Source: Advenella kashmirensis W13003
GTDB taxonomy: Bacteria; Pseudomonadota; Gammaproteobacteria; Burkholderiales; Burkholderiaceae_B
Length of the DNA stretch: 64,000 nucleotides
Direction of reading: 5' to 3'
Assembly (NCBI RefSeq): GCF_000506985.1
Contig: NZ_KI650979.1
Coordinates: forward strand, 1,798,710 to 1,862,709
Part shown: piece by piece, positions 1-64,000 of the stretch
How positions within the stretch are numbered: the stretch's first letter is position 1
How the letters are laid out: every line of letters starts with the position of its first letter
Notes under the pieces: generated by a model
The model's database searches: none
The model's input: the letters and a program-made list of their open reading frames with translations, nothing else
What the model was told of the DNA's origin: nothing
Position numbers and translations under genes: made by a program

Positions 1-584
1 CCGTTTTTTTCATAGAGCTGGCCGTGGCTGATGCGATCTGAAATACCTGGTACAAGGTCACGTACTTCGTGCGCGCGAAGCAGGCGCGGCGCTACACCGT
101 TGTCTGTCTGTATCTGTCCGCTAATGGGGTCGGCCTGCTGGTTGCGCTCCCAAACATGCAGTTGTCCGGTCGTCACGATGAGCCTGGATGCGGCATCTGT
201 ACCCAATAGCGAGCGATAAATGGCGTCAGCGTTTCCATGCAAGGCGCGCAGGGCACGTGCCTGCTGCAGGACTGATTGTTTGCGGCTGCCCGAACGCAGC
301 CATTGCAACAGCCATGGCAGTGCCGTGGGTAAATAGCGTTTGCGAAGACTGAGCGGTCCCTCGCGATCCGTCAGCCAGCCGGGTATTTTTTTGACCATGC
401 CGGGCATGGAAATGGGAATGCAGCTGTCGATGCTGATCAGACCGGCGTTGCCAAAGGATGCACCGGTTCCCGGCGCCCGCTCATCAATTACGGTGACTTT
501 CCAGCCACGCTGCTGCAGGGTGACCGCGGTGCACATGCCAACAATTCCGGCTCCGATAATGGTCACTTCGCCTATGCCGTTCAC
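1..584 (-). CDS. FAD-dependent D-amino-acid dehydrogenase-like oxidoreductase (partial, 3' end outside window)
   Basis: The minus strand stays open from a GTG at 584-582 to the window edge (about 194 residues). The GTG follows AAGGAG by 8 nt, which decides the start. Near the N-terminus there is a dinucleotide-binding glycine motif (IIGAGIVGMCTA), followed by an acidic residue after the second strand (VIDE) and a SFGNAG segment, as in DadA-type FAD oxidoreductases that oxidise D-amino acids or related amines and pass electrons to the respiratory chain. The catalytic C-terminal half is not in the window, so the substrate cannot be told. It is divergent from the LysR gene at 721, with 136 bp between, which suggests control by that regulator. 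Glycine/sarcosine oxidase-like relatives are an alternative. Confidence 0.8.
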   Translation of the reverse strand, partial: MNGIGEVTIIGAGIVGMCTAVTLQQRGWKVTVIDERAPGTGASFGNAGLISIDSCIPISMPGMVKKIPGWLTDREGPLSLRKRYLPTALPWLLQWLRSGSRKQSVLQQARALRALHGNADAIYRSLLGTDAASRLIVTTGQLHVWERNQQADPISGQIQTDNGVAPRLLRAHEVRDLVPGISDRISHGQLYEKN

Positions 585-678
585 GACGGGTACTCCTTGC
601 TCTGTAGATTGTCTCTGGGTTGTTTTTTTACCAGCTTTGTCTGGTTTGAAAGCAATATACCAGTTACCCGTCTTTCTA

Positions 679-684
679 TATAAT
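679..684 (+). promoter_or_regulatory. candidate -10 box (TATAAT) of the LysR gene at 721
   Basis: A perfect TATAAT lies 36 bp before the LysR start. I see no matching TTGACA-like box at 16-18 bp spacing, so this is only a candidate; activator-dependent promoters often lack a good -35. Confidence 0.35.
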
Positions 685-720
685 GAATAATTCGGGCGGT
701 GCCGGTGAAATAAATTCATA

Positions 721-1695
721 ATGAACATCAAGCAACTAAACCACATTGTGACCCTGTCGGAAATGCTCAACTTCAGCAAGGCGGCTGAACGGGTACATCT
801 GAGCCAGTCAGCGCTCAGTAAGAGCGTTTCCTCCTTCGAAGAGGAAATCGGGATCCTGATATTCGACCGCAGCAAGAACACAGTTGCGATTACGCCAACC
901 GGCGCGTTTGTCATTGAACACGCCCGCCATCTCATTGGTTCGCTCACCAGTTTCAATAAAAATATTGAATATCTGAAAACCGGTAACCAGGGCACGATCA
1001 AAGTCGGTGCCGGCCCGTTTCCTGCAAAATGCTTTTTGCATCACGCCATCAGGCAGTTCCGTGAGCATTATCCAAAAATCTCCATTGATATCAGAATAGA
1101 CAACTGGAGAAGCCTGCTCGGGCTGCTCAAGGAAAGGGAGATTGATTATTTCATTGCCGATATCCGCAGTCTCGATGACGACCCGGAACTGGACATCCAC
1201 CCCATAGGCGGTCTGACGCTCGCCCTGTTTTGCGATCCATCCCATCCGCTGGTTCGCGACGATCCTGCGCGCTCAATCCGGCCGCGGGAAATTCTGGACT
1301 ATACCTTTGCGTCGGTCAGTCTGCCATCGCTGGTTTTCTCGGAGCTCAAGCACAGCCTGAGCCTGAATCACAACGATACCTTTTCGGTTGATCTCAAATG
1401 TGATGACATGGGATTGATCACGCGCCTGGTTCCGCAATCGGACATTATTTTTTTAAGCAGTCATTTGATGATGGAAGATGCATTGCGCGACGGCACGGTA
1501 GTCCGGCTCAATATTCCCATGACCCGCAATCGTTTCGGCGAATGGGCGCTGGTGCAGATCAAAGGCCAGAAACTAGTGCCTGCGGCAGAAAGTTTTGCAC
1601 ACATGATGGCGGACATTGTGCGCGCCGGCAGCCTTGTCGACCACGAAAAGTACGGTATCAAGCGAAACGAACCGTTGAATTTTCAGCGAAAATAG
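721..1695 (+). CDS. LysR-family transcriptional regulator
   Basis: A 324-residue LysR protein. Residues 1-60 form the winged helix-turn-helix (NFSKAAERVHLSQSALSKSV is the recognition region), and residues from about 90 make the periplasmic-binding-like co-inducer domain, which begins near GTIKVGAGPFPAK. Length fits the family (about 300). It is divergent from the DadA-like oxidoreductase, the usual arrangement for a LysR activator and its target, so it probably controls that gene and itself. The effector is unknown. The Shine-Dalgarno before the ATG is weak. It ends 66 bp from the stop of the convergent GntR gene. Confidence 0.9.
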   Translation: MNIKQLNHIVTLSEMLNFSKAAERVHLSQSALSKSVSSFEEEIGILIFDRSKNTVAITPTGAFVIEHARHLIGSLTSFNKNIEYLKTGNQGTIKVGAGPFPAKCFLHHAIRQFREHYPKISIDIRIDNWRSLLGLLKEREIDYFIADIRSLDDDPELDIHPIGGLTLALFCDPSHPLVRDDPARSIRPREILDYTFASVSLPSLVFSELKHSLSLNHNDTFSVDLKCDDMGLITRLVPQSDIIFLSSHLMMEDALRDGTVVRLNIPMTRNRFGEWALVQIKGQKLVPAAESFAHMMADIVRAGSLVDHEKYGIKRNEPLNFQRK

Positions 1696-1761
1696 TCAGC
1701 GTTGTCAGCGCTTCGGGGTCGCATTAATACGGGAAAAAATGAAAAACATCGCAACCCTGAT

Positions 1762-2481
1762 TCAGATCGCACGCAGGCGCGCCGCGGGCGGATTTTCCTG
1801 TTCCAGCATCGCCGTGGCCGAATGCCACAAATGGCGGCTCATGGCTGCGTAGGCTTCATCCGGGTTACCGGCCAGGATAGCGCGTGCTACGGCTTCGTGC
1901 TGTGCGATTGAAGTCTTGATAATCGAGTCGGTCCCCATCACGCGTTTCAGATGGGTCATGAACACCGCCAGCTGATACCGGTCAATGAGTTCGGCCAGTT
2001 CCTGATTGCCGCTGATCATGACGATGGCCTGGTGGAATCTGCGGTTGTATGCGGTAAAGCGTCGCATGTCCAATTGCTGTTCGAGCGTACGACCTTCATC
2101 CAGCAGCCTCTCCAAGACGGACCGGTGATCGCCTTCGCCGATATGGTTCGCCGCCAGCCTGGCCGCCTGGCCTTCGAGTGCTTCGCGTATCTGGAATAAA
2201 TGCATGATTTCGGCGCGACTGAGACGACGCACAATCGCCCCGCGATTGGGCACCAGTTCGATCAGTCTGTCGCCCGCCAGGCGGTGAAAAGCCTCGCGCA
2301 AGGACCCGCGGCTGATACCCAGCTGTTCGACCAGATCGCGGGAAATAAGCCGCTGCCCGGGCACGAGCGTGCCTTCGAGAATGAGTTCCTTGAGCATGGC
2401 TACCACGCGTTCGACGGTGTCTCCACTGCGGACCGCCACGTCCGGTTCAATGGCGGGTGAGTCTGAATGAGTCGAATGCAT
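1762..2481 (-). CDS. GntR-family regulator, FadR/FCD subfamily
   Basis: A 239-residue protein. A winged helix occupies roughly residues 25-90 (ISRDLVEQLGISRGSLREAF and then LIELVPNRGAIV), followed by an all-helical FCD ligand domain with the arginine and histidine residues expected there (FHQAI around residue 148, HRLW-like HLWHSA near 218). FCD regulators usually bind carboxylic acids and repress catabolic operons. It is divergent from the ABC transporter / lyase / dehydratase operon starting at 2583, and the 101-bp gap holds palindromic sites, so it most likely represses that operon. The ligand is probably the transported acid or a breakdown product; this is inference. Confidence 0.9.
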   Translation of the reverse strand: MHSTHSDSPAIEPDVAVRSGDTVERVVAMLKELILEGTLVPGQRLISRDLVEQLGISRGSLREAFHRLAGDRLIELVPNRGAIVRRLSRAEIMHLFQIREALEGQAARLAANHIGEGDHRSVLERLLDEGRTLEQQLDMRRFTAYNRRFHQAIVMISGNQELAELIDRYQLAVFMTHLKRVMGTDSIIKTSIAQHEAVARAILAGNPDEAYAAMSRHLWHSATAMLEQENPPAARLRAI

Positions 2482-2523
2482 TTGTGATATTTACCTGCTG
2501 GACGGATGGAAAAAATTCTATTA

Positions 2524-2553
2524 TAGTGGAGTCAACTACAAAAGTGTCGGACA
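2524..2553. promoter_or_regulatory. candidate GntR operators between the GntR gene and the ABC/lyase operon
   Basis: Two inverted repeats sit side by side: 2524-2538 (TAGTGGAGTCAACTA; 6 of 7 base pairs symmetric about the central G) and 2545-2553 (TGT-CGG-ACA). The second has the GT...AC core typical of FCD/FadR-type operators. Both lie between the start codons at 2481 and 2583, where a repressor would block transcription. Binding is inferred from symmetry and position only. Confidence 0.4.
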
Positions 2554-2582
2554 AAACTATACGACATAAATAAGGAGACAAC

Positions 2583-3560
2583 ATGAAGCAACTGCTCAAA
2601 AGCGCGGCAGGCGGGCTACTGGTTGCGGCCGCCTTTACCTGTGGGACGGCGGCAGCCGTCAACCTCACTGTGACCCATTGGGCCGATGGCATGTACGGCG
2701 CACCATTTGCGGTTGCGGTGGAAAAGGGATACTTCAAAGAGGCCGGGGTCGATGTCACCGGCTTTATTACTTCACAGGGCGGCGGCACGACGGTGCGCAA
2801 CGCCATGGCATCTGAAATTCCCTATGGTGAAGTAGCCTTGTCTGCTGCGATTGCGGCTGTCAAACAGGGTGTCAAGCTGACAATCGTGCATGGCGGCGTC
2901 ATCAGTCTGGCTGATAACTTCTGGGTCGCCATGAAGGACTCACCGCTAAAGTCCATTGAAGACCTGGCCGGCAAGCGGGTAGGATACAGCAGTCCCAAAT
3001 CGGTGACTGACATGGTGTCGACGATTGCGCTGACCAACCGCAAGTTGCTGGACAAAGTCGAACGCAAGACTGTCGGCAGTCTCAGCTCGGCGTTTACGGC
3101 ATTGCGCGAAGGGGGCGTTGATGCCATCTATATGACCGAGCCTATCTATAGCAGAGAAAAAGAAAATCTGAAAATTGTCTTTCGTTCTGCCGACGAAATT
3201 CCGCATATGACGCAGACTGTCGGTGTGGTGCGCCGTGATTATCTGAAGGCGCATCCCGAAACCATCAAAGCGATTATTGAGGGCCGCCGCAAGGGGGTAG
3301 ACTATTTGATGGCCCATCCCGATGAGGGTGGAGATATTCTGGCCCGTCATTACAAAATGGATCCTGCCATTACCAAGGCTGCGATTCAGAATATTATCTC
3401 GGTCAAGGGAACGTATTGGAGTCCAGGCAAATTCGACTATGAAGGCATGGACACCATGCTCAAGGGCCTGGAACTGGTCAAGGCCATTGAACCGGGGGCA
3501 TTCAACTGGAAGGATGTTGTCGATGAGTCGCAATTGCCGGCCGACCAGCGAAGCCAGTGA
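2583..3560 (+). CDS. ABC transporter substrate-binding protein (NMT1/SsuA/TauA type)
   Basis: A 325-residue exported receptor. Residues 1-25 are a Sec signal peptide (KSAAGGLLVAAAFTCGTAAA). The mature part has the NMT1/THI5-like fold: HWADGMYGAPFAVAVEKGYF and then GGGTTVRNAMAS. The family collects sulfonates, pyrimidine precursors, aromatic acids and similar compounds in the periplasm and delivers them to the cognate permease. It is the first gene of an operon with an ATPase and two permeases, then three catabolic enzymes, so the ligand is probably a dicarboxylate-like compound those enzymes use. The start follows AAGGAGACAAC. The operon probably answers to the divergent GntR gene. Confidence 0.9.
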   Translation: MKQLLKSAAGGLLVAAAFTCGTAAAVNLTVTHWADGMYGAPFAVAVEKGYFKEAGVDVTGFITSQGGGTTVRNAMASEIPYGEVALSAAIAAVKQGVKLTIVHGGVISLADNFWVAMKDSPLKSIEDLAGKRVGYSSPKSVTDMVSTIALTNRKLLDKVERKTVGSLSSAFTALREGGVDAIYMTEPIYSREKENLKIVFRSADEIPHMTQTVGVVRRDYLKAHPETIKAIIEGRRKGVDYLMAHPDEGGDILARHYKMDPAITKAAIQNIISVKGTYWSPGKFDYEGMDTMLKGLELVKAIEPGAFNWKDVVDESQLPADQRSQ

Positions 3561-3569
3561 GCATACATA

Positions 3570-4412
3570 ATGGCCACTCACCTTCACTCCGTTCCCCTTG
3601 CTCAAGATGACGTCGCGCCGGCACCTGTCCATATCAATGTGGAGGCGGTCACCAAGGTCTTTTCGCGGGAGCATGCGGAGCCTGTACATGCTTTGGGTCC
3701 AGTCAGTTTTTCACTTCGCAGAAAAGAGTTCTTTTCTGTCGTGGGGCCGTCCGGTTGCGGCAAATCAACGCTACTGGATGTCATTGCCGGTCTCAGTGCC
3801 CCGTCAGACGGCGTCATTGAGTTTGAAGGCAAGAGGGTAAACGGCCAGGTGCCGGATGGCGTTGCGGTCGTGTTCCAGGAAGATGCCAGCTTCCCATGGC
3901 TATCTGTGTTCGACAATGCCGCTTTCGGCGCCCGTCGCGCCGGTCTGGCTGAGACCGAAGTACGCGAACGCGTGGATCATGCTTTGGCGTTTATGGGCCT
4001 AGCGCGCTTTGCCGACGCTTATCCTGCACAGTTGTCCGGGGGCATGCGCCAGCGCGTATGTATTGCGCGCGCCATGGTCATGCGTCCGCGCCTGATGCTG
4101 CTGGATGAGCCGTTCGGTGCGCTGGACCAGCAAACGCGGCTGTTGATGGGTGAAGAAACGCTCAAGCTGTGGCGTGAAACAGAATCAACCATCATGTTGA
4201 TCACGCATTCCATTGATGAAGCGGTCATGCTATCTGATCGTGTCGGTACGATGTCGGCTCGTCCGGGCACGTTCATTGATATTGTCGAAACGGGGTGGAG
4301 TCGGGAGCGTGGTAGCGAAACGGCGCTGGACCCCAGGTTCGGTGCCTTACAGTCTCAGATCTGGGGGAAATTGCGCGGCGAGTCGCTCAAAACCCTGGGA
4401 GAGCGGTCATGA
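3570..4412 (+). CDS. ABC transporter ATP-binding protein
   Basis: A 280-residue cytoplasmic ATPase of the SsuB/TauB type. Visible motifs: Walker A GPSGCGKST at residues 59-67, the Q-loop at VVFQED, signature LSGGMRQRV at 155-163, Walker B LMLLDEP near 175-181, and the H-loop in LITHSIDEA. It starts 9 bp after the receptor gene and its stop overlaps the next start (ATGA). It should power import through the two downstream permeases. Length and motif order are normal. Confidence 0.93.
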   Translation: MATHLHSVPLAQDDVAPAPVHINVEAVTKVFSREHAEPVHALGPVSFSLRRKEFFSVVGPSGCGKSTLLDVIAGLSAPSDGVIEFEGKRVNGQVPDGVAVVFQEDASFPWLSVFDNAAFGARRAGLAETEVRERVDHALAFMGLARFADAYPAQLSGGMRQRVCIARAMVMRPRLMLLDEPFGALDQQTRLLMGEETLKLWRETESTIMLITHSIDEAVMLSDRVGTMSARPGTFIDIVETGWSRERGSETALDPRFGALQSQIWGKLRGESLKTLGERS

Positions 4413-5236
4413 CAAACGTGATGGATGGCGACAACAGGCAATCATCGTCCATTGCTGTTTCGATGGCATATCGTCGCCACCGGGTTGTGCTATGGCGACT
4501 GTTATTGGTGGTGAGTGTCATTGCTTTGCTGGAGCTGGCCAGCAGATTATCCTGGATCGATCCGGTCTCATTCCTTCCCCCGTCTGCCATGGCGGCGAGC
4601 GCGTGGCACATACTGGTTGACGGAATGTACCGCGAGGATATGCTGCTGACTCTGTCGTCGGCAGGCACTGCTGTCGTCATGGCGGTGGCCGGCGGTTTTC
4701 TGCTAGGCCTGCTGCTGTTCCGGTTCGGCAGGTTGCGCCGCGTGCTGGATCCATTGCTACTGTCCTATTATGCAGTGCCTATCTTCGTCCTCTATCCGAT
4801 GCTAATTGTGATTTTCGGCCTGAACCGCTGGCCGCTGATTGTCCTGGGCTTTCTGTTCGCGATCGTTGCCATGGCAGTCAATACGCTGAATGGGCTGGAG
4901 CGTGTTCCAGCCGTTTTGCTGCGTACATCAAAGGTTCTGCATCTGGGGCCCCTTGAGGAGGTATGGCTGATCAAGCTGCCGGCGAGTCTGCCTTTCATTT
5001 TCACCGGCATCAAACTGACTATCGTGTACTCATTTATTGCAGTCATCGGTGGGGAATTCCTGTTGTCGGGAGCGGGCCTGGGTTACCAGATTGCCTTTGC
5101 CTACAACAACTTCGATAACCAGACCATGTACGGCCTGATGTTTTTGCTGTTGCTGTTCGTGGGGGTCATTAATTTGTTGCTTCATTCGGCAGAACAGCGT
5201 TTGTACCAGCGCCGGGTATTGAAGGAGAATGCATGA
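4409..5236 (+). CDS. ABC transporter permease, first subunit
   Basis: A 275-residue integral membrane protein of the BPD_transp_1 family (SsuC/TauC-like). About six hydrophobic segments are visible, the first after a basic N-terminus (VVLWRLLLVVSVIALLELA). The cytoplasmic EAA-like loop is at residues near 175-195 (RVPAVLLRTSKVLHLGPLEE). It overlaps the ATPase gene by 4 bp and the second permease by 4 bp. Two different permeases in one operon suggest a heterodimeric channel. Confidence 0.88.
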   Translation: MTNVMDGDNRQSSSIAVSMAYRRHRVVLWRLLLVVSVIALLELASRLSWIDPVSFLPPSAMAASAWHILVDGMYREDMLLTLSSAGTAVVMAVAGGFLLGLLLFRFGRLRRVLDPLLLSYYAVPIFVLYPMLIVIFGLNRWPLIVLGFLFAIVAMAVNTLNGLERVPAVLLRTSKVLHLGPLEEVWLIKLPASLPFIFTGIKLTIVYSFIAVIGGEFLLSGAGLGYQIAFAYNNFDNQTMYGLMFLLLLFVGVINLLLHSAEQRLYQRRVLKENA

Positions 5237-5997
5237 ACAGGCCGATACTCAGCGATCGCAGCAAACGGACCGATGCGCTCCTATTGGTTGTCGGTCTGCT
5301 CGTCACATGGAAACTGGCTTCTCTGCTGTTGGGGGCCGATGCCTTGCCGGGCCCCTGGTTGACGCTTCTGCAACTCAAGCGGGAACTCATGGCGCCGGAT
5401 TTTGGCGCGCATCTGGCGGAAACCGCGAAGGCATTTTCGATCGCACTGGTCCTGGCGGTGCTGGGTGGAGTCTGCATCGGGCTCGTCCTGGGAGCGCGGC
5501 GGCTGGCGGGCGATGTCGTCGAACCGCTTTTGATAGCGCTATATTCCATTCCCAAAATATCACTGTATCCAATCATCCTGCTTATATTCGGCCTGGGCAT
5601 CTCCGCCAAGATTGCCTTCGGGGTGATACACGGCATTATTCCCATCATCATTTTCACCATGACTGCGGTGCGCAACATCAAGCCGGTGCTGCTGCGGTCG
5701 GGTCGCGCTCACCGGCTGACACCATGGCAAACGGCAGTCCATATTCTGATTCCGGCTACGGTGCCGGAAATTGTCGCAGGATTGCGTATCGGCTTCTCAT
5801 TGACCCTGCTCGGAACACTTATCGGTGAAATGTTTGCCTCGCAGCGTGGCATCGGGCATTTGCTGATGCTGGCGATTGATCGGCACAATCCGCCGACCAT
5901 CATGGCGCTGTCGCTTTTGCTTTTTGTTTTTGCCACGGTAGTCAGCATCGCGCTGCTGCAGTGGGATCGCCGCCTGCGGCACGGAACTGTATCTTAG
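5233..5997 (+). CDS. ABC transporter permease, second subunit
   Basis: A 254-residue membrane protein of the same family as the gene before it, with an EAA-like loop near residues 145-170 (VRNIKPVLLRSGRAHRLTPW). Start and stop of the two permease genes overlap (ATGA), so translation is probably coupled. It most likely pairs with the product of 4409-5236 to form the channel served by the ATPase at 3570. It is followed 10 bp later by the lyase gene, which places uptake and metabolism in one transcript. Confidence 0.88.
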   Translation: MNRPILSDRSKRTDALLLVVGLLVTWKLASLLLGADALPGPWLTLLQLKRELMAPDFGAHLAETAKAFSIALVLAVLGGVCIGLVLGARRLAGDVVEPLLIALYSIPKISLYPIILLIFGLGISAKIAFGVIHGIIPIIIFTMTAVRNIKPVLLRSGRAHRLTPWQTAVHILIPATVPEIVAGLRIGFSLTLLGTLIGEMFASQRGIGHLLMLAIDRHNPPTIMALSLLLFVFATVVSIALLQWDRRLRHGTVS

Positions 5998-6007
5998 CGA
6001 GACACAA

Positions 6008-6898
6008 ATGAACAACCCTACAACCCATCGTCAATCCCTGCGGCACATGCTGGAGGCCGGTCAATTCATTGCGGCCCCGGGCGTTTTCGACATGTTTTCC
6101 GCGCTCATCGCGGACCGGCTCGACTTCAAGGCACTGTATATGACCGGATACGGCGTATCGGCTTCTTATCTGGGCCTGCCAGATGCCGGTCTGGTCACCT
6201 ATTCGGACATGGCCGCCCGCGCTGCCACGATTGCAGGCGGTGTTCAAAAACCGCTGATTGCCGATGCCGATACCGGCTTCGGGGGGCTGATCAATGTACG
6301 TCATACGGTACGGGGTTATGAGGCGGCCGGTGTTCAGGCCATACAGCTCGAAGACCAGGAAATGCCCAAAAAATGCGGCCACACGCCCGGCCGGCGCGTG
6401 ATTCCCTTGCCGGACATGCTGCGCAAAATCGAAGTGGCCGTTGAAGCACGGCGCCATGACAGTACTTTGATCATTGCAAGGACCGATGCGCGGACCAGCC
6501 TTGGGTTGGAAGAAGCGATTGCGCGCGGTATCGCCTTCGGAAAGGCGGGCGCCGATATTATTTTCGTAGAGTCGCCGGAAAGCGAAGCGGAATTTCAGCG
6601 TATCGGCCAGGAGATTCCACACTGGTTGCTGGCCAATATCGTGCCGACCGGGCGCTCGCCTGAAGTTCCCTCCGGGACCTTGCAGGAATGGGGCTTCAAT
6701 ATCGCGATTTATCCAGCGTTGGGTATGTCTGTGGCCACGGCGGCATTGGCGCAGGGGTATCAGCATCTGCAGGAGAAGGGGAGTACCTGTAATATTACAG
6801 TCCCCAGATATACCATGGATCAGTTGCATGATCTTGTCGGCTTTCCCGATGTCTGGGCGTTCGAACAACGACATGCTGTGGGCGCGCCTGGAGAATAA
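6008..6898 (+). CDS. isocitrate lyase / PEP mutase superfamily lyase (alkylmalate or methylisocitrate lyase-like)
   Basis: A 296-residue TIM-barrel enzyme. It shows DADTGFGG at residues 86-93 (metal-binding loop) and KKCGH at 121-125, with the catalytic cysteine characteristic of true C-C lyases such as methylisocitrate lyase and 2,3-dimethylmalate lyase. These split a 2-hydroxy or methylated dicarboxylate into pyruvate, glyoxylate or succinate-type products. PrpB is the nearest well-known member, but no PrpC or PrpD is nearby; instead a LeuC/LeuD-like dehydratase pair follows. That combination resembles the Dml + DmdAB set for 2,3-dimethylmalate. Exact substrate is inference. Confidence 0.82.
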   Translation: MNNPTTHRQSLRHMLEAGQFIAAPGVFDMFSALIADRLDFKALYMTGYGVSASYLGLPDAGLVTYSDMAARAATIAGGVQKPLIADADTGFGGLINVRHTVRGYEAAGVQAIQLEDQEMPKKCGHTPGRRVIPLPDMLRKIEVAVEARRHDSTLIIARTDARTSLGLEEAIARGIAFGKAGADIIFVESPESEAEFQRIGQEIPHWLLANIVPTGRSPEVPSGTLQEWGFNIAIYPALGMSVATAALAQGYQHLQEKGSTCNITVPRYTMDQLHDLVGFPDVWAFEQRHAVGAPGE

Positions 6899-6899
6899 G

Positions 6900-8312
6900 A
6901 TGCCTGCGACCATGCTGGACAAAATATGGGATGCGCATGTCATTGCCTCGTTGCCGGGTGAGGTGAGTCTGCTGCATGTCGATCGTCATTTGATGCATGA
7001 GCTGACCGGCGTCGAGGCATTGCGCAAGGTGGCGGGCCGACAGTTACCTGTGCGGGATCCGGCCCTGACCTTTGCCACGCTCGATCATGTCACCTCCACG
7101 CTGCCCCTGGCGCGCGATGGTGATGAGCCGTGGAGCACCCGCATGATTCAGGCGATGAGAGCCGAGTCCAGGGCGCATCGCATTCCCTTGTTTGATGTGG
7201 ATGATGGTCGCAAGGGAATCGTGCATGTGATCGGTCCCGAGCTGGGCTTGACGCTTCCCGGCCTCACGGTCGTGTGCGGCGATAGCCATACCTGTACGCA
7301 TGGAGCATTCGGTGCGCTGGCCTGGGGAATCGGGTCTTCGGAGGTTGCGCATGTTCTGGCCACGCAAACGATACGACAGCGCAAACCGAAAAGCATGCGT
7401 GTCAATTTTCACGGTGCCGTGACGGAAGGTGTCACGGCCAAAGATATGATCCTGCATCTGATCGGCAAACTGGGCACGGCAGCAGGCACCGGCTTTGCCA
7501 TTGAATATGCAGGCCCGGCGATTCGTGCACTGGATATGGAGGCCAGGATGACACTGTGCAATTTATCCATCGAACTGGGTGCGCGCCAGGGCATGATTGC
7601 GCCTGACGAGGTGACGTTCCGCTACATCGAGGGGCGGGAGTTTGCGCCGCAAGGCACGATGTTTGATCGGGCGATCGAGGCCTGGCGATCGGTGGCCTCG
7701 GACGACACTGCGAGTTTTGACCATGAGGTGGATATCGACAGCGCTGCGATCAGGCCGACCGTAACCTGGGGCACCAGTCCGGAACATGTAGCGGCGATCG
7801 ATGCGATTGTTCCCGATCCGGATCATGACTGTGATCCCGGCGCGCGCGCCGCATGGCATCGTGCTCTGGCGTATATGCGTCTTGAGCCGGGCCAGCCGAT
7901 CAACACCATCCCGATTGACCGCGTATTCATCGGTTCATGCACCAACAGCCGTTTATCCGATTTGCGCGAGGCAGCCAGCGTTCTGCAGGGACGCCATATC
8001 GCTGCCGGCCGGGTGGGATGGGTGGTGCCCGGGTCGCTGCAGGTCAAGCGTGACGCGGAGCGCGAAGGACTGGACAAGGTCTTTACCCGGGCCGGTTTTG
8101 AATGGCGTGAGCCAGGCTGTTCCATGTGCGTGGGCGCCAATGGCGATATGGTTGCGCCGGGCCAGCGTTGCGTGTCGACCTCCAATCGCAATTTTGTTGG
8201 ACGCCAGGGGCCGGGTGCGCTCACGCATTTGGCCAGTCCGGCCATTGCGGCAGCCAGCGCCGTCGCCGGTCACCTGGCCGCTCCCAATATGTTGCCGGAG
8301 CGTCGCCCATGA
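6900..8312 (+). CDS. aconitase-family dehydratase/isomerase large subunit (LeuC-like)
   Basis: The chosen start is the ATG at 6900, because GGAG lies 6 nt upstream and the family N-terminus (MLDKIWDAHVI) begins there; this gives 470 residues, the usual LeuC length. The three [4Fe-4S] ligands are visible: Cys347 in GSCTNSR, and Cys407 and Cys410 in GCSMC. DSHTCTHGAFG is at 128-138. The family isomerises or dehydrates malate derivatives (isopropylmalate, homocitrate, dimethylmalate, citraconate). Placement after a lyase and an importer, away from other leucine genes, argues for catabolism. It is only 1 bp from the lyase stop and overlaps the small subunit by 4 bp. Confidence 0.88.
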   Translation: MPATMLDKIWDAHVIASLPGEVSLLHVDRHLMHELTGVEALRKVAGRQLPVRDPALTFATLDHVTSTLPLARDGDEPWSTRMIQAMRAESRAHRIPLFDVDDGRKGIVHVIGPELGLTLPGLTVVCGDSHTCTHGAFGALAWGIGSSEVAHVLATQTIRQRKPKSMRVNFHGAVTEGVTAKDMILHLIGKLGTAAGTGFAIEYAGPAIRALDMEARMTLCNLSIELGARQGMIAPDEVTFRYIEGREFAPQGTMFDRAIEAWRSVASDDTASFDHEVDIDSAAIRPTVTWGTSPEHVAAIDAIVPDPDHDCDPGARAAWHRALAYMRLEPGQPINTIPIDRVFIGSCTNSRLSDLREAASVLQGRHIAAGRVGWVVPGSLQVKRDAEREGLDKVFTRAGFEWREPGCSMCVGANGDMVAPGQRCVSTSNRNFVGRQGPGALTHLASPAIAAASAVAGHLAAPNMLPERRP

Positions 8313-8947
8313 TTCCGTTCACTGTCTGTGAAGGCCCCGCGGCACCGCTGCTGCAGGCCAATATTGATACCGATATGATTATTCGCATCGAGCGGATATC
8401 AAAATTAAGCAGGGGCGAGCTCGGGCCATGGGCATTCGAAATGTGGCGCTACACCGGAGCCGGCGAGCCGAACCCGGATTTCGTGCTGAACCGCGAGCCT
8501 TTCAAGCAAGCGCCGATTCTGATTGCGGGCGCCAATTTCGGTTGCGGCAGCTCCCGTGAAATGGCGGTCTGGGCGCTGGAGGAGATTGGCGTGCGCTGTA
8601 TTATTGCCCCCGGGTTTGGCGACATATTTTTCAGCAATTGTCTGCAGAATGGGTTGTTGCCGGTCATTTTGGAAGAGGCCCAGGTGCAGCGGCTGGCGGC
8701 CCAGGCTGAAGGGGGCCGGCACTTGCGGGTTGATCTGGAGGCGATGCGAGTGTCCTGTGATGGTCTGCCGGATGTTTCTTTCAGTCTTGCAGAAGGCACA
8801 CGCCAGGCATTGCTGGAGGGCCTGGATGAAATCGGACAGACCTTGAAGTACGACGCGCAAATCAATGCGTTTCAGGCCAGGGATCGGCTGGTGCGTCCCT
8901 GGGTGTATGGCGTTGCGCGGCCTGCTGCGCCGGACACCGCTGCCTGA
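8309..8947 (+). CDS. aconitase-family dehydratase/isomerase small subunit (LeuD-like)
   Basis: The start at 8309 is set by the ATGA overlap with the large-subunit stop; this gives 212 residues, normal for LeuD. Conserved pieces are NIDTDMIIR near residues 16-24, and GANFGCGSSREMAVWAL near 71-87, the swivel-domain loop that completes the active site. It should form a heterodimer with the product of 6900-8312. An open reading frame runs upstream to 8126 inside the large-subunit gene, but that part does not resemble the family and was excluded. It is the last gene of the operon, convergent with the LysR gene at 8979. Confidence 0.88.
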   Translation: MIPFTVCEGPAAPLLQANIDTDMIIRIERISKLSRGELGPWAFEMWRYTGAGEPNPDFVLNREPFKQAPILIAGANFGCGSSREMAVWALEEIGVRCIIAPGFGDIFFSNCLQNGLLPVILEEAQVQRLAAQAEGGRHLRVDLEAMRVSCDGLPDVSFSLAEGTRQALLEGLDEIGQTLKYDAQINAFQARDRLVRPWVYGVARPAAPDTAA

Positions 8948-8978
8948 TCGGACCCCTTTTGCATGAGAGCGGCTCGCC

Positions 8979-9881
8979 TCATGTCAGATCGGGAGACAGC
9001 TCGTCGCGGCGAGCCATGATGTCTTCCCAAAGTGCTCGCGCAGCGACCGACAGGCTGCGCCCGCGTCGCCGCACCAGATAGATCGAGCGGGCAAGCCGTG
9101 CATCGCCAATGGGACGGACAACCAGTTCCTGGCGCTGAAATTGGAAAAGCGTTAACGATGGCACGACGGTCACCCCCGCGCCCGAGGCGACCAGCCCGGC
9201 CAGCGTGGCCAGGTGCTCTACTTCCATACAGGTGCGCAGTGTCAGCGGATGCAGGGCCGCATCGAGAGAATGTCTCACGCTGCTCAGGCGGTTCATATGA
9301 ATAAACGGATGATTTCCGATGTCCTCCATCTGCAGGAATTGGTGTTGCGCCAGCGGATGATCGTGCCGGCAGACCAGATAAAACGAATCCACATATAACA
9401 ATTGTGCATCCAGGTCCTCGCCAGGATCTGCGGTCGCAGCAAGCGCGAAATCTACTTCGCCCGCGCGCAGCAGGCCAAGGCATTGCATTGAGAGCGTATC
9501 GGTGAGCGTGAGCTCGATGCCTGGATATTGCTGACGGAACGACGCATAGATGCGCGGGAGCCAGGCGGCGCAAAGCGAGGGCAGGGCGGCGACCGCGATG
9601 CGGCCCTTGCGCCGGGCGGCATGCTCCCGGAAATTGTTGATCACTGCCGAAAATTCGTCATAAAGGTTGCGTACCGACGAACTGAACAGGTGCCCTTCGG
9701 GAGTCAATTCCACCGTCCGCGTCGTGCGGTCGAAAAGCCGCTCGCCCAGGGCCGTTTCCAAAGCCCCGATTCGTGTGCTGAATGCCGATTGAGACAGATT
9801 GCAGCGTTCGGCAGCCCGAGTGAAATTTTTTTCGTCCACCAGGGCCAGGAAAAGCTGCAGATCGCGACTGCTTATATTCAT
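8979..9881 (-). CDS. LysR-family transcriptional regulator
   Basis: A 300-residue LysR protein. The helix-turn-helix is at residues 15-45 (NFTRAAERCNLSQSAFSTRI), followed by a co-inducer domain beginning near RKGRIAVAALPSLCAAWLP. It is divergent from the Bug/HyuAB operon at 10004, so it is the likely regulator of that operon. An inverted repeat GATCAAT...ATTGATC lies between the two genes. Effector unknown. Confidence 0.9.
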   Translation of the reverse strand: MNISSRDLQLFLALVDEKNFTRAAERCNLSQSAFSTRIGALETALGERLFDRTTRTVELTPEGHLFSSSVRNLYDEFSAVINNFREHAARRKGRIAVAALPSLCAAWLPRIYASFRQQYPGIELTLTDTLSMQCLGLLRAGEVDFALAATADPGEDLDAQLLYVDSFYLVCRHDHPLAQHQFLQMEDIGNHPFIHMNRLSSVRHSLDAALHPLTLRTCMEVEHLATLAGLVASGAGVTVVPSLTLFQFQRQELVVRPIGDARLARSIYLVRRRGRSLSVAARALWEDIMARRDELSPDLT

Positions 9882-9891
9882 CTGAAAACCC

Positions 9892-9929
9892 GATCAATAT
9901 ATCCAATTTTACTATTTCACAGATTGATC
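9892..9929. promoter_or_regulatory. candidate LysR operator (interrupted inverted repeat)
   Basis: GATCAAT at 9892-9898 and ATTGATC at 9923-9929 are exact inverted copies whose centres are 31 bp apart, about three helical turns. They start 11 bp upstream of the LysR gene and sit in an AT-rich gap before the Bug gene, where an autoregulatory LysR tetramer would bind. Binding is inferred. Confidence 0.35.
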
Positions 9930-10003
9930 TAGTGATATTACACTTGAAATCACCTTGGGGGAAGGCATTTCATTCAGCGATTTCCCGCCTGGAGGAGACA
10001 TGT

Positions 10004-10999
10004 ATGCTGTATTCAAAAAATAGACGTTCATTACTGAAGATGGGCCTGTATGCCGGCGGCGCGCTTGCAGGCATCCCGGCGCTGGCCCAGAAAAAACAGG
10101 ACGATTCATTCCCGTCGCGGCCAGTCTCGCTTATCGTGCCGTTTCCACCAGGCGGTACTGCCGACAATACTTATCGGGTATTGGCCAGGGCGGCGGAGCC
10201 GCATCTCGGGCAGTCGATTGTGGTGGAGAATCGGGCCGGCGCGAGCGCGACCATGGGGGCGGTTGCCATCGCGAATGCGCCGCCCGATGGTTATCATTTG
10301 ACCGTGACGCATTCCGCCGTATTGCGGATGCAATTGATGCAGCGCACATCCTATGATGCGCTTCGCGATTTCGATCCCATCATACAGATCAGCGCATTGA
10401 ACGTCGGCCTGCTGGTGCGTAAGGAGTCGCCCTTTCAGGCATGGAAGGATTTCATCGAGGCGGCGCGCCGCGCGCCTGGAGAAGTCAGCTATGGTTCCAA
10501 CGGTGTCGCCACGTCGCAGAATCTCGCGCTCACCCAAATCGCGGAGCAGGAAAAAATAACGCTCAATCATATCCCCTACAAGGGCGATGCCGAAGCGATC
10601 ACGGGTTTGCTGGGCGGTTTCATTGATGCACACGCCGGCGGCACGGGGCTGGGCTCCCTGGTCGATGGAAACAAGGCGCGCTGGCTGGCGCTGTTCTCTG
10701 ATGTCAGGTTGGCCCGGTGGCCGGACGTGCCCACGCTGTATGACCTGGGTTACAACGTACCGGCAAGCAGCCCGACCGGTATCATCGGTCCGGCAGGTAT
10801 GCCGAAAAACGTGATCAGCCGTCTCCATGACGCGTTCAAAAAAGCGCTATACGATCCGGCACATGTGAAGATTCTGGAGGAATCGGGGCAGGCGGTGCAA
10901 TACCGCGATGGCGCGGCTTTTGGAAAGCTCATTAAAGAACAATATGCACTGGAGCGTGAACGCGTTCGTCGGGCTGGTCTGCTGGCAGCCGGAAAATAA
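10004..10999 (+). CDS. Bug/TctC-family periplasmic solute receptor with twin-arginine-type signal
   Basis: The start at 10004 is supported by GGAGGAG 6 nt upstream; an earlier in-frame start at 9932 lacks a ribosome site. The product is 331 residues. Residues 3-10 read SKNRRSLLK, a twin-arginine motif followed by a hydrophobic stretch ending in IPALAQ, which suggests Tat export, unlike most Bug proteins. The mature part carries the family hallmarks SLIVPFPPGGTADN and VENRAGASATMGA, which form the carboxylate-binding loops. No TctA/TctB partner is nearby. It heads an operon with HyuA, HyuB, a PaiB-like protein and a ThDP enzyme. Confidence 0.9.
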   Translation: MLYSKNRRSLLKMGLYAGGALAGIPALAQKKQDDSFPSRPVSLIVPFPPGGTADNTYRVLARAAEPHLGQSIVVENRAGASATMGAVAIANAPPDGYHLTVTHSAVLRMQLMQRTSYDALRDFDPIIQISALNVGLLVRKESPFQAWKDFIEAARRAPGEVSYGSNGVATSQNLALTQIAEQEKITLNHIPYKGDAEAITGLLGGFIDAHAGGTGLGSLVDGNKARWLALFSDVRLARWPDVPTLYDLGYNVPASSPTGIIGPAGMPKNVISRLHDAFKKALYDPAHVKILEESGQAVQYRDGAAFGKLIKEQYALERERVRRAGLLAAGK

Positions 11000-11027
11000 A
11001 TATTTTTGATTTAAAAGGAATGAGTAC

Positions 11028-13025
11028 ATGCAAGTTGGTGTCGAAATAGGCGGTACGTTTACCGATTTGGTCTGGCGCAAGGCCGATGGAACCGTGACGA
11101 CGGGCAAGGTGGCCTCACGGCCCGATGCGATCCACGAGGCGGTGATGGATGCAATTTCCACCACGGGAATCGATTTGAAAGATATCCGAGAGTTTGCCCA
11201 TGGATCTACTGTGGCGACGAACACATTGCTCACCCGTCGTGGCGCAACCACGGGATTGCTGGTGACCGAAGGCTTCCGGGATGTGGTTGAGATTGGCACG
11301 CATGATCGGGTGGGAAATATCTATACCGCTTTTTACGCGAAACCCCGGGTGCCGGTCGCCCGTCGTCATGTCCGGGAAGTTGCCGAACGCCTGAGCGCGG
11401 ATGGGGCCGTGGTCAAAGAAATTGATCTGGAAGCGGCGTGGCGGCAGATCAGTGAATTGATCGACGATGGCGTAACGTCGATCGCGATCTGTCTTTTGCA
11501 CGCCTATCGCAATCCTGTCCACGAGAAGGCGCTTCTGGACCTGATGAACGAACGGGCGCCGGATGTCGACGTCTTCGCCAGTCATATTGTTTCGCCGGAG
11601 TTCCGCGAATATGAGCGCTCCGTCACGACGACGGTAAATGCTTTTGTCGGGCCGGTGGTCAGAAAGTATGTGCAGAACCTGGAACAGGGCCTGGCCAAGC
11701 ATGGCTACCCCGGCGCCATGCGGCTTATGCAGTCCAGTGGCGGCGTCATGCCTTCGTCCGCAGCAGGCAGCAACGCGGTCCGAATGCTGCTTTCGGGTCC
11801 TTCTGCGGGTGTACGTGCCGCGCAATGGTTTGCGGCGCGCAACCAGATCAGCGACATCATTACACTTGACATGGGCGGCACCAGCACTGATGTAGCCATC
11901 GCACCAAATCTGACGCCCAGAGTGGTGCCGGAGCTGACAGTCGATCATCTTCCCATCCGCAGTACCGCCATCGATATGGCGACCGTGGGCGCAGGGGGCG
12001 GTAGCATCGCGGCGATCGACCCGGGCGGTTTTTTGAACGTGGGTCCCGCCAGCGCGGGCGCCTATCCGGGACCGGCCAGTTACGGTAGAGGCGGCGAATT
12101 GCCGACAGTGACAGATGCCCAGGTGGTTGCGGGGCTCCTGCGGCCTGCCAGGTTCTTCGGCGGAAATCTGCCGCTGCGCAAGGATCTAGCCGTCAAGGCG
12201 CTGGAATCCTTGAAACTGCCGGATGGCACCGGTGCGGCCGCCGACGCCATCCTGCGCATGGTCAACAGCAACATGGCGGCTGCTGTGCGGCTGGTATCCA
12301 CGGCCCGGGGCATCGACCCGCGCGATTTCACGCTCGTGGCATTCGGTGGTGGAGGCCCCCTGCATGGCGCAAAAGTAGCCGAAGAGCTGGGCATGACCCG
12401 TGTGCTGATCCCGTGGTCGCCCGGCATCGCAAGCGCGTTCGGGCTGCTTGTCGCCGATCTGATCCTGGATGTTGTGCACGCCCGGGTGGAGCCGCTCACA
12501 GACGAGTCATTCAATAGCCACGCGATCCGGACGCTGCAAACACAGTGCGACGAACAGGCTGCGAGTGTGGGTCTGGAGAAGGGCAGCTATCAAGTGCAAT
12601 ATGGGGCGGACATGCGCTACGCGGGGCAGGGATACGAGCTGCCCGTCTGGATGGCAGGGGTCGCACACGACGCAGCCAGCTTGCGCCAGGCGTTCGAAGA
12701 GGAACATCGCACATTGTATGGATATGCCAGGCCGAACCTGCCGGTGCAGCTTGTCAATCTGCGCGCGCGCATTGTCCGCAAAAATGCAGCGTCGCTGATT
12801 ACGAGCGGATCCGGGCCCATAACCGACGAGCAGGCGGTGAGCGAGACGATGATGCACGAGGGGCGCGCCGTCCCGGCAATATTCATGCCCAGGGCGAGCC
12901 TGGCCGAAGGCCAGACAATGAAAGGTCCGGCCGTGCTGGAAGAGCCGACCTCTACGGTGTTTATACCCGAAGGGTGGACATGCAAATGTCTGTCCACCGG
13001 TGACCTGATTTTGGAGAAATATTAA
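11028..13025 (+). CDS. hydantoinase/oxoprolinase family protein, HyuA-type subunit
   Basis: A 665-residue protein with the N-terminal HydA_N signature GVEIGGTFTDLVW and the central hydantoinase_A domain (LDMGGTSTDVAI near residues 282-293), both part of an actin-like ATP-binding fold. Family members are the ATP-dependent N-methylhydantoinase, 5-oxoprolinase, and acetone/acetophenone carboxylase subunits. It pairs with the HyuB-type gene that starts at the last base of its stop codon (TAATG). The downstream PaiB-like and ThDP genes do not match the classical hydantoin pathway, so a cyclic amide or a ketone-carboxylation role cannot be chosen from sequence alone. Confidence 0.9.
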   Translation: MQVGVEIGGTFTDLVWRKADGTVTTGKVASRPDAIHEAVMDAISTTGIDLKDIREFAHGSTVATNTLLTRRGATTGLLVTEGFRDVVEIGTHDRVGNIYTAFYAKPRVPVARRHVREVAERLSADGAVVKEIDLEAAWRQISELIDDGVTSIAICLLHAYRNPVHEKALLDLMNERAPDVDVFASHIVSPEFREYERSVTTTVNAFVGPVVRKYVQNLEQGLAKHGYPGAMRLMQSSGGVMPSSAAGSNAVRMLLSGPSAGVRAAQWFAARNQISDIITLDMGGTSTDVAIAPNLTPRVVPELTVDHLPIRSTAIDMATVGAGGGSIAAIDPGGFLNVGPASAGAYPGPASYGRGGELPTVTDAQVVAGLLRPARFFGGNLPLRKDLAVKALESLKLPDGTGAAADAILRMVNSNMAAAVRLVSTARGIDPRDFTLVAFGGGGPLHGAKVAEELGMTRVLIPWSPGIASAFGLLVADLILDVVHARVEPLTDESFNSHAIRTLQTQCDEQAASVGLEKGSYQVQYGADMRYAGQGYELPVWMAGVAHDAASLRQAFEEEHRTLYGYARPNLPVQLVNLRARIVRKNAASLITSGSGPITDEQAVSETMMHEGRAVPAIFMPRASLAEGQTMKGPAVLEEPTSTVFIPEGWTCKCLSTGDLILEKY

Positions 13026-14728
13026 TGACCACTGTTGATCCTGTTCGGCTGGCTATCCTGGCCAACGCCATGCATGCCATTGCCCAGGAAATGGGAACGA
13101 CACTGGTGCGTTCGGCATTTTCAACCATCGTGCGCGAGGCGCGGGACTGTGCGACCGCACTGCTTGATGCCGACGGCCATGTCGTGGCGCAGGCAGAGAT
13201 GATCCCCATTCATAACGGAGGCCTGAGCGCCGCTTTCCGTGCGAGCGCAGCCCAGCTGGACCTGTCCGATATCGGTCCCGACGATGCGATTCTGTTGAAC
13301 GATCCGTATGCGGGTGGTCAGCATCTGAACGATTTCATCCTCTTCCAGCCGATCTTTATTGATGACGAATTGATCGGATGGGCAGGCAATACCGCGCATC
13401 ACCTGGATGTCGGCGGCGGGGGCGCCGGTATCAATACGGCCGCCAGCGAACTGATCCAGGAAGGTCTGGTGATTCCACCTCTGCGGATCAACATGCAGCG
13501 CGATCTGCATGGCGGGGCGGTTGAGCGGCTCATTTTTGCGAACGTACGGACAGCGGAACTCGGGCGTGGCGACTTCTACGCCCAGGTTGCCGCCAATCGT
13601 ACCGGTGTGCAGCGCATGCGCGAGCTGGGGGAGAGGGTAGGCAAAGAGACGCTGCGCCAGGCAATGGCGGAAACCCTTGAGTACGCCGAACGCCGCATGC
13701 GTGCTGCCATTACAGACCTGCCTGATGGCGCGTGGGATGGCGACGCATGGATCGATAACGATGTCGGGGGCACGGAACGCTTGCCGATCAAGGTGCGCGT
13801 GACCATCGAGAAAAGCGACATCACGCTGGATTTTGCCGGTACGGCACCCCAGGTCCACAGCATGTTCAATTCCTCGTTTTCATCGTCGTTTGCGTCGGCG
13901 GTGACGGCGGTCCGCTGCATTCTGGGCGACAAGGATATTCCCGTCAATGACGGTTGCAATAGGCCATTGCATATTCTTTTCCCGGAGGGCTCCATTCTGC
14001 ATCCGGAGCCTGGCCTGCCGGTGCGTGCCCGGATCCTGGGTTCGTACCGGCTGCTGGATGCGGTACATGACGCGCTGTCCAAAGCGATGCCCGAACAGGT
14101 GCCTGCCAGCGGCTTCAACTCCACAACGGGCCTGTACCTGACCCAGAAACGTGAAAACGGCGCCATGCGAATCTACGCCGATGTGTTGGGTGGCGGCTAC
14201 GGCGCGGCCCGCAATTACGATGGCGCACACGCGCTGGCAGGCCTGCTCAGTTCAAGCAGAAACACCCCCATCGAGGCGATCGAGCAAATCCATCCGCAAC
14301 TGCGTATGCGGCATTATGCGCTGGTGCCCGATTCCTGCGGCGCCGGCACATGGCAGGGCGGACTGGGTTTTTCCAGAGCGATTGAAATTCTCGAAGACAA
14401 CGTTGTGCTGAGTTTTTACTCCGAACATTTCCGTTCGCCGCCGCGGGGCCGCAATGGCGGAGGCGACGCCGCGCTGGCGAGCCTGATCGTCAGGCGCGGA
14501 GATACATCTATTTCACTTGAAAACCCGTCGATGATGACGCTGGAGCGCGGCGATATCGTGATTCTCCAGGTCGGCGGTGGCGCTGGGTGGGGCGATCCTG
14601 CTGCGCGCTTGCCGAAAAGCATCGAGGAAAATCTTCGGGATGGACTGATCACGGAAGCCTTCGCCAACAGGCATTACGCAAGCCAACGCGAATTGACACC
14701 TGAAATACAGGAGCAGATGCATGTTTAA
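13025..14728 (+). CDS. hydantoinase/oxoprolinase family protein, HyuB-type subunit
   Basis: A 567-residue hydantoinase_B protein. The N-terminus DPVRLAILANAMHAIAQEMGTTLVRSAFS and the segment LLNDPYAGGQHLNDFILFQPIF are typical, as is the glycine-rich C-terminal part RGRNGGGDAAL. The start overlaps the HyuA stop by 1 bp and its own stop overlaps the next gene by 8 bp, so the operon is translationally coupled. Together with HyuA it should form an ATP-using amidohydrolase or carboxylase complex in the cytoplasm. Confidence 0.9.
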   Translation: MTTVDPVRLAILANAMHAIAQEMGTTLVRSAFSTIVREARDCATALLDADGHVVAQAEMIPIHNGGLSAAFRASAAQLDLSDIGPDDAILLNDPYAGGQHLNDFILFQPIFIDDELIGWAGNTAHHLDVGGGGAGINTAASELIQEGLVIPPLRINMQRDLHGGAVERLIFANVRTAELGRGDFYAQVAANRTGVQRMRELGERVGKETLRQAMAETLEYAERRMRAAITDLPDGAWDGDAWIDNDVGGTERLPIKVRVTIEKSDITLDFAGTAPQVHSMFNSSFSSSFASAVTAVRCILGDKDIPVNDGCNRPLHILFPEGSILHPEPGLPVRARILGSYRLLDAVHDALSKAMPEQVPASGFNSTTGLYLTQKRENGAMRIYADVLGGGYGAARNYDGAHALAGLLSSSRNTPIEAIEQIHPQLRMRHYALVPDSCGAGTWQGGLGFSRAIEILEDNVVLSFYSEHFRSPPRGRNGGGDAALASLIVRRGDTSISLENPSMMTLERGDIVILQVGGGAGWGDPAARLPKSIEENLRDGLITEAFANRHYASQRELTPEIQEQMHV

Positions 14729-15425
14729 CCGACCCGAGCGGTTTGCCTGGCCGCAAAGCGATGCCGTGCGCCTGGTCCAGGATTTGCGCTTCGGTTTGCT
14801 CGTATCCGAGTATGAAGGCGAACTCTGTTTTTCATATCTGCCATTTCTGGTCGATGTGCAAGAGGGGCGCATTATCCGCCTCCGTGGTCATTTCGCCCGG
14901 AGCAATCCGCATTGGAAAGCACTGCAGACCCAGTCCCGGGCGACGGTTGTTTTCAACGGACCCAACGCTTATGTGTCGGCGCAATGGTATACCGCCGGCT
15001 GCCCGGCTGCTCCAAGCTGGAATTTCGTCGTTGTGCATGTCGCCGGCAAGGTCGTGCTGCACGACACGCCGGAAGAAACCTGGGATATTCTGCTGGATCT
15101 GATCGACGTCAATGAAGCATCGCTACCACAGCAATGGAACGTGGAAGGCTACGATCCGGCGCGGCGGGAACGTTTGCTGCCGCATATTCTCGGCTTTTCG
15201 CTCGAAGTGGAGAGAATGGAATCCAAGTTCAAACTCAACCAGCATTATGCCGCTGATGATCAACTGGGCGCCGCGCGCGGACTGGAGAAAGACGTCGGCA
15301 CGGACAATGCCCGCGCGATTGCCGGACTGATGCGGCAGGGGGTGGAACGTGCTGCGCGGCAGGGCGAAGATGACGGCGGTGTTGACGTCACGACCTATCT
15401 CGACAAGCGGAAAACAGCAAAATGA
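14721..15425 (+). CDS. PaiB-like FMN-binding protein
   Basis: A 234-residue protein of the FMN_bind_2 / PaiB group, a split-barrel flavin-binding fold. Matches include the N-terminal FNRPERF, then LVSEYEGELCFSYLPFLVD, RGHFARSNPHWKAL, and VFNGPNAYVSAQWY. Bacillus PaiB was described as a negative regulator of sporulation and protease genes, but many members are probably flavin oxidoreductases. Being inside an enzyme operon (8-bp overlap with HyuB, 4-bp overlap with the ThDP gene), an enzymatic or flavin-sensing role is as likely as a transcriptional one. Function not certain. Confidence 0.8.
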   Translation: MFNRPERFAWPQSDAVRLVQDLRFGLLVSEYEGELCFSYLPFLVDVQEGRIIRLRGHFARSNPHWKALQTQSRATVVFNGPNAYVSAQWYTAGCPAAPSWNFVVVHVAGKVVLHDTPEETWDILLDLIDVNEASLPQQWNVEGYDPARRERLLPHILGFSLEVERMESKFKLNQHYAADDQLGAARGLEKDVGTDNARAIAGLMRQGVERAARQGEDDGGVDVTTYLDKRKTAK

Positions 15426-16975
15426 ACGGAGCGGATGCGCTGTGCGATACCCTGCTTGAGGGCGGCATTGATACGTGCTTTGCGAACCCGGGCACGTCTG
15501 AAATGCATTTTGTAGCCGCGCTGGATCGCAAACCGCAAATGAGGTGTGTGCTGGCACTGTTCGAAGGCGTCGCCACGGGCGCGGCGGATGGTTATGCGCG
15601 CATGCTCGAGCGGCCGGCCGCGACGTTGCTACATTTGGGACCGGGCCTGGCTAACGGCCTGGCGAATCTGCACAATGCCAGGCGGGCGCGCACGCCGCTG
15701 GTCAATATCGTGGGAGATCACAGTTCGCAACATCTCCAGTACGACGCGCCCCTGACCTGCGATGTGGCATCGCTGGCAGCGCCTATGTCCCATTGGGTCA
15801 GGAGGATCAACGATGCCGACGATGTGCCGGTCGCGGCAGCAGAGTCCGTTGAAAGGTCCCTTGCCGATGGCGGGGCGGTCGCAACATTGATTTTTCCCGC
15901 TGATGCGGCCTGGAATGCCTGCAGCGCCCCACCCGTTATCCCCAACGCGCCTCCGGCGTTGCCGCAGGTATCGCAGCGCCGGATCGCGCTGGCAACGAAC
16001 GCATTGCGGACCCATGGCGATCGGGTGGTATTGCTTCTCGGCGCACAGGCGCTCAAGCCCGAGGCGCGTGTGCTGGCCGCGCGCATTTGCGATGCCACCG
16101 GCGCCCGCATGCTGGCGCAGCAATCGAATGCACGACTGGAACGAGGCGCGGGCAGGGTGCCTGTTTTGCGCATACCATATCCCGTAGAGCAGGCCCGGGC
16201 GATGCTGGATCGTGCAAGCCATATTTTGCTGTTGGACGCGACTGCACCGGTGGGCTTTTTTTCTTACCCGGGCAAACCCGGCAGTGGCGTGCCCGAGCAT
16301 TGTGCAGTGCATGCGATCAGCTCGTCTGGTGAAGATGCTTACCAGGCGTTGCAGGCAATGGCGGACGATCTCGGGATTGATCCAAACCGGCCGGTAATTT
16401 ATCAGGCGCTGGCGCGGCCCGGTTTGCCGACGGGCGCATTGAGCGCAGATGCCATTGTGCAGACGGTCGCCACGCTGATGCCCGAACAGGCCATTATATG
16501 TGATGAAGCAATCAGCTCCGGGCGCCGTTTGCTGGAGATGACGGCCGGCGCGCCGCCGCATGATATGCTTTTTTTGAATGGCGGAGCGATCGGTATCGGA
16601 CTGCCGCTGGCCACAGGGGCCGCGATCGCCTGTCCCGATCGCGCGGTCATTTGTTTGCAGGCGGATGGAAGCGCCATGTATACGCTGCAGGCATTGTGGA
16701 CGCAGGCACGCGAGAACCTGCACGTGATCACCATTATTTTTTCAAACCGCTCGTATGCTTTGCTGCACCAGGAACTGGCCAAAGTGGGTGCCGGCCGCGC
16801 AGGCCAAAATGCTTCGCGCCTGCTGGATATCGTGGAGCCATCGCTGGACTGGTGCAAACTCGCACAAGGCATGGGGGTAGAAGCCGTGGCGGTCGATACG
16901 GTGCGCGCGCTGGCCGATTGCATACAGGTCGCGCTGTCGCGCAGCACTCCTTTTCTGATAGAAGCGCGGATATAA
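15422..16975 (+). CDS. thiamine-diphosphate-dependent enzyme (acetolactate synthase/benzoylformate decarboxylase-like)
   Basis: A 517-residue protein with the ThDP-enzyme layout: N-terminal pyrimidine domain (FANPGTSEMHFVAALD; catalytic glutamate in FEGVATGAADGYAR near residue 49), central domain, and C-terminal pyrophosphate domain. The usual GDG Mg/ThDP motif appears as QADGSAMYTLQA near residues 415-426, with SNRSY near 442 where NN is common. Such proteins are often labelled acetolactate synthase large subunit, but no small subunit is present and the operon context is catabolic. Decarboxylation or carboligation of a 2-oxo acid from the HyuAB reaction is a reasonable guess. Confidence 0.82.
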   Translation: MNGADALCDTLLEGGIDTCFANPGTSEMHFVAALDRKPQMRCVLALFEGVATGAADGYARMLERPAATLLHLGPGLANGLANLHNARRARTPLVNIVGDHSSQHLQYDAPLTCDVASLAAPMSHWVRRINDADDVPVAAAESVERSLADGGAVATLIFPADAAWNACSAPPVIPNAPPALPQVSQRRIALATNALRTHGDRVVLLLGAQALKPEARVLAARICDATGARMLAQQSNARLERGAGRVPVLRIPYPVEQARAMLDRASHILLLDATAPVGFFSYPGKPGSGVPEHCAVHAISSSGEDAYQALQAMADDLGIDPNRPVIYQALARPGLPTGALSADAIVQTVATLMPEQAIICDEAISSGRRLLEMTAGAPPHDMLFLNGGAIGIGLPLATGAAIACPDRAVICLQADGSAMYTLQALWTQARENLHVITIIFSNRSYALLHQELAKVGAGRAGQNASRLLDIVEPSLDWCKLAQGMGVEAVAVDTVRALADCIQVALSRSTPFLIEARI

Positions 16976-16998
16976 AGCCTGACGTGTGCGAGCCTGTT

Positions 16999-17913
16999 TT
17001 ACATTGTCGAGTCAGTCTTCACCTGGCCGAAATGATTCCTGATCGCTTCGGTGAAATGACTTCTGTGATGAAATTTTCTTTCCAGAATGCCGATTCTGCG
17101 GCTGATTTTGGTGTGCGAAAGATCCACGAACTTCAGTTTTTCGTCCTGTTCCCAATTCAGATTGGCCAGTTTGGGCACAATGGAAACGCCATAGCCCTGG
17201 CGCACCAGCTCGATAATGGCTTCGATTGAGTTCATTTCCATTTGAATATCCACGCTCACGGCCAGCTTCTTCAGCGTCTGGCGAATCAGGATGCCGGTCC
17301 AGGTCATTTGATCGAAATGAATGAACGGGGCATGATTCAGGATATCGATAGAGGGTTCGTCGGTCTGGTCGACGAGAGTGAAAAACGGCTTGCGGGGAAT
17401 AATCAGGATCATGGGCTCGGAGTACAGTGGCGTCCAGATTAATTGTTTATATGCGTACTCCGGTGGTTCGGTCGCAATGGCCGCATCCAGCTGGCCGCTG
17501 GTGATCTTGTGCGCGAAGTCGCCGGACTGGCCTGCAAACACCTTGACGTCCAGATCCGGGTTGTTTTTGCGGATGGCCCAGAGCGCATCGGAAAAGGATC
17601 CCATCAGACTTGAAATAAGGGCGCCGATATGCACGGTGCCGGTCAACTGTCCCTGCCTGCTGTCACCGCTACGGATGATCTCTTCATATTTGACCAGCAG
17701 TTCCTGTACATCTTTCAACATGCTCTCGCCGTAATGGTTCAGTACAAGCTGATGCCCATTCTTGTGAAATAAGGGCGTTTCCAGCGATTCTTCCATGGTC
17801 TTGATCTGCTGTCCGACTGCGGCAGAGGTAAGGCCGATTTTCTTGCCGGCACTCGTATACGAGCCGCATTCAGCGACCGCGACAAACACCCTGAAAGTAC
17901 GCAACGTAATCAT
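16999..17913 (-). CDS. LysR-family transcriptional regulator
   Basis: A 304-residue LysR protein: helix-turn-helix at about residues 15-45 (CGSYTSAGKKIGLTSAAVGQQI) and a co-inducer domain after GTVHIGALISSL. It is divergent from the Bug / SDH-like / fumarase-like operon at 18090. The gap is very AT-rich and contains two long palindromes, the first ending close to this gene's own start codon, which fits autorepression plus control of the operon. Confidence 0.9.
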   Translation of the reverse strand: MITLRTFRVFVAVAECGSYTSAGKKIGLTSAAVGQQIKTMEESLETPLFHKNGHQLVLNHYGESMLKDVQELLVKYEEIIRSGDSRQGQLTGTVHIGALISSLMGSFSDALWAIRKNNPDLDVKVFAGQSGDFAHKITSGQLDAAIATEPPEYAYKQLIWTPLYSEPMILIIPRKPFFTLVDQTDEPSIDILNHAPFIHFDQMTWTGILIRQTLKKLAVSVDIQMEMNSIEAIIELVRQGYGVSIVPKLANLNWEQDEKLKFVDLSHTKISRRIGILERKFHHRSHFTEAIRNHFGQVKTDSTM

Positions 17914-17916
17914 GAT

Positions 17917-17978
17917 ATTTAAAATTTAATTTTAAATTATTAAAAAATTATTGCTTTTACTTTAAATTAAATTTAAAG
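17917..17978. promoter_or_regulatory. paired AT-rich palindromes, candidate LysR operators
   Basis: The first palindrome, 17917-17937 (21 bp, 10-bp arms ATTTAAAATT / AATTTTAAAT), has no mismatch. The second, 17960-17978 (19 bp, arms CTTTAAATT / AATTTAAAG), is also perfect. Their centres are 42 bp apart, about four helical turns, so a tetramer could contact both on one face. The second lies between possible promoter elements TTTACT (17956-17961) and AATAAT (17979-17984; 17-bp spacing) for the Bug operon. Function is inferred. Confidence 0.45.
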
Positions 17979-18089
17979 AATAATCAAACAAAAAAACGAC
18001 ACACCAGGGCATGAAAGTGAAATATCACGATGCCGATTTTTCTGCCAACCCTGGCGCCCTCACTGCGTCAGACAACAAGGAAGAGACAA

Positions 18090-19076
18090 ATGAAAACCCT
18101 ATTGAATGGAGGTTGTTTTTTAATCAGATGTGCAGGGCTGATACTTGCCTGTACCCTGGCCACATCGGTACACGCCGCGCAGTGGCCACAACAACCCGTG
18201 CGACTGGTTGTGCCATTCGCTGCCGGTGGCGCCACCGACATCATTTCCCGTGTCCTGGGGCAAGAGCTCGGAGAACAATGGAAGCAAAGCGTGGTGGTCG
18301 AAAACAAAGTCGGCGCCGGGGGGGCGGTAGGTGCTTCGCAGGTGGCACGCAGCAAGGCTGACGGTTACACCCTGTTGATGATTTCCGGCAGTATGTTTAC
18401 GGTTAACCCGTATCTGTACAAAAAACTTCCATATGCAGTCAAGGATTTTCGGTCGGTAAGCGTGGTCACCACCGGGCCATTGCTGCTGGGTGTCAATAAA
18501 AAAGTGCCCGCCGACAATCTGAAGACATTTCTTGCTTACGCAAAAAAGAACGAACCGGCAACCAATTTCGGTTCTGCAGGCGTCGGCAGTCAGGGACATA
18601 TGGCATCTGAAGCCATTATGAATGCCACGGGGGCCAACATGACGCACATTCCATACGGCGGTGAATCGGCTGCACTGACGGATCTTGTGGCGGGTCAAAT
18701 CCAGGCCATTACAGCCAACCTGTCCGCAGCACTGCCGTTTGTGCGCTCGGGGGATATCAAGGGTATTGCCGTTACGGGCAGTGAACGCTCCAAAAGCCTG
18801 CCGAACGTTGGCACCGTCAAGGAGCAGACAGGCAAGGATTTTGACGTGATCGGCTGGTTTGGCATCGCCGTGCCCAAAGGTACGCCCGACGATATTGTCC
18901 AGCGGATTGAGAAAGGCATTGCCACTGCTATTGCCTCAGATCGCATGAAGAAAAAATTTGAAGAGCTTGGATTGGAGCCGGCAACCACCGGTCCGGATTA
19001 TATGAATGAACGAGTGGAAACAGAGTCGGTTTTCTGGAAGAAGGTAATCGCCGAGCAAAAAATCGATTCGATGTGA
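18090..19076 (+). CDS. Bug/TctC-family periplasmic solute receptor
   Basis: The start at 18090 is supported by AAGGAAGAGACAA just upstream; the longer frame from 18030 has no ribosome site. The product is 328 residues. Residues 1-29 are a signal peptide (LIRCAGLILACTLATSVHA). Hallmarks are RLVVPFAAGGATDIISR and VENKVGAGGAVGA, the two ligand-binding loops. It is the first gene of an operon encoding an SDH-like complex, a class I fumarase-like hydratase and an amidohydrolase-like protein, so a C4-C5 dicarboxylate ligand is likely. No TctA/TctB is present. Confidence 0.9.
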   Translation: MKTLLNGGCFLIRCAGLILACTLATSVHAAQWPQQPVRLVVPFAAGGATDIISRVLGQELGEQWKQSVVVENKVGAGGAVGASQVARSKADGYTLLMISGSMFTVNPYLYKKLPYAVKDFRSVSVVTTGPLLLGVNKKVPADNLKTFLAYAKKNEPATNFGSAGVGSQGHMASEAIMNATGANMTHIPYGGESAALTDLVAGQIQAITANLSAALPFVRSGDIKGIAVTGSERSKSLPNVGTVKEQTGKDFDVIGWFGIAVPKGTPDDIVQRIEKGIATAIASDRMKKKFEELGLEPATTGPDYMNERVETESVFWKKVIAEQKIDSM

Positions 19077-19116
19077 TTGTTTGGAAAATGGATATCAGTG
19101 TTTGAACGGGTGGGAT

Positions 19117-19830
19117 ATGGAAAAGATGCTAGCGGTAAAGATCTGGCGTGGTGAAGAGGATGGAGAATATGTCACTTATCATATTCCGTCCAGAGAAAAC
19201 CAGACGGTATTGGACGTGGTGACAGAAATCCAGCGACAGGTTGATCCGACGCTGGCCTACCGTTTCTCCTGTCGTGTCGGCGTCTGTGGCAGTTGCGCCA
19301 TGACTGTTAACGGCAAGCCGAGATGGACCTGTCGCAGTCATGTAAAAAATGTAGTTGAAAACGGCGTCATCCAGCTGGAGCCGTTAAGAAATATGCCGCG
19401 CATCAAAGACTTGGTGGTGGACATGACCGAGTTTTTTGACAAATGGAAAAATGCAGGAGGGGAGTTCATCGGAACCCGGACCCGCCAGGACAGGCCGGCG
19501 CTGGTAGATCCCGCGAGCAAAGCCAGGAAACAGGCCGATGCCGCCATTGAATGCATCAATTGCGCCGTATGCTATGCCGCCTGTGATGTTGTTGAATGGG
19601 ATAAGGACTATCTGGGACCCGCTGCACTGAACCGTGCATGGAGCCTGGTCAATGACGAGCGTCATGCCGACCCCAAAGGCGTACTCAAAAAGGCCATGGC
19701 TGATGGCGGGTGCAACTCCTGTCATACGCAAGGCAGCTGCATGAAACATTGCCCTGTCGGGTTAAGTCCCACCGGCAGCATCGCAGGACTTAAAAAACGC
19801 TCGCTGTTTGAGCTTTTGAGCGGGAAGTAG
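19117..19830 (+). CDS. succinate dehydrogenase/fumarate reductase-like iron-sulfur subunit
   Basis: 237 residues from the ATG at 19117, preceded by GGGTGGG; a TTG at 19081 is a less likely start. All three clusters are accounted for: [2Fe-2S] ligands Cys52, Cys57, Cys60 and Cys72; [4Fe-4S] ligands Cys146, Cys149, Cys152 and, before the last cluster, Cys212; [3Fe-4S] ligands Cys156, Cys202 and Cys208, with Cys199 an additional candidate. It carries electrons from the flavoprotein (20515) to quinone at the membrane subunits. The order B-C-D-A differs from the common C-D-A-B order of housekeeping SDH, which marks this as a second, specialised copy. Confidence 0.88.
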   Translation: MEKMLAVKIWRGEEDGEYVTYHIPSRENQTVLDVVTEIQRQVDPTLAYRFSCRVGVCGSCAMTVNGKPRWTCRSHVKNVVENGVIQLEPLRNMPRIKDLVVDMTEFFDKWKNAGGEFIGTRTRQDRPALVDPASKARKQADAAIECINCAVCYAACDVVEWDKDYLGPAALNRAWSLVNDERHADPKGVLKKAMADGGCNSCHTQGSCMKHCPVGLSPTGSIAGLKKRSLFELLSGK

Positions 19831-19832
19831 CC

Positions 19833-20162
19833 ATGGAGATGAAATTATTTCTGTTGCAACGGCTCACCGCCATGATCATGGTGCCGTTCATCTTTGTTCA
19901 TATCGGCGTCATCGTCTATGCAGTGCGCGGTGGCTTGAGTGCCGAAGAAATTCTGGGTCGCACGCAAGGCAACTGGCTGTGGATCGCCTTTTATTCGCTG
20001 TTTGTCATCAGTGCGTCGATTCACGCTCCCATCGGGATCCGCAAGGTGCTCAAGGAATGGGCCGGCATGCGTGGCCGGACGTTGAATCTGGTGGCGTTGG
20101 TACTGGGGCTCCTGTTTCTTGTTCTGGGCCTGCGTGCCGTGATTGCGGTAGGAGGTTTGTAA
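19833..20162 (+). CDS. SDH/FRD-like membrane anchor subunit C
   Basis: A 109-residue membrane protein with three hydrophobic segments (about residues 8-30, 47-65, 83-105). The early QRLTAMIMVPFIFVHI matches the start of SdhC/FrdC anchors, with His23 and His64 (SIHAPIG) as possible haem b or quinone-site residues. It begins 2 bp after the iron-sulfur gene, and its TAA overlaps the next ATG. It should anchor the complex with the product of 20162-20518. Confidence 0.78.
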   Translation: MEMKLFLLQRLTAMIMVPFIFVHIGVIVYAVRGGLSAEEILGRTQGNWLWIAFYSLFVISASIHAPIGIRKVLKEWAGMRGRTLNLVALVLGLLFLVLGLRAVIAVGGL

Positions 20163-20518
20163 TGGTCAAGAGCGTTCATCGCCATAAAGCCTATTTCGCT
20201 TTTTTGGGACACCGGATATCGGGTTTGCTGCTGGGCATCTTTCTTCCTGTGCACTTTTATGTTCTTGGATTGGCATTGGGGCAGGTCGATAAGTTTGACG
20301 GTTTTCTCAAGTTTTCGGAATTGCCCGGTGTCAAGATCGCCGAATGGGGCCTGGTTCTGCTACTGGCGATCCATCTGGGATTCGGCTTGCGCATCCTCGT
20401 TATCGAATTTGTACAGTGGCCAACGCCAGCGTCTATCCGTCTGAACTGGATCAGCTGGAGTGTGGTATTTAGCGTCGTGATCGGCGCAGTATTTCTTGCG
20501 GGAGTATTCGGGTCATGA
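20162..20518 (+). CDS. SDH/FRD-like membrane anchor subunit D
   Basis: The start at 20162 is chosen because it overlaps the preceding stop (TAATG) and gives a compact 118-residue membrane protein; a longer frame from 19979 runs inside subunit C. Three hydrophobic segments are visible. HRISGLLLGIFLPVHFYVLGLAL and LAIHLGFGLRILVIEF resemble the two haem/quinone-binding helices of SDH anchors, with His at about residues 18, 31 and 74. It overlaps the flavoprotein gene by 4 bp. Confidence 0.78.
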   Translation: MVKSVHRHKAYFAFLGHRISGLLLGIFLPVHFYVLGLALGQVDKFDGFLKFSELPGVKIAEWGLVLLLAIHLGFGLRILVIEFVQWPTPASIRLNWISWSVVFSVVIGAVFLAGVFGS

Positions 20519-22251
20519 CAATTGAAACTTTAAGGACGGATATTCTTATCCTTGGCAGCGGTGGAGCAGGATTATTTGCCGCATTACATGCCAAACAGGC
20601 CAATCCGGCTCTGGATGTGACCATTGCCGTCAAAGGTTTGATCGGCAAAAGCGGCTGTACACGGATGGTGCAGGGCGGATACAACGTGGCCCTGGCCGAA
20701 GGCGACTCGATAGAGCGCCACTTTATGGACACCATTGAGGGCGGCAAGTGGCTGCCACGGCAGGACCTTGCCTGGCGACTGGTCACTGGGGCAGTGGAAC
20801 GTGTTCAGGAACTGGAAAACGAAATAGGCTGTTTTTTTGACCGCAATCCCGACGGCACGCTGCATCAGAAGGCCTTCGCGGGCCAGTCGTTCGATCGTAC
20901 CGTGCACAAGTCGGATCTGACCGGTATTGAAATTATCAACCGTCTTATGGAAAAAGTCAGGGCACTGGATGTCAATCGCCTTGAAGAGCATCGCGCCATT
21001 GAACTGATTCCCGCCGCCGATGGCTCAGGTATTGCAGGTGTGTTATTCATTGATATGCGCACCGGCCAATACCGTTTCGTGCAAGCCAAGGCCGTCCTGT
21101 TGAGTACCGGCGCGGGTCCGACCATGTATCTCTATCACACGCCCTCCGGGGAAAAAACCTGCGACGGCCTGGCCATGGCATTGCGCTACGGGCTCAAACT
21201 GCGTGATATGGAAATGGTGCAGTTTCACCCGACCGGCTTGCTGGGCGGCCCCGGTACCCGTATGACAGGAACCGTGCTTGAAGAAGGTTTGCGTGGAGCA
21301 GGCGGCCACCTGATCAATGGCGCCGGTGAACGCTTCATGAGCAATTATCACGAACGTGGCGAGCGGGCCACCCGCGACGTAGTCAGTCGCGGCATCTATG
21401 CAGAAATGCGCGCCGGCCGCACCAGTCCCATGGGTGGGGTCTATATACAAATGTCGCATCTGGGTGTGGAACACGTTCGCCGGTCATTCCCAGGCATGGT
21501 CCAGCGGTGTGCCGATTGCGGCTTTGATCTGGCGGGCGGGCGCGTAGAGGTGGTGCCTACCGCGCATTACCTGATGGGAGGGGTGGAGTTTGAAGTGGAT
21601 TGCTCCACCACGTCTGCGGGCCTGTATGCGGCGGGAGAGGATTGCGGCGGCGTGCACGGCGCAAACCGGCTGGGAGGCAACGGCGTGGCCAATTCGACCG
21701 TCTTTGGCGGCATTGCGGGTGACTCCATGGCTGAGTATGTCAGAAAGCACGGGGCCTGGAAGGATGCAGACCAATCGGTCATTGAAGCGGGTATTGCCCG
21801 TGCAGAGCAGCCTTTTTCCAGAAAGGCGGAATCGACATTGCCCCTGCGCGAAGCGCTTGCCGAAACCATGTGGAATGACGTTGGCATTTTGCGCAATAAA
21901 GCAGGTATTGAAAAAGGGCTGCTGAGTATCGATGGTCATCTTGAGGCGCTACGCACGATTGGTGTGGCTGACGGGCAGCGCCGGTTCAATTTGAGCTGGC
22001 ATGACTGGCTCAATCTGGACAGTCTGACAACGATTTCAAAAGTGATTGCGACCTCGGCACTGGCGCGCTGTGACAGCCGTGGTGCGCATTTCCGGGAAGA
22101 TTATCCGGAAACGGGAGATCTGAATACGACGGCCTATACGCAAGTCGGTGCACGTGACGGTGATATCACGCTTGAGATGGTGCCGGTCAAATTCGATATT
22201 GTCTCTCCGGGTCAGACACTGATCAAGGAAGAGGCAGAACAATGCGTGTGA
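20515..22251 (+). CDS. SDH/fumarate reductase-like flavoprotein subunit, lacking the flavinylation histidine
   Basis: A 578-residue SdhA/FrdA-family protein. It has the N-terminal FAD motif ILGSGGAGLFAALHA (residues 12-26), the active-site segment RATRDVVSRGIYAEM, the substrate-site histidine in TAHYLMGG, and GVHGANRLGGNGVANS. At the position where SdhA carries the covalent FAD histidine (SHTVSAQGG in E. coli) it reads GCTRMVQGG, with Cys48 in place of histidine. FAD is therefore probably held without the usual histidyl bond, as in L-aspartate oxidase. The complex may act on a substituted succinate or work toward fumarate reduction; this is inference. Confidence 0.88.
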   Translation: MTIETLRTDILILGSGGAGLFAALHAKQANPALDVTIAVKGLIGKSGCTRMVQGGYNVALAEGDSIERHFMDTIEGGKWLPRQDLAWRLVTGAVERVQELENEIGCFFDRNPDGTLHQKAFAGQSFDRTVHKSDLTGIEIINRLMEKVRALDVNRLEEHRAIELIPAADGSGIAGVLFIDMRTGQYRFVQAKAVLLSTGAGPTMYLYHTPSGEKTCDGLAMALRYGLKLRDMEMVQFHPTGLLGGPGTRMTGTVLEEGLRGAGGHLINGAGERFMSNYHERGERATRDVVSRGIYAEMRAGRTSPMGGVYIQMSHLGVEHVRRSFPGMVQRCADCGFDLAGGRVEVVPTAHYLMGGVEFEVDCSTTSAGLYAAGEDCGGVHGANRLGGNGVANSTVFGGIAGDSMAEYVRKHGAWKDADQSVIEAGIARAEQPFSRKAESTLPLREALAETMWNDVGILRNKAGIEKGLLSIDGHLEALRTIGVADGQRRFNLSWHDWLNLDSLTTISKVIATSALARCDSRGAHFREDYPETGDLNTTAYTQVGARDGDITLEMVPVKFDIVSPGQTLIKEEAEQCV

Positions 22252-22279
22252 TTGCAAACAGATATGCAGGAGGCAAAAT

Positions 22280-23221
22280 ATGGCAATTGATATAAATACC
22301 GTCGAGGAAGCGGCGCTGGAGATTATGAAACGTGCCGCCATTGATATCCCCGAAGACTATAGTAATGGTATCTCAGCGATGCAAAAAACCGAGACCGGCA
22401 AGCTGCCGCGTTTCGTGCTGCATGCCATGGTTGACAACTGGGAGGCAGCGAGCAAAGACCGGCGACCCATGTGCGCGGATACCGGCGTGCCGCGCTACTA
22501 CGTGAAAATGGGCAATCACGCCAGCGTTGAAACCGGCTTCATCGGCATAGAGCGTGCCCTGCGCAAGGCGACGGCTGATGCTACAGTTGCCATTCCATTG
22601 CGTCCGAACCGCGTGCATCCGCTGTGGCGCACCGAGCACAACAACAACGTGGGCATCAACGCGCCGGAAATCGACTGGTCATTCGAGCCGGATGCCGACT
22701 GGATTGATATCACAACCGTGCATAAGGGCGGTCTGTTCGGGACAGACTATCGCATGCTGTTCCCGGGCGATGGCATTGACGGCATCAAGCGCTTTGTACT
22801 GGACGGCCTGATCGCATTCGGCAAGCGCGGACTGGCGTGCCAGCCCGCGATCGTCGGCATTGGTATTGGCGGCTCCAAGGACACCTGTATGCAACTGGGC
22901 AAGCAGGCTGCATGCCTGCGAACCGTGGGTGACCGCAATCCAGACCCGAAAATCGCGGAGCTGGAAATGGAGTTGAAAAAACTCGGCAATTCGATCGGCA
23001 TGGGTGCCATGGGGTTCGTGGGTTCATCCATGGTGGTCGATTGCCATATCGAGGTGGGCTATACCCATACGGGTGGAATGCCGGTCAGCATCCACACATT
23101 CTGCCTGTCATCGCGGCGGGCGACCGCCAGAATTCACGCAGACGGGCGCATTGAATATCGAACCGATCCGCAATGGTTTACGCCCTATACACGAAGGGAG
23201 ACAGTCGAATGGAACCGATAA
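22280..23221 (+). CDS. class I fumarase / tartrate dehydratase family alpha subunit
   Basis: A 313-residue Fumerase (N-terminal domain) protein, start set by AGGAGG 6 nt upstream. Cysteines likely to bind the [4Fe-4S] cluster are in CADTGVP (residue 65), GGSKDTCMQ (about 207) and near VDCHIEVGYTHTGG (about 255). Class I hydratases of this two-gene type include fumarase, L(+)-tartrate dehydratase TtdAB and enzymes active on mesaconate. Its partner beta subunit follows. Coupling to an SDH-like complex suggests hydration of the unsaturated dicarboxylate that complex produces. Confidence 0.85.
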   Translation: MAIDINTVEEAALEIMKRAAIDIPEDYSNGISAMQKTETGKLPRFVLHAMVDNWEAASKDRRPMCADTGVPRYYVKMGNHASVETGFIGIERALRKATADATVAIPLRPNRVHPLWRTEHNNNVGINAPEIDWSFEPDADWIDITTVHKGGLFGTDYRMLFPGDGIDGIKRFVLDGLIAFGKRGLACQPAIVGIGIGGSKDTCMQLGKQAACLRTVGDRNPDPKIAELEMELKKLGNSIGMGAMGFVGSSMVVDCHIEVGYTHTGGMPVSIHTFCLSSRRATARIHADGRIEYRTDPQWFTPYTRRETVEWNR

Positions 23222-23916
23222 GCAGTCAGGATAAAGACAGCAGTCAGGACGAAGACCTGAAGGTCTTCAGAATCAACCTGCCAGCCACGCCCGAAGATAT
23301 TGCCAGTCTGGAAATCGGGTCGGTGGTTTATATGAGCGGGGTAGTCTACACCGCCAGGGAAGGCGTCTATCAAAAGGTGTTGGGTAACGGCGAAGCCTTG
23401 CCCGTCGACCTGAAAAAGCTCAGCAACGTCAATTTTCATTGCTCGCCGGCAGCGGCGGTGACGCCCGACGGAGACTACAACGTAGGCGCCGTCACCGCCA
23501 CGGCCAGTTTCCGCTTTTCCAAATGGATGAGCAATTGGCTGGAAATGACGGATACCAGGATTGTGATTGGCAAGGGCGGTATGCCGCATGATGATTATGC
23601 CAACATCATGGTGCCCCATGGCGCAGTGTACCTGACCACCGTCGGTTACGGCACCGGTGCCTTGCTGGGCCGTGGCATCAAGCGCGTTCGCGATGTCTTC
23701 TGGCTGGACGAACTGGGCATCGCGCAAGCCATGTGGCTGTTTGAAGTGAAAGACTTCGGCCCGTTCATTGTTGAAAGCGACATTAATGGGAACTCGCTTT
23801 TCCATCAGCATGGCGAACAGGTCAATGCCCGGATCGATGAACTCTACGCGGGACTCAAGGAGCCGGCACTGCACCGGTTCGGAGAAACCAGCGACCGTAA
23901 AAATGAAGTGATGTAG
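23209..23916 (+). CDS. class I fumarase / tartrate dehydratase family beta subunit
   Basis: The start at 23209 follows GAAGGGAGACAGTCGA; it overlaps the alpha gene by 13 bp. The product is 235 residues of the Fumerase_C swivel domain. The usual family segment TGRDAAHKR appears as TAREGVYQK (histidine replaced by tyrosine), and TTSxRM appears as TASFRF, while KGGM is retained. These changes next to the active site suggest a substrate other than fumarate. N-terminal residues 1-15 are a short acidic extension (SSQDKDSSQDED). Confidence 0.83.
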   Translation: MEPISSQDKDSSQDEDLKVFRINLPATPEDIASLEIGSVVYMSGVVYTAREGVYQKVLGNGEALPVDLKKLSNVNFHCSPAAAVTPDGDYNVGAVTATASFRFSKWMSNWLEMTDTRIVIGKGGMPHDDYANIMVPHGAVYLTTVGYGTGALLGRGIKRVRDVFWLDELGIAQAMWLFEVKDFGPFIVESDINGNSLFHQHGEQVNARIDELYAGLKEPALHRFGETSDRKNEVM

Positions 23917-23927
23917 GAGAATAATGC

Positions 23928-24770
23928 ATGACAATCATAGACTTTCGCTTGCGTCCGCCCGTTGGTCAGTTTTTATCGACGTTGATGTATGCTCAGGGAG
24001 AGCGCCGCGATGGTTTTACCAGAACGGTTGGCTTTGAACCGTCACCGGCAGCGCAGCAACAGTCCATGGAGATGACGCTTGCTGAAATGGATACCGCAGG
24101 TGTGGGCCAGGGAGTTGTGGTCGGCCGGCTCGCAGGCATGCTGGGCAGTATTTCAAATGACGATGTGCTGGCACTGATGAACGGACACGGTGATCGGTTT
24201 ATTGGGGCGGCCTCCATTGATCCCACTAATAGAATCTCAGCTTGCCGCAGTATTGACGATTCAATGGCAGCGGGATTCCGGCTGATCAATATTGAGCCGG
24301 GCGCTTATCCTGTGCCCATGTACGCCGACGATCGGCGCCTGTATCCCATCTATGCGCACTGCGAGGACCGAAATATCCCCATTATTCTGATGGTGGGTGG
24401 CACGGCTGGCCCCGATCTGAGTTATTCGGACCCCATCCGCACAGACCGAATGTTGGCCGACTTCCCCAATTTGAAAGTGGTGCTTGCTCACGGTGGATGG
24501 CCCTGGGTAACGCAGATTTTGCACATTGCGTTTCGTCGCAGCAATGTCTACCTCTCACCTGACATGTACTTTTCACGAATGGCGGGATGGGAAGAATATG
24601 TGAAGGCGGCAGACGGGTTCCTTGCAGACCGCATGCTTTACGCCAGCTCCTTCCCGTTTTGCCCGATAAAGGGGTATAAGGAATGGTTTGAGAGCTTGCC
24701 CATACGGCAAGAGAATCTCTGCAAAATTATGGGGGGGAACGCGAGCCGATTGCTGGGATTGGGCAGTTAA
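23928..24770 (+). CDS. amidohydrolase-like TIM-barrel protein with altered metal site
   Basis: A 280-residue protein of the amidohydrolase_2 (ACMSD-like) group, start set by GGAG 8 nt upstream. Barrel features remain: DSMAAGFRLINIEPG, LILMVGG-type strand ends, and the conserved histidine in VVLAHGGWPW. But the N-terminal metal pair HxH is replaced by R7-L-R9 (IDFRLRPP), and the C-terminal catalytic aspartate (GSDxP) by serine (YASSFPF). It may bind metal weakly or not at all. It closes the SDH-like / fumarase-like operon, perhaps as a lactonase, decarboxylase or non-catalytic protein. Confidence 0.75.
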   Translation: MTIIDFRLRPPVGQFLSTLMYAQGERRDGFTRTVGFEPSPAAQQQSMEMTLAEMDTAGVGQGVVVGRLAGMLGSISNDDVLALMNGHGDRFIGAASIDPTNRISACRSIDDSMAAGFRLINIEPGAYPVPMYADDRRLYPIYAHCEDRNIPIILMVGGTAGPDLSYSDPIRTDRMLADFPNLKVVLAHGGWPWVTQILHIAFRRSNVYLSPDMYFSRMAGWEEYVKAADGFLADRMLYASSFPFCPIKGYKEWFESLPIRQENLCKIMGGNASRLLGLGS

Positions 24771-24854
24771 ACGACTCCACCAAACTCAAGGGGGGCAGGA
24801 TGCGTCGAACCTGTTGCGCCCCGATTTTTGTCAGTATGCTGGGAAGCTGTGCGA

Positions 24855-24879
24855 GTCAGAGAGTTTCTTTTTTTCTGAC
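24855..24879 (+). terminator. candidate terminator hairpin with T-rich loop
   Basis: GTCAGA (24855-24860) and TCTGAC (24874-24879) are exact inverted copies around a 13-nt T-rich loop. It stands downstream of the 18090-24770 operon. No T-run follows directly, so it may act with the next hairpin. Confidence 0.3.
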
Positions 24880-24892
24880 AAATTCCTTAATT

Positions 24893-24912
24893 GTTGATTT
24901 TTCAACTTTTTT
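24893..24912 (+). terminator. candidate rho-independent terminator
   Basis: GTTGA (24893-24897), loop TTTT, TCAAC (24902-24906), then TTTTTT (24907-24912). The stem is short (5 bp) but the T-run is good. Position fits the end of the Bug/SDH-like operon. Confidence 0.4.
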
Positions 24913-25065
24913 CCTTGTGCAACAATAATCCCCGGACTGGGAGTATCATAATCACATAAAATTCACATCTGTAATGTATTCTTTCCGCTCGTATGAACAT
25001 CACCGACACACCCTTGCTTGAACAGTTAATTGTTATCTCAACGTATCCTGCAGCAAGGAGCTATC

Positions 25066-27471
25066 ATGATTAATAAGTTAACAAGCATCGTCATCGCGCT
25101 CGTGGGTCTGGCGATGTTATACATGGGCGGTCAACTGCTGATGGCAGGCGGCTCGCCGTTCTACGCCATCCTGGCAATCGGGCTTCTGATTACCGCTTTC
25201 CTGCTTTTTAAAAATCGCGCCGTGGCCTTAACGGTCTATGCAGTCATCATGTGGATCGTGATGGCCTGGATTGTCTACGAAGTCGGTTTCGATAAATGGC
25301 AGTGGATTCCGCGTGGCGATATTATCGGTCTGATCGGTCTGTGGCTGGCATTACCGTGGGTGGTGCGTCCTCTGTTCAGGAAACAGGACCCGGCCGCTGA
25401 CCGCGTTTTTCATCCCTTCCTTGGTGGCACCGTCATTTTTGCGATCATACTTGTGATTGGCATGATGTTCTACGATCCGTATCCGCAGCAAGGCAATCTG
25501 ACAAGCAACCGCAATGTCGCCGATGTTGCCGTCGCGCAGAATGACTGGACGGCCTATGGTGGTACAAACAACGGCTTGCGGTTTTCCGCACTCAAGCAAA
25601 TCACCAAAGACAATGTCGGCGATCTGGAAGTGGCCTGGACCTATCACACGGGTGATCTGCGTCAGGACAAAGACGCCAGCGAGTATACCTTTGAGTCTAC
25701 GCCGCTGAAAGTCAACAACACGGTATACCTGTGTACCGCGCATAATGAAGTCCATGCCCTGAACCCGGAAACCGGTGAACTGAAATGGAAATATGCGCCG
25801 GAAAAAGATCGCTCTTATTTGCAGCAGCACCAGACCTGCCGAGGCGTAAGTTACTACGCTGCTAATAGCGTTGCAGGCACATCGCCTGCCGATTCAACAC
25901 CCGCGGCCGCACCCGCTCAGGCCCAGGCAGCCGTATGCAGCAAGCGCATCCTGAGCGCCACGGCAGGTGCCGACCTGATCGCGCTGGACGCCGATACGGG
26001 CAAGCTTTGCGCGGATTTCGGCAAGGATGGCGTAGTTGATCTGCGCGCCAATATGGGCGAAGTTCGTCCGCATGCATTGATGCAAACCGCGGCGCCGCTG
26101 GTAGCCGGTAACCTGGTCATTGTGGGCGGCTCTGTCATGGATAACGGATATGACAAAGGCAATCCTTCGGGCGTGATTCGGGCCTATGACGTAACAACCG
26201 GGCGCCTGGTATGGAACTTTGATCCGGCCAATCCCGACAACACGCAGCCTATTGCTGAAGGTCAGACTTATCCTCAGGACACGCCAGTAGCCTGGGCGAC
26301 GCTGAGCGCAGACACCAAAAATGGCATTGTGTACGTGCCATTCGGTAACGCGTCCCCGGATCTGCTGAGCGATCAGCGTGACCCCAATAGTAATACCGAG
26401 AAGTTTCGTGATGCGTTGGTTGCCCTGGATTTGAAAACCGGCGCACTTAAATGGCGCTTCCAGTCCTCTGCGAACGATTTGTGGGATCGGGATAATCCAT
26501 CGCAGCCCTCGCTGCTGGATATCGATTACCAGGGCCAAAAGCAGCCAGTTGTCGTGTTGCCCACCAAAGTCGGCAATCTGTTTGTCCTGAATCGCCTGAC
26601 CGGCGAGGCCGTGTATCCCATCAAGCAGGTTGATGTTTCGACCAAAGGTCTGACAGGTGAAACCTATGCGCCAACGCAGCCGGTGTCGGCCCTGAATTTC
26701 ATTCCTGAGCCGCTGACTGAAAAATCCATGTGGGGCATGACCCCATTCGATCAGATGGCGTGCCGTATTGAGTTCAATACATTGCGCTACGATGGCAACC
26801 CCTGGACGCCTTCCACCGAAACCGGTTCCCTGATTTTCCCAGGTAATATCGGCGCCTTCAACTGGGGCTCAGTGGCTATTGACCCCGAGCGCCAGATTCT
26901 GATCGGCGCACCGGTCCGTCTGGCCTATAAATATAATCTCATCAAGCGTACGCCCGAAACGGCCGACAAACGTTTGTTTACCAAGGATGATACCCCGTAC
27001 TGGAACGAGAATTTTGAAGGCACGTACGCCACCCAGATTCGGCAGTTCGCCTCAGCTCTTGGGGTGCCGTGCATTGCACCGCCGTGGGGTCGCATGGTCG
27101 GGGTTGACTTGACCACCGGCAAAACGGCCTGGATGCGTCGCATCGGCAATACCAAAAATCTGCAGACCACCTTTCTGCCCATGCGCTTTCCCATTGGCTT
27201 TCCGATGGGCATGGTGGCGCACGGCGGTCCGCTCACAACAGCGGGTGATATCGTGTTCCATGGCGCAACGGCAGATAATTTCTTCCGTGCTTATGATATC
27301 AATACCGGCGAGATGCTTTGGGAAACCGAATTGCCGGCCGGCGCCCAGGCCACGCCATCTACCTACATGGGAGCGGATAACAGGCAGTACGTGATTATCG
27401 CAGCTGGTGGTCACGGTTCGCTTGGCACGCAGCAGGGCGATGTGGTGGTAGCGTTCCGATTGAAGAAGTAG
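25066..27471 (+). CDS. gcd: membrane-bound PQQ-dependent glucose/polyol dehydrogenase
   Basis: 801 residues from the ATG at 25066, which follows AAGGAG by 7 nt. Residues 1-140 hold about five transmembrane helices that anchor the enzyme and pass electrons to ubiquinone. From about residue 160 the PQQ beta-propeller begins (NDWTAYGGTNNGLRFSAL, DLEVAWTYHTGDL), as in E. coli Gcd, which oxidises aldoses to lactones in the periplasm. Cysteines and motifs of the quinoprotein family are present (ANDLWDRDNPSQPSLLDI). Residues about 268-292 form an Ala/Pro-rich insert. Convergent with the cytochrome b561 gene 4 bp away. PQQ synthesis genes are not in this window. Confidence 0.93.
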   Translation: MINKLTSIVIALVGLAMLYMGGQLLMAGGSPFYAILAIGLLITAFLLFKNRAVALTVYAVIMWIVMAWIVYEVGFDKWQWIPRGDIIGLIGLWLALPWVVRPLFRKQDPAADRVFHPFLGGTVIFAIILVIGMMFYDPYPQQGNLTSNRNVADVAVAQNDWTAYGGTNNGLRFSALKQITKDNVGDLEVAWTYHTGDLRQDKDASEYTFESTPLKVNNTVYLCTAHNEVHALNPETGELKWKYAPEKDRSYLQQHQTCRGVSYYAANSVAGTSPADSTPAAAPAQAQAAVCSKRILSATAGADLIALDADTGKLCADFGKDGVVDLRANMGEVRPHALMQTAAPLVAGNLVIVGGSVMDNGYDKGNPSGVIRAYDVTTGRLVWNFDPANPDNTQPIAEGQTYPQDTPVAWATLSADTKNGIVYVPFGNASPDLLSDQRDPNSNTEKFRDALVALDLKTGALKWRFQSSANDLWDRDNPSQPSLLDIDYQGQKQPVVVLPTKVGNLFVLNRLTGEAVYPIKQVDVSTKGLTGETYAPTQPVSALNFIPEPLTEKSMWGMTPFDQMACRIEFNTLRYDGNPWTPSTETGSLIFPGNIGAFNWGSVAIDPERQILIGAPVRLAYKYNLIKRTPETADKRLFTKDDTPYWNENFEGTYATQIRQFASALGVPCIAPPWGRMVGVDLTTGKTAWMRRIGNTKNLQTTFLPMRFPIGFPMGMVAHGGPLTTAGDIVFHGATADNFFRAYDINTGEMLWETELPAGAQATPSTYMGADNRQYVIIAAGGHGSLGTQQGDVVVAFRLKK

Positions 27472-27475
27472 TATT

Positions 27476-28030
27476 TCAGGCGCGATTGCGGGTCATCGAC
27501 TCCAATACTCCATCGCGCCTGATCAACCCATGGAACAACCCTGCCGCCAGATGCAGCAATACAGTCGCAAACAATAAATAGGCCAGGTATCGATGGGTTG
27601 AACGCAGCACGGCGAACACATTTGCATTATCTGGTGCGATGGGCGGCAATGTCCAGCCGCCGGCCAGGGTGACGGGCGTACCGCTGGCCGAAACCATCGC
27701 CCAGCCGATGAGTGGCATGGTGAACATAAGCAGGTAAAGCAGCCAATGTGAAGCGAGCGCTGCGCGTTTCTGCCACCCTGGCAAATCCGCCGGCAATGGT
27801 GGTGTGCCCTTGATCATGCGCACGATGAGTCGCAAACACACAAGTAATAGCAGCAGGGCGCCCAGCGGTTTGTGGACGGCCAGCAGCCAATTGTGTTTTT
27901 CGGAAACGGACGTGACCATGCCAACGCCGATAAAGAGCATTGACAGAATGCCAATGGCCATCAGCCAGTGCAGCATTCTTGCGATGAGACTGAAGCTCGT
28001 ATTCTGTGTTTGATTCATAGATTGATTCAT
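27476..28030 (-). CDS. cytochrome b561-family membrane protein
   Basis: 184 residues from the ATG at 28030, whose ATGA overlaps the stop of the catalase-like gene; an ATG at 28018 is an alternative. Four transmembrane helices with haem-ligand histidines are visible: ARMLHWLMA (about 20), AVHKPLGALLLL (about 55), SHWLLYLLM and HRYLAYLLFATVLLHLAAGLFHG. Such proteins pass electrons between quinol and periplasmic partners. Coupling to the catalase-like gene suggests it reduces that protein. It should be part of the ECF regulon through the promoter at 29171-29197. Confidence 0.88.
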   Translation of the reverse strand: MNQSMNQTQNTSFSLIARMLHWLMAIGILSMLFIGVGMVTSVSEKHNWLLAVHKPLGALLLLLVCLRLIVRMIKGTPPLPADLPGWQKRAALASHWLLYLLMFTMPLIGWAMVSASGTPVTLAGGWTLPPIAPDNANVFAVLRSTHRYLAYLLFATVLLHLAAGLFHGLIRRDGVLESMTRNRA

Positions 28031-29130
28031 CTTGAGTGCTCCGAAGCGGCTGACGAAGAGGATGGCATGGGGCGGCTCAGTCCTTCGTGGGTGCGCCGGT
28101 CGACCGAGACGGCGTACACGGAAGATCGTGCAGGCAACAATGGATCGTCCGAGATGGCCATGCCTTGCGGCAAAACGGTTGGGTCGAAGTTGATATCGCG
28201 ACAAGGTCCGTTGTCCTGGGGCTGACTTTTATCGATCACAATTGTGCCTGCCTCAACCTGCCGGCGTGATGCCGGCCATGGTCGGGTAGCGTCGTTGCTT
28301 GGGTCGCCGGGATCGGCCACGGTGACAATCAACTTCCAGCGCAGGGGGCCCGCTGACAGGCGCTGATTCAGATCCTTGTCCAGATAGTTCTGATCATGCT
28401 CCGGGGTGGCATCGGCCGCAGCGGGTTCGCCCACGGGCACCACGCGCCAGCGCACGTTCTGGCGGGTGCCTGCATCATTGATAAACACAAATGCATTCAG
28501 ACTGTAATAGGCTTCGGTGGCAAAGCTGGCCGATGGCCGTGCTGTCTTGACCCACTCGCGAAAATTGGCCGTTTCAGGATGCGAGGCAAAAAAGGCCTTG
28601 ATTCTGGCCGGATCCGGCTTGCCTGTTTTCGGATCGGGTGCGCCGGCCAGTTGTTGTTCATAGAAGCTTTCCGGTGTTGCAACCGGGAAAACAGGCATGC
28701 TGTTCATTGCGGCACGCCATTGCTGACCGTCGGGCATGGTGAAACGCAGTGCGAAGCTGCGGATAGGGACACTGGAATCAGGTGCATAGGGGTTGGGTCC
28801 GGGTAGTGCCAGCCGCCCAACTAAAGGGGTGGTGGTTCCGGGTGAAAATAGCGGCGCGCTCGACAGCGCCTGCGCCTGGCCGCTACTTTCAAAGTGACCG
28901 GTCACACAAACGCCTTTGGCGTGATTGCGGCGGAAACCCGGGTGGCTCTTGCCGCCGGGTTCGAATGTATTGGCAATACGATCCGCTGTCAGGCGTTGCG
29001 GGGCCAGCCAGCCCCCGGTATAGCCAAAGGCGGCGCCAATGCCCAGCACAGCAACGCCGATCACGGCGAGTCGCATCAATTTTTGCCCGGTGGTCATCGC
29101 GGGCGGACGAGATCCTTTCTTTTCCAGCAT
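28027..29130 (-). CDS. membrane-anchored catalase-family haem peroxidase (SrpA-like)
   Basis: 367 residues from the ATG at 29130 (GGAGAAG upstream). Residues about 20-45 are a single membrane segment (LAVIGVAVLGIGAAFGYTGGWL), so the haem domain is probably periplasmic. The catalase core is shortened: HPGFRRNHAKGVCVTGHF includes the distal histidine, and FVFINDAGTRQNVRWRVVP matches the central region. This is the small catalase-related peroxidase type rather than a full 480-residue catalase. It is operonic with cytochrome b561 and divergent from an ECF sigma factor, with a matching ECF promoter upstream, which points to oxidative-stress control. Confidence 0.88.
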   Translation of the reverse strand: MLEKKGSRPPAMTTGQKLMRLAVIGVAVLGIGAAFGYTGGWLAPQRLTADRIANTFEPGGKSHPGFRRNHAKGVCVTGHFESSGQAQALSSAPLFSPGTTTPLVGRLALPGPNPYAPDSSVPIRSFALRFTMPDGQQWRAAMNSMPVFPVATPESFYEQQLAGAPDPKTGKPDPARIKAFFASHPETANFREWVKTARPSASFATEAYYSLNAFVFINDAGTRQNVRWRVVPVGEPAAADATPEHDQNYLDKDLNQRLSAGPLRWKLIVTVADPGDPSNDATRPWPASRRQVEAGTIVIDKSQPQDNGPCRDINFDPTVLPQGMAISDDPLLPARSSVYAVSVDRRTHEGLSRPMPSSSSAASEHSR

Positions 29131-29170
29131 CGTACTTCTCCGGCCTGTCGGCCTGTTGCACATGTGGATA

Positions 29171-29197
29171 AAGACGTTCTCGCATTTTTTTTATTCC
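29171..29197 (-). promoter_or_regulatory. ECF sigma promoter of the catalase-like/b561 operon
   Basis: On the minus strand the -35 element GGAATA (29197-29192) and the -10 element CGTCTT (29176-29171) are separated by 15 bp. The same two hexamers with the same spacing occur in the opposite direction before the sigma factor gene. It lies about 40 bp upstream of the catalase-like start. Confidence 0.65.
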
Positions 29198-29202
29198 GAA
29201 AT

Positions 29203-29229
29203 GGAATAATATCGAATCACAAACGTCTT
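29203..29229 (+). promoter_or_regulatory. ECF sigma autoregulatory promoter
   Basis: GGAATA (29203-29208), 15-bp spacer, CGTCTT (29224-29229), 40 bp upstream of the sigma factor start. It is identical in both hexamers and spacing to the divergent element at 29171-29197. GGAAT/CGTC-type pairs are typical of RpoE-like ECF sigma factors. Confidence 0.65.
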
Positions 29230-29268
29230 ACAGGGGCCTTGCATTGTTTGCAATCACCCGGGCAGGAC

Positions 29269-29871
29269 ATGAACACGCACTCTATTTTCAACCAAAAGGA
29301 CGGGCAATATGATCTGCCCGCAGAGGATGTACCGCTGATGCCGGATACCAAAAGCGAAGGTGATATCACGGATGACATGTCCGATGCATCGCTGCGCGAG
29401 TTGTTGCCCCGGCTGTATCGTTTTGCGCTGTGGCTGAGCAAAGACCCGTCCACTGCCGATGATCTGGTGCAGGCGAGCATCGAACGCGCCCTTAAACACC
29501 AGCATACGCGCCGGCCGGACGGGGATTTGCGAGCCTGGCTGTTCTCGATCCTGTATCGGCAGTTCATTGATACCACGCGTAATGCCAGGCGCTACGCACG
29601 TCTATTGGAATGGTTCCGCAAAGCCGATGATGCGCCATCGGCCGAACGCCACGTGCAGGCGCGCGCTTCGCTGCAGGCATTCGAACAGTTGCCCGAAGCG
29701 CAGCGAACCCTGTTATGGCTGGTCAGCGTCGATGGGCTCAGTTACAAGGCTGTCGCCGATATGTTTGATGTCCCGCTGGGAACAATTATGTCTCGCCTTT
29801 CGAGGGCGCGCGGCGCGTTGCGCGATGCCTGTGACGGTGAATCCAGGCCACATCTGAGGATATTGAAATGA
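29269..29871 (+). CDS. ECF-family RNA polymerase sigma factor
   Basis: 200 residues from the ATG at 29269 (GGCAGGAC upstream). After a non-conserved 40-residue N-terminus, region 2 is seen at LLPRLYRFALWLSKDPSTAD and DLVQASIERALKH, and region 4 at LPEAQRTLLWLVSVDGLSYK with the helix-turn-helix VADMFDVPLGTIMSRLSRAR. The 4-bp overlap with the following gene, a membrane anti-sigma factor, is the classical arrangement. It probably transcribes itself and the divergent catalase-like/b561 operon. Confidence 0.92.
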   Translation: MNTHSIFNQKDGQYDLPAEDVPLMPDTKSEGDITDDMSDASLRELLPRLYRFALWLSKDPSTADDLVQASIERALKHQHTRRPDGDLRAWLFSILYRQFIDTTRNARRYARLLEWFRKADDAPSAERHVQARASLQAFEQLPEAQRTLLWLVSVDGLSYKAVADMFDVPLGTIMSRLSRARGALRDACDGESRPHLRILK

Positions 29872-30614
29872 GTAACGATCTACGCATTGATGAGAGGATG
29901 CGACACGCCTATGTAGACGGACGGTTGAGCCAGCAAGAGCAGAAAGCGATGGCCATCTATCTGGCTGCCCATCCGCAAGAGGCTCGGGAACTGGACGCCT
30001 GGCGCAAGGACGCCGCTCAATTGCGGGCGGCATGGCAAACGGCCGAGCCTCCGTTGAGTCCTGCGCTGGATCCGGCCGCGATCCGTAAGCGCATGCAAGA
30101 ACGCAACCACATGCGCTGGAAACTGGCAGCCAGCGTTTTCGTGGCCCTCTGTGTCGGCGGCTTGACGGGGTGGCAGCTCAATCCTGGAACCGCATCGCAA
30201 TCGAGTCTGATCGCGCGCCCGTTGCCTATGCAGGACGCGATCCAGGCATACCGCGTCTTCGCCGACAATCCGGCCCTGCGTGCCGATGCGCTGGCGACTG
30301 AGACCGATTTGCAACAATGGATGGCAACGCATTTTTCAAATGCGCAACGCCTGCCTGACCTGACCAGCAAGGGCTTTTATCCTGCCTCTGCCCGTATGCT
30401 GGTGACCGAAGAGGGGCCGGCCGCCGTTGTAATGTATAAGAATGACGTGGGCCGGCAAACCGGATTCTACATCCGGCCTCCGGGCCCGGGAAACAAGCTG
30501 CTCCCGGAAGGGCAACGACAGGAAGGGGCGCTGCTTACGCGCTACTGGTCGGACAAGGGCTACAATTATGCGCTGGTAGGCAGCGATGCTGTGGTGATGA
30601 ATGGGGCGGGCTGA
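29868..30614 (+). CDS. membrane-spanning anti-sigma factor
   Basis: A 248-residue protein. The N-terminal cytoplasmic part (residues 1-80) has the compact helical anti-sigma look (RMRHAYVDGRLSQQEQKAMA); there is no HxxxCxxC zinc motif. One membrane helix is at about 84-104 (LAASVFVALCVGGLTGW). The rest (105-248) is periplasmic and should sense the signal. The start codon overlaps the sigma gene stop (ATGA). Release of the sigma factor presumably follows an envelope oxidant signal; this is inference from the regulon. Confidence 0.88.
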   Translation: MSNDLRIDERMRHAYVDGRLSQQEQKAMAIYLAAHPQEARELDAWRKDAAQLRAAWQTAEPPLSPALDPAAIRKRMQERNHMRWKLAASVFVALCVGGLTGWQLNPGTASQSSLIARPLPMQDAIQAYRVFADNPALRADALATETDLQQWMATHFSNAQRLPDLTSKGFYPASARMLVTEEGPAAVVMYKNDVGRQTGFYIRPPGPGNKLLPEGQRQEGALLTRYWSDKGYNYALVGSDAVVMNGAG

Positions 30615-30842
30615 ATGGAGAGGGTTCTGTCATTCAAGGAACTGCAACGTTCGCATTCTCGCCGTAGATGCAGTAGTGGGTGGCCGACCGAAACTATAAC
30701 TCACCAAAAATAAAGTGCATTTAATTGAAAAATACAATCATCTGTGTTCGAATGATATAGATGGTTCAATAGTCGCGCCCATTCCTGCTTTCGTTTGCCA
30801 CGCTATAAAACAGCGGCTAAAACTTGTAAAGAGGAGGTGTTT

Positions 30843-31283
30843 ATGACTGCCCCGATACAGCGGCCACGGTCATCATTAGCTCATTCCATATATCAGTTGC
30901 TCAATCCCATTCCGTTCGGATTCTTTGTCGCTGCATTGATATTTGACATCGTCTATTTCCAGACGGCAGAAATGATGTGGAGTAAAAGTGCTGCATGGCT
31001 TATCACAATTGGCTTGTTTTTTGCCATCATTCCACGCCTGATTAATCTTGTCCAAGTGTGGATTCCCCGGGGGCGTGTGGTACCGGGCGCCGAAAAAGCG
31101 GATTTCGGCCTCAATTTCATTGGCATCCTGGCCGCCATTCTCAATGCATTTATCCACAGTCGGGACGCCTATGCAGTCATGCCGTCAGGTTTGATTCTGT
31201 CTGTCATTACGGTCTTATGCATTGCTTTGGCCACCGTCATCGCGTCGACGTTCTATGTACCAGGGAGGCAGAGTCATGTCTAA
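30843..31283 (+). CDS. DUF2231-type inner-membrane protein
   Basis: 146 residues from the ATG at 30843, which follows AGAGGAGG; an earlier frame from 30795 has no ribosome site. Four hydrophobic segments are visible (about 22-40, 50-68, 88-104, 115-138). The layout and SLAHSIYQLLNPIPFGFFVA resemble DUF2231 membrane proteins, which often sit beside periplasmic redox enzymes. Its end overlaps the sorbosone-dehydrogenase-like gene by 8 bp, so it may provide an electron or membrane partner for that enzyme. Function unknown. Confidence 0.72.
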   Translation: MTAPIQRPRSSLAHSIYQLLNPIPFGFFVAALIFDIVYFQTAEMMWSKSAAWLITIGLFFAIIPRLINLVQVWIPRGRVVPGAEKADFGLNFIGILAAILNAFIHSRDAYAVMPSGLILSVITVLCIALATVIASTFYVPGRQSHV

Positions 31284-32592
31284 GATCAAATGGCGTTTAC
31301 CCCTCGCTTTGGTACTCGGCGCCTTGCTTGCGGCATGCGGTGACAAAGCATCCATGGGTCCGGACGATCAACTTGGTGCCAATCCTTCGCTTCCTGAGCC
31401 GAAGAATTTTTTCTCTCCGCCCATGCAAGTGCCTGACGGTGTCGGCTGGCCTGCCGACAAGACCCCAACCGTTGCCAGCGGACTGAAGATCGAAAAGATA
31501 GCAACGGATCTGGAACATCCCAGACAGCTTTATACGCTGCCCAATGGGGATGTATTGGTTGTAGAGACAAACTCACCAGGAACGGCCCCTGTGACAGCAC
31601 CCAAGAAGCTCTTCGCCAGCCAGGTGATGGGGCGCTCGGGCAAGGGCGGCAAAGGAGGGAATCGCATCACGCTTCTCAGACAGAAAGGTGGGTCCGGCGA
31701 GTGGGAAAAGCACACTTTCCTGGAGAACCTTGATTCGCCCTTCGGCGTTCAACTCATTGGCGATACCTTGTACGTTGCCAATACCGGCAACATCATGAAG
31801 TACCACTATGTGTCCGGCGAGACCCGCTTGTCGGATCCAGGTACCGAGTTCACCGATTTACCGAATACGATCAACCACCATTGGACCAAAGCACTGCTGG
31901 CTAGTCCGGATGGCTCAAAACTGTACGTCGGTGTGGGCTCGAACAGCAATATCACCGAGAACGGGCTGGCCGTCGAGTATCGTCGCGCGACGGTGCTTGA
32001 AGTCGACGCAAAGAACGGTGCAAGCCGGATTTTTGCTTCTGGACTGCGCAATCCGACCGGACTGGACTGGGAACCCCAAACAGGCAAGCTCTGGGCCATC
32101 GTGAACGAACGCGACGAGATCGGGCCTGATCTGGTTCCGGATTACATCACGTCGGTGAAGGACGGGGGCTTTTATGGCTGGCCTTATAGTTATTACGGCC
32201 AGCATATTGATACGCGGGTCAAGCCGCAACGTCCGGACCTTGTCAGCAAGGCAATCGTTCCGGATTACTCCCTGGGCTCGCACGTGGCACCCCTTGGTGT
32301 GCATTTTTACACCGGCCAGAACCTGCCGGAGAAATACCGGGGCGGCGTCTTTGTAAGCGAACATGGAAGCTGGAACCGATCGCCATTGAACGGCTATCGG
32401 ATCAGCTACATCCCGTTCAGCGACGGCAAGCCAGCCGGAAAGGCGGAGCCTGTTGTGTCCGGCTTTGTGTCTGAAGACGAAGAAAATCTTTTTGGTGCAC
32501 CGGTTGGTTTGACTCAGGGCAAGGATGGCGCACTTCTCTTTGCTGATGATGTGGGCAATACTGTCTGGCGGGTTACGGTCGCGGGTCAGTAG
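31276..32592 (+). CDS. sorbosone dehydrogenase-like lipoprotein (PQQ-type sugar dehydrogenase fold)
   Basis: 438 residues from the ATG at 31276 (GGGAGGCAG upstream). Residues 1-19 end in the lipobox LLAAC, so it is probably a lipoprotein facing the periplasm. The body is a six-bladed propeller of the soluble glucose/L-sorbosone dehydrogenase type: DLEHPRQLYTLPNGDVLVVE, FASGLRNPTGLDWEP, LWAIVNERDEIGPD and VFVSEHGSWNRSPLNGYRI. Family members oxidise aldoses or ketoses with PQQ. It is translationally coupled to the DUF2231 gene. Confidence 0.88.
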   Translation: MSKIKWRLPLALVLGALLAACGDKASMGPDDQLGANPSLPEPKNFFSPPMQVPDGVGWPADKTPTVASGLKIEKIATDLEHPRQLYTLPNGDVLVVETNSPGTAPVTAPKKLFASQVMGRSGKGGKGGNRITLLRQKGGSGEWEKHTFLENLDSPFGVQLIGDTLYVANTGNIMKYHYVSGETRLSDPGTEFTDLPNTINHHWTKALLASPDGSKLYVGVGSNSNITENGLAVEYRRATVLEVDAKNGASRIFASGLRNPTGLDWEPQTGKLWAIVNERDEIGPDLVPDYITSVKDGGFYGWPYSYYGQHIDTRVKPQRPDLVSKAIVPDYSLGSHVAPLGVHFYTGQNLPEKYRGGVFVSEHGSWNRSPLNGYRISYIPFSDGKPAGKAEPVVSGFVSEDEENLFGAPVGLTQGKDGALLFADDVGNTVWRVTVAGQ

Positions 32593-32606
32593 TGTTTTTT
32601 GTCTTG

Positions 32607-32633
32607 TGCGGGCACGTCAATGACGTGTCCGCA
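32607..32633 (+). terminator. strong hairpin after the sorbosone-dehydrogenase-like gene
   Basis: TGCGGGCACGTCA (32607-32619) pairs with TGACGTGTCCGCA (32621-32633) with one G-T wobble. No T-run follows, so it may be a transcript-end stabiliser or a factor-dependent terminator, or a palindromic binding site (core CACGTCA-A-TGACGTG). Confidence 0.4.
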
Positions 32634-32763
32634 GCAAACGGGGCAAGTGATTATTCGAGCCCCGTAGCAGGCGACCGCTGTTCATTGAATGCTTCGATAA
32701 ATTGAACACTTGGCAATTTTTGCCAATTCCTGGGCAGTAAAGTATTGCGTCAACTAAATATAC

Positions 32764-32781
32764 TGATTACTATTCGCATTT
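32764..32781. promoter_or_regulatory. candidate Fur box before the iron-uptake operon
   Basis: The sequence TGATTACTATTCGCA (32764-32778) matches 11 of 14 positions of the 7-1-7 Fur core TGATAATnATTATCA. It is 62 bp upstream of the FTR1 start. Iron repression through Fur is usual for EfeUOB operons. Confidence 0.5.
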
Positions 32782-32842
32782 AGCCAGAATTCAGAAACTG
32801 TAAAGTAAAATTACATTTTCCGGTTTTCATCAGGAATCGTCA

Positions 32843-33676
32843 GTGTTCATTCCATTTCTGATCATGTTGCGCGAAGGTATTGAGGCTGCGCTCATTGTAG
32901 GTATTGTGGCGGGCTTTTTAAAGAAAGGCGGCCATGGTAATTTGATGCCGGCGGTCTGGATCGGCGTTTTGCTGGCCGTCGCGCTCTCGTTGTTTGTCGG
33001 AGCGGGCCTGCAACTGTTTGCTGCCGAATTTCCGCAGAAACAGCAGGAACTGTTCGAGGGCGTGGTCGGACTCATCGCCGTCATTATGATCACCTCGATG
33101 GTGTTCTGGATGCGCAAGGCGGCACGCTCCATCAAGGGTCAACTGCATGCTTCCGTGGATCATGCCCTGGCGCGCAGCCACGGCCAGGCCTGGGCGCTCA
33201 TCGGCATGGTCTTTCTGGCTGTTGCGCGGGAGGGTCTTGAATCGGTCTTTTTTCTGCTGGCCATTTTCGAGCAAAGCGCTGATTGGCAGGCCCCTGTTGG
33301 TGCACTGGCGGGTATTGCACTCTCAGTTGCCGTTGGCTACGGGCTGTATACCGGCAGTGTGCGTCTGGACTTGCGCCGATTCTTCAAACTGACGGGTATA
33401 TTTCTGCTTTTCGTGGCAGCAGGCTTGCTTGCGGGCGCTGTGCGCAAATTTCATGAAGCGGGTATCTGGAACCAGTTGCAGCAGGTTGTCTTTGATTTCA
33501 GCGACACCTTGCCCCTGGACAGTCCGCTTGGCGCGCTCCTCTCGGGATTGCTCGGCTACCAGGAGGCACCTGTGCTGGGCGAGGTGATTGTCTATTTTGG
33601 TTTCCTGTTCATCAGCCTGTTTATTTTCCTGCAGTCGCAGCCACAGGCATCCGCTCCCGCACCGGCCCGTCCGTAA
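32843..33676 (+). CDS. efeU: FTR1-family high-affinity iron permease
   Basis: A 277-residue membrane protein starting at GTG 32843 (AGGA 8-9 nt upstream). Seven hydrophobic segments are visible, and the two iron-binding REGLE-type motifs are present: REGIE at residues 10-14 and REGLE at 129-133. EfeU moves iron across the inner membrane, supplied by EfeO and EfeB. It is the first gene of a four-gene operon, with a Fur-like site upstream. Confidence 0.93.
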   Translation: MFIPFLIMLREGIEAALIVGIVAGFLKKGGHGNLMPAVWIGVLLAVALSLFVGAGLQLFAAEFPQKQQELFEGVVGLIAVIMITSMVFWMRKAARSIKGQLHASVDHALARSHGQAWALIGMVFLAVAREGLESVFFLLAIFEQSADWQAPVGALAGIALSVAVGYGLYTGSVRLDLRRFFKLTGIFLLFVAAGLLAGAVRKFHEAGIWNQLQQVVFDFSDTLPLDSPLGALLSGLLGYQEAPVLGEVIVYFGFLFISLFIFLQSQPQASAPAPARP

Positions 33677-33691
33677 GTCAATCATAGGTCC

Positions 33692-34870
33692 ATGATGTCG
33701 AATTCATCTCCCCGTTTATCACTCTGGATGCGTCTGGCAGTAATCGGTTCTGCTGTTCTGGTCGTTGTCGCACTGGCCGCATTCTGGTATGCGTCCCGTC
33801 TTGCCGGAAAGTCACCGACCAAAAAGAATGGCGACGCGGTGGTCGTAACAATCCGCGACAACGTGTGTGATCCCAACGAAATCACCGTCCCCGCCGGTCG
33901 CACCACGTTTACCATCGTGAACCAGTCCCAGCGGGCGCTCGAATGGGAAATCCTGGATGGTGTCATGGTCGTCGAAGAACGCGAAAATATTGCGCCGGGC
34001 TTTTCGCAAAGTATGACGGTCAAGCTTGAGCCTGGCAAGTTTGATATTACCTGCGGTCTCCTGACCAATCCTCGCGGCGTTCTTCACGTGACGCCGTCAG
34101 AAGCGTCTGCAGCCGAAGCAGCCCGTCCTTCACTGGTCAGGTATGTCGGTGCGCTCGCAGAATACAAAGTATATATGGCGCTCGAATCCAAAGCGCTTGC
34201 TCGGGCTGCAGAAGAACTGGCGGCGGCGATCAAGGCCGGCGATTTGTCGCGGGCGCAGGCTGCGTACCCGCAAGCCCATCAGGGCTATAAGCGCCTGGAA
34301 CCCGCGGCTGCGCTTTTTTCTGATCTGGATACCCGTCTGGAAGCGGGGGCGCAATATTTTGAAAAGCGGGAAAGTGATCCCCAATTCATGGGTTTTCACC
34401 GGATCGAATATGGCCTGCAGGAAAGCAGCTTGACGGATCTGGCTCCGGTGGCCGACCAGTTGACTGCAGATCTTGGCACACTGAGCACACGTCTGCAAAG
34501 CCAGGGCCTGCAACCACAACAATTAATCGGTTCGGCCGCAAAAGTGCTGCGGCGTAACGCGGATGATCTCGCAACACAAGGGAACAAGACCGATGACAGG
34601 TATCGCGTGTCGGACCTGCAAGGTACGCTGGAGGGGACCCGGAAAATTGCCGACCTGCTGCGTCCGTTGCTGAACAAGGCGGCGCCGGCCCTGCAAAAAA
34701 ACCTCGATCAACATTTTACTGAGCTGGACGCAGCCCTGGGCGCACAACGCAAGGACGGACAGCCCGACCCCGTCGTGCTGTCCAAAACGCAGCAGGACAC
34801 CTTGTTACAACCCCTGCGTGCGTTAACCGACGATTTCGAGCGGATGAACGCGGCGTTAGGACTTGAGTAG
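33692..34870 (+). CDS. efeO: EfeO-type iron-binding protein (cupredoxin + M75 imelysin-like domains)
   Basis: A 392-residue protein with a membrane anchor or signal at residues 10-32 (LAVIGSAVLVVVALAAFWYA). A cupredoxin domain covers about 48-130 (VTIRDNVCDPNEITVPAGRT, with a late TCGLL cysteine), and the M75/imelysin-like helical domain covers about 140-390 with the iron-site motif GFHRIEYGL near residue 232. This is the full-length EfeO layout. It sits between the permease and the EfeB peroxidase and should capture periplasmic iron. Confidence 0.9.
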   Translation: MMSNSSPRLSLWMRLAVIGSAVLVVVALAAFWYASRLAGKSPTKKNGDAVVVTIRDNVCDPNEITVPAGRTTFTIVNQSQRALEWEILDGVMVVEERENIAPGFSQSMTVKLEPGKFDITCGLLTNPRGVLHVTPSEASAAEAARPSLVRYVGALAEYKVYMALESKALARAAEELAAAIKAGDLSRAQAAYPQAHQGYKRLEPAAALFSDLDTRLEAGAQYFEKRESDPQFMGFHRIEYGLQESSLTDLAPVADQLTADLGTLSTRLQSQGLQPQQLIGSAAKVLRRNADDLATQGNKTDDRYRVSDLQGTLEGTRKIADLLRPLLNKAAPALQKNLDQHFTELDAALGAQRKDGQPDPVVLSKTQQDTLLQPLRALTDDFERMNAALGLE

Positions 34871-34880
34871 TCATACTGTC

Positions 34881-36206
34881 ATGGCAACAAAAAATCACCT
34901 TACCCACAATGTCAATGAAACCGAACCGACATCTCGCGCGCGTCGCCGCGTGTTGGGCGGACTTGGCGCGGCCGGGGCTGCTCTGACCGGCCTGTCGATC
35001 GCCAACGCCCAGACGGCCGCTCGTTCAGACAACGCGCAGGCGGCCGATGCGCCGCAGATTACACACACAGAAGACCGGGTTCCGTACCTGGGCCAGCATC
35101 AGGCGGGTGTGGTTACCCCGCATCCGGTGGCCGGTATGGTCGTCTCTTTCGGCGTGCTCGCCCAGAACCGGGACGAACTGGAACAGATGTTTCGCACGCT
35201 CACCCAGCGCATTGCCTTTTTGACACAGGGTGGCACGCCGCCTGCGCTGGACCCGAAACTGCCGCCGGCTGACTCCGGTATTCTTGGGCCCGTCGTGCGC
35301 CCGGCAGGCCTGACCATCACGGTTTCGGTCGGCGCATCGCTCTTTGACGAGCGGTTTGGCCTGGCAGCGCACAAACCCCGGCACCTGCAGGCGATGACCG
35401 GTTTCCCCAATGACGCACTTGACGCCTCCCTGTGCCACGGAGATTTGTCCATACAGTTCTGTGCCAATACGGGCGACGTCATTCTGTACGCATTGCGCGA
35501 TATCATCAAAACCATGCCCGGGTTTCTTCTGGTGAACTGGAAGCAGGAGGGCATCGTGCCGCCGGTCAAGCCGGTCGCAGGCAAAAGGCCCGGCACAGCA
35601 CGCAATTACCTGGGATTCCACGATGGGTCGGCCAATCCTAATTCCAGCGATGCAGAGCAGATGGACAAAATCGTCTGGGTCCAGGCCGACAGTGGGGAGC
35701 CCGGCTGGGCGATCGGTGGCAGCTATCAAGTGGTGCGGATCATTCGCAACTTCGTTGAGCGCTGGGACCGTACTCCCTTGCAGGAGCAGGAAGTTATTTT
35801 TGGGCGGGTCAAAGCCACAGGCGCCCCTCTTGATGGGGGTAGCTCTGAATTCGACGTGCCCAATTACGAAAAAGACCCCAAGGGGCAGCTCACTTCGTTT
35901 GATTCCCATATCCGGCGCGCCAACCCCCGTACAGCCGAATCGCAGGCCAATCTGATCCTGCGTCGCCCCTTCAACTATTCCAACGGCGTGACCAAATCAG
36001 GCCAGCTGGACATGGGGTTGCTGTTCATCTGCTACCAGGCAGATTTGCAAAAAGGGTTCATTACTGTGCAAAAGCGTCTGGATGGCGAACCACTGGAGGA
36101 ATATATCAAACCGGTAGGTGGAGGCTATTTCTTCACCCTGCCGGGCGTCCGGGACGAGCAAGACTGGCTCGGCCGGGCGCTTTTGGAAAAAAGTCGTGTT
36201 TCTTAA
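34881..36206 (+). CDS. efeB: Tat-exported Dyp-type haem peroxidase
   Basis: 441 residues from the ATG at 34881; a TTG at 34863 overlapping efeO is less likely. The N-terminus carries a twin-arginine signal (SRARRRVLGGLGAAGAALTG) and cleavage after IANAQ. The Dyp domain shows GFHDGSANP (the GxxDG motif with catalytic Asp) and RDEQDWLG near the C-terminus; a proximal histidine is expected in the SFDSHIRRANPR segment. EfeB uses a haem cofactor in the periplasm in iron acquisition from ferrous iron or haem. It is in the efe operon between two M75 genes. Confidence 0.92.
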   Translation: MATKNHLTHNVNETEPTSRARRRVLGGLGAAGAALTGLSIANAQTAARSDNAQAADAPQITHTEDRVPYLGQHQAGVVTPHPVAGMVVSFGVLAQNRDELEQMFRTLTQRIAFLTQGGTPPALDPKLPPADSGILGPVVRPAGLTITVSVGASLFDERFGLAAHKPRHLQAMTGFPNDALDASLCHGDLSIQFCANTGDVILYALRDIIKTMPGFLLVNWKQEGIVPPVKPVAGKRPGTARNYLGFHDGSANPNSSDAEQMDKIVWVQADSGEPGWAIGGSYQVVRIIRNFVERWDRTPLQEQEVIFGRVKATGAPLDGGSSEFDVPNYEKDPKGQLTSFDSHIRRANPRTAESQANLILRRPFNYSNGVTKSGQLDMGLLFICYQADLQKGFITVQKRLDGEPLEEYIKPVGGGYFFTLPGVRDEQDWLGRALLEKSRVS

Positions 36207-36207
36207 C

Positions 36208-36220
36208 GCTCCTTCGGAGC
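36208..36220 (+). other. short hairpin between efeB and the second M75 gene
   Basis: GCTCC-TTC-GGAGC forms a perfect 5-bp stem immediately after the efeB stop. No T-run follows, so it is more likely an RNA stability or processing element than a terminator. Confidence 0.3.
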
Positions 36221-36240
36221 AATAACCCATATAAGGACGT

Positions 36241-37074
36241 ATGATCGCCATGAAGACATCCCATACCTTACTTGCCACGCTTTCGGCCATCAGCCTTTTT
36301 TGCGGCAGCGCGTCGGCTGCCGTATCACCGCTGGACCTGGTCGCCCCTATTTCCGATTACAAGATTTACGTGATCGAAAATGTGCAGACGCTGGTAAAAG
36401 ATACGCAGGCTTTCACAGATGCCGTCAAGGCCGGCGACGTGGACAAAGCCAAAAATCTGTTTGCCACCACGCGCATGAGCTACGAACGCATCGAACCCGT
36501 AGCAGAACTGTTCAGCGACCTGGATGCGTCAATTGACTCACGCGCTGACGACCACGAAAAAGCGGAAAAGGACCCTGGTTTCACCGGATTTCACCGTATC
36601 GAATACGCATTGTGGGAGCAGAAAGATACCAAGGAAGTGGGTGCGGTTGCAGACAAGCTTCTGAAGGATGTTCAGGAATTGGAAAAACGCCTGACCGGAC
36701 TGACCTTCCCACCTGAGAAAGTGGTTGGGGGCGCAGCCGTCCTCATGGAGGAAGTGGCAGCGACTAAAATTTCCGGGGAAGAAGATCGCTACAGCCATAC
36801 CGACTTGTACGATTTTCAGGCCAACTTCGAAGGCGCGTACAAGATCGTACAATTGTTGAAGCCGCTTATCGAAAAGGAAGACAAAGCTTTTTATAAAAAG
36901 GCCGATGGCAACTTTAAAGTCGTTTTTGATACCCTGAGCAAATACAAAAAATCGGATAAGGCGTTCGAAGAGTACTCCAAGCTGAGCGAGAATGATCGCA
37001 AGCTGCTGGCCGGCCGGGTCAATGTATTGGCTGAGGATTTGTCTCAGTTGCGCGGTATGATGGGTTTGAATTGA
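36241..37074 (+). CDS. second EfeO/EfeM-like M75 periplasmic protein
   Basis: A 277-residue exported protein; start is either 36241 or 36250 (AAGGA lies 3 or 12 nt upstream). The signal peptide covers about residues 4-28 ([17 protein letters not shown]). The rest is an M75/imelysin-like helical domain with [11 protein letters not shown] near residue 118, the same iron-site motif as in efeO. It lacks the cupredoxin domain and is thus EfeM-like. It extends the efe operon to four genes and may add iron-binding capacity. Confidence 0.87.
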
Positions 37075-37100
37075 TTCTCTTGTGACTATAAAGATTGTGA

Positions 37101-37135
37101 CGTCAGCATTATTTTTTTGAAGAATAATGCTGACG
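37101..37135. terminator. 13-bp perfect inverted repeat after the efe operon
   Basis: CGTCAGCATTATT (37101-37113) and AATAATGCTGACG (37123-37135) are exact inverted copies with a 9-nt loop containing a T-run. It begins 27 bp after the last efe gene. Because no T-run follows the stem on either strand, termination efficiency is uncertain, but position fits an operon end. Confidence 0.5.
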
Positions 37136-37169
37136 ATTGGCTGGGCGAGGGACAGAGCCAGGAATTCAT

Positions 37170-37382
37170 TTGAATTATCCTGTGCGCATTCAGAGGCTGC
37201 ACGATGCGCCCGTAATTCACTTTGCGCTGGCCATGTGCAAGCCTGATGCAGAAAATCGCCCGCTTGAAACCATGCAGGCAGTGCTTTCGGAAATAATCCA
37301 TGTTTACGTTGAGAAACGTTATAAAAGTGCGGAAAAGGGAGCGCTGATTCACCGCATTCCGCGTCAAGAGGAAGAGCGGTGA
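37170..37382 (+). CDS. possible small hypothetical protein
   Basis: A frame of about 70 residues beginning with TTG at 37170, preceded by AGGA (37160-37163). The product is charged, with a helical-looking stretch (PLETMQAVLSEIIHVYVEKR). I do not recognise it. It lies directly after the hairpin at 37101 and ends 11 bp before the stop of the convergent phosphoesterase. It may be chance. Confidence 0.2.
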   Translation: MNYPVRIQRLHDAPVIHFALAMCKPDAENRPLETMQAVLSEIIHVYVEKRYKSAEKGALIHRIPRQEEER

Positions 37383-37392
37383 ACATGAATGT

Positions 37393-38211
37393 TCAAACTT
37401 CAATCGCCAGCATCGGATCGAAGCATTTGTTCTCCTGCGTATTTTTCTTTTTCGTATAACCACGAGGGTTTGCGATGACCCGGATCGGATGCCCGGAATC
37501 CCCCAGCGTGTAGTCGACCGAGTCGTGAACGTGTCCGTGAATGACCAGCCGGGGTCGCCCCGCCATAAGCAGCTCGGATAGATCGCTCACGAACGCGCCA
37601 TTTGTGGGACTGCCAATAAATTTCTGGTTGACGGAATGGGGCGCAACACCGTGGTGGGTGACGATCACCATTTTCCTGCCTGCGGCGCCTATTTCTGCCA
37701 TGCAGTCGGCCATCCACCGGCAGGATGCACGGTGTTCTTCCAGAGCGTCCTTAGGGGAAAAACAGTCCGTATCTGAAAATGGGCGATATGGTCCCGCCTT
37801 CGCATGCGTGCCAATCATTCTGAAGTCATTGATATAGCGCTGGCAGTGCATCATCGAAAGCGGGTTTTCGTTCTCGAAATCAGACCACAGTGTCGCACCA
37901 AGAAAAACAACATCGTCGATTTCGATGCTGCTTTTTTCCAGAACATGAAAATTATCCGGCAAGGTCCAGCGTCTCAAATCATGCAGCGCATCCGGCCAGA
38001 CGGACCGGTAGTATTCGTGGTTGCCAAAGACCATGACGACGGCCTTGAATTGAGTCGCAGCGAGCTGCAAAAAAGACTGCAGCGGCTTCTGGTCGGCAAC
38101 TACGCCGATATCGCCTGCCAGCACCAGGACTGTCTCCAGATCGTCGGGCAGGCGAGGGATATCGAAGGGAAAGAATTCGATATGAATGTCAGAAAGAATG
38201 CGGATTTTCAT
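37393..38211 (-). CDS. calcineurin-like metallophosphoesterase
   Basis: A 272-residue protein with all metal-site motifs of the family: SDIHIE (residues 7-12), AGDIG (about 32-36), GNHEYY (about 62-67), VTHHGVAPHS (about 190) and HGHVHDS (about 226). It should hydrolyse a phosphodiester or phosphomonoester in the cytoplasm. No neighbouring gene points to a substrate. It lies 18 bp downstream of the LysR gene on the same strand and may be co-transcribed. Confidence 0.88.
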   Translation of the reverse strand: MKIRILSDIHIEFFPFDIPRLPDDLETVLVLAGDIGVVADQKPLQSFLQLAATQFKAVVMVFGNHEYYRSVWPDALHDLRRWTLPDNFHVLEKSSIEIDDVVFLGATLWSDFENENPLSMMHCQRYINDFRMIGTHAKAGPYRPFSDTDCFSPKDALEEHRASCRWMADCMAEIGAAGRKMVIVTHHGVAPHSVNQKFIGSPTNGAFVSDLSELLMAGRPRLVIHGHVHDSVDYTLGDSGHPIRVIANPRGYTKKKNTQENKCFDPMLAIEV

Positions 38212-38229
38212 GTCGGTGGTCGCGGTCCG

Positions 38230-39129
38230 CTAGAACCGCATCGTGCGTTCGATTTCAGTCATCAAATAATCGCCTGCCATTTTGACCTTGAGCGGAATCG
38301 TTTTGGAGGCAGGCCAGATCAGGAATGTTTCTACAATATACGGTGGAACCCTTGGCAGCACACGTTGCAACCTGCCGTCCTGCACATAGCGGTTGACAAG
38401 CCATTCGGGCAGCCAGCCGATGCCGACGTCGTCGCAGACGGCATCGCAGAGTGTCTCGACGCTATCGACCATAAAAGCAGTCGGCGGATCCAGTTTGATG
38501 GTTTCTCCGCCGTAATTCAGATACCAGCTGCGGGGGCGGCCATGGCGACTGTATCGCACCGTTTTATGAAATCGGATATCGTCAATTGTCTTTGGCGCAC
38601 CGTTGCGGCTCAGATAGCCGGGTGACGCCACCAGGAACAGTTTTTGGCGGACCAGCAGGCGCGCAATCAGGCTGGCTTCGTTGCCCAGCAAGGGTCCGCT
38701 GCGCACCGCCAGGTCGTATCCGCCCCTGACCATGTCTTCCAGTTTGTCCGAGAGCTGCAGATCGACCTGCAGGTTTTCATGCAGAGCGGCAAATTTCCTG
38801 AGAGCCGGCGCGATATGGTGCCGGCCGATGCCCAACGGTGCGGAGATATGCAATACGCCGCTTAGCTGACTCTTGCGGCTGGCAAGATTATCCAATGCCA
38901 GCATGCTATCGAGCACATCGGCAGAACGCTTGGTCACCTCGTGTCCCAGGTCGGTCAGTGTCTGCTGGCGTGTGGTGCGCAACAGCAGCGGTGCGCCGAA
39001 CCAGGATTCAAGTGCACGGACATGATTGCCGACCATGGCAGGTGAAATGTCCAGATCGCGTGCGGCCGCTGCGAAGCTGCCCAGTTCCACCACACGCGTG
39101 AATACGGCAAGCGAGTCAAAGCGGTTCAT
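38230..39129 (-). CDS. LysR-family transcriptional regulator
   Basis: A 299-residue LysR protein of the CrgA/DsdC-like subgroup often found near secreted hydrolases. The helix-turn-helix is at about residues 15-45 (LGSFAAAARDLDISPAMVGNHV) and the co-inducer domain follows LSGVLHISAPLGIG. It is divergent from the exported metallo-beta-lactamase-fold gene at 39234, 104 bp away, which it probably regulates. Confidence 0.9.
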   Translation of the reverse strand: MNRFDSLAVFTRVVELGSFAAAARDLDISPAMVGNHVRALESWFGAPLLLRTTRQQTLTDLGHEVTKRSADVLDSMLALDNLASRKSQLSGVLHISAPLGIGRHHIAPALRKFAALHENLQVDLQLSDKLEDMVRGGYDLAVRSGPLLGNEASLIARLLVRQKLFLVASPGYLSRNGAPKTIDDIRFHKTVRYSRHGRPRSWYLNYGGETIKLDPPTAFMVDSVETLCDAVCDDVGIGWLPEWLVNRYVQDGRLQRVLPRVPPYIVETFLIWPASKTIPLKVKMAGDYLMTEIERTMRF

Positions 39130-39169
39130 TCGACACTCACATTAATGAATGAAATTATTGTACCCCCAT

Positions 39170-39198
39170 TTATCTTAACGCGTCTCCCTCCCTATAAT
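39170..39198 (+). promoter_or_regulatory. candidate sigma-70 promoter of the lactonase-like gene
   Basis: TTATCT (39170-39175), 17-bp spacer, TATAAT (39193-39198), 36 bp before the start at 39234. The -10 is perfect and the -35 weak, which fits LysR activation. Confidence 0.45.
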
Positions 39199-39233
39199 GC
39201 GTGTCATCAAGCCCAACTAACAGGGAGCAGCAA

Positions 39234-40175
39234 ATGAACCGAATCGAATTTGTCATGGCCGTGGCCGTCGTCGTGTTGGGGAGCGTGTTCCCGTTGTCTG
39301 AAGCCGTGGCCGGTACCGCCTCGCCCGCGAAGACGCAGTTGCACTCTTCACCGCAGTCCGGGAAAGCCATGCCTTTGCAGAACCTTGAAACATCGTTTTC
39401 GGCCATGGCGGCGAAAGAGAATCCATCGTTGCGGGTCTATCCGCTGGATTGCGGCCGAATCCGGATCAAAGACATGGATATGTTTGCCGATGACGGCTCT
39501 TACAAAGGGGTGTCAGCGCAATTGGTCGTGTCGTGTTATCTGATTCGTCATCCCAAAGGAGACTTGTTGTGGGATACCGGGATAGGCGATCAATTTACGG
39601 GTCCCAAGGGGGTCGAACTGATGCCGGGAAACGTGGCGTACATGCCGGTCACCTTGCGCAGTCAGCTTGCCTGGCTGGGAACCCGTCCCGGGAAAATCCG
39701 CTATCTGGCCTTTTCCCACGAACACATTGATCATATCGGTAACGCCAACTTGATGACAGGTGCAATATGGCTGCTGAACCCCAAGGAACATCAGTGGACG
39801 GTGCGCGAAGAAGGACATGACGGGGCGCCTCCGGCATTGCTCGCGGAATCGACAAAAGCAAAGATTCAATGGGTGAAGGATGACTATGACGTGTTCGGCG
39901 ACGGTACTGTGCGCATCCTGCAGACGCCAGGGCATACTCCGGGACACCAATCCCTGTTTGTCAGGCCTTCAGGGGAGCAACCGTTGATTCTGGCCGGCGA
40001 TGTATGGCATTCCCGTGTCAATTTCCTGCATAATCGCGTGCCGCGTTTTAACACCAGCCGTAGCCAGACGATTGCTTCCATGCAGCTGTTACGGGATCTG
40101 GCACGCAAGACCGGCGCTCGTATCGTGATTGGTCACGCGCCGGAAGATTTCGCGCCGCTCAATATGGGCAGGTAA
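39234..40175 (+). CDS. exported metallo-beta-lactamase-fold hydrolase (N-acyl-homoserine lactonase-like)
   Basis: 313 residues from the ATG at 39234 (CAGGGAGCAG upstream). Residues 1-25 are a Sec signal peptide (VMAVAVVVLGSVFPLSEAVAG). The metal site is complete: SHEHIDH (HxHxDH), PGHTPGHQS, AGDVWH and GHAPED. The pattern and CYLIRHPKGDLLWDTGIGD match AiiA/AttM-type lactonases, which open homoserine-lactone or other lactone rings. Periplasmic location is unusual for a quorum-quenching enzyme; other lactones are equally possible, including aldonolactones from the nearby glucose dehydrogenase. Confidence 0.82.
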   Translation: MNRIEFVMAVAVVVLGSVFPLSEAVAGTASPAKTQLHSSPQSGKAMPLQNLETSFSAMAAKENPSLRVYPLDCGRIRIKDMDMFADDGSYKGVSAQLVVSCYLIRHPKGDLLWDTGIGDQFTGPKGVELMPGNVAYMPVTLRSQLAWLGTRPGKIRYLAFSHEHIDHIGNANLMTGAIWLLNPKEHQWTVREEGHDGAPPALLAESTKAKIQWVKDDYDVFGDGTVRILQTPGHTPGHQSLFVRPSGEQPLILAGDVWHSRVNFLHNRVPRFNTSRSQTIASMQLLRDLARKTGARIVIGHAPEDFAPLNMGR

Positions 40176-40185
40176 AAACGGCGCA

Positions 40186-40848
40186 TTATTTCTGCTCGGG
40201 GTCCTTGTGGCTGGGGCTCAATCCCATACCCATTCCCATGCCGGCTCCGCCGCCCATGTTTCCTCCGCCACCGCCACCGCTGCCTTTATTGCCTTCGTTC
40301 CTGCCCCGATTCCCGCCGCCTTGCACCCGCGTCGGCCCTTGAAGGGGGATGTCAACCTCGCTGGGAATGACGCCCAGATCGAGGGCGGTACGAATAAAAT
40401 TGCGCAACGACACTACCAATTCTGCGGTATGAATCGGGCGACCGGCGACCATGTCGACAGCGGCCTGGCTGGCCAGACGAACGTGCTCCTCGGTGCCTAA
40501 CAGGATAATGTCCGATAGTGCTGCTTCCACCGCATCGCGGACGCGGCGGGAACGCTCAGAATTGCCCATTTGGGACTGATCTGATGCGTCTTCCTGTTCC
40601 GTCGCCCGAAAGTCGCGAAGATGCGCGGGCGAGACCGTGAGCCGGCCGGTAAAGGAGCCACCCAGTACTTTATATGCTGCGATCAGGGTTCTGAGCCGTT
40701 CATTGATCTGGCGGTTCATGCGTTCGCGGCGCTGCTGGATGGTTTGCATCATCAGCATGCGCAGCCCCACACCAAGCAGGGTGAAGACGGCCAGTCCCAC
40801 AATCGTTGTCAGGATGCCGTGCCATGAGTTGAAATCGATATAGCGCAT
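40186..40848 (-). CDS. hypothetical membrane protein with glycine/methionine-rich tail
   Basis: 220 residues from the ATG at 40848 (AAGGTGAGT upstream). One membrane helix is near residues 9-34 (ILTTIVGLAVFTLLGVGLRM), then a charged coiled-coil-like stretch (QQRRERMNRQINERLRTLI), a conserved-looking helical domain, and a low-complexity tail from about residue 180: Gly/Asn/Arg-rich and then alternating GMGMGMG. I do not recognise a function. It is convergent with the lactonase gene, 10 bp away. Confidence 0.7.
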   Translation of the reverse strand: MRYIDFNSWHGILTTIVGLAVFTLLGVGLRMLMMQTIQQRRERMNRQINERLRTLIAAYKVLGGSFTGRLTVSPAHLRDFRATEQEDASDQSQMGNSERSRRVRDAVEAALSDIILLGTEEHVRLASQAAVDMVAGRPIHTAELVVSLRNFIRTALDLGVIPSEVDIPLQGPTRVQGGGNRGRNEGNKGSGGGGGGNMGGGAGMGMGMGLSPSHKDPEQK

Positions 40849-41026
40849 ACTCACCTTCGAAACGTACAGTGAACGATAGGCCAGCATCCGCGTCAATGGA
40901 CTGAACCATCCTGCGGGATATTATATCAACTCTGTCCAATCCGGCATCCGACCTGCATTCGGATCGTATTCTTAAACGCGAAGGGAAGCCCAGGCCCGGC
41001 ATTCGCCAGGGCAGGGCGATCATTTA

Positions 41027-41980
41027 TCAACCCTTGATATCGTAGGTTTTGATCATGTTTTTCATAATTGAAAAGCCGTTGTCGATATAGGTTGAGAAAT
41101 CCGCCGCACTGGCAGGATAGCTTTTGATACCGAATCTGCTCACCAGGAATTGTCCGTATTCCCCGCTAGAGACAACCTTGTGGATCGCTGCCTGCAGCCG
41201 GGTTTTCACGTTCTCGGGAATTCCTTTTGGTGCTGCAATACCAATGATGCCGGTGATGCCGAAATCATATCCCTGTTCTTTGATGGTTGGCGTATCAGGA
41301 AACCACGGCAGCCGATAATTGCTCGCGGAGGCAATGACTTTGAGTTTGCCTCCTTTTACAAGTTCAACATATTCAGAGGGTCCCTGAAGAGCGACATCGA
41401 CGAATCCGCCGATAACGGCATTGATTGATTCTGCCGATGATTTGTAGGTGATCTGATCAAACCGGCCGCCCGTCACTTTCTGCAGCTGCAAAAAAGGGAA
41501 GTTGTTCGGCGCGCCCGTGACACCAAAGAACACGCCAGACTCAGACTTGGCTTTGCTGACCAGATCCTTGATATTGTTAATAGGGGATTCGGGTCTGACA
41601 ACCATGCCATAGCTGAATTCAGCGACACCACCCAGCAGTTCGAAATCGTCTCTCTTGTACGGGACCTTCAATAGCTGCGAAGTGAATGTTGCGGTGCTGT
41701 ACGAATAAAAGCCGATGGTATAGCCGTCGGGCCTGGCTCGGGCCAGATTGCCCAGTTGCAATGTGCCCGTTGCACCTGGCTGATTGAGAATGACGACAGG
41801 CTGGCCTAGTTCGGCTTCCAGAAGCCTGGCAAATTGTCGCGCAATACCGTCTGTGGAGCCGCCGCTGCCGTAAGGAACGGAAAGGGATATGGATCTTTCG
41901 GGATAGTCGGCGGCCTGGGCGTTAACGGCGACCGCAGTCATCATGCACGATATGCCGAATATCATATGGCTGAATTTCAT
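41027..41980 (-). CDS. Bug/TctC-family periplasmic solute receptor (no enzyme partner)
   Basis: 317 residues from the ATG at 41980 (GAAGAGACAAGTA upstream); a further ATG at 41995 is possible. The signal peptide spans residues 1-23 (SCMMTAVAVNAQA). Hallmarks are SLSVPYGSGGSTDGIARQ and VILNQPGATGTLQLG. Unlike the other Bug genes here it has no catabolic enzyme or regulator directly beside it, so no ligand can be inferred. Confidence 0.88.
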   Translation of the reverse strand: MKFSHMIFGISCMMTAVAVNAQAADYPERSISLSVPYGSGGSTDGIARQFARLLEAELGQPVVILNQPGATGTLQLGNLARARPDGYTIGFYSYSTATFTSQLLKVPYKRDDFELLGGVAEFSYGMVVRPESPINNIKDLVSKAKSESGVFFGVTGAPNNFPFLQLQKVTGGRFDQITYKSSAESINAVIGGFVDVALQGPSEYVELVKGGKLKVIASASNYRLPWFPDTPTIKEQGYDFGITGIIGIAAPKGIPENVKTRLQAAIHKVVSSGEYGQFLVSRFGIKSYPASAADFSTYIDNGFSIMKNMIKTYDIKG

Positions 41981-42307
41981 TACTTGTCTCTTCACTGTGT
42001 TCTATTATGTCCAAATTAGCACTCAATCATACGTGGACACTCTAAGCTTCACAATGTAAGAAACTGAATATCTGAACTGCAGAAAATGAAGGATACGCCG
42101 TTCGGTGTCGACATTGCGACCTCCCGGCGGGTCGCGTAGCACGTGTGCCCGCCGGAAGATAATGACCGATGGCCTGAGAGAATACGGTCTGTTGGTTTTG
42201 CGGCGTTTTTCACAAGCTCCGTCAATGGGATCGCCATGAAGGTGATCTCGGCAGACAAACAGAGTAAAACCGATCATTAACGCGGGCTGGCTTCCATCCT
42301 GGCTTAT
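41981..42307. other. intergenic region without recognised genes
   Basis: Holds the 5' leader of the Bug gene (minus strand) and then about 250 bp without a convincing gene. Small frames on the minus strand (42023-42277 and 42049-42258) show no recognisable motif or codon signal. Confidence 0.5.
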
Positions 42308-42640
42308 CTATTTCTCACCGCCCGTTGCATGGACAACATAGGCCGCAATAGCATCGATGGATGCCTCATCCAGGGAGTCGGCAAAGGAGGGCATGGCCCC
42401 CATGCCTTCCTGCAATACTTTTTTGATCCGTGCCGCATCGGGTTTCAGTTCATCCAGGTCAGGGCCGATGGTTCCGGTTGAGCCCGAATCTTTCAGAGTA
42501 TGGCACACGGCACAGGCAGGAGCTGCCTCCGATATGAACAGGGCTTTCCCCTTTTCCAACTGGGGATCGGCTGCAAAACTGGCGCCTGCCACGCCCACCC
42601 ATAAGACTGCCGCTGCAGCCGACGATACAACGTGCTTCAT
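42308..42640 (-). CDS. sorB: periplasmic class I cytochrome c, SorB-like subunit of sulfite dehydrogenase
   Basis: A 110-residue protein: signal peptide at residues 1-24 (ending ASFA), one haem-binding motif CAVCH near residues 44-48, and a distal methionine in MGAMPSF near residue 84. It lies 8 bp after the molybdenum sulfite oxidase-type gene, as sorB lies after sorA. It would take electrons from the molybdenum subunit and pass them to the respiratory chain. Confidence 0.87.
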   Translation of the reverse strand: MKHVVSSAAAAVLWVGVAGASFAADPQLEKGKALFISEAAPACAVCHTLKDSGSTGTIGPDLDELKPDAARIKKVLQEGMGAMPSFADSLDEASIDAIAAYVVHATGGEK

Positions 42641-42648
42641 TTTTTTCC

Positions 42649-43878
42649 TCAGGCGACTTTGACTGACACCATGTGGTCGCGCCAGCTATTGTTGATATAA
42701 CCGCGATTATTTTCACGGCGTGCTTCGGGCTGGCTATCTCCAGCTTCATTGGTGGCGCGGCAGGCAAGTTCGTGCGTGCCAGCAGCCAGGTCGGCGCTAA
42801 AGACGAATTCACGCCAAGCGTACTTGCCCAGATCAGGTCCGACGAACTCGGCCTTTTGCCATTCTTTACCACCGTCGACGGAAACTTCAATCGACTTGGC
42901 TGCGCTCATCCCGCCCATGGCAATACCACTGATCTGTACACGCCCGGCCGTAACGGTTTGATCCGGGTCGGACGGGAAGTTGATCCAGGACTTGACCGGT
43001 AATTCCCAAATGGAATCCTGGCTGGGACTGGGCTTCTCGCCTACCGGCGTCCATCGATAGCTGGTTTGCTGTATTTTGGCTGGCGACTGCTCTTTGGTGA
43101 ATGCCAAGTGCTTGATGTACTTGATCGAGTTCACGCCGGTATAGCCAGGCACGATGATGCGCAACGGTCCGCCATGCGCCAGCGGCAGGGACTGGCCGTT
43201 CAGTTCCCACGCCAGAATGGCATCTTCGACAGCGGAAATCGGCACCGAGCGTTCGACGCGGATAAGGTTGGGATCCAGGCCTTGCGGAATGGGTTCGCCA
43301 CCTGTACTGGTCATGTAGACCATGCCGTCCGCCATGCCTCCCACCGCTTCCAGCAGTGCCTTGACAGGAACACCGGTAAAAATGACACAACCGGCGGCGC
43401 CTACGGTCCATTGGGTGCCGCTGGGCTTGTGTGGAAACCAGGCCCGGCCGTTGCCTGAACACTGCAGAACCATGGGTACGGCCGCCAGGCCCAGGGTTTT
43501 TAGCTCGGCTACGGTGAAACTGCGTGGCTTGGCAACGCCGCTGACTTCAAGCGTCCAGCTGTCGGGCTCTTTCATCATGCTGGCGTCGGTCGGAGGTGCC
43601 ACGTTGTTGCGGACGAACAGGCGATCTGTTGGCGTGATAACACTGTTTCCAAAGGCAGTACGCCGGGTTTCTATCGTGTTCGCGCTATGGACGATCATGC
43701 TGTCGGCATCTTTCCAGTTGGCGTAGCCGGGCAAGGGTTTGGCGGTTGAGCTCTTGGCGGCACCGGCGTCTGCGGTGCCGAGATCGGCGCGGGCTACACC
43801 GGACAGCCCCGCCATTGCAGCAATACTACCCGCTGATATCAGCATTTGACGGCGGCCTGCATTAGTCAGTTTTTCCAT
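42649..43878 (-). CDS. sorA: Tat-exported molybdenum sulfite dehydrogenase catalytic subunit
   Basis: 409 residues from the ATG at 43878, which follows AGGAGG by 6 nt; earlier in-frame starts lack a ribosome site. A twin-arginine signal is present (AGRRQMLISAGSIAAMAG). The molybdopterin domain shows the cysteine that binds molybdenum, Cys140 in LQCSGNGR, and VPGYTGVNSIKYIKHL; the C-terminal Mo-co dimerisation domain follows from about 290. Operonic with the cytochrome c gene, this is a SorAB-type sulfite:cytochrome c oxidoreductase. SoxC is the alternative, but no sox genes are near. Confidence 0.9.
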   Translation of the reverse strand: MEKLTNAGRRQMLISAGSIAAMAGLSGVARADLGTADAGAAKSSTAKPLPGYANWKDADSMIVHSANTIETRRTAFGNSVITPTDRLFVRNNVAPPTDASMMKEPDSWTLEVSGVAKPRSFTVAELKTLGLAAVPMVLQCSGNGRAWFPHKPSGTQWTVGAAGCVIFTGVPVKALLEAVGGMADGMVYMTSTGGEPIPQGLDPNLIRVERSVPISAVEDAILAWELNGQSLPLAHGGPLRIIVPGYTGVNSIKYIKHLAFTKEQSPAKIQQTSYRWTPVGEKPSPSQDSIWELPVKSWINFPSDPDQTVTAGRVQISGIAMGGMSAAKSIEVSVDGGKEWQKAEFVGPDLGKYAWREFVFSADLAAGTHELACRATNEAGDSQPEARRENNRGYINNSWRDHMVSVKVA

Positions 43879-44072
43879 TGTCATCCTCCTGATGTTTTTA
43901 TATCTATGAGTTATATGTTTATGCTTTCTTAAAAGATAATAGCACAAATGAAATAAATATCAGCTAAATGTAAGGTTATGGAGGAACTGCAGATGGGAGG
44001 AGCATCGCGCGATTATTTCGCCTCCTTATCGGAATTATGATCGGCAGTGAAACTTGCATGGATCTTAAAACC

Positions 44073-44123
44073 AGCGGCATGTCGTCGCTATACCAATTTT
44101 CAAATGACATACAATATGCCGCT
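44073..44123 (-). terminator. candidate 3' hairpin after the aldehyde dehydrogenase operon
   Basis: AGCGGCAT (44073-44080) and ATGCCGCT (44116-44123) are exact inverted copies with a 35-nt loop, starting 20 bp beyond the stop of the aldehyde dehydrogenase gene on its downstream side. In transcript direction the stem is followed by GGTTTTAA. Long loop and weak T-run keep confidence low. Confidence 0.3.
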
Positions 44124-44142
44124 GTGGTATCCAAAGGCCTGT

Positions 44143-45612
44143 TTATGAAAAATTGTTATAGAGCGTTTTTTTTCTGAGGTATCCTTCGATCCCGTGTTTG
44201 CCGTCTTCTCCCCCGATGCCGCTGAGCTTGTAGCCTGCATGAAAGGCATGTACGCTTTCTCCAGCGCCGCGGTTTATAAATATTTCGCCAAACTGCAGCT
44301 CTGCAACACACCGCATAATGTTTCGGTTGTTCTGCGTAAACACGTAGGCGGACAAACCATATTTGCTTTGGTTTGCATAGGTGATCGCCTCGGTCAGGGA
44401 AGATACTTTCATGATGGGTGCAATGGGCCCGAAGGTTTCTTCCTGCATGATTTCCAGATCGTTCGATGTGACTTCCAACACTGCCGGATAAAACCAGTTT
44501 CCATTGGTGTGTGCGGGGTCAGGCCCGGAACTGTCGTTTAAGTTCAGTAATACCTTCGCCCCCGAGCGACATGCACGCTCCAATATTGCATGCAGCTTGC
44601 TGACCTCAGGCTGGCTGGCTCTGGGTCCCAAATCCACTTGTTCCAGGGGATCACCAGTCCTCAAATTGCGAACTGCCTCGGTAAACTTTGCTACAAATTT
44701 GTCATAAATTGCCTCTTCTATATACATACGATCGTTTGCGGTACACACCTGACCGCCATTGACAAATTTCGCTTGAATTGCGGCCTGCACGGCCTTGTCC
44801 AGATCTGCATCCGCCAATACGATAAAAGGGGCTTTTCCACCCAGTTCCAGACGAATGGTTTTTATATCATGGCTGGCGGCCGCGTAAATTTCGCGACCCG
44901 CCCTCACGCTTCCTGTCATGGAAATCAGGCTGACGTCCGGGTGTTTCACCAGATGCTCGCCAACTGTGCGGCCTGCTCCGGTGACAACGTTCAGGACTCC
45001 GGCCGGGAGGCCAGCTTTGCGGGCAAGTTCCGCAAGGACGAGCGCGGTCAGAGGGGTCAGTTCATGCGGCTTGATGACAATTGTATTTCCGGTGACTAAT
45101 GCGGGGCCCACCTTTCTGGTAAACAACGCTACGGGGAAATTCCAGGCTGTGATTCCTGCGACAACTCCATAAGGAACACGATGAATCATAATGTGTTCAT
45201 CCCTGGCGTCGCCAGGCAGTATTTCTCCTTCCAGGCGACGAGCTGCTTCGGCCGCGTGGCGCAGAAACGCGCTGGAAAAAGATACTTCTGCCCGTGCTTC
45301 GAGTAGTGGTTTCCCCTGTTCTTGCGTGAGAAGCAGGGCAAGATCCTCAAGGTTTGCATCAATGAGGTCGGCAAAGGCATATAGATAGCGTGCGCGTTCG
45401 GGAGCAGGCGTTGCAGACCATGCCGGAAATGCAGTTAGAGCCGCAGAGACCGCCGAATCTGTCTGGGATACTGAGGTTTCATTGATTTGACCAATTTCTT
45501 TGCCATTGACCGGATTGCTCACTGCAATGGTGTTGCCGCTTGCGTATATCCATTCGTTCTTGATGAAAATATGCTGTTTTGCAATACCGAAGCGTTCCAA
45601 TAATTTATTCAT
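44143..45612 (-). CDS. NAD(P)-dependent aldehyde dehydrogenase (AldA-like)
   Basis: A 489-residue ALDH with TAWNFPVALFTRKVGPAL and KPHELTPLTAL (cofactor binding), the general-base glutamate in LELGGKAPFIV (about 258) and the catalytic cysteine in NGGQVCTANDR (about 292). It resembles lactaldehyde/glycolaldehyde-type dehydrogenases. The start follows AGGAGAGAGTC. It is the last gene of the operon that begins at 50939, where it may oxidise the aldehyde released by the aldolase-like pair (49342-50939). Confidence 0.92.
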   Translation of the reverse strand: MNKLLERFGIAKQHIFIKNEWIYASGNTIAVSNPVNGKEIGQINETSVSQTDSAVSAALTAFPAWSATPAPERARYLYAFADLIDANLEDLALLLTQEQGKPLLEARAEVSFSSAFLRHAAEAARRLEGEILPGDARDEHIMIHRVPYGVVAGITAWNFPVALFTRKVGPALVTGNTIVIKPHELTPLTALVLAELARKAGLPAGVLNVVTGAGRTVGEHLVKHPDVSLISMTGSVRAGREIYAAASHDIKTIRLELGGKAPFIVLADADLDKAVQAAIQAKFVNGGQVCTANDRMYIEEAIYDKFVAKFTEAVRNLRTGDPLEQVDLGPRASQPEVSKLHAILERACRSGAKVLLNLNDSSGPDPAHTNGNWFYPAVLEVTSNDLEIMQEETFGPIAPIMKVSSLTEAITYANQSKYGLSAYVFTQNNRNIMRCVAELQFGEIFINRGAGESVHAFHAGYKLSGIGGEDGKHGIEGYLRKKTLYNNFS

Positions 45613-45626
45613 GACTCTCTCCTGAT

Positions 45627-46406
45627 TTATCGCCCCTCGAAGGCCGGCTTGCGTTTTTCCTGAAAGGCTTTGCGTCCTTCGATCCTGTCATGACTGTCTC
45701 GAAGAATGCCAAATACAAAAGCTTCGTGCTTCACTGCGTGATTCAACGGCATATCCATTCCATCTTCCACCAGTTTTTTAATTGCACGTACCGAAAGCGG
45801 CGCATTTGCAGCAATGCGCTCCGCAATGGCCTGTGCCTCAGACATCAAATCGTTTTGCTCTACGAGATGACTGATAAGCCCGATACGATGAGCCTCGCAA
45901 GCGTCTACGATGGAGCCGGTCAGGAGCATATGCATGGCGTTGGCTAAGCCGATCATTCTTGGCAGACGCTGTGTCCCGGCCCCTCCCGGAATACTGCCGA
46001 TACACACTTCAGGCAGGCCGAATTTTGCGTTTTTACTGGCAATGCGAAGATCACATGCCAATGCCAATTCAAGCCCTCCACCGATGGCAAAACCGTTGAT
46101 GGCACACACGATGGGGATTCTTACCTGGTCCATTCCATCGAGCAAGTGCGGGGTTGTTTCGGCGCCAAATGTCAACTGCGCAATGCCTTCTTTTGGGGGC
46201 ATGGTTTTTTTCAGGTCGGATCCCGTGCAAAAGGCCCGTGCTCCTGATGCGGTCAGAATCACGCAACGCAAGGCCGGGTCCTGGCTGATTTTTTTCCAGC
46301 AATCGTGTAACTGCAACAAGGTCTCGGGGTCGATTGCATTCATGGCCTCCGGACGATTTAATGTGATAATGGCAATTGCATTCTTGACTTGATAAAGTAA
46401 GCTCAT
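45627..46406 (-). CDS. enoyl-CoA hydratase/isomerase (crotonase family)
   Basis: A 259-residue crotonase. The oxyanion-hole segments are visible: SGARAFCTGSDLKK near residue 57 and FAIGGGLELALACDLRIAS near 106-125. Of the two usual catalytic glutamates, one is in PEVCIGSIPGGAGTQRLP near 136. It should hydrate an enoyl-CoA to a 3-hydroxyacyl-CoA in the operon pathway. It starts 20 bp after the CoA-transferase gene stop, with AAGGAG upstream. Confidence 0.9.
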   Translation of the reverse strand: MSLLYQVKNAIAIITLNRPEAMNAIDPETLLQLHDCWKKISQDPALRCVILTASGARAFCTGSDLKKTMPPKEGIAQLTFGAETTPHLLDGMDQVRIPIVCAINGFAIGGGLELALACDLRIASKNAKFGLPEVCIGSIPGGAGTQRLPRMIGLANAMHMLLTGSIVDACEAHRIGLISHLVEQNDLMSEAQAIAERIAANAPLSVRAIKKLVEDGMDMPLNHAVKHEAFVFGILRDSHDRIEGRKAFQEKRKPAFEGR

Positions 46407-46426
46407 TGTTTCTCCTTGATATCGGA

Positions 46427-47620
46427 CTATTTGACAATGTTCGTTGCGTAATAAGTTTCAATTTCCTCGGCAGAAAATCCGCTTTTTTCAAGGATTTCTC
46501 TTGAGTGTTGTCCGCAGAATGGCGGCATATCATGTGGTTCTGCATTCGATAACATGCTGTTTACCGGAAAACCGACTGTTTTGATGTGGCCGAAATCCGG
46601 ATGGTCGAAACTGGTATAGATATTGTTGTGAAGGGCTTGCGGGTGGGTTTCGACATCCGCATATTGCGCGACCTTTGCGCAGAGGATGTCGGCACTGCGC
46701 AATCGCTCCATCCAGTACGCGCTTTCTTTCTTGAGGAAGGCGTCATTCAGAATTTGTCTCATGAATTGTCGGTTTTCCACTCTCGACGACGAGCTGGCCA
46801 GCCTTTCGTCATGTGCAAGTTCGGCAATGTCCAACGCATCACACAAGCGAGCCCAGCGGTCGCCGTTGTAGGCGGCGACCATGATCCAGCCATCTTGCGT
46901 CTGGAATGATTCGTTGGGGGCCGAGTAGGGCGCTGCGCTGCCGAGGGGCTGCGGCAGGCTTTGCTCATGGAAAAAATTTGTCAGCGTCGTCTGTTGCAGC
47001 ACCAGAGCGGCGTTCATCAGGCTGATGTCTATGTGTCCGCCTGCTCCATTTTTTTGTTTTTCCAGCAGTTTGGCCAGAATGCTCATGCAGGCGACATAAC
47101 CGGTTGTCACATCGACGATTGGTGCCTGCACTTTGCATGGCTCCTGTACATCCGGATGGCCTATCAGGCTCATGAGGCCCGTGTCCGCTTGCAGAATCCC
47201 GTCTACGCCCGGGCGCTCGGAATAGGGACCAGATTGTCCATAGGCTGAGACGGAACAATAAATCAAATCCGGCCGGGTTTCGGCCAGTCGTTCGTAGCCC
47301 AGTTCCAATCGATCCATCACGCCGGGTCTCAGGCTCTCAACCACGATATCTGCCTTCGTGGACAGTTGTCTGGCCAGATCGCGTCCCTCTTCTTGTTTCA
47401 GGTCAATCACAATGGACTGCTTGTTGCGATTGAATCCGTAATAAGCAGTGCAGTCGTCTCCGATCCAGCCTGGCCCCAGTTTGCGTCCAAGTTCTCCGCC
47501 CGGGGGTTCTACTTTAATGATTTCTGCTCCCATGTCTCCCAGCAGCATGGTGCACATGGGTCCGGCTCCTACGTGAGTAAAGTCAAGTACTTTGACGCCT
47601 TCAAGAATCTTCCTAAACAT
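46427..47620 (-). CDS. class III CoA-transferase (CaiB/BaiF family)
   Basis: 397 residues from the ATG at 47620; an in-frame TTG at 47638 is possible. The N-terminus LEGVKVLDFTHVGAGPMCTMLLGDMGAEIIKVE is typical, as is the catalytic aspartate region PGVDGILQADTGLMSLIG near 135-150. These enzymes move CoA from a donor thioester to a carboxylic acid. In this operon it would activate the imported acid. It lies 8-26 bp downstream of the Bug receptor gene, linking uptake with activation. Confidence 0.92.
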   Translation of the reverse strand: MFRKILEGVKVLDFTHVGAGPMCTMLLGDMGAEIIKVEPPGGELGRKLGPGWIGDDCTAYYGFNRNKQSIVIDLKQEEGRDLARQLSTKADIVVESLRPGVMDRLELGYERLAETRPDLIYCSVSAYGQSGPYSERPGVDGILQADTGLMSLIGHPDVQEPCKVQAPIVDVTTGYVACMSILAKLLEKQKNGAGGHIDISLMNAALVLQQTTLTNFFHEQSLPQPLGSAAPYSAPNESFQTQDGWIMVAAYNGDRWARLCDALDIAELAHDERLASSSSRVENRQFMRQILNDAFLKKESAYWMERLRSADILCAKVAQYADVETHPQALHNNIYTSFDHPDFGHIKTVGFPVNSMLSNAEPHDMPPFCGQHSREILEKSGFSAEEIETYYATNIVK

Positions 47621-47646
47621 ACATGCATTTCCATTCAATTGACTTA

Positions 47647-48636
47647 TTACTGGGAGGACAAATGATTGTCTTCAGCGACTTTCTTCCATAAGGCAAGATC
47701 GCTGTCGACAATTTTTCCGAGTTCTTCTGGCGTGCTTTTGCTGATTTCAAACCCTTGTTCCGACAGTTTTTTCTTTACGTCTGGCGTATCCAGGGCATCA
47801 TTGATCGCGGCGTTCAGCGAGTTAATTTTGTCTCTTGGCGTGCCGGCCGGTGCCATGACGCTAAACCACAGAGATGCGTTGTATTGATTCATATTCCCTT
47901 CTTTGACTTCGCTGAAGGCGGGGACGTCTGGCAGTACCGAAGTCCGTTTGCTTCTCGCCGTGCCCAGGGCGCGCAGAGTACCGTTCTGGATTTGAGGAAG
48001 GACGGACCCCATGGAGCCGAAAGTCGACTGGATCTGCCCCCCGATGACGTCGGCTACCGATGGGCCTGTACCTTGGTAGGGGACATGCGTGATATCAATT
48101 TTGGCCAGACCTGCCAACAATTCTCCTGCCAGGTGCTGGGGCACGCCAATACCCGGACTGCTATAGTTGATTTCGTTTGGATGTTCTCTTGCGTATTGAA
48201 TGAATTCTTCCATTGTTTTGTAAGGCATTTTCGGATTCACGACAAAGATCATCGGAACTTCGGCAATCATGCCGACAGGTGCCAGGTCTTTCTGAATGTC
48301 GAATGACGTTTTCATTCCCAATGCGGGTTGCGTGGTGATCTGGCTACCTGCAATCAGTATGGTGTTTCCGTCCGGCTTCGCATTGGCGACGAATGCCGTA
48401 CCGATATTGCCGCCGGCACCTGGTTTGTTATCAACAATCACATTACGATGAAGTTTTTCTGCCAGATGGGGAGCTAGCGTACGCGCGAGAATGTCGTTTC
48501 CCCCACCCGGCGTGAACGGCACAACAAATCTTACGGGGGCGCTGTCCTGCGCAAAGGAAGGGGTAAGTGGTGTAAGAAAAGTGGTTATTACAAATGCAGC
48601 GCGCAACAGTCCCACTCGAGAATGATTCCCGATCAT
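47647..48636 (-). CDS. Bug/TctC-family periplasmic solute receptor
   Basis: A 329-residue receptor with a signal peptide at 1-30 (ITTFLTPLTPSFAQ) and the hallmarks RFVVPFTPGGGNDILAR and VDNKPGAGGNIGTA. The start follows AACAGGAGACAAAA. It lies between a GntR gene and the CoA-transferase gene in the 50939-44143 operon, so its ligand is probably the acid that the CoA-transferase activates. Confidence 0.9.
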   Translation of the reverse strand: MIGNHSRVGLLRAAFVITTFLTPLTPSFAQDSAPVRFVVPFTPGGGNDILARTLAPHLAEKLHRNVIVDNKPGAGGNIGTAFVANAKPDGNTILIAGSQITTQPALGMKTSFDIQKDLAPVGMIAEVPMIFVVNPKMPYKTMEEFIQYAREHPNEINYSSPGIGVPQHLAGELLAGLAKIDITHVPYQGTGPSVADVIGGQIQSTFGSMGSVLPQIQNGTLRALGTARSKRTSVLPDVPAFSEVKEGNMNQYNASLWFSVMAPAGTPRDKINSLNAAINDALDTPDVKKKLSEQGFEISKSTPEELGKIVDSDLALWKKVAEDNHLSSQ

Positions 48637-48683
48637 TTTTGTCTCCTGTTTGGTTTTTAGGCTAAGGGGTTACCTGATGATAG

Positions 48684-49328
48684 TCAGGGAGTTTCATAGA
48701 GCCGTCTTCGGCCCGCTATCAGGTGCTGTCTGAAGCTTTCGATCACACCTGGAGTATCATGATTCAGTATTTTTTCCAGGATTTCGCTGTGTTCATCATG
48801 GATTTGATGGAAACGGGCGGGTTCGCCAAGGTCCTGAAAGTTAAATGGCGTTTTGGCCCACAGCACGCGTACAAACTGCAAGGTTTGCGGGCTGTTTCCG
48901 AGCTCGTACAGTCTGAAATGAAACTTGACGTTGGCTGTGCGGATCGCTATATAATCCCGGGCCTCAAGCGCTTTGACATATTGCTTATGCAAAGACGTCA
49001 ATTCCAGCAGGTCGGTATCCTGAATGTTATCCATGGCTCGTTCCACAAGAAATGTCTCAAGCATCAATCGCAGTTCATAAATTTCCAGTACGTCAGTACG
49101 TGATTGCTCGGGAATGTAGATCCCCTTGTTCGGGTATACCTTCACATACCCTTCCATTTCAAGCGCTTTCAACGCTTCACGCACCGGCGTAATCGATACG
49201 CCAAGTCTTTCTGCAATATCCTGCTGCCTGAGGCGTTCCCCCCGCTGGTATTCGCCCGCAATGATCTGTTCGCGTATTTGTTCGATAACCTGATCTTGCT
49301 TGGTCAGAATTGGGCGGGAGTAGTCCAT
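48684..49328 (-). CDS. GntR-family regulator, FCD subfamily
   Basis: 214 residues from the ATG at 49328; upstream in-frame starts extend into the DUF35 gene and were not used. The winged helix is at about residues 10-70 (LRQQDIAERLGVSITPVREA), and the FCD domain follows with typical histidine/arginine positions (VKFHFRLYELG, SFRQHLIAGRRR). It is embedded in the catabolic operon. A palindrome at 50977-50990, before the first gene, is a candidate operator. Confidence 0.88.
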   Translation of the reverse strand: MDYSRPILTKQDQVIEQIREQIIAGEYQRGERLRQQDIAERLGVSITPVREALKALEMEGYVKVYPNKGIYIPEQSRTDVLEIYELRLMLETFLVERAMDNIQDTDLLELTSLHKQYVKALEARDYIAIRTANVKFHFRLYELGNSPQTLQFVRVLWAKTPFNFQDLGEPARFHQIHDEHSEILEKILNHDTPGVIESFRQHLIAGRRRLYETP

Positions 49329-49341
49329 AAAAATTGAAATC

Positions 49342-49752
49342 CTAGTCGGAAAGCTCGAATCGAGGGAGCACGAATCCGTCCGGCATCGTTGCGTAGACCA
49401 GTCTGACTTTACGACCAATCCAGGATGCTTCAGGTTGTCGGCCTTGCAAATTCGAGATTATAACTGGACCTTCTTCCAAACGAACGGCAATTACATTGTG
49501 CGGCGCCGGGTACGCTTCTAGGTACTGGCGGTGGAAGATGACCCAGGACAGAATTTCTCCTTTTCCCGAGACGGGCACCCAGTCGAGGTCGTCAGACAAT
49601 GTCTGATCGCATACGGGGGTGGGTGGGTACAGATACTTTCCCGAGGTCCGACTGCGCTGTAATTTCATGTTGCCATCTCGAATGCTTTCCCATAGCGGCT
49701 CATCGTATAGCCCCATAACGGGGGGGGGTGTTTGTGCAATAACATTCGTCAT
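49342..49752 (-). CDS. DUF35 / OB-fold acyl-CoA-associated protein with a degenerate zinc ribbon
   Basis: 136 residues; the start at 49752 is chosen over 49758 because GGGAA is 7 nt upstream. It follows the family layout: helix (EPLWESIRDGN), rubredoxin-like ribbon, then OB fold (WVPVSGKGEILSWVIFHR, VIAVRLEEGPVIISNLQG). Of the four zinc cysteines usually found (RCxxCG and CPxC), only one remains (PPTPVCDQT). DUF35 proteins pair with thiolase-fold enzymes, including steroid side-chain aldolases. Its start overlaps the thiolase-fold gene stop by a few bases. Confidence 0.85.
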   Translation of the reverse strand: MTNVIAQTPPPVMGLYDEPLWESIRDGNMKLQRSRTSGKYLYPPTPVCDQTLSDDLDWVPVSGKGEILSWVIFHRQYLEAYPAPHNVIAVRLEEGPVIISNLQGRQPEASWIGRKVRLVYATMPDGFVLPRFELSD

Positions 49753-49754
49753 AA

Positions 49755-50939
49755 TCATTTCCCGTAAATAATGGAGACCGCCTTGCCGGCGACGTCTGAC
49801 GTGTAATGAACCCGATTGCAATTATTGACTTGACGATCACCGCATTCACCCCGCAGCTGCCGTACCGATTCAATCTGGTGAGCCCATCCTTGCATATAGC
49901 TTTCCGACAAATGTCCACCGCTCGTATTGATGGGAAGCTTACCGCCTGGGCCCATACCGCTCTCAGCGAGAAACTTTGCGGCTTCACCTTTCCTGCAATA
50001 GCCATACCCTTCCAGGGCCAGTGGGATATGCACCGAAAAACTGTCGTAGACCTGCAGGATGTCTACGTCTTCGGGTCCGATGCTCGCCATGGCGAAGGCC
50101 TGTCTGGCGCAATCTTCCTGAGCAGGGTGATAGAACTCGGTCAGTCTGGGCTCCAGACTGGTCGCGTTGCTGTTTAAATCCCGGCGGCCCAGGCCGTCGA
50201 TATATACGGGCTTTTGCTTCATTGTCTTGGCTTTGTCTGCAGTTGTTACTATGAGCGCCACTCCGCCATCATTGATCATGCAATAGTCATACAGGCGCAG
50301 TGGTTCGCAGATATACGGTGCTTCAAGATAATCTTCGATTGTTATTCGCTTGCGCATGACCGCATTGGGGTTTTGGGACGACCATTCGCGTTGCGCGACG
50401 GCGACTCGAGCCAGATCCGATTCATCGAATCCGGTGGCATGTTTATATGCCTGAAATGTGAGTGCATAGAGCGCTCCCTGAGAGGTCAGCCCCCAGGGCG
50501 CATGGTAAATATAGGAAAGAAATGCATCCCCGCCCATTGCCTGAGGCCCGCCGTATTGAATTTGGCCGGAACGTTGATTGTTTCCGTAGACCAGGGCAAT
50601 CGTTTCTGCCAAGCCCGATTCTATGGCCGTTACTGCCTGCGCGACCGATAGCACCGCATCTGCCTGGTCTCCCCATCTGGGATCAATACCAAGAATTTCA
50701 GCCATTCTTTCATAGGCAGTCGTAGGCCCAACAATCAGACCGTCCAGTTCAGTTTTCTCAATTCCTGCATCGTCCAATGCATTGGCTAGCGCCCCGGCGG
50801 CATATCCGTAGCTATCGCTGGGTTTTTCATTGTTACGCACGCGCGCCCAATCGTTTACCCAATCCGTGTGTCCGATGCCGACGATGGCGGCGGAGCGGCG
50901 CGCCGGGGTTGTATCTGTATCTACACTTTGATTACTCAT
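49755..50939 (-). CDS. thiolase-fold protein lacking the catalytic cysteine, probable Ltp2-type retro-aldolase
   Basis: 394 residues from the ATG at 50939 (GGAGGATGACA upstream). The thiolase fold is clear (RRSAAIVGIGHTDW; DVDILQVYDSFS). Three changes set it apart from thiolases: no cysteine occurs before residue 211, so the nucleophile near residue 90 is absent; the GHP motif is replaced by SESYMQG at 345-351 (Tyr348); and LEGYGYC is present at 309-315. These are features of SCPx/Ltp2-like aldolases that work with DUF35 proteins and cut 3-hydroxyacyl-CoA by retro-aldol. The DUF35 gene is directly downstream. It is the first gene of the operon. Confidence 0.82.
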   Translation of the reverse strand: MSNQSVDTDTTPARRSAAIVGIGHTDWVNDWARVRNNEKPSDSYGYAAGALANALDDAGIEKTELDGLIVGPTTAYERMAEILGIDPRWGDQADAVLSVAQAVTAIESGLAETIALVYGNNQRSGQIQYGGPQAMGGDAFLSYIYHAPWGLTSQGALYALTFQAYKHATGFDESDLARVAVAQREWSSQNPNAVMRKRITIEDYLEAPYICEPLRLYDYCMINDGGVALIVTTADKAKTMKQKPVYIDGLGRRDLNSNATSLEPRLTEFYHPAQEDCARQAFAMASIGPEDVDILQVYDSFSVHIPLALEGYGYCRKGEAAKFLAESGMGPGGKLPINTSGGHLSESYMQGWAHQIESVRQLRGECGDRQVNNCNRVHYTSDVAGKAVSIIYGK

Positions 50940-50976
50940 TGTCATCCTCCGTGTCGATACTATGCCATGCATTAGG

Positions 50977-50990
50977 TATTTTATAAAATA
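50977..50990. promoter_or_regulatory. candidate operator: 14-bp AT palindrome
   Basis: TATTTTATAAAATA is a perfect palindrome 38 bp upstream of the thiolase-fold gene start, in the divergent gap toward the Bug gene at 51166. It is a possible site for the operon GntR regulator. Confidence 0.35.
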
Positions 50991-51165
50991 TATTATAGTA
51001 ACAAAATGTTTTTTAGTAGAAAGACGTCAAGCCTATGTGTACGCCAAAAGCAGAGAACGGACATTTTCCTTTCCGTCAACACTCATTTAACGACAGTCGG
51101 GCATAGTGGAATTTCTTGATGATAAAAATGCTGCGCAATCGCGCGACAGCAACAGGAGACAAATA

Positions 51166-52152
51166 ATGAATGTTGGCCGATTCACAAAGAAAGCCGTGCA
51201 TATTTTTGCCATGTTTTTTGCGATGGGAATGCTGTCTCATGCTCTGGCTCAAAGTCCGTATCCGGAGCGGCCCATTCGATTAATCGTACCGTTTACTCCC
51301 GGCGGAGGGACTGATGCGATTGCAAGGAGTCTGGGCGAGAGGCTCGGGGAAACGCTGGGTACAACAGTTGTCATAGAAAATAGACCGGGAGCCGGTTCGA
51401 CAATAGGGAGCGACGCCGTCGCCCGCAGCAAGCCAGATGGCTATACCTTGTTGTTGGCGAGTACGGCGCATGTTATTAATCCCACGTTGATGCCCCATTT
51501 GCCTTATGACACCGGCAAGGCATTTTCAGCCGTCGCTTTGGTCGGCAAAGCGCCAAATGTCATTATCGTCAGACCCGACAGCCCACTGAAATCTTTTGCT
51601 GATCTTATTCAGAGCGCCAAAAGCGCGCCAGGGAAATTAACCTATGGTTCATCAGGCAACGGCACCGCAGTGCATCTTGCTGCTGAAATGCTCTCGCGGC
51701 AGGCTGAAATCTCCCTTACGCATGTTCCTTACAAAGGCGCAGGCGCCGCATTCAACGATTTGATGGGAGGGCAAATCAACATGTTGTTTGCAACAGCAAG
51801 TGCCGTCGCCCCGGCGGTACAAAGGGGGCAGGTGCGTGCGCTGGCATTGACGGTGCCAAAGCGCTCGGCAGCCTGGCCTGGCGTACCCACCGTAGCAGAG
51901 TCTGGATATCCCGATTATGCCGCCGAGGTCTGGTATGCGATATATGCTGCGGCAGGCACGCCCCCCGAGATTGTCGAACGATTGAATAAAGGCATCAACG
52001 ACGCCATCCAGTCTCCTGAGTTCAAACGCCGCACCGAGAGTGAAGGTCTGCAAAGTCCGATTCTGACACCCGCTCAGGCAGAGGCATTTACAGCTGAAGA
52101 GCTTGAGAAATGGAGCAAAATCGTGAAGCAGGCCAACGTGCACAATGGTTGA
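51166..52152 (+). CDS. Bug/TctC-family periplasmic solute receptor
   Basis: 328 residues from the ATG at 51166, preceded by AACAGGAGACAAATA; the frame upstream to 51106 lacks a ribosome site. Signal peptide at 1-28 (FAMFFAMGMLSHALAQ). Hallmarks are RLIVPFTPGGGTDAIAR and IENRPGAGSTIGS. It is divergent from the aldolase-like operon and followed by an SDR gene, so two Bug receptors flank this catabolic region. Confidence 0.9.
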   Translation: MNVGRFTKKAVHIFAMFFAMGMLSHALAQSPYPERPIRLIVPFTPGGGTDAIARSLGERLGETLGTTVVIENRPGAGSTIGSDAVARSKPDGYTLLLASTAHVINPTLMPHLPYDTGKAFSAVALVGKAPNVIIVRPDSPLKSFADLIQSAKSAPGKLTYGSSGNGTAVHLAAEMLSRQAEISLTHVPYKGAGAAFNDLMGGQINMLFATASAVAPAVQRGQVRALALTVPKRSAAWPGVPTVAESGYPDYAAEVWYAIYAAAGTPPEIVERLNKGINDAIQSPEFKRRTESEGLQSPILTPAQAEAFTAEELEKWSKIVKQANVHNG

Positions 52153-52183
52153 GAGGGGTGGGCCTCTTTGAGAGGGGGCCTCT
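52152..52183 (+). terminator. tandem GC-rich hairpins between Bug and SDR genes
   Basis: AGAGG-GGTGGG-CCTCT (52152-52167), followed by TT, and AGAGG-GGG-CCTCT (52171-52183) stand directly after the Bug stop codon. The T-run is only 3 nt. Likely a weak terminator or RNA-stability element that lowers SDR expression relative to the receptor. Confidence 0.4.
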
Positions 52184-52240
52184 ACCAGGCATGCATCGGT
52201 CTAAATATTTTTTAGGTCGACAATATTGGGAGCAAGCAGG

Positions 52241-53038
52241 ATGACCGGCAGATTAGACGGAAAAATTGCAATTGTAGTGGGCGCCGGGCAGCAGCCTGGT
52301 GAAACGGTTGGAAATGGCAGGGCAGTCGCGGAGTACTTCGCCAGGGAAGGTGCACGTTTGTTATTGGTAGATATCAATGACGAGTGGAATCACAGCACCC
52401 TGGCTTCAGTCCAGGGCCAGGGAGGTCAGGCCAGCGTGTTGGCCGCCGATATTACCCGTGAACAGGATTGCGCGGAGATCGCCCGAGTGTGTGTGGAGAA
52501 ATATGGCCGAATCGATATTCTTCATAATAATGTGGGGCGTTCACAAGGTGACAACGCGACGGAAAAATTGTCAGCCGATGCATGGGATGCCATTATGAAT
52601 ATGAACTTGAAAGGTATGTTCATGACATGTAAGCACATACTGCCTGTGATGCGCGAACAGGAATCAGGAAGTATTATCAATATATCGTCTACATCGTCAC
52701 TTTCCGCCAGGCCGACGCTGGCCTATAAAACCAGCAAGGGTGCCGTCAATACAATGACCCAGCACATTGCGATGGAGAATGCCAAATATGGCGTGCGAGC
52801 CAATGTCATACTACCGGGGCTGATGGATACCCCGATGGCGATCGAGCGGCGCGCGCGTGAAACAGGTCTCGATAAGGCATCCATCCGGGCAACGCGTGAT
52901 GCATTGGTCCCCATGGGGCGGATGGGGACGGCATGGGATGTTGCTGCGGCTGCAGTATTCCTGGCTTCAGACGAATCCAACTATCTTACAGGCGCGCTGT
53001 TACCGGTCGATGGGGGATTATTGCTTAAGCGCGGATGA
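52241..53038 (+). CDS. short-chain dehydrogenase/reductase
   Basis: 265 residues from the ATG at 52241. NAD(P) motif near the N-terminus is GAGQQPGETVGNG, slightly unusual against TGxxxGxG. The NNVG motif is present, and the catalytic set is Ser in ISSTSS (about 146), Tyr-Lys in YKTSKG (about 161-165) and an upstream Asn. LPGLMDTPM follows. It oxidises a hydroxyl or reduces a carbonyl of unknown substrate. The 3' end overlaps the convergent LysR gene by 21 bp. Confidence 0.88.
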   Translation: MTGRLDGKIAIVVGAGQQPGETVGNGRAVAEYFAREGARLLLVDINDEWNHSTLASVQGQGGQASVLAADITREQDCAEIARVCVEKYGRIDILHNNVGRSQGDNATEKLSADAWDAIMNMNLKGMFMTCKHILPVMREQESGSIINISSTSSLSARPTLAYKTSKGAVNTMTQHIAMENAKYGVRANVILPGLMDTPMAIERRARETGLDKASIRATRDALVPMGRMGTAWDVAAAAVFLASDESNYLTGALLPVDGGLLLKRG

Positions 53039-53920
53039 GGGTGCGCAGGTACTCAGATGCGAGAAGAGATCGCGAACCTGGCTGGATGCGCTGGAAAGAT
53101 CGCGGACGCAAACATACATGTTCCGTTCTGCCCAGTGATCACGCAGGCCTATGATGGCAAACTGCATCATGGCAAGATAGTTGCGGGCGATGATTTCCGG
53201 AATGATGGCGATCCCCAGTTCCTGAGTGACCATTCTGCAGCGCGCTTCGTAATTGGCGATCTCGCTGAGTACTTTTGGCGGGTGGGGGATCGTTTCGCCG
53301 GCAAGTTCAAGAAAACTGGCCATGTCATGACGGGGGAAGTAGCCAAGAAATGTTTCGTCAATCACTTCCTTCAATGCGATGTCTTTTCTATCCGCAAGCG
53401 GATGGGAAATGGGAACAACAAGACAAACGCGATCTGATCGATACAGCGCCGACTTCATGCCCACCGCAGGATAAACAGCATGATAGATACCAATATCCGC
53501 TTCGCCTTCGTGTATCCTGCGGGGAATATCCAGGCTATGACCGTCGGCCAGGTGAATATGACAGTCGGTATGTGTTCTCAGAAAGGGAGCCAGGTCCTTG
53601 TGCAGAAACTGCACTGTCGTTGAAGGGTTCGCCAGCAAACGAAGTCTTGAAGCACCGTCGGTAGCATAGGCCGACAGGGCATCTTCGGCTGCGCCCAGGG
53701 CTTTGAGAATGGATTTGGCGCGTTGGTAGAGCATCGTGCCAGCCGGAGTAGGACTCACTCCCCGCCCGTGGCGTCGCAATAATGTGACGCCACCTTCACG
53801 TTCTAGCTCGGCGATGCGCTTGCTCATCGCCGATATAACGATGTCTTCCCGGAGCGCCGCCCGGGACAGGCTTCCTTCCTCTACAGCGGCAACAAACGAC
53901 TTCAGATAGTTTGTGTCCAT
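53018..53920 (-). CDS. LysR-family transcriptional regulator
   Basis: A 300-residue LysR protein with the helix-turn-helix near residues 15-45 (GSLSRAALREDIVISAMSKRI) and a co-inducer domain after ASRLRLLANPSTT. It is convergent with the SDR gene and divergent from the truncated Bug / hydroxyacid dehydrogenase genes, so it may regulate the promoter at 54095. Confidence 0.9.
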   Translation of the reverse strand: MDTNYLKSFVAAVEEGSLSRAALREDIVISAMSKRIAELEREGGVTLLRRHGRGVSPTPAGTMLYQRAKSILKALGAAEDALSAYATDGASRLRLLANPSTTVQFLHKDLAPFLRTHTDCHIHLADGHSLDIPRRIHEGEADIGIYHAVYPAVGMKSALYRSDRVCLVVPISHPLADRKDIALKEVIDETFLGYFPRHDMASFLELAGETIPHPPKVLSEIANYEARCRMVTQELGIAIIPEIIARNYLAMMQFAIIGLRDHWAERNMYVCVRDLSSASSQVRDLFSHLSTCAPSSALKQ

Positions 53921-54094
53921 CGCTTCATCCTGCCTCGATCAGTTCAAAACAATAAAAAACCAACGGAAATGTTTACAGCAAAGACGAATGCTGATTTGGT
54001 GCAATGGTACACGCACCTGGGACGACAGGTGTAAAGGAACGCTGGAAGCACCGTAAGCTGTTTACCAGCATATAAAGGTTATAAGTATGATTTA

Positions 54095-54124
54095 TTGACA
54101 TTTAAAGATAAAGCATCTTAGAAT
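54095..54124 (+). promoter_or_regulatory. near-consensus sigma-70 promoter
   Basis: TTGACA (54095-54100), 18-bp spacer, TAGAAT (54119-54124; 5 of 6 matches). It sits just upstream of the ribosome site of the truncated Bug gene and would also serve the hydroxyacid dehydrogenase and MFS genes. The LysR gene at 53920 is divergent. Confidence 0.55.
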
Positions 54125-54129
54125 CGGAG

Positions 54130-54400
54130 CAGGAGACAACACCTCGACTCTGGCGTGCCCGGCTACGAGGCCAACTTCTGGTATGGTGTTTTCGTGCCGG
54201 CGGGCACGCCGACTCCCCTCATCGACAAGCTCAATGCCACGATTGTCAACGTCATGGGGCAGCCCGATATGGTCCGGCAACTGACGCAGTCCGGCGTGGA
54301 ACCCCATACGACAACGCCGAAAGAGCTGGGGGAGATAATGAAGCGGGACACTGAGAGTATGAGAGAGGCGATGCGGGGAGCCGGTATTATTTCGCAATAA
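54130..54400 (+). pseudogene. truncated Bug/TctC receptor: ribosome site joined to the C-terminal quarter
   Basis: The conserved Bug leader AGGAGACAAC (54131-54140) is followed at once, with no ATG, by sequence encoding the C-terminal part of a Bug protein: SGVPGYEANFWYGVFVPAGT and then LIDKLNATIVNVMGQPD, to a stop at 54398-54400. Compared with the intact Bug genes here, about three quarters of the gene (signal peptide and ligand loops) is missing. A GTG at 54155 could start an 81-residue remnant. The upstream promoter appears intact. This is best read as an internal deletion. Confidence 0.75.
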
Positions 54401-54507
54401 AGCGATAAGATCGCATTAAATTCGGCAAACAAACTCTGTAAGCGGGTTTTGGCGTATTAGAATGTGCCTATCGCCGAGTGCAAAAATAATCGGAACCGGG
54501 AGTCAGG

Positions 54508-55485
54508 ATGTCTACGCCAAAAATCGCTGTTATTGATGATTATCAGAATATTGCTTACAAGTGCGCTGACTGGGAGCCGGTCCGGTCCCAGGCACAGGTA
54601 ACTGTCTTTAACAAGCCTTGGACCAGCGAAGATGACCTGGTCGATAAGCTCGGGGAATTCAATATTATTATGTTGTTGCGCGAGCGCACCGCTTTCCCGG
54701 CGCGAGTGCTCGAAAGGCTGCCGAATCTCAAATTTATTGCCATGACGGGGGCGCGAACCAGCACGCTGGATCTGGAGGCGTGTGCCAAACTGGGCATCCT
54801 GGTGTCCTACACCAGCTCACACCCATCCACACCAACGGCTGAATTGGCCATTGCCTTGATGCTCTCGTGTGCAAGAGCGTTGCCTCAGGCAATGCAAAAT
54901 ATTAAAGACGGGCGCTGGCAGGAAGATCTACCGCTCGGTTCGGCATTGGAAGGCAAATGCCTTGGGATCGTCGGACTTGGCAAGTTAGGATCCCGGGTCG
55001 CCCGTATCGCCCAGGCCATTGGAATGGACACGGTGGCCTGGAGCCAGAATCTGACAACGGAAAAAGCCAGTGAGCACGGGGTCAAACGTGTTGAAAAATC
55101 AGAACTGTTCGCGCTTGCCGACGTAGTCTCGGTCCATTTGACGCTGTCTGACAGAACGCGCGGCGTGATCGGGCGGGAAGAATTGTCACAAATGAAGCCG
55201 GGAGCAATTCTCGTGAATACGTCGCGCGGACCTTTGGTAGATGAAGCGGCCTTGCTGGATGCGCTTGAATCCAAACGCATTATCGCGGGGCTGGACGTGT
55301 ACGACGTTGAACCTTTGCGAGAGAACCACCCGTTCCGGTCGCTTCCCAATGTCATCGCGACGCCGCACCTGGGATACGTTGTGGACGATGCGTTGCGGCA
55401 TCTCTATCAGGAGAACGTGGCGAACGTTCTTGCTTACCTTGCCGGTACGCCGCAGAGGCTGAAAAATCTGGCTGCCGGCTCGTGA
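54508..55485 (+). CDS. D-2-hydroxyacid dehydrogenase (NAD-dependent)
   Basis: A 325-residue enzyme of the 2-hydroxyacid dehydrogenase family. The NAD motif is GIVGLGKLGSRVA at about 151-163. The catalytic arginine is in NTSRGPLVDE (about 236), the glutamate in DVYDVEPL (about 265) and the histidine in ATPHLGYV (about 284). It reduces a 2-oxo acid or oxidises the D-hydroxy acid. The start follows GGGAGTCAGG. It lies between the Bug remnant and an MFS transporter, so it may once have had a Bug receptor as partner. Confidence 0.9.
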   Translation: MSTPKIAVIDDYQNIAYKCADWEPVRSQAQVTVFNKPWTSEDDLVDKLGEFNIIMLLRERTAFPARVLERLPNLKFIAMTGARTSTLDLEACAKLGILVSYTSSHPSTPTAELAIALMLSCARALPQAMQNIKDGRWQEDLPLGSALEGKCLGIVGLGKLGSRVARIAQAIGMDTVAWSQNLTTEKASEHGVKRVEKSELFALADVVSVHLTLSDRTRGVIGREELSQMKPGAILVNTSRGPLVDEAALLDALESKRIIAGLDVYDVEPLRENHPFRSLPNVIATPHLGYVVDDALRHLYQENVANVLAYLAGTPQRLKNLAAGS

Positions 55486-55541
55486 CACGTGTCCGACGTA
55501 TTTTTTAACTGACTTCCCATGATAAGCACCAGGCGACGACA

Positions 55542-56867
55542 ATGACCTCTGACGCATCTTTATCACAAGAACCGCCAGCGTCCCCTGAAAAATGGTCATT
55601 TGCGGCGTTATTCACCATTGCCTATATGGGCGTGGTCTCGGGCCTGCAATTGAGCGATCTTGGCCTGCAGGCGATTTCGCTCTCGGCCATCCAGCGCAGT
55701 TTCGGTGTCGGCGACGCCACCGTAGGTCTGTTGCAGGGGCTGGGCAATGTTCTGATCGGCAGTGTGCTGGCTATCCCGCTGGCGCGGCTGGCGGATCGTT
55801 TCTCCCGCAAGAGGCTGCTGATATGCCTGGTGGCGGCGGCGACCGGACTGACGGTCTGCAGCGCCCTGGCACCAACCTTCCCCTTGTTTTTCCTGTTCCG
55901 CTCCGCTGCCGGGGTGACCGACTTTGCCATGATCCCGCTGGTCTATTCCATGATTCCGGATTTGGCGCCAGAGCGGCATCGTGTCGCTTCGAACCTGAGT
56001 TTTGCCGCGTTGATGGCGGTGGGGGCCAGCGCAGGATTTTATTTCAGTGGTGATCTTATCCGCGTCGCCACCGGTCTCATCACACTTGACATCGAACCAT
56101 GGCGCAAGGCATTCCTGCTGCTCTCGAGTGCCGGCGTACCACTGTTCTTTCTCGGATTTCTGACAAAAAACCCGCCGCGGCATCTGTCTTTGTCGAATGA
56201 GCCGGGGACAGAGTCGCTAAAGGCGTTTTTTCTTGAAAACTGGCGGATGATCGGTTTGTTCGTGGGAACGGCAGGGTGCCTGATGATTGCCGTCCAGGCG
56301 CCCAACCAGCTGATTGCGCTGGCGTTTGAGCGTCGCTTTTCGGCAGAAGTCGGTGTTATCGGTCAGGCCATGGGCATTATCGTGCTATGCACCAGCCTCG
56401 CTTGTTTGCCTGTGGCCGGACTGCTGGATAAATTTTTATCGCGACGACTCGAACGTGCGGCACGGCCCCTGATCATGGGAGCGGGCGCCTTGATTGCCAT
56501 TCCCGTGCTTGCGCTGCTGTCGACCACCACGACGATTTATCCTGCGTTTATCGTGATCGGGGCATTTCTGTTCGTCACCAGTACGGCAAACGCGCTGGTG
56601 CCGACAATGTTGCAGGATCTGACAACGCCGGCGCTCAGAGCCCGCTGTTTCGCCATCTGGAGCTTTGTCGTTTCGGTCTTCAGCGCGACCGGGCCCATGA
56701 TCGCGGGCTCGCTATCCGAGTGGTTTCTACAACATTCGCTGATGAGCGCAATCATATTGACTGCCGTACCCGGCTTGTTTCTGTCGGCGTTCTTTGCTGT
56801 ACGGCTGTTTCAGCAATTCCGGCGAACGCGACTGAGCGTATCCGATCCGCTGACCGATCAGGCTTGA
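55542..56867 (+). CDS. MFS transporter
   Basis: A 441-residue protein with about 12 hydrophobic segments. The MFS loop 2-3 motif is seen in LARLADRFSRKRLLICL, after QRSFGVGDATVGLLQGLGNV, similar to spinster-like and organic-acid permeases. It is 56 bp after the hydroxyacid dehydrogenase gene, probably the same transcript, and may carry its substrate. Its end overlaps the convergent peptidase gene by 10 bp. Confidence 0.88.
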   Translation: MTSDASLSQEPPASPEKWSFAALFTIAYMGVVSGLQLSDLGLQAISLSAIQRSFGVGDATVGLLQGLGNVLIGSVLAIPLARLADRFSRKRLLICLVAAATGLTVCSALAPTFPLFFLFRSAAGVTDFAMIPLVYSMIPDLAPERHRVASNLSFAALMAVGASAGFYFSGDLIRVATGLITLDIEPWRKAFLLLSSAGVPLFFLGFLTKNPPRHLSLSNEPGTESLKAFFLENWRMIGLFVGTAGCLMIAVQAPNQLIALAFERRFSAEVGVIGQAMGIIVLCTSLACLPVAGLLDKFLSRRLERAARPLIMGAGALIAIPVLALLSTTTTIYPAFIVIGAFLFVTSTANALVPTMLQDLTTPALRARCFAIWSFVVSVFSATGPMIAGSLSEWFLQHSLMSAIILTAVPGLFLSAFFAVRLFQQFRRTRLSVSDPLTDQA

Positions 56868-58978
56868 CCGAGCATGGCACCGTTTGCCTGGACACATTGC
56901 TGCGCAAATGCCCAGAACAGGGCGGCTTGTGAATATTCGCTGCCTTGATCACTACTGGATTGATGACCGCTTTCAAGATCCAGCTGCAGAATGGCAGGGT
57001 TACCGGATGTTGAGCAGTGGCGGATGTGGGCAAGCAGTTTGGCTGGCTCCCAGTACGGAACCCGGTCATCCTTCAGACCTGCGGTGCACAGGACAGGCGG
57101 ATAGGGCGCGACCTGCACGTTCTCATACGGTGAAATCGAAGCAATATAGTCATAAGCGTCTGGATCCGCCAGCGGGTCGCCCCAGTCAGGCCGGAAAAGC
57201 GGGACCAGAGGGTGGTCGGCGTCGCTCATGGTATTGAGCATATCGACAAATGGCACCTGTGCAATTACCCCTGCCCAAAGCGTCGGTGCAATATTCATGG
57301 CGCCCGCCACCAGCAGTCCGCCGGCCGATAATCCGTGGGCGACGATCCATCTGCTGTCAGTGTAGCCGGTCTGAACCAGGTGATTGGCACAGGCAATGAA
57401 ATCGGTCATGGAGTTCTTCTTCTTCATGGCGCGACCTTCCAGAAACCACCGCCGCCCCTTTTCCGAACCGCCGCGAACATGGGCAATGGCATAACGGAAA
57501 CCGGCATCGACCAGTACGGTTGCGGGCAGCGAAAAGGCCGGTTCGCTGCTGATGCCGTAGGCGCCGTAACCCGTCAGCAACAGGGGAGCACGTGTATCGT
57601 TTGCCATGTCGCAACGAGAAAGCACCGTCACAGGAACCTGTTCTCCGTCCGGGGCGCGTGCATACAGGCGTTCCACCCGGTAATTCTGCGGATCGAACTG
57701 GTCAAAACGGGTTTGCGCCACCACGGTCATGTTTCCCGAATCAAATTCCAGATCGATCCACCGGGGCGGACTGGCCGGTGTCTGATGGACAAATCGCACT
57801 TTCCGAGCGTCATAGGCCTGGCCGGTTACCAGTTCGATGACATAGGCGGGTTCGTCAAATGTGATCGGTCGAACGGCTCCCGTCGGGTCACGCAGGACCA
57901 GTCGATGCTGCCCGTTCTCGCGCTCGAGTGTGACAAGGGCTGCGGCGAAGGGCATGACCGAAATAATGGACACGCCTTCGCAGTGGGGAACGAGTTCGGA
58001 TTCAATCACAAACGTATTGGGATCCATGGCCAGCAGCTTACGGTCGAGGGCGCCGTCGGCGTTGGTCAGCATCAGTAGTCGTCCGGCCCACTCGCTGATT
58101 TCGTAGCTGATGCCTTTGTGGCGCGGCTGAATAACATGAAGCTGACCAGTTTCATTGTCTGAGGCCAGAACACGCACCTCGCTTGTTTCCGGCCCGGCCA
58201 GTGTCAAGGCAATAAATCCGCCAGCAGCGGTGCGGGCTAGTTGCATGAACATGGCCGGATCGTGTTCCTCATAAATCAACACCGTTTCCTGAGTATCGAC
58301 TGTGGTCCTGTATAACCGTGTCGGCCGACTGTGGGCATTGCGCCAGATCCAGAATAAGTACTTTGACGAAGCGGAAAACGTGAAGCCACCATAGCCGAAC
58401 GCGTCTGCAGGCACAATCGTCTTGATCTGCTCGTGCTGCGCATCGTATATACAGATTTGGTGGCGATCATCGCCAATAACGTCTTCGGCCCATGCGAAAT
58501 AGCGATCATCGGGACTGGGCTGATGGTCAGTTGCCCGGTAATAATGGGTCGAGGCGGCGCGTTCGGCTTCGTTGAACAGAATCTGTTCCTGTCCCTCCGG
58601 TGAAATGCGATAGAAGACGCGGCGCGTTGCCCCCTCGGGCACTCTGTGGCCATAATGCCAACCGTGCGAATCGGCGGGTAAACTGACCGCTTCATGCATC
58701 GCGCGCGCGTGCATCAGGGATTGATATTGAGCGACCAATGGTGCAAGCGGCGACAGGATATCCTCTGCGTATTTCATCTCGGTAGCCAGATGCGTGTGCA
58801 GCGGCGCTGGCAAGGTGTCAAGTGAACGGGTGCCTGACCGAGGGATGTATTTCATCCATGCGTAGGGGTCGTTGCGGGTGCGGCCCAGTTGTTCGATGAC
58901 ATGGTCGTGCCGCTGCGCCAGAGGAGCGGTTACAGGGGGCCAAGTGAATGCGTGCGGGGGGAGGGCAGGAGTGGGCAT
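56858..58978 (-). CDS. prolyl oligopeptidase-family serine peptidase (S9A, protease II-like)
   Basis: A 706-residue protein: N-terminal seven-bladed propeller (NDPYAWMKYI at the start is typical of PtrB/PREP) and a C-terminal alpha/beta hydrolase domain. The catalytic triad is visible: serine in HGLSAGGLLVAGAMN (about 551), aspartate in LKDDRVPYWEP (about 640) and histidine in ESGHQSSSD (about 676). It cuts short peptides after basic or proline residues in the cytoplasm; no signal peptide is seen. The start at 58978 lacks a good ribosome site. Confidence 0.92.
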   Translation of the reverse strand: MPTPALPPHAFTWPPVTAPLAQRHDHVIEQLGRTRNDPYAWMKYIPRSGTRSLDTLPAPLHTHLATEMKYAEDILSPLAPLVAQYQSLMHARAMHEAVSLPADSHGWHYGHRVPEGATRRVFYRISPEGQEQILFNEAERAASTHYYRATDHQPSPDDRYFAWAEDVIGDDRHQICIYDAQHEQIKTIVPADAFGYGGFTFSASSKYLFWIWRNAHSRPTRLYRTTVDTQETVLIYEEHDPAMFMQLARTAAGGFIALTLAGPETSEVRVLASDNETGQLHVIQPRHKGISYEISEWAGRLLMLTNADGALDRKLLAMDPNTFVIESELVPHCEGVSIISVMPFAAALVTLERENGQHRLVLRDPTGAVRPITFDEPAYVIELVTGQAYDARKVRFVHQTPASPPRWIDLEFDSGNMTVVAQTRFDQFDPQNYRVERLYARAPDGEQVPVTVLSRCDMANDTRAPLLLTGYGAYGISSEPAFSLPATVLVDAGFRYAIAHVRGGSEKGRRWFLEGRAMKKKNSMTDFIACANHLVQTGYTDSRWIVAHGLSAGGLLVAGAMNIAPTLWAGVIAQVPFVDMLNTMSDADHPLVPLFRPDWGDPLADPDAYDYIASISPYENVQVAPYPPVLCTAGLKDDRVPYWEPAKLLAHIRHCSTSGNPAILQLDLESGHQSSSDQGSEYSQAALFWAFAQQCVQANGAMLGQA

Positions 58979-59039
58979 GGGGCTTTTCTATCCGCAATTG
59001 AGCTACAACATATCAAAAGGGGTAATATAGCGCCTTGCT

Positions 59040-59173
59040 TGACGTAACGCCACTTATTGAATGCGCCTGCGGTTGTTTGGCACTCAGTTTGAGATCGCTG
59101 GCGGTTCTAGCCAGGCGCGCATTTTCGCTCGTGATGAACGCCTGACATTCTGAAGGGGGCAGGGGTTACGTCA
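59040..59173. repeat. 134-bp intergenic segment bounded by 12-bp inverted repeats
   Basis: TGACGTAACGCC (59040-59051) and GGGGTTACGTCA (59162-59173) are inverted copies with one mismatch. An internal hairpin CTGGC-N7-GCCAG lies at 59098-59114. No target duplication is visible. It lies between the peptidase and XdhC-like genes. Confidence 0.3.
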
Positions 59174-59198
59174 GAACCTTGATAAAAAACAAAAAATA

Positions 59199-60218
59199 TT
59201 ACGCGATTCGTTTAGTCAACTGCTCCTTAATATAAGTAATATTGACAGATTCCGGTAACTCGACTCCATTTTTCTCTGCAATGACTTCCGCCATTACACT
59301 GATTGCAATTTCGGCGGGTGTTTTACTGCCGATGTAAACGCCAATGGGTCCGCGCAAGCGTGAGAGCTGCTCGCCGGTCAGATCAAAGTGTTCCATGAGT
59401 CTTTGACGACGGGCCCGGGTGTTGCGGCGCGAGCCAATTGCGCCTACATAAAAGGCCTTTGATTCCAGTGCTTCCATCAGAGCCAGATCGTCCAGCTTTG
59501 GATCATGTGTCAGCGCAATAATGCAGGTGCGGGCGTCAGCCTGAAATCCTTTTACAACGTCGTCGGGCATATGAGATAACAATGTGACGCCCTGTATCGA
59601 CCAGTCTTTTCGATATTCGATACGCGGGTCGCATACAGTCACGGCAAAGCCGCTGAAAAGCGCCATGGTAGCCACATATTCGGTCAATTGGCCCGCACCA
59701 ATTAATAACATTCGAAATTCTGGCCCAAACGTGTTGCTAAGAGCGGTTTTGTCAAAATAGAAAGCGGTGGGATTGTCGACGGGTTGCTGCTTCACTGCCC
59801 CGGTTTTGACAGTCACTGTGCGTTGCATGAGTTGCCCGCGGTCCAATGCATCAACAAGGGACTGGAGTGCCTCCGGCTCTGGATTGAATTCGAGCAGAAT
59901 TTCCAAAGTGCCCCCGCAGGGCAAACCGAATCGAAAGGCCTCTTCTGCGGTCAATCCATACTGAACCAGACAGGGTCGCGAACTGTCCTGAAGCGCAGAT
60001 TTTTCTTCGCCCGCCGTATAGCGATAGAACAGGTCATCTTCAATGCATCCGCCCGACACGGAACCGACCACTGCCCCGTCTTCACTTAAAGCCATGATCG
60101 AGCCGAGCGGGCGCGGAGATGATCCCCAGGTACGGGTGACGGTAGCCAATAGCGCCTTTTTCCCTTCAGCGCGCCACGCACTCAGTCGGCGCAGTACGAG
60201 AACATCCAGATTTTCCAT
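59199..60218 (-). CDS. XdhC/CoxI-family molybdenum hydroxylase maturation protein
   Basis: A 339-residue protein. The N-terminal XdhC domain contains ATVTRTWGSSPRPLGSIMAL and SVSGGCIEDDL with the conserved cysteine near residue 58; the C-terminal Rossmann domain contains LLIGAGQLTEYVATMALFSG and YVGAIGSRRNTRARRQRL. XdhC proteins bind and sulfurate molybdenum cofactor for xanthine-dehydrogenase-type enzymes. It is divergent from the molybdenum hydroxylase operon at 60572, its likely client. Confidence 0.9.
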   Translation of the reverse strand: MENLDVLVLRRLSAWRAEGKKALLATVTRTWGSSPRPLGSIMALSEDGAVVGSVSGGCIEDDLFYRYTAGEEKSALQDSSRPCLVQYGLTAEEAFRFGLPCGGTLEILLEFNPEPEALQSLVDALDRGQLMQRTVTVKTGAVKQQPVDNPTAFYFDKTALSNTFGPEFRMLLIGAGQLTEYVATMALFSGFAVTVCDPRIEYRKDWSIQGVTLLSHMPDDVVKGFQADARTCIIALTHDPKLDDLALMEALESKAFYVGAIGSRRNTRARRQRLMEHFDLTGEQLSRLRGPIGVYIGSKTPAEIAISVMAEVIAEKNGVELPESVNITYIKEQLTKRIA

Positions 60219-60571
60219 GATTCATGCCTTTGATTAGTTATTTGTCTCTCCATATGCGAAATAGCATTGCATGGCAGCAGTGAACGATATTTCAGAAGTC
60301 ATTATGTCGTAAAAACCCACTCTTCAGCTGCATCGGAAAAAAATAATCAGACTCAAAGGTAATTGATCCGACTTCTGGGTAAAGGGTCTGCTGAGGGTCG
60401 TTTCTATACTGTTTCGCACAGGTTCATTTTCAGCCGCTCTCACTTCCGTGAAGTGAAAAATTCAGTAGACGTAGCTGGACGCTTAATGAACAGGAGCCAT
60501 CGTCCCACAGTCAATTGCGCTGTTTAAGTCAGACTGACCGGCTCTCATAATAGGATTTCAGGAGGCAGTGC
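60219..60571. other. divergent intergenic region before the molybdenum hydroxylase operon
   Basis: 353 bp without genes. Contains the 17-bp palindrome at 60440-60456 (listed separately). AT-rich toward the left; no strong sigma-70 promoter recognised. Confidence 0.5.
60440..60456. promoter_or_regulatory. 17-bp palindrome, candidate operator
   Basis: TCACTTC-CGT-GAAGTGA, perfect 7-bp arms, between the divergent XdhC-like gene and the large-subunit gene. On the minus strand it ends in a T-run and could also be a terminator, but there is no upstream gene on that strand to terminate. Confidence 0.3.
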
Positions 60572-63500
60572 ATGAGCACCGTGGAAAGTGCAACAACCAG
60601 CGGCGCGAGAAAATTTGTCGGTCAGCGCGTTGAGCGATTTGAAAGCATACCTCTGCTGACAGGAAGAGGTCGCTATGGCGATGACTTGGGAGTCAAGCCG
60701 GGCACCCTGCATGCCGCCGTCTACCGCTCTGACTATGCTCATGCCCGCATCAAGTCCATTGATGTCACCCAGGCTAAGAAGATGCCAGGCGTCAGGGCGG
60801 TGCTGACGCCAGAAGATGTTCGGGCATGGTCGCGGCCATTTATCAATGGGGTGAAGATTCCCATGGAAATGTGGGCCGTGGCTATGGATAAGGTTCGCTA
60901 TGTCGGGGAGCCGATCGTTGTTGTCATTGCTGAAAGCCGTTATCTGGCTGAAGATGCCTTTGACGGAATAAAAATTGAATTTGAAGCGCAGTCGGCCGTC
61001 AGCAGTATTGAAGGCGCCATATCCAAAGATTCTGCGATTTTGCATGAAGCCGTCGGAACGAATGTATTGCACGAACGGGAATTCAATTATGGCGATCCAC
61101 AAGCCCGTTTTCAGGAGTGCGAGCATAACCTGGAGATGACAATTGAATACCCACGCAATTCCTGTACGCCGATAGAAGGCGGCGTGGTGATTGCTGAGTA
61201 TTTGCCGGGTGATGAGGGCTACGAAGTCTGTTCAAATTTCATGGGCCCATTTTCCATGCACGCTGTCATGTCGCTCGCTCTAAATGTACCGGGCAACCGT
61301 CTGAGGCATCGGTCAGCACCAGACTCCGGTGGCAGTTTTGGGGTCAAGCAAGCGGTCTTCACGTCCGTCGTTTTGATGTGCCTGGCCTCACGCAAGGCAG
61401 GCGGTGCACCCGTGAAGTGGGTGGAGGATCGGCTGGAGCATCTGAGTGCGGCGACCGCCGCAAACGGACGAATTGCCACCATCAAAGCCGCCTTTGACGG
61501 CGATGGCCGAATTCGTGCGCTCGACCTTGACCAGATGGACGACGTCGGAGCATATCTGAGAGCGCCGGAACCCGCCACTTTCTACCGCATGCATGGAATA
61601 CTCACCGGGGCCTATCGTATTGATGATTTGCGTGTACGCAATCGGGTGGTGGTCACCAACAAGATGCCTTCGGGTCTTGTTCGGGGATTTGGCGGACCGC
61701 AGGTCTATTTTGCGCTCGAGCGCATGGTCCAACGCATTGCGTTGCACCTGAACATGGATCCGCTGGATGTCTATCGACGCAACTTCATCCAGTCCGACGC
61801 CTTCCCGTATCGCGCAGCAGCTGGCGCCTTGCTCGATTCGGGTGACTATCCCAAAGCCATGGCTGCGGCTATCGAAGAGGGGGGGCTGCAAGAGCTGCTG
61901 CGCAGACGAGAAGAGGCGCGCGCGCAGGGCCGCCTGTATGGCATCGGCTACGCGGCGGTGGTTGAGCCATCCATCTCCAACATGGGGTATATCACCATCG
62001 CGCTGACACCGGAGCAACGTGCCAAAGCTGGACCGAAGAATGGTGGCATTGCAGCGGCTACGGTCAGTATCGATTTGCTCGGCGGCGTTACGGTGATAAT
62101 CGCCTCTTCACCGGCAGGGCAGGGTCATATTACGGTGTGTGCACAGGTGGTAGCAGATGTTTTCGGACTTCAGCCTAAGGATATCAATGTCAATGTCGAT
62201 TTTGATACGGACAAGGACGCCTGGTCCGTCGCTGCAGGTAATTACTCCAGCCGGTTTGCCGGTGCCGTGGCGGGGACTGTCCATCTGGCGGCCACCCGGC
62301 TGCGAGGGAAATTGGCTGACGTGGCAGCTCATCAGCTTAAATGTCCGGCCAACGAGATTGTTTTTGACAGCGGAAAGGTCTATCGCGAGCATCATGCGGA
62401 CAGGGCAGTGCCTTTTGCGCGTCTTGCCAGCAGCGCACACTGGGCACCGGCCGAACTGCCTGAGGGTATGTCGCCTGCTATGCGGGTCACGGAGTTTTGG
62501 ACGCCAGAATCACTGGGTGCGCCCACCAAGGATGACCGAGTCAATACGTCGGCTGCGTACGGTTTCGCCTTCGATATTTGTGCGGTGGAAATCGACAGGA
62601 GAACCGGAAGTGTCAGAATTGATCGATATGTGACTGCACATGACGCAGGGAAAATACTGAATCCCGCCATGGCGGACGGTCAAATTCGAGGCGCTTTCGC
62701 TCAGGGACTAGGGGCCGCATTGCTGGAGGAGTTTCGCTATGGCGACGATGGGGCGTTTCAGTCGGGCACTTTTGCCGATTACCTGGTTCCTACCAGCTAT
62801 GAAGTGCCTGATCCCGTTATTGTCCATTTGGAGACGCCGAGCCCCTTCACTCCTTTGGGTGCAAAAGGTCTCGGCGAAGGCAACAATATGAGTACGCCGG
62901 TATGTATTGCGAATGCTGTGGCGGACGCATTGAGCCCGCTCGGCGGCACGCCGGATATCCGGCTGCCCCTGAATCCGAACCGGGTACTCGAGCTGATCGG
63001 ATTTGAGGATCCGGCTCCTTCGGGAGATGTGCAGATTCAGAAACCGGCGAAAAAAGCCGGCAAGGGGCACGCCCTGTCGGCATCGGGCAGCACACAAATT
63101 CCCGCGCCGCCAGAGAAAGTGTTCGATGTGCTTATGGATCCGCAGGCACTGGCCAGGGTGATTCCGGGCTGCCGCGAACTGCAGCGCATTGGAGAGAACC
63201 AGTACAGGGCCGACGTCGCGATCAGCATCGGGATGATTAAGGCCCGTTATGAAGCCACCATTTCCCTGTCCAATATTGATAGGCCAAACTCACTGCATCT
63301 GCAGGGTATCGGTGTGTCATCTCTGGGCGGTGCGGAAGGTGGCGGCGACATTGTGTTGCAAGCCAACGAGCAAGGCACGCTGATGAAATATCAATACGAG
63401 GCCGAGGTACAGGGGAAGGTGGCCGCTGTCGGAGGCCGCATGCTGGAAGGGGCTGCGCGTATGGTGCTGGGCCAGCTGTTTGAACAACTTGGCCGCCAGG

Positions 63501-63577
63501 CATCGGGTCGGGGCGGGGGTGGCAGCACCAGTTCTTTCTGGCGTCGCGTTTTGCGCTTTCTGAGGATAGGAAAATGA
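60572..63577 (+). CDS. molybdenum hydroxylase large subunit fused to a CoxG (SRPBCC) domain
   Basis: A 1001-residue protein; large subunits of this family are usually 760-800. Residues 1 to about 810 are the molybdopterin-binding subunit (RVERFESIPLLTGRGRYGDD; VRYVGEPIVVVIAESRYLAEDAFD; catalytic glutamate in AKGLGEGNNMS). At the CO dehydrogenase active-site loop, where AYXCSFR would be, it reads SGLVRGFGG, so it is not a form I CO dehydrogenase. Residues about 835-985 match CoxG (QIPAPPEKVFDVLMDPQALA; GAARMVLGQLFEQL), normally a separate membrane-recruiting protein. The tail ends in a Gly/Ser-rich and basic stretch. It overlaps the next gene by 4 bp. Confidence 0.88.
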   Translation: MSTVESATTSGARKFVGQRVERFESIPLLTGRGRYGDDLGVKPGTLHAAVYRSDYAHARIKSIDVTQAKKMPGVRAVLTPEDVRAWSRPFINGVKIPMEMWAVAMDKVRYVGEPIVVVIAESRYLAEDAFDGIKIEFEAQSAVSSIEGAISKDSAILHEAVGTNVLHEREFNYGDPQARFQECEHNLEMTIEYPRNSCTPIEGGVVIAEYLPGDEGYEVCSNFMGPFSMHAVMSLALNVPGNRLRHRSAPDSGGSFGVKQAVFTSVVLMCLASRKAGGAPVKWVEDRLEHLSAATAANGRIATIKAAFDGDGRIRALDLDQMDDVGAYLRAPEPATFYRMHGILTGAYRIDDLRVRNRVVVTNKMPSGLVRGFGGPQVYFALERMVQRIALHLNMDPLDVYRRNFIQSDAFPYRAAAGALLDSGDYPKAMAAAIEEGGLQELLRRREEARAQGRLYGIGYAAVVEPSISNMGYITIALTPEQRAKAGPKNGGIAAATVSIDLLGGVTVIIASSPAGQGHITVCAQVVADVFGLQPKDINVNVDFDTDKDAWSVAAGNYSSRFAGAVAGTVHLAATRLRGKLADVAAHQLKCPANEIVFDSGKVYREHHADRAVPFARLASSAHWAPAELPEGMSPAMRVTEFWTPESLGAPTKDDRVNTSAAYGFAFDICAVEIDRRTGSVRIDRYVTAHDAGKILNPAMADGQIRGAFAQGLGAALLEEFRYGDDGAFQSGTFADYLVPTSYEVPDPVIVHLETPSPFTPLGAKGLGEGNNMSTPVCIANAVADALSPLGGTPDIRLPLNPNRVLELIGFEDPAPSGDVQIQKPAKKAGKGHALSASGSTQIPAPPEKVFDVLMDPQALARVIPGCRELQRIGENQYRADVAISIGMIKARYEATISLSNIDRPNSLHLQGIGVSSLGGAEGGGDIVLQANEQGTLMKYQYEAEVQGKVAAVGGRMLEGAARMVLGQLFEQLGRQASGRGGGGSTSSFWRRVLRFLRIGK

Positions 63578-64000
63578 AGCCACACGCGTTTGAATACCGG
63601 CGGGTCGAGAAGGTCTCCGAGGCGTTGCAATGGTTGCGTGAAGACGGCGAGAACGCGCGCATCCTCGCCGGCGGGCAATCTTTAGTTATTCTGCTGAATA
63701 TGCGGTTGGCTCAGCCCGCCAGATTGCTGGATATATCACGGTGTGCCGAACTGAACTACCTGAGGCAGGAAAAAGGCATGCTGTGCATTGGCGCCAGTAC
63801 AACCCAAGCGCAGTTGCAATACTGGCCCGATCTGCCCAGAACCGTGCCTCTTCTGGCTGAAGCCATCCCCTTCATTTCTCATTATCAGATCCGTAATAGA
63901 GGCACCGTGGTTGGCTCGATTGCGCACGCCGATCCCAGTGCGGAGTTGCCTTTGTGCCTGGCGACGCTTTGTGGCCGCGTCGTGCTGCGTTCCCACAAAA
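63574..64000 (+). CDS. molybdenum hydroxylase FAD-binding medium subunit (partial, 3' end outside window)
   Basis: 142 residues are visible, open to the window edge. The start overlaps the large-subunit stop (ATGA). FAD-binding motifs of CoxM/XdhB-type subunits are present: ARILAGGQSLVILLNMRLA (about residues 28-46), and RNRGTVVGSIAHADPSAELP (about 107-126). It transfers electrons from the [2Fe-2S] subunit, whose gene is expected just downstream. Confidence 0.88.
   Translation, partial: MKPHAFEYRRVEKVSEALQWLREDGENARILAGGQSLVILLNMRLAQPARLLDISRCAELNYLRQEKGMLCIGASTTQAQLQYWPDLPRTVPLLAEAIPFISHYQIRNRGTVVGSIAHADPSAELPLCLATLCGRVVLRSHK

Follow-up and report, generated by a model that had tools for sequence, protein, structure and literature searches.

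Beta-oxidation of benzylsuccinate by the Bbs pathway (BbsEF, BbsH, BbsAB) combines a class III CoA-transferase with a thiolase-fold/DUF35 pair; the pathway contains a crotonase step, and its keto intermediate is cleaved by thiolysis. In ibuprofen breakdown, IpfE is a DUF35 protein, and ferulate is broken down by the products of the operon fcs-ech-vdh-aat. The gene pair IpfDE, which is comparable by its description, is termed a thiolase and said to release propionyl-CoA from an ibuprofen-derived substrate (PMC9195938). The steroid retro-aldolase Ltp2-ChsH2 (TcLtp2, 6ok1) consists of a thiolase-fold subunit devoid of the nucleophilic cysteine and a DUF35 subunit, and acts after an enoyl-CoA hydratase; of its two catalytic tyrosines, Tyr294 of TcLtp2 is described as the base and Tyr344 as the acid (PMC12329534). 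Another example is the Shy-Sal-Sad module of bile-acid degradation (CtSal, 9myr), in which a hydratase, a Cys-less aldolase with DUF35 and the aldehyde dehydrogenase Sad act in sequence (PMC8399759). Sal has Tyr302 and Cys304 and carries Gln at the position of the second Tyr, the hydratase is fused to DUF35, and a CoA ligase is responsible for activating the acid (PMC12329534, PMC8399759).

The window, a stretch of 64,000 nucleotides from the genome of Advenella kashmirensis W13003, contains seven intact open reading frames in the order given in an earlier note on this DNA, and Pfam bears out the protein kind stated there for each of them (Table 1). With the start codons chosen by us (the aldolase gene could also begin at 50972, where an ATG lies in frame 33 bp further upstream), the intergenic gaps measure 2-47 bp, so the seven genes are likely to form a single transcription unit. 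A search for inverted repeats upstream revealed a single 9-bp AT-rich palindrome, for which no operator function is claimed. A gene for a D-2-hydroxyacid dehydrogenase at 54508-55485 is a possible extra member of the cluster.

Table 1. Genes of the operon in order of transcription, with positions in the window
Feature	Position	Strand	Basis of assignment
Thiolase-like protein, proposed catalytic subunit of a retro-aldolase	50939-49755	-	ORF, Pfam, residues, fold
DUF35/OB-fold partner subunit	49752-49345	-	ORF, Pfam, fold
GntR/FCD transcriptional regulator, likely local	49325-48684	-	Pfam; function from position
Bug/TctC periplasmic receptor	48636-47647	-	Pfam, nearest solved relatives
Class III CoA-transferase	47620-46427	-	Pfam, solved relative, Asp alignment
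Crotonase-family enoyl-CoA hydratase	46406-45627	-	Pfam, Glu alignment
Aldehyde dehydrogenase (ALDH) near the AldA (lactaldehyde dehydrogenase) group	45612-44143	-	Pfam, comparison

The identical seven-gene set is found in the same order in Advenella sp. S44, with proteins 83-97% identical, and the core of the operon recurs in other genera, which argues that the arrangement is more than chance and also that the cluster type is not peculiar to this genome; a literature search on this gene cluster found no published account. Its context was studied in 80 loci, the best 80 of 445 confirmed relatives, found via two peptide patterns, by BLAST of mechanically called ORFs against proteins of the window and of two further loci (L047 and L039); some of the 80 loci are cut by contig ends. 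The residue comparisons use 84 relatives, which are ORFs from 72 of these loci; their cluster comprised 90 ORFs, and the 6 with 600 residues or more were omitted.

The large subunit retains none of the three catalytic residues of a thiolase. In alignment with the true thiolases 7yvy and BbsB, the nucleophilic cysteine, as proposed earlier, is absent, its position being occupied by Gln92 in a loop five residues shorter, and the His residues of HDxF and GHP are replaced by Tyr298 and Tyr348. These two tyrosines, in the motifs YDSF and GGHLSESYMQGW, respectively, align with Tyr294 and Tyr344 of TcLtp2 and are kept, together with His343, in all 84 relatives (from the best 80 of 445), none of which has Cys in the nucleophile column. 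The oxyanion His of YDHF is also missing, with Ser in the window protein and Ser (71) or Asn (13) in the 84 relatives, and the Sal-type combination of Cys (YDCY) with Gln at the second tyrosine is not present. The top matches of the predicted structure are 4u4e (E 7e-35), 6ok1 (E 9e-34) and 9myr (E 2e-32), and thiolases rank below them. The protein in 4u4e is uncharacterised and likewise lacks the thiolase cysteine. A tree of 55 sequences (the window protein, five references, one in two of the YDSF and YDNF rows and one in three of the rows of the second pair) places the aldolase clade as sister to TcLtp2 with support of 99/95 and the thiolases outside, with long branches at the reference sequences, of which the program warned.

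That the pair is nevertheless a thiolase or a PhlABC-type C-acyltransferase would agree with the shared fold, with the occurrence of DUF35 partners in the BbsAB, PhlABC and HMG-CoA synthase complexes and with a single-sequence search, in which thiolase 7yvy scores about equal to CtSal. Given the replacement of all three catalytic residues, and of the cysteine throughout the relatives examined, we consider this improbable.

The DUF35 subunit is a free-standing protein of 136 residues with no fused MaoC-type hydratase domain, encoded immediately downstream of the aldolase, an arrangement found in 80/80 of the best loci. Its predicted structure first matches 6ok1 (E 6e-11, with 6ok1_D on top) and then 9myr (E 2e-9), and by adjacency and fold it is predicted to be a ChsH2-kind partner of the aldolase. 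Three of the four zinc-binding cysteines are lost and Cys48 alone is left, whereas 64 of 82 related DUF35 proteins have all four.

The nearest characterised relatives of the large subunit are steroid aldolases, and one could suppose that the protein is a true Ltp2/Sal2 ortholog, cleaving steroid or bile-acid side chains in a steroid degrader. A search of the genome with the KshA model did give one partial match, scoring 21.7 bits by itself and 23.4 bits together with its neighbours in the frame (cut-off 23.3), which however spans just 58 of 207 positions, and the neighbouring genes that were annotated include none recognisable as a steroid gene. The identity to TcLtp2 is 29%, whereas the Ltp2 proteins of C. 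testosteroni and M. tuberculosis are 63% identical (PMC12502768). Compared with Ltp2-ChsH2, the Advenella pair has YDSF instead of YDHF, GGH instead of GGQ and the separate, zinc-poor DUF35 protein, the hydratase is a crotonase in place of the MaoC-DUF35 protein, and a CoA-transferase is present. A steroid role is thus very hard to credit. The two-part enzyme itself is probably of the kind known from steroid breakdown.

The CoA-transferase carries a full-length CoA_transf_3 domain (2e-121, positions 1-366 of 366), and its nearest solved relative is succinate-hydroxymethylglutarate CoA-transferase (9br6), with which the Asp of IVDVTTG, presumably the catalytic Asp of class III enzymes, is aligned and kept. 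A CoA-transferase gene lies within 5 kb of the aldolase in 63 of the best 80 loci, compared with 10% expected by chance, a level computed from the A. kashmirensis W13003 genome alone. In the crotonase, the Glu residues of GGGLELA and GLPEV, which we take to be the two catalytic ones, both align with those of solved hydratases.

Among 268 genomes of the family, with at most 7 or 9 candidates scored per genome, a crotonase ortholog (E <= 1e-68) is present in 22 of the 23 genomes with the aldolase and in 5 of the 245 without it; the Fisher p of 2e-26 overstates independence, because the species are related. The two genes lie no more than 12 kb apart in 20 of the 22 genomes having both; in G042 they are separated by 4.8 Mb. 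Genome G199 lacks a crotonase ortholog. In four genomes with the crotonase and without an aldolase ortholog, a different tyrosine-type pair (YDNF) occupies the slot in the cluster, one of these displaced copies (L148) having Phe at the position of Tyr348; this subclade lies outside both the 84 relatives and the tree. Outside Advenella, 33 crotonase matches lie near an aldolase, and 27 of these show 51-65% identity, against 42% for the best paralog in the A. kashmirensis genome.

The earlier note included hydration in the route, but this step is not universal among the relatives. A crotonase match lies within 10 kb of the aldolase in 34 of the best 80 loci, in 4 of the 22 loci with the closest aldolases outside the genus (69-78% identity) and, among these 22, in 2 of the 14 with 9-kb flanks. 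The simple operons that most resemble this one (Polaromonas, Glaciimonas, Paracandidimonas, Pandoraea) have a crotonase with 41-47% identity, barely above the paralog. Since most near relatives outside the genus have no crotonase nearby, the constant core is CoA-transferase, aldolase and DUF35, with hydration as a feature of a large subset of the clusters. The aldolase pair without a nearby crotonase also fits a reading in which the crotonase alone hydrates and cleaves, in the style of feruloyl-CoA hydratase-lyase, while the thiolase-like pair has another job, and the gene kinds do resemble those of the ferulate operon. However, the crotonase keeps both hydratase Glu residues, its best solved relatives bear the names of hydratases or dehydratases, and such a reading would not explain the displacement by a second tyrosine-type pair next to the crotonase; we regard this reading as highly improbable.

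The Bug receptor and the ALDH, both part of the pathway as read in the earlier note, are local additions outside the conserved core, with a Bug gene within 5 kb in 12 and an ALDH gene within 10 kb in 10 of the best 80 loci. The nearest solved relatives of the Bug protein are 8hka (a terephthalate-binding protein), then 2dvz and Bug27 (2qpq). The scarcity of ALDH genes also bears on a variant that shares the first four steps of the route described below but yields a ketone, the ALDH having some other role or clearing a side product. Ltp2-type enzymes cleave tertiary alcohols (PMC8399759), and clusters with related genes in Bordetella and Achromobacter carry a gene of the Fe-ADH family. On the other side, the ALDH gene starts 14 bp behind the crotonase gene and has a counterpart with 83% identity in Advenella sp. 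S44, so that the ketone variant is possible rather than probable.

With a Cys-less, Ltp2-like pair linked to a CoA-transferase and often to a crotonase, the best reading of the operon is a short CoA-dependent catabolic route with retro-aldol cleavage of the C-C bond rather than thiolysis, which we hold to be quite likely. From the earlier note, this keeps the central combination of enzymes; the parts given to Bug, ALDH and hydration hold less generally, and the suggested substrate is not supported. We infer the following steps from the protein kinds. A carboxylic acid would be bound in the periplasm by the Bug protein, and the class III CoA-transferase would put CoA on it, with succinyl-CoA as the probable donor. 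Hydration of the alpha,beta double bond by the crotonase would then yield a beta-hydroxyacyl-CoA, which relatives without crotonase would have to obtain by other means, for example, by transferring CoA to a hydroxy acid. In the thiolase-fold/DUF35 pair, Tyr298 would remove the proton of the beta-hydroxyl, so that the C-C bond breaks, and Tyr348 would protonate the acyl-CoA enolate, the products being an acyl-CoA of reduced length and either an aldehyde or a ketone. In Advenella, the ALDH would oxidise the aldehyde, with the GntR protein as regulator. The sequence of hydratase, aldolase and aldehyde dehydrogenase has a precedent in Shy-Sal-Sad (PMC8399759). The Bbs pathway shares the CoA-transferase and the pair, and the likeness extends in the Bordetella and Achromobacter relatives, whose clusters contain a pair of CoA-transferase genes as well as an acyl-CoA dehydrogenase; BbsB, in contrast, retains the thiolase Cys and both His.

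The relatives of the Bug protein, CoA-transferase and ALDH are weak guides to the substrate. The cinnamate- or terpenoid-like acid suggested earlier finds no support. The CoA-transferase is nearest to enzymes that act on dicarboxylates; tentatively, a small alpha-branched unsaturated dicarboxylic acid may be considered. Within the seven genes there is indeed neither an acyl-CoA dehydrogenase nor a CoA ligase, and yet an unsaturated substrate does not follow from this, given the dehydrogenase in the Bordetella and Achromobacter clusters. The A. kashmirensis genome has 24 matches (E <= 1e-20) to the acyl-CoA dehydrogenase of a sister cluster, the best of which is 39% identical, and therefore lacks a close ortholog of that enzyme. 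Thioether-acid breakdown as in Variovorax was considered and dropped, because the account of that pathway names no such aldolase pair in the part concerned (PMC6370202) and a downstream sulfite-oxidase-like gene appears to be without counterpart in the stretch retrieved around the S44 operon. A broader and rather doubtful proposal is that a tyrosine-type aldolase/DUF35 pair, usually with a CoA-transferase and often with a hydratase, serves as a general means of non-steroid acyl-CoA chain cleavage replacing dehydrogenation and thiolysis, acting here on 2-alkylidene-succinates and releasing succinyl-CoA. Cleavage would then yield the transferase's own donor, and the route would therefore be self-priming without ATP.

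If the retro-aldol reading is true, thiolase-fold retro-aldolases would be a wider catabolic tool and not chiefly steroid enzymes, and the clusters around the relatives would gain a concrete C-C bond-breaking step. The YDSF and YDNF motifs and the zinc-poor DUF35 protein further provide naturally occurring mutants of the active site of Ltp2. Aldolase genes of this kind are readily mislabelled; of 7 plasmid records with a relative, 4 (all less than 45% identical) are annotated as 'thiolase family protein', and 3 are unannotated there.

The thiolase-like protein at the head of the operon, here called the aldolase, has no nucleophilic cysteine, as the earlier note had proposed: in an alignment to true thiolases, this position lies in a shortened loop and is occupied by Gln92, and none of 84 relatives has Cys in the column (Gln in 66, Gly in 13, other residues in five). 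In the same alignment, Tyr298 takes the place of the His of HDxF and Tyr348 that of the His of GHP. In the steroid retro-aldolase TcLtp2, according to the paper on CtSal, Tyr294 of the YDHF motif is the base, the His of this motif is the oxyanion donor and Tyr344 is the acid, while the bile-acid side-chain aldolase CtSal uses Tyr302 and Cys304 and has Gln at the second position (PMC12329534). The window protein therefore has the tyrosine pair of Ltp2, with Ser replacing the YDHF His. Tyr298, Tyr348 and His343 are present in all 84 relatives, which carry the motif as YDSF (71) or YDNF (13).

The nearest NCBIfam models are 'acetyl-CoA acetyltransferase', 'lipid-transfer protein' and 'thiolase domain-containing', every score being far under the cut-off. 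With the single sequence as query, the nearest PDB chains are 4u4e, which is named 'thiolase' and has no assigned role, and TcLtp2 (6ok1), followed about equally by the thiolase 7yvy and CtSal (9myr); a family profile gives the order 4u4e, 6ok1, 9myr, 7yvy. The AlphaFold2 model (mean pLDDT 87, pTM 0.89) has a predicted fold whose top matches are 4u4e, 6ok1 and 9myr. In a maximum-likelihood tree, for which the program warned of long branches, the YDSF and YDNF clades come together as sister to TcLtp2 (99/95), and CtSal, the 4u4e group and the thiolases fall outside. The protein is likely to carry out retro-aldol chemistry.

Positions of the operon, its first two genes and other genes discussed
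Feature	Position	Strand	Remark
Seven-gene operon	50939 to 44143	minus	gaps of 2-47 bp
Thiolase-like gene (aldolase)	50939-49755	minus	
DUF35 gene	49345-49752	minus	starts 2 bp behind the aldolase gene
D-2-hydroxyacid dehydrogenase gene	54508-55485		
Molybdopterin sulfite-oxidase-like gene and small cytochrome c gene	42308-43881	minus	just downstream of the operon
Imelysin/cupredoxin and Dyp-type peroxidase genes	33692-36206		unrelated to the operon
Second Cys-less thiolase-like/DUF35 pair, alphaproteobacterial locus L113	2488-4270 of that locus		

The family of this putative retro-aldolase is wide. A scan of one genome per species (84,980 species) gave 459 pattern hits, of which 445 were confirmed as relatives, a set that takes in anything at tblastn E <= 1e-3 and belongs for the most part to Burkholderiales and Alphaproteobacteria. 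In the best 80 of these 445 (62-89% identity), a DUF35 gene lies directly downstream of the aldolase in all 80 loci, and a class III CoA-transferase lies within 5 kb in 63; the expected rate is 9.8%, computed from the 52 class III CoA-transferase matches in the whole 4.85-Mb window genome, which also holds 41 crotonase matches. A match to the window crotonase is found within 10 kb in 34 of the 80, with at least 51% identity in 28 of those 34.

DUF35 is indispensable for the Comamonas Ltp2 reaction (PMC12502768). The model of the window DUF35 protein (pLDDT 94) is predicted to resemble the DUF35 domains of ChsH2 and Shy, the partners of both known aldolases, more than other DUF35 proteins. It keeps one of the four zinc cysteines. 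Among 82 related DUF35 proteins (L061-L140), 64 have all four and 18 have fewer (three in 2, two in 13, one in 3), and because reduced forms turn up here and there in several genera, the loss may represent more than one event.

Of the 268 family genomes, 27 have a crotonase ortholog (E <= 1e-68), among them 22 of the 23 with the aldolase (Fisher p 2e-26, uncorrected for kinship of the genomes), and both genes lie within 12 kb in 20 of these 22, the exceptions being G259, with separate contigs, and G042, where they are 4.8 Mb apart. The G042 crotonase stands in a cluster with an IclR gene and two CoA-transferases (L150), and the 16-kb stretch around it has no aldolase match. Five genomes have the crotonase and no aldolase. 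In four of them (G007, G096, G101, G226; five loci), another thiolase-like/DUF35 pair, 37-38% identical and of the YDNF type, adjoins the crotonase (at about 3 kb in L148), with the second Tyr kept in four loci and replaced by Phe in the fifth, L148; the fifth genome, G255, has a 3-kb contig too short to judge. That this second tyrosine-type pair fills the slot is the best indication that, in those four genomes, the cleavage step belongs with the hydratase. The third subclade standing in for the aldolase in L144-L148 also carries GGNLSESYMEGW, and the clusters are otherwise similar.

The hydratase link is not universal across aldolase relatives. Around the nearest aldolases outside the genus (69-78% identical; Caballeronia, Stella, Roseomonas and others), a crotonase match within 10 kb is the exception (4 of 22 loci; 2 of the 14 with both flanks reaching 9 kb), and a CoA-transferase lies within 5 kb in 19 of the 22. 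The surroundings in Caballeronia glathei differ, consisting of a gluconolactonase-family gene, a short-chain dehydrogenase, an amidohydrolase, an aldehyde dehydrogenase of the AldA type and a second pair, which has YDNF; here, the beta-hydroxyacyl-CoA may come straight from a hydroxy acid.

Crotonase, a single window-type CoA-transferase, aldolase and DUF35 are common to Glaciimonas, Paracandidimonas, Pandoraea, Polaromonas and Advenella. Outside Advenella, the CoA-transferase of these simple clusters is 47-49% identical, against 38% for the best paralog in the window genome, and the crotonases of the other four genera reach only 41-47%, against 42%. A more elaborate cluster occurs at several Bordetella and Achromobacter loci, where crotonase is accompanied by two CoA-transferase genes, acyl-CoA dehydrogenase, an Fe-ADH-family gene, MmgE/PrpD or PrpF, Bug and IclR; the best match to this acyl-CoA dehydrogenase in the window genome is only 39% identical, too low for a close ortholog. 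In Alphaproteobacteria, clusters such as L113 also contain PcaI-like and PcaD-like genes, as well as a second Cys-less pair with Gly at the nucleophile column in 18 of 18. On this evidence, the aldolase pair has become part of several pathways. The second pair (L109-L138), which shares a cluster with the first in many alphaproteobacterial loci, belongs to the PRK08142 group, has YDSFT and NNHP motifs and is close to 4u4e in the tree.

In the proposed route, CoA transfer onto an acid by the class III CoA-transferase would be the first enzymatic step, hydration by the crotonase would follow, the thiolase-fold/DUF35 pair would cleave the hydrated product, and, in Advenella, the aldehyde dehydrogenase would oxidize the aldehyde. 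Reaction type, fold and partner subunit are all known already, and for bile acids, a sequence of hydratase, then Cys-less aldolase, then aldehyde dehydrogenase is established as Shy-Sal-Sad (PMC8399759). IpfDE of ibuprofen degradation, likened by its published description, is a possible non-steroid precedent (PMC9195938). The literature search, with most subscription papers outside its reach, found no published account of the CoA-transferase/crotonase/Ltp2-like set. The window enzyme may well work like Ltp2. It is not classed as Ltp2, since three features of that enzyme were looked for and not found: the oxyanion His, the zinc finger and the MaoC-DUF35 fusion.

The seven kinds of gene named in the earlier note all agree with Pfam matches. 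For the CoA-transferase, the closest match is succinate-hydroxymethylglutarate CoA-transferase, which weakly suggests a dicarboxylate substrate and succinyl-CoA. The nearest model of the aldehyde dehydrogenase is PRK10090, the AldA model (482 bits, cut-off 500), and its nearest PDB entry is 6j75, 'aldehyde dehydrogenase A'. Among the loci of the best 80 of the 445 relatives, an aldehyde dehydrogenase lies within 10 kb in 10 and a Bug gene within 5 kb in 12.

The host genome, of the genus Advenella, comprises 4.85 Mb in 12 contigs (completeness 100). Because a close aldolase relative is present in only 2 of 10 searched Advenella genomes (100% and 89% identity; at most about 38% in the remainder) and the G+C content of the operon is lower than that of the window (51.6% vs 55.4%), the operon looks like an accessory unit, perhaps an acquired one. 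Advenella sp. S44 keeps all seven genes at 83-97% identity; the stretch around its operon has no match to the D-2-hydroxyacid dehydrogenase or to the sulfite-oxidase-like and cytochrome c genes. Relatives of the D-2-hydroxyacid dehydrogenase, 42-52% identical (best window-genome paralog 38%), occur in several related clusters (L040/L093, L048/L120, L050, L082, L088, L111, L118, L146, L149). The imelysin/cupredoxin and Dyp-type peroxidase genes resemble the EfeO and EfeB iron-uptake set.
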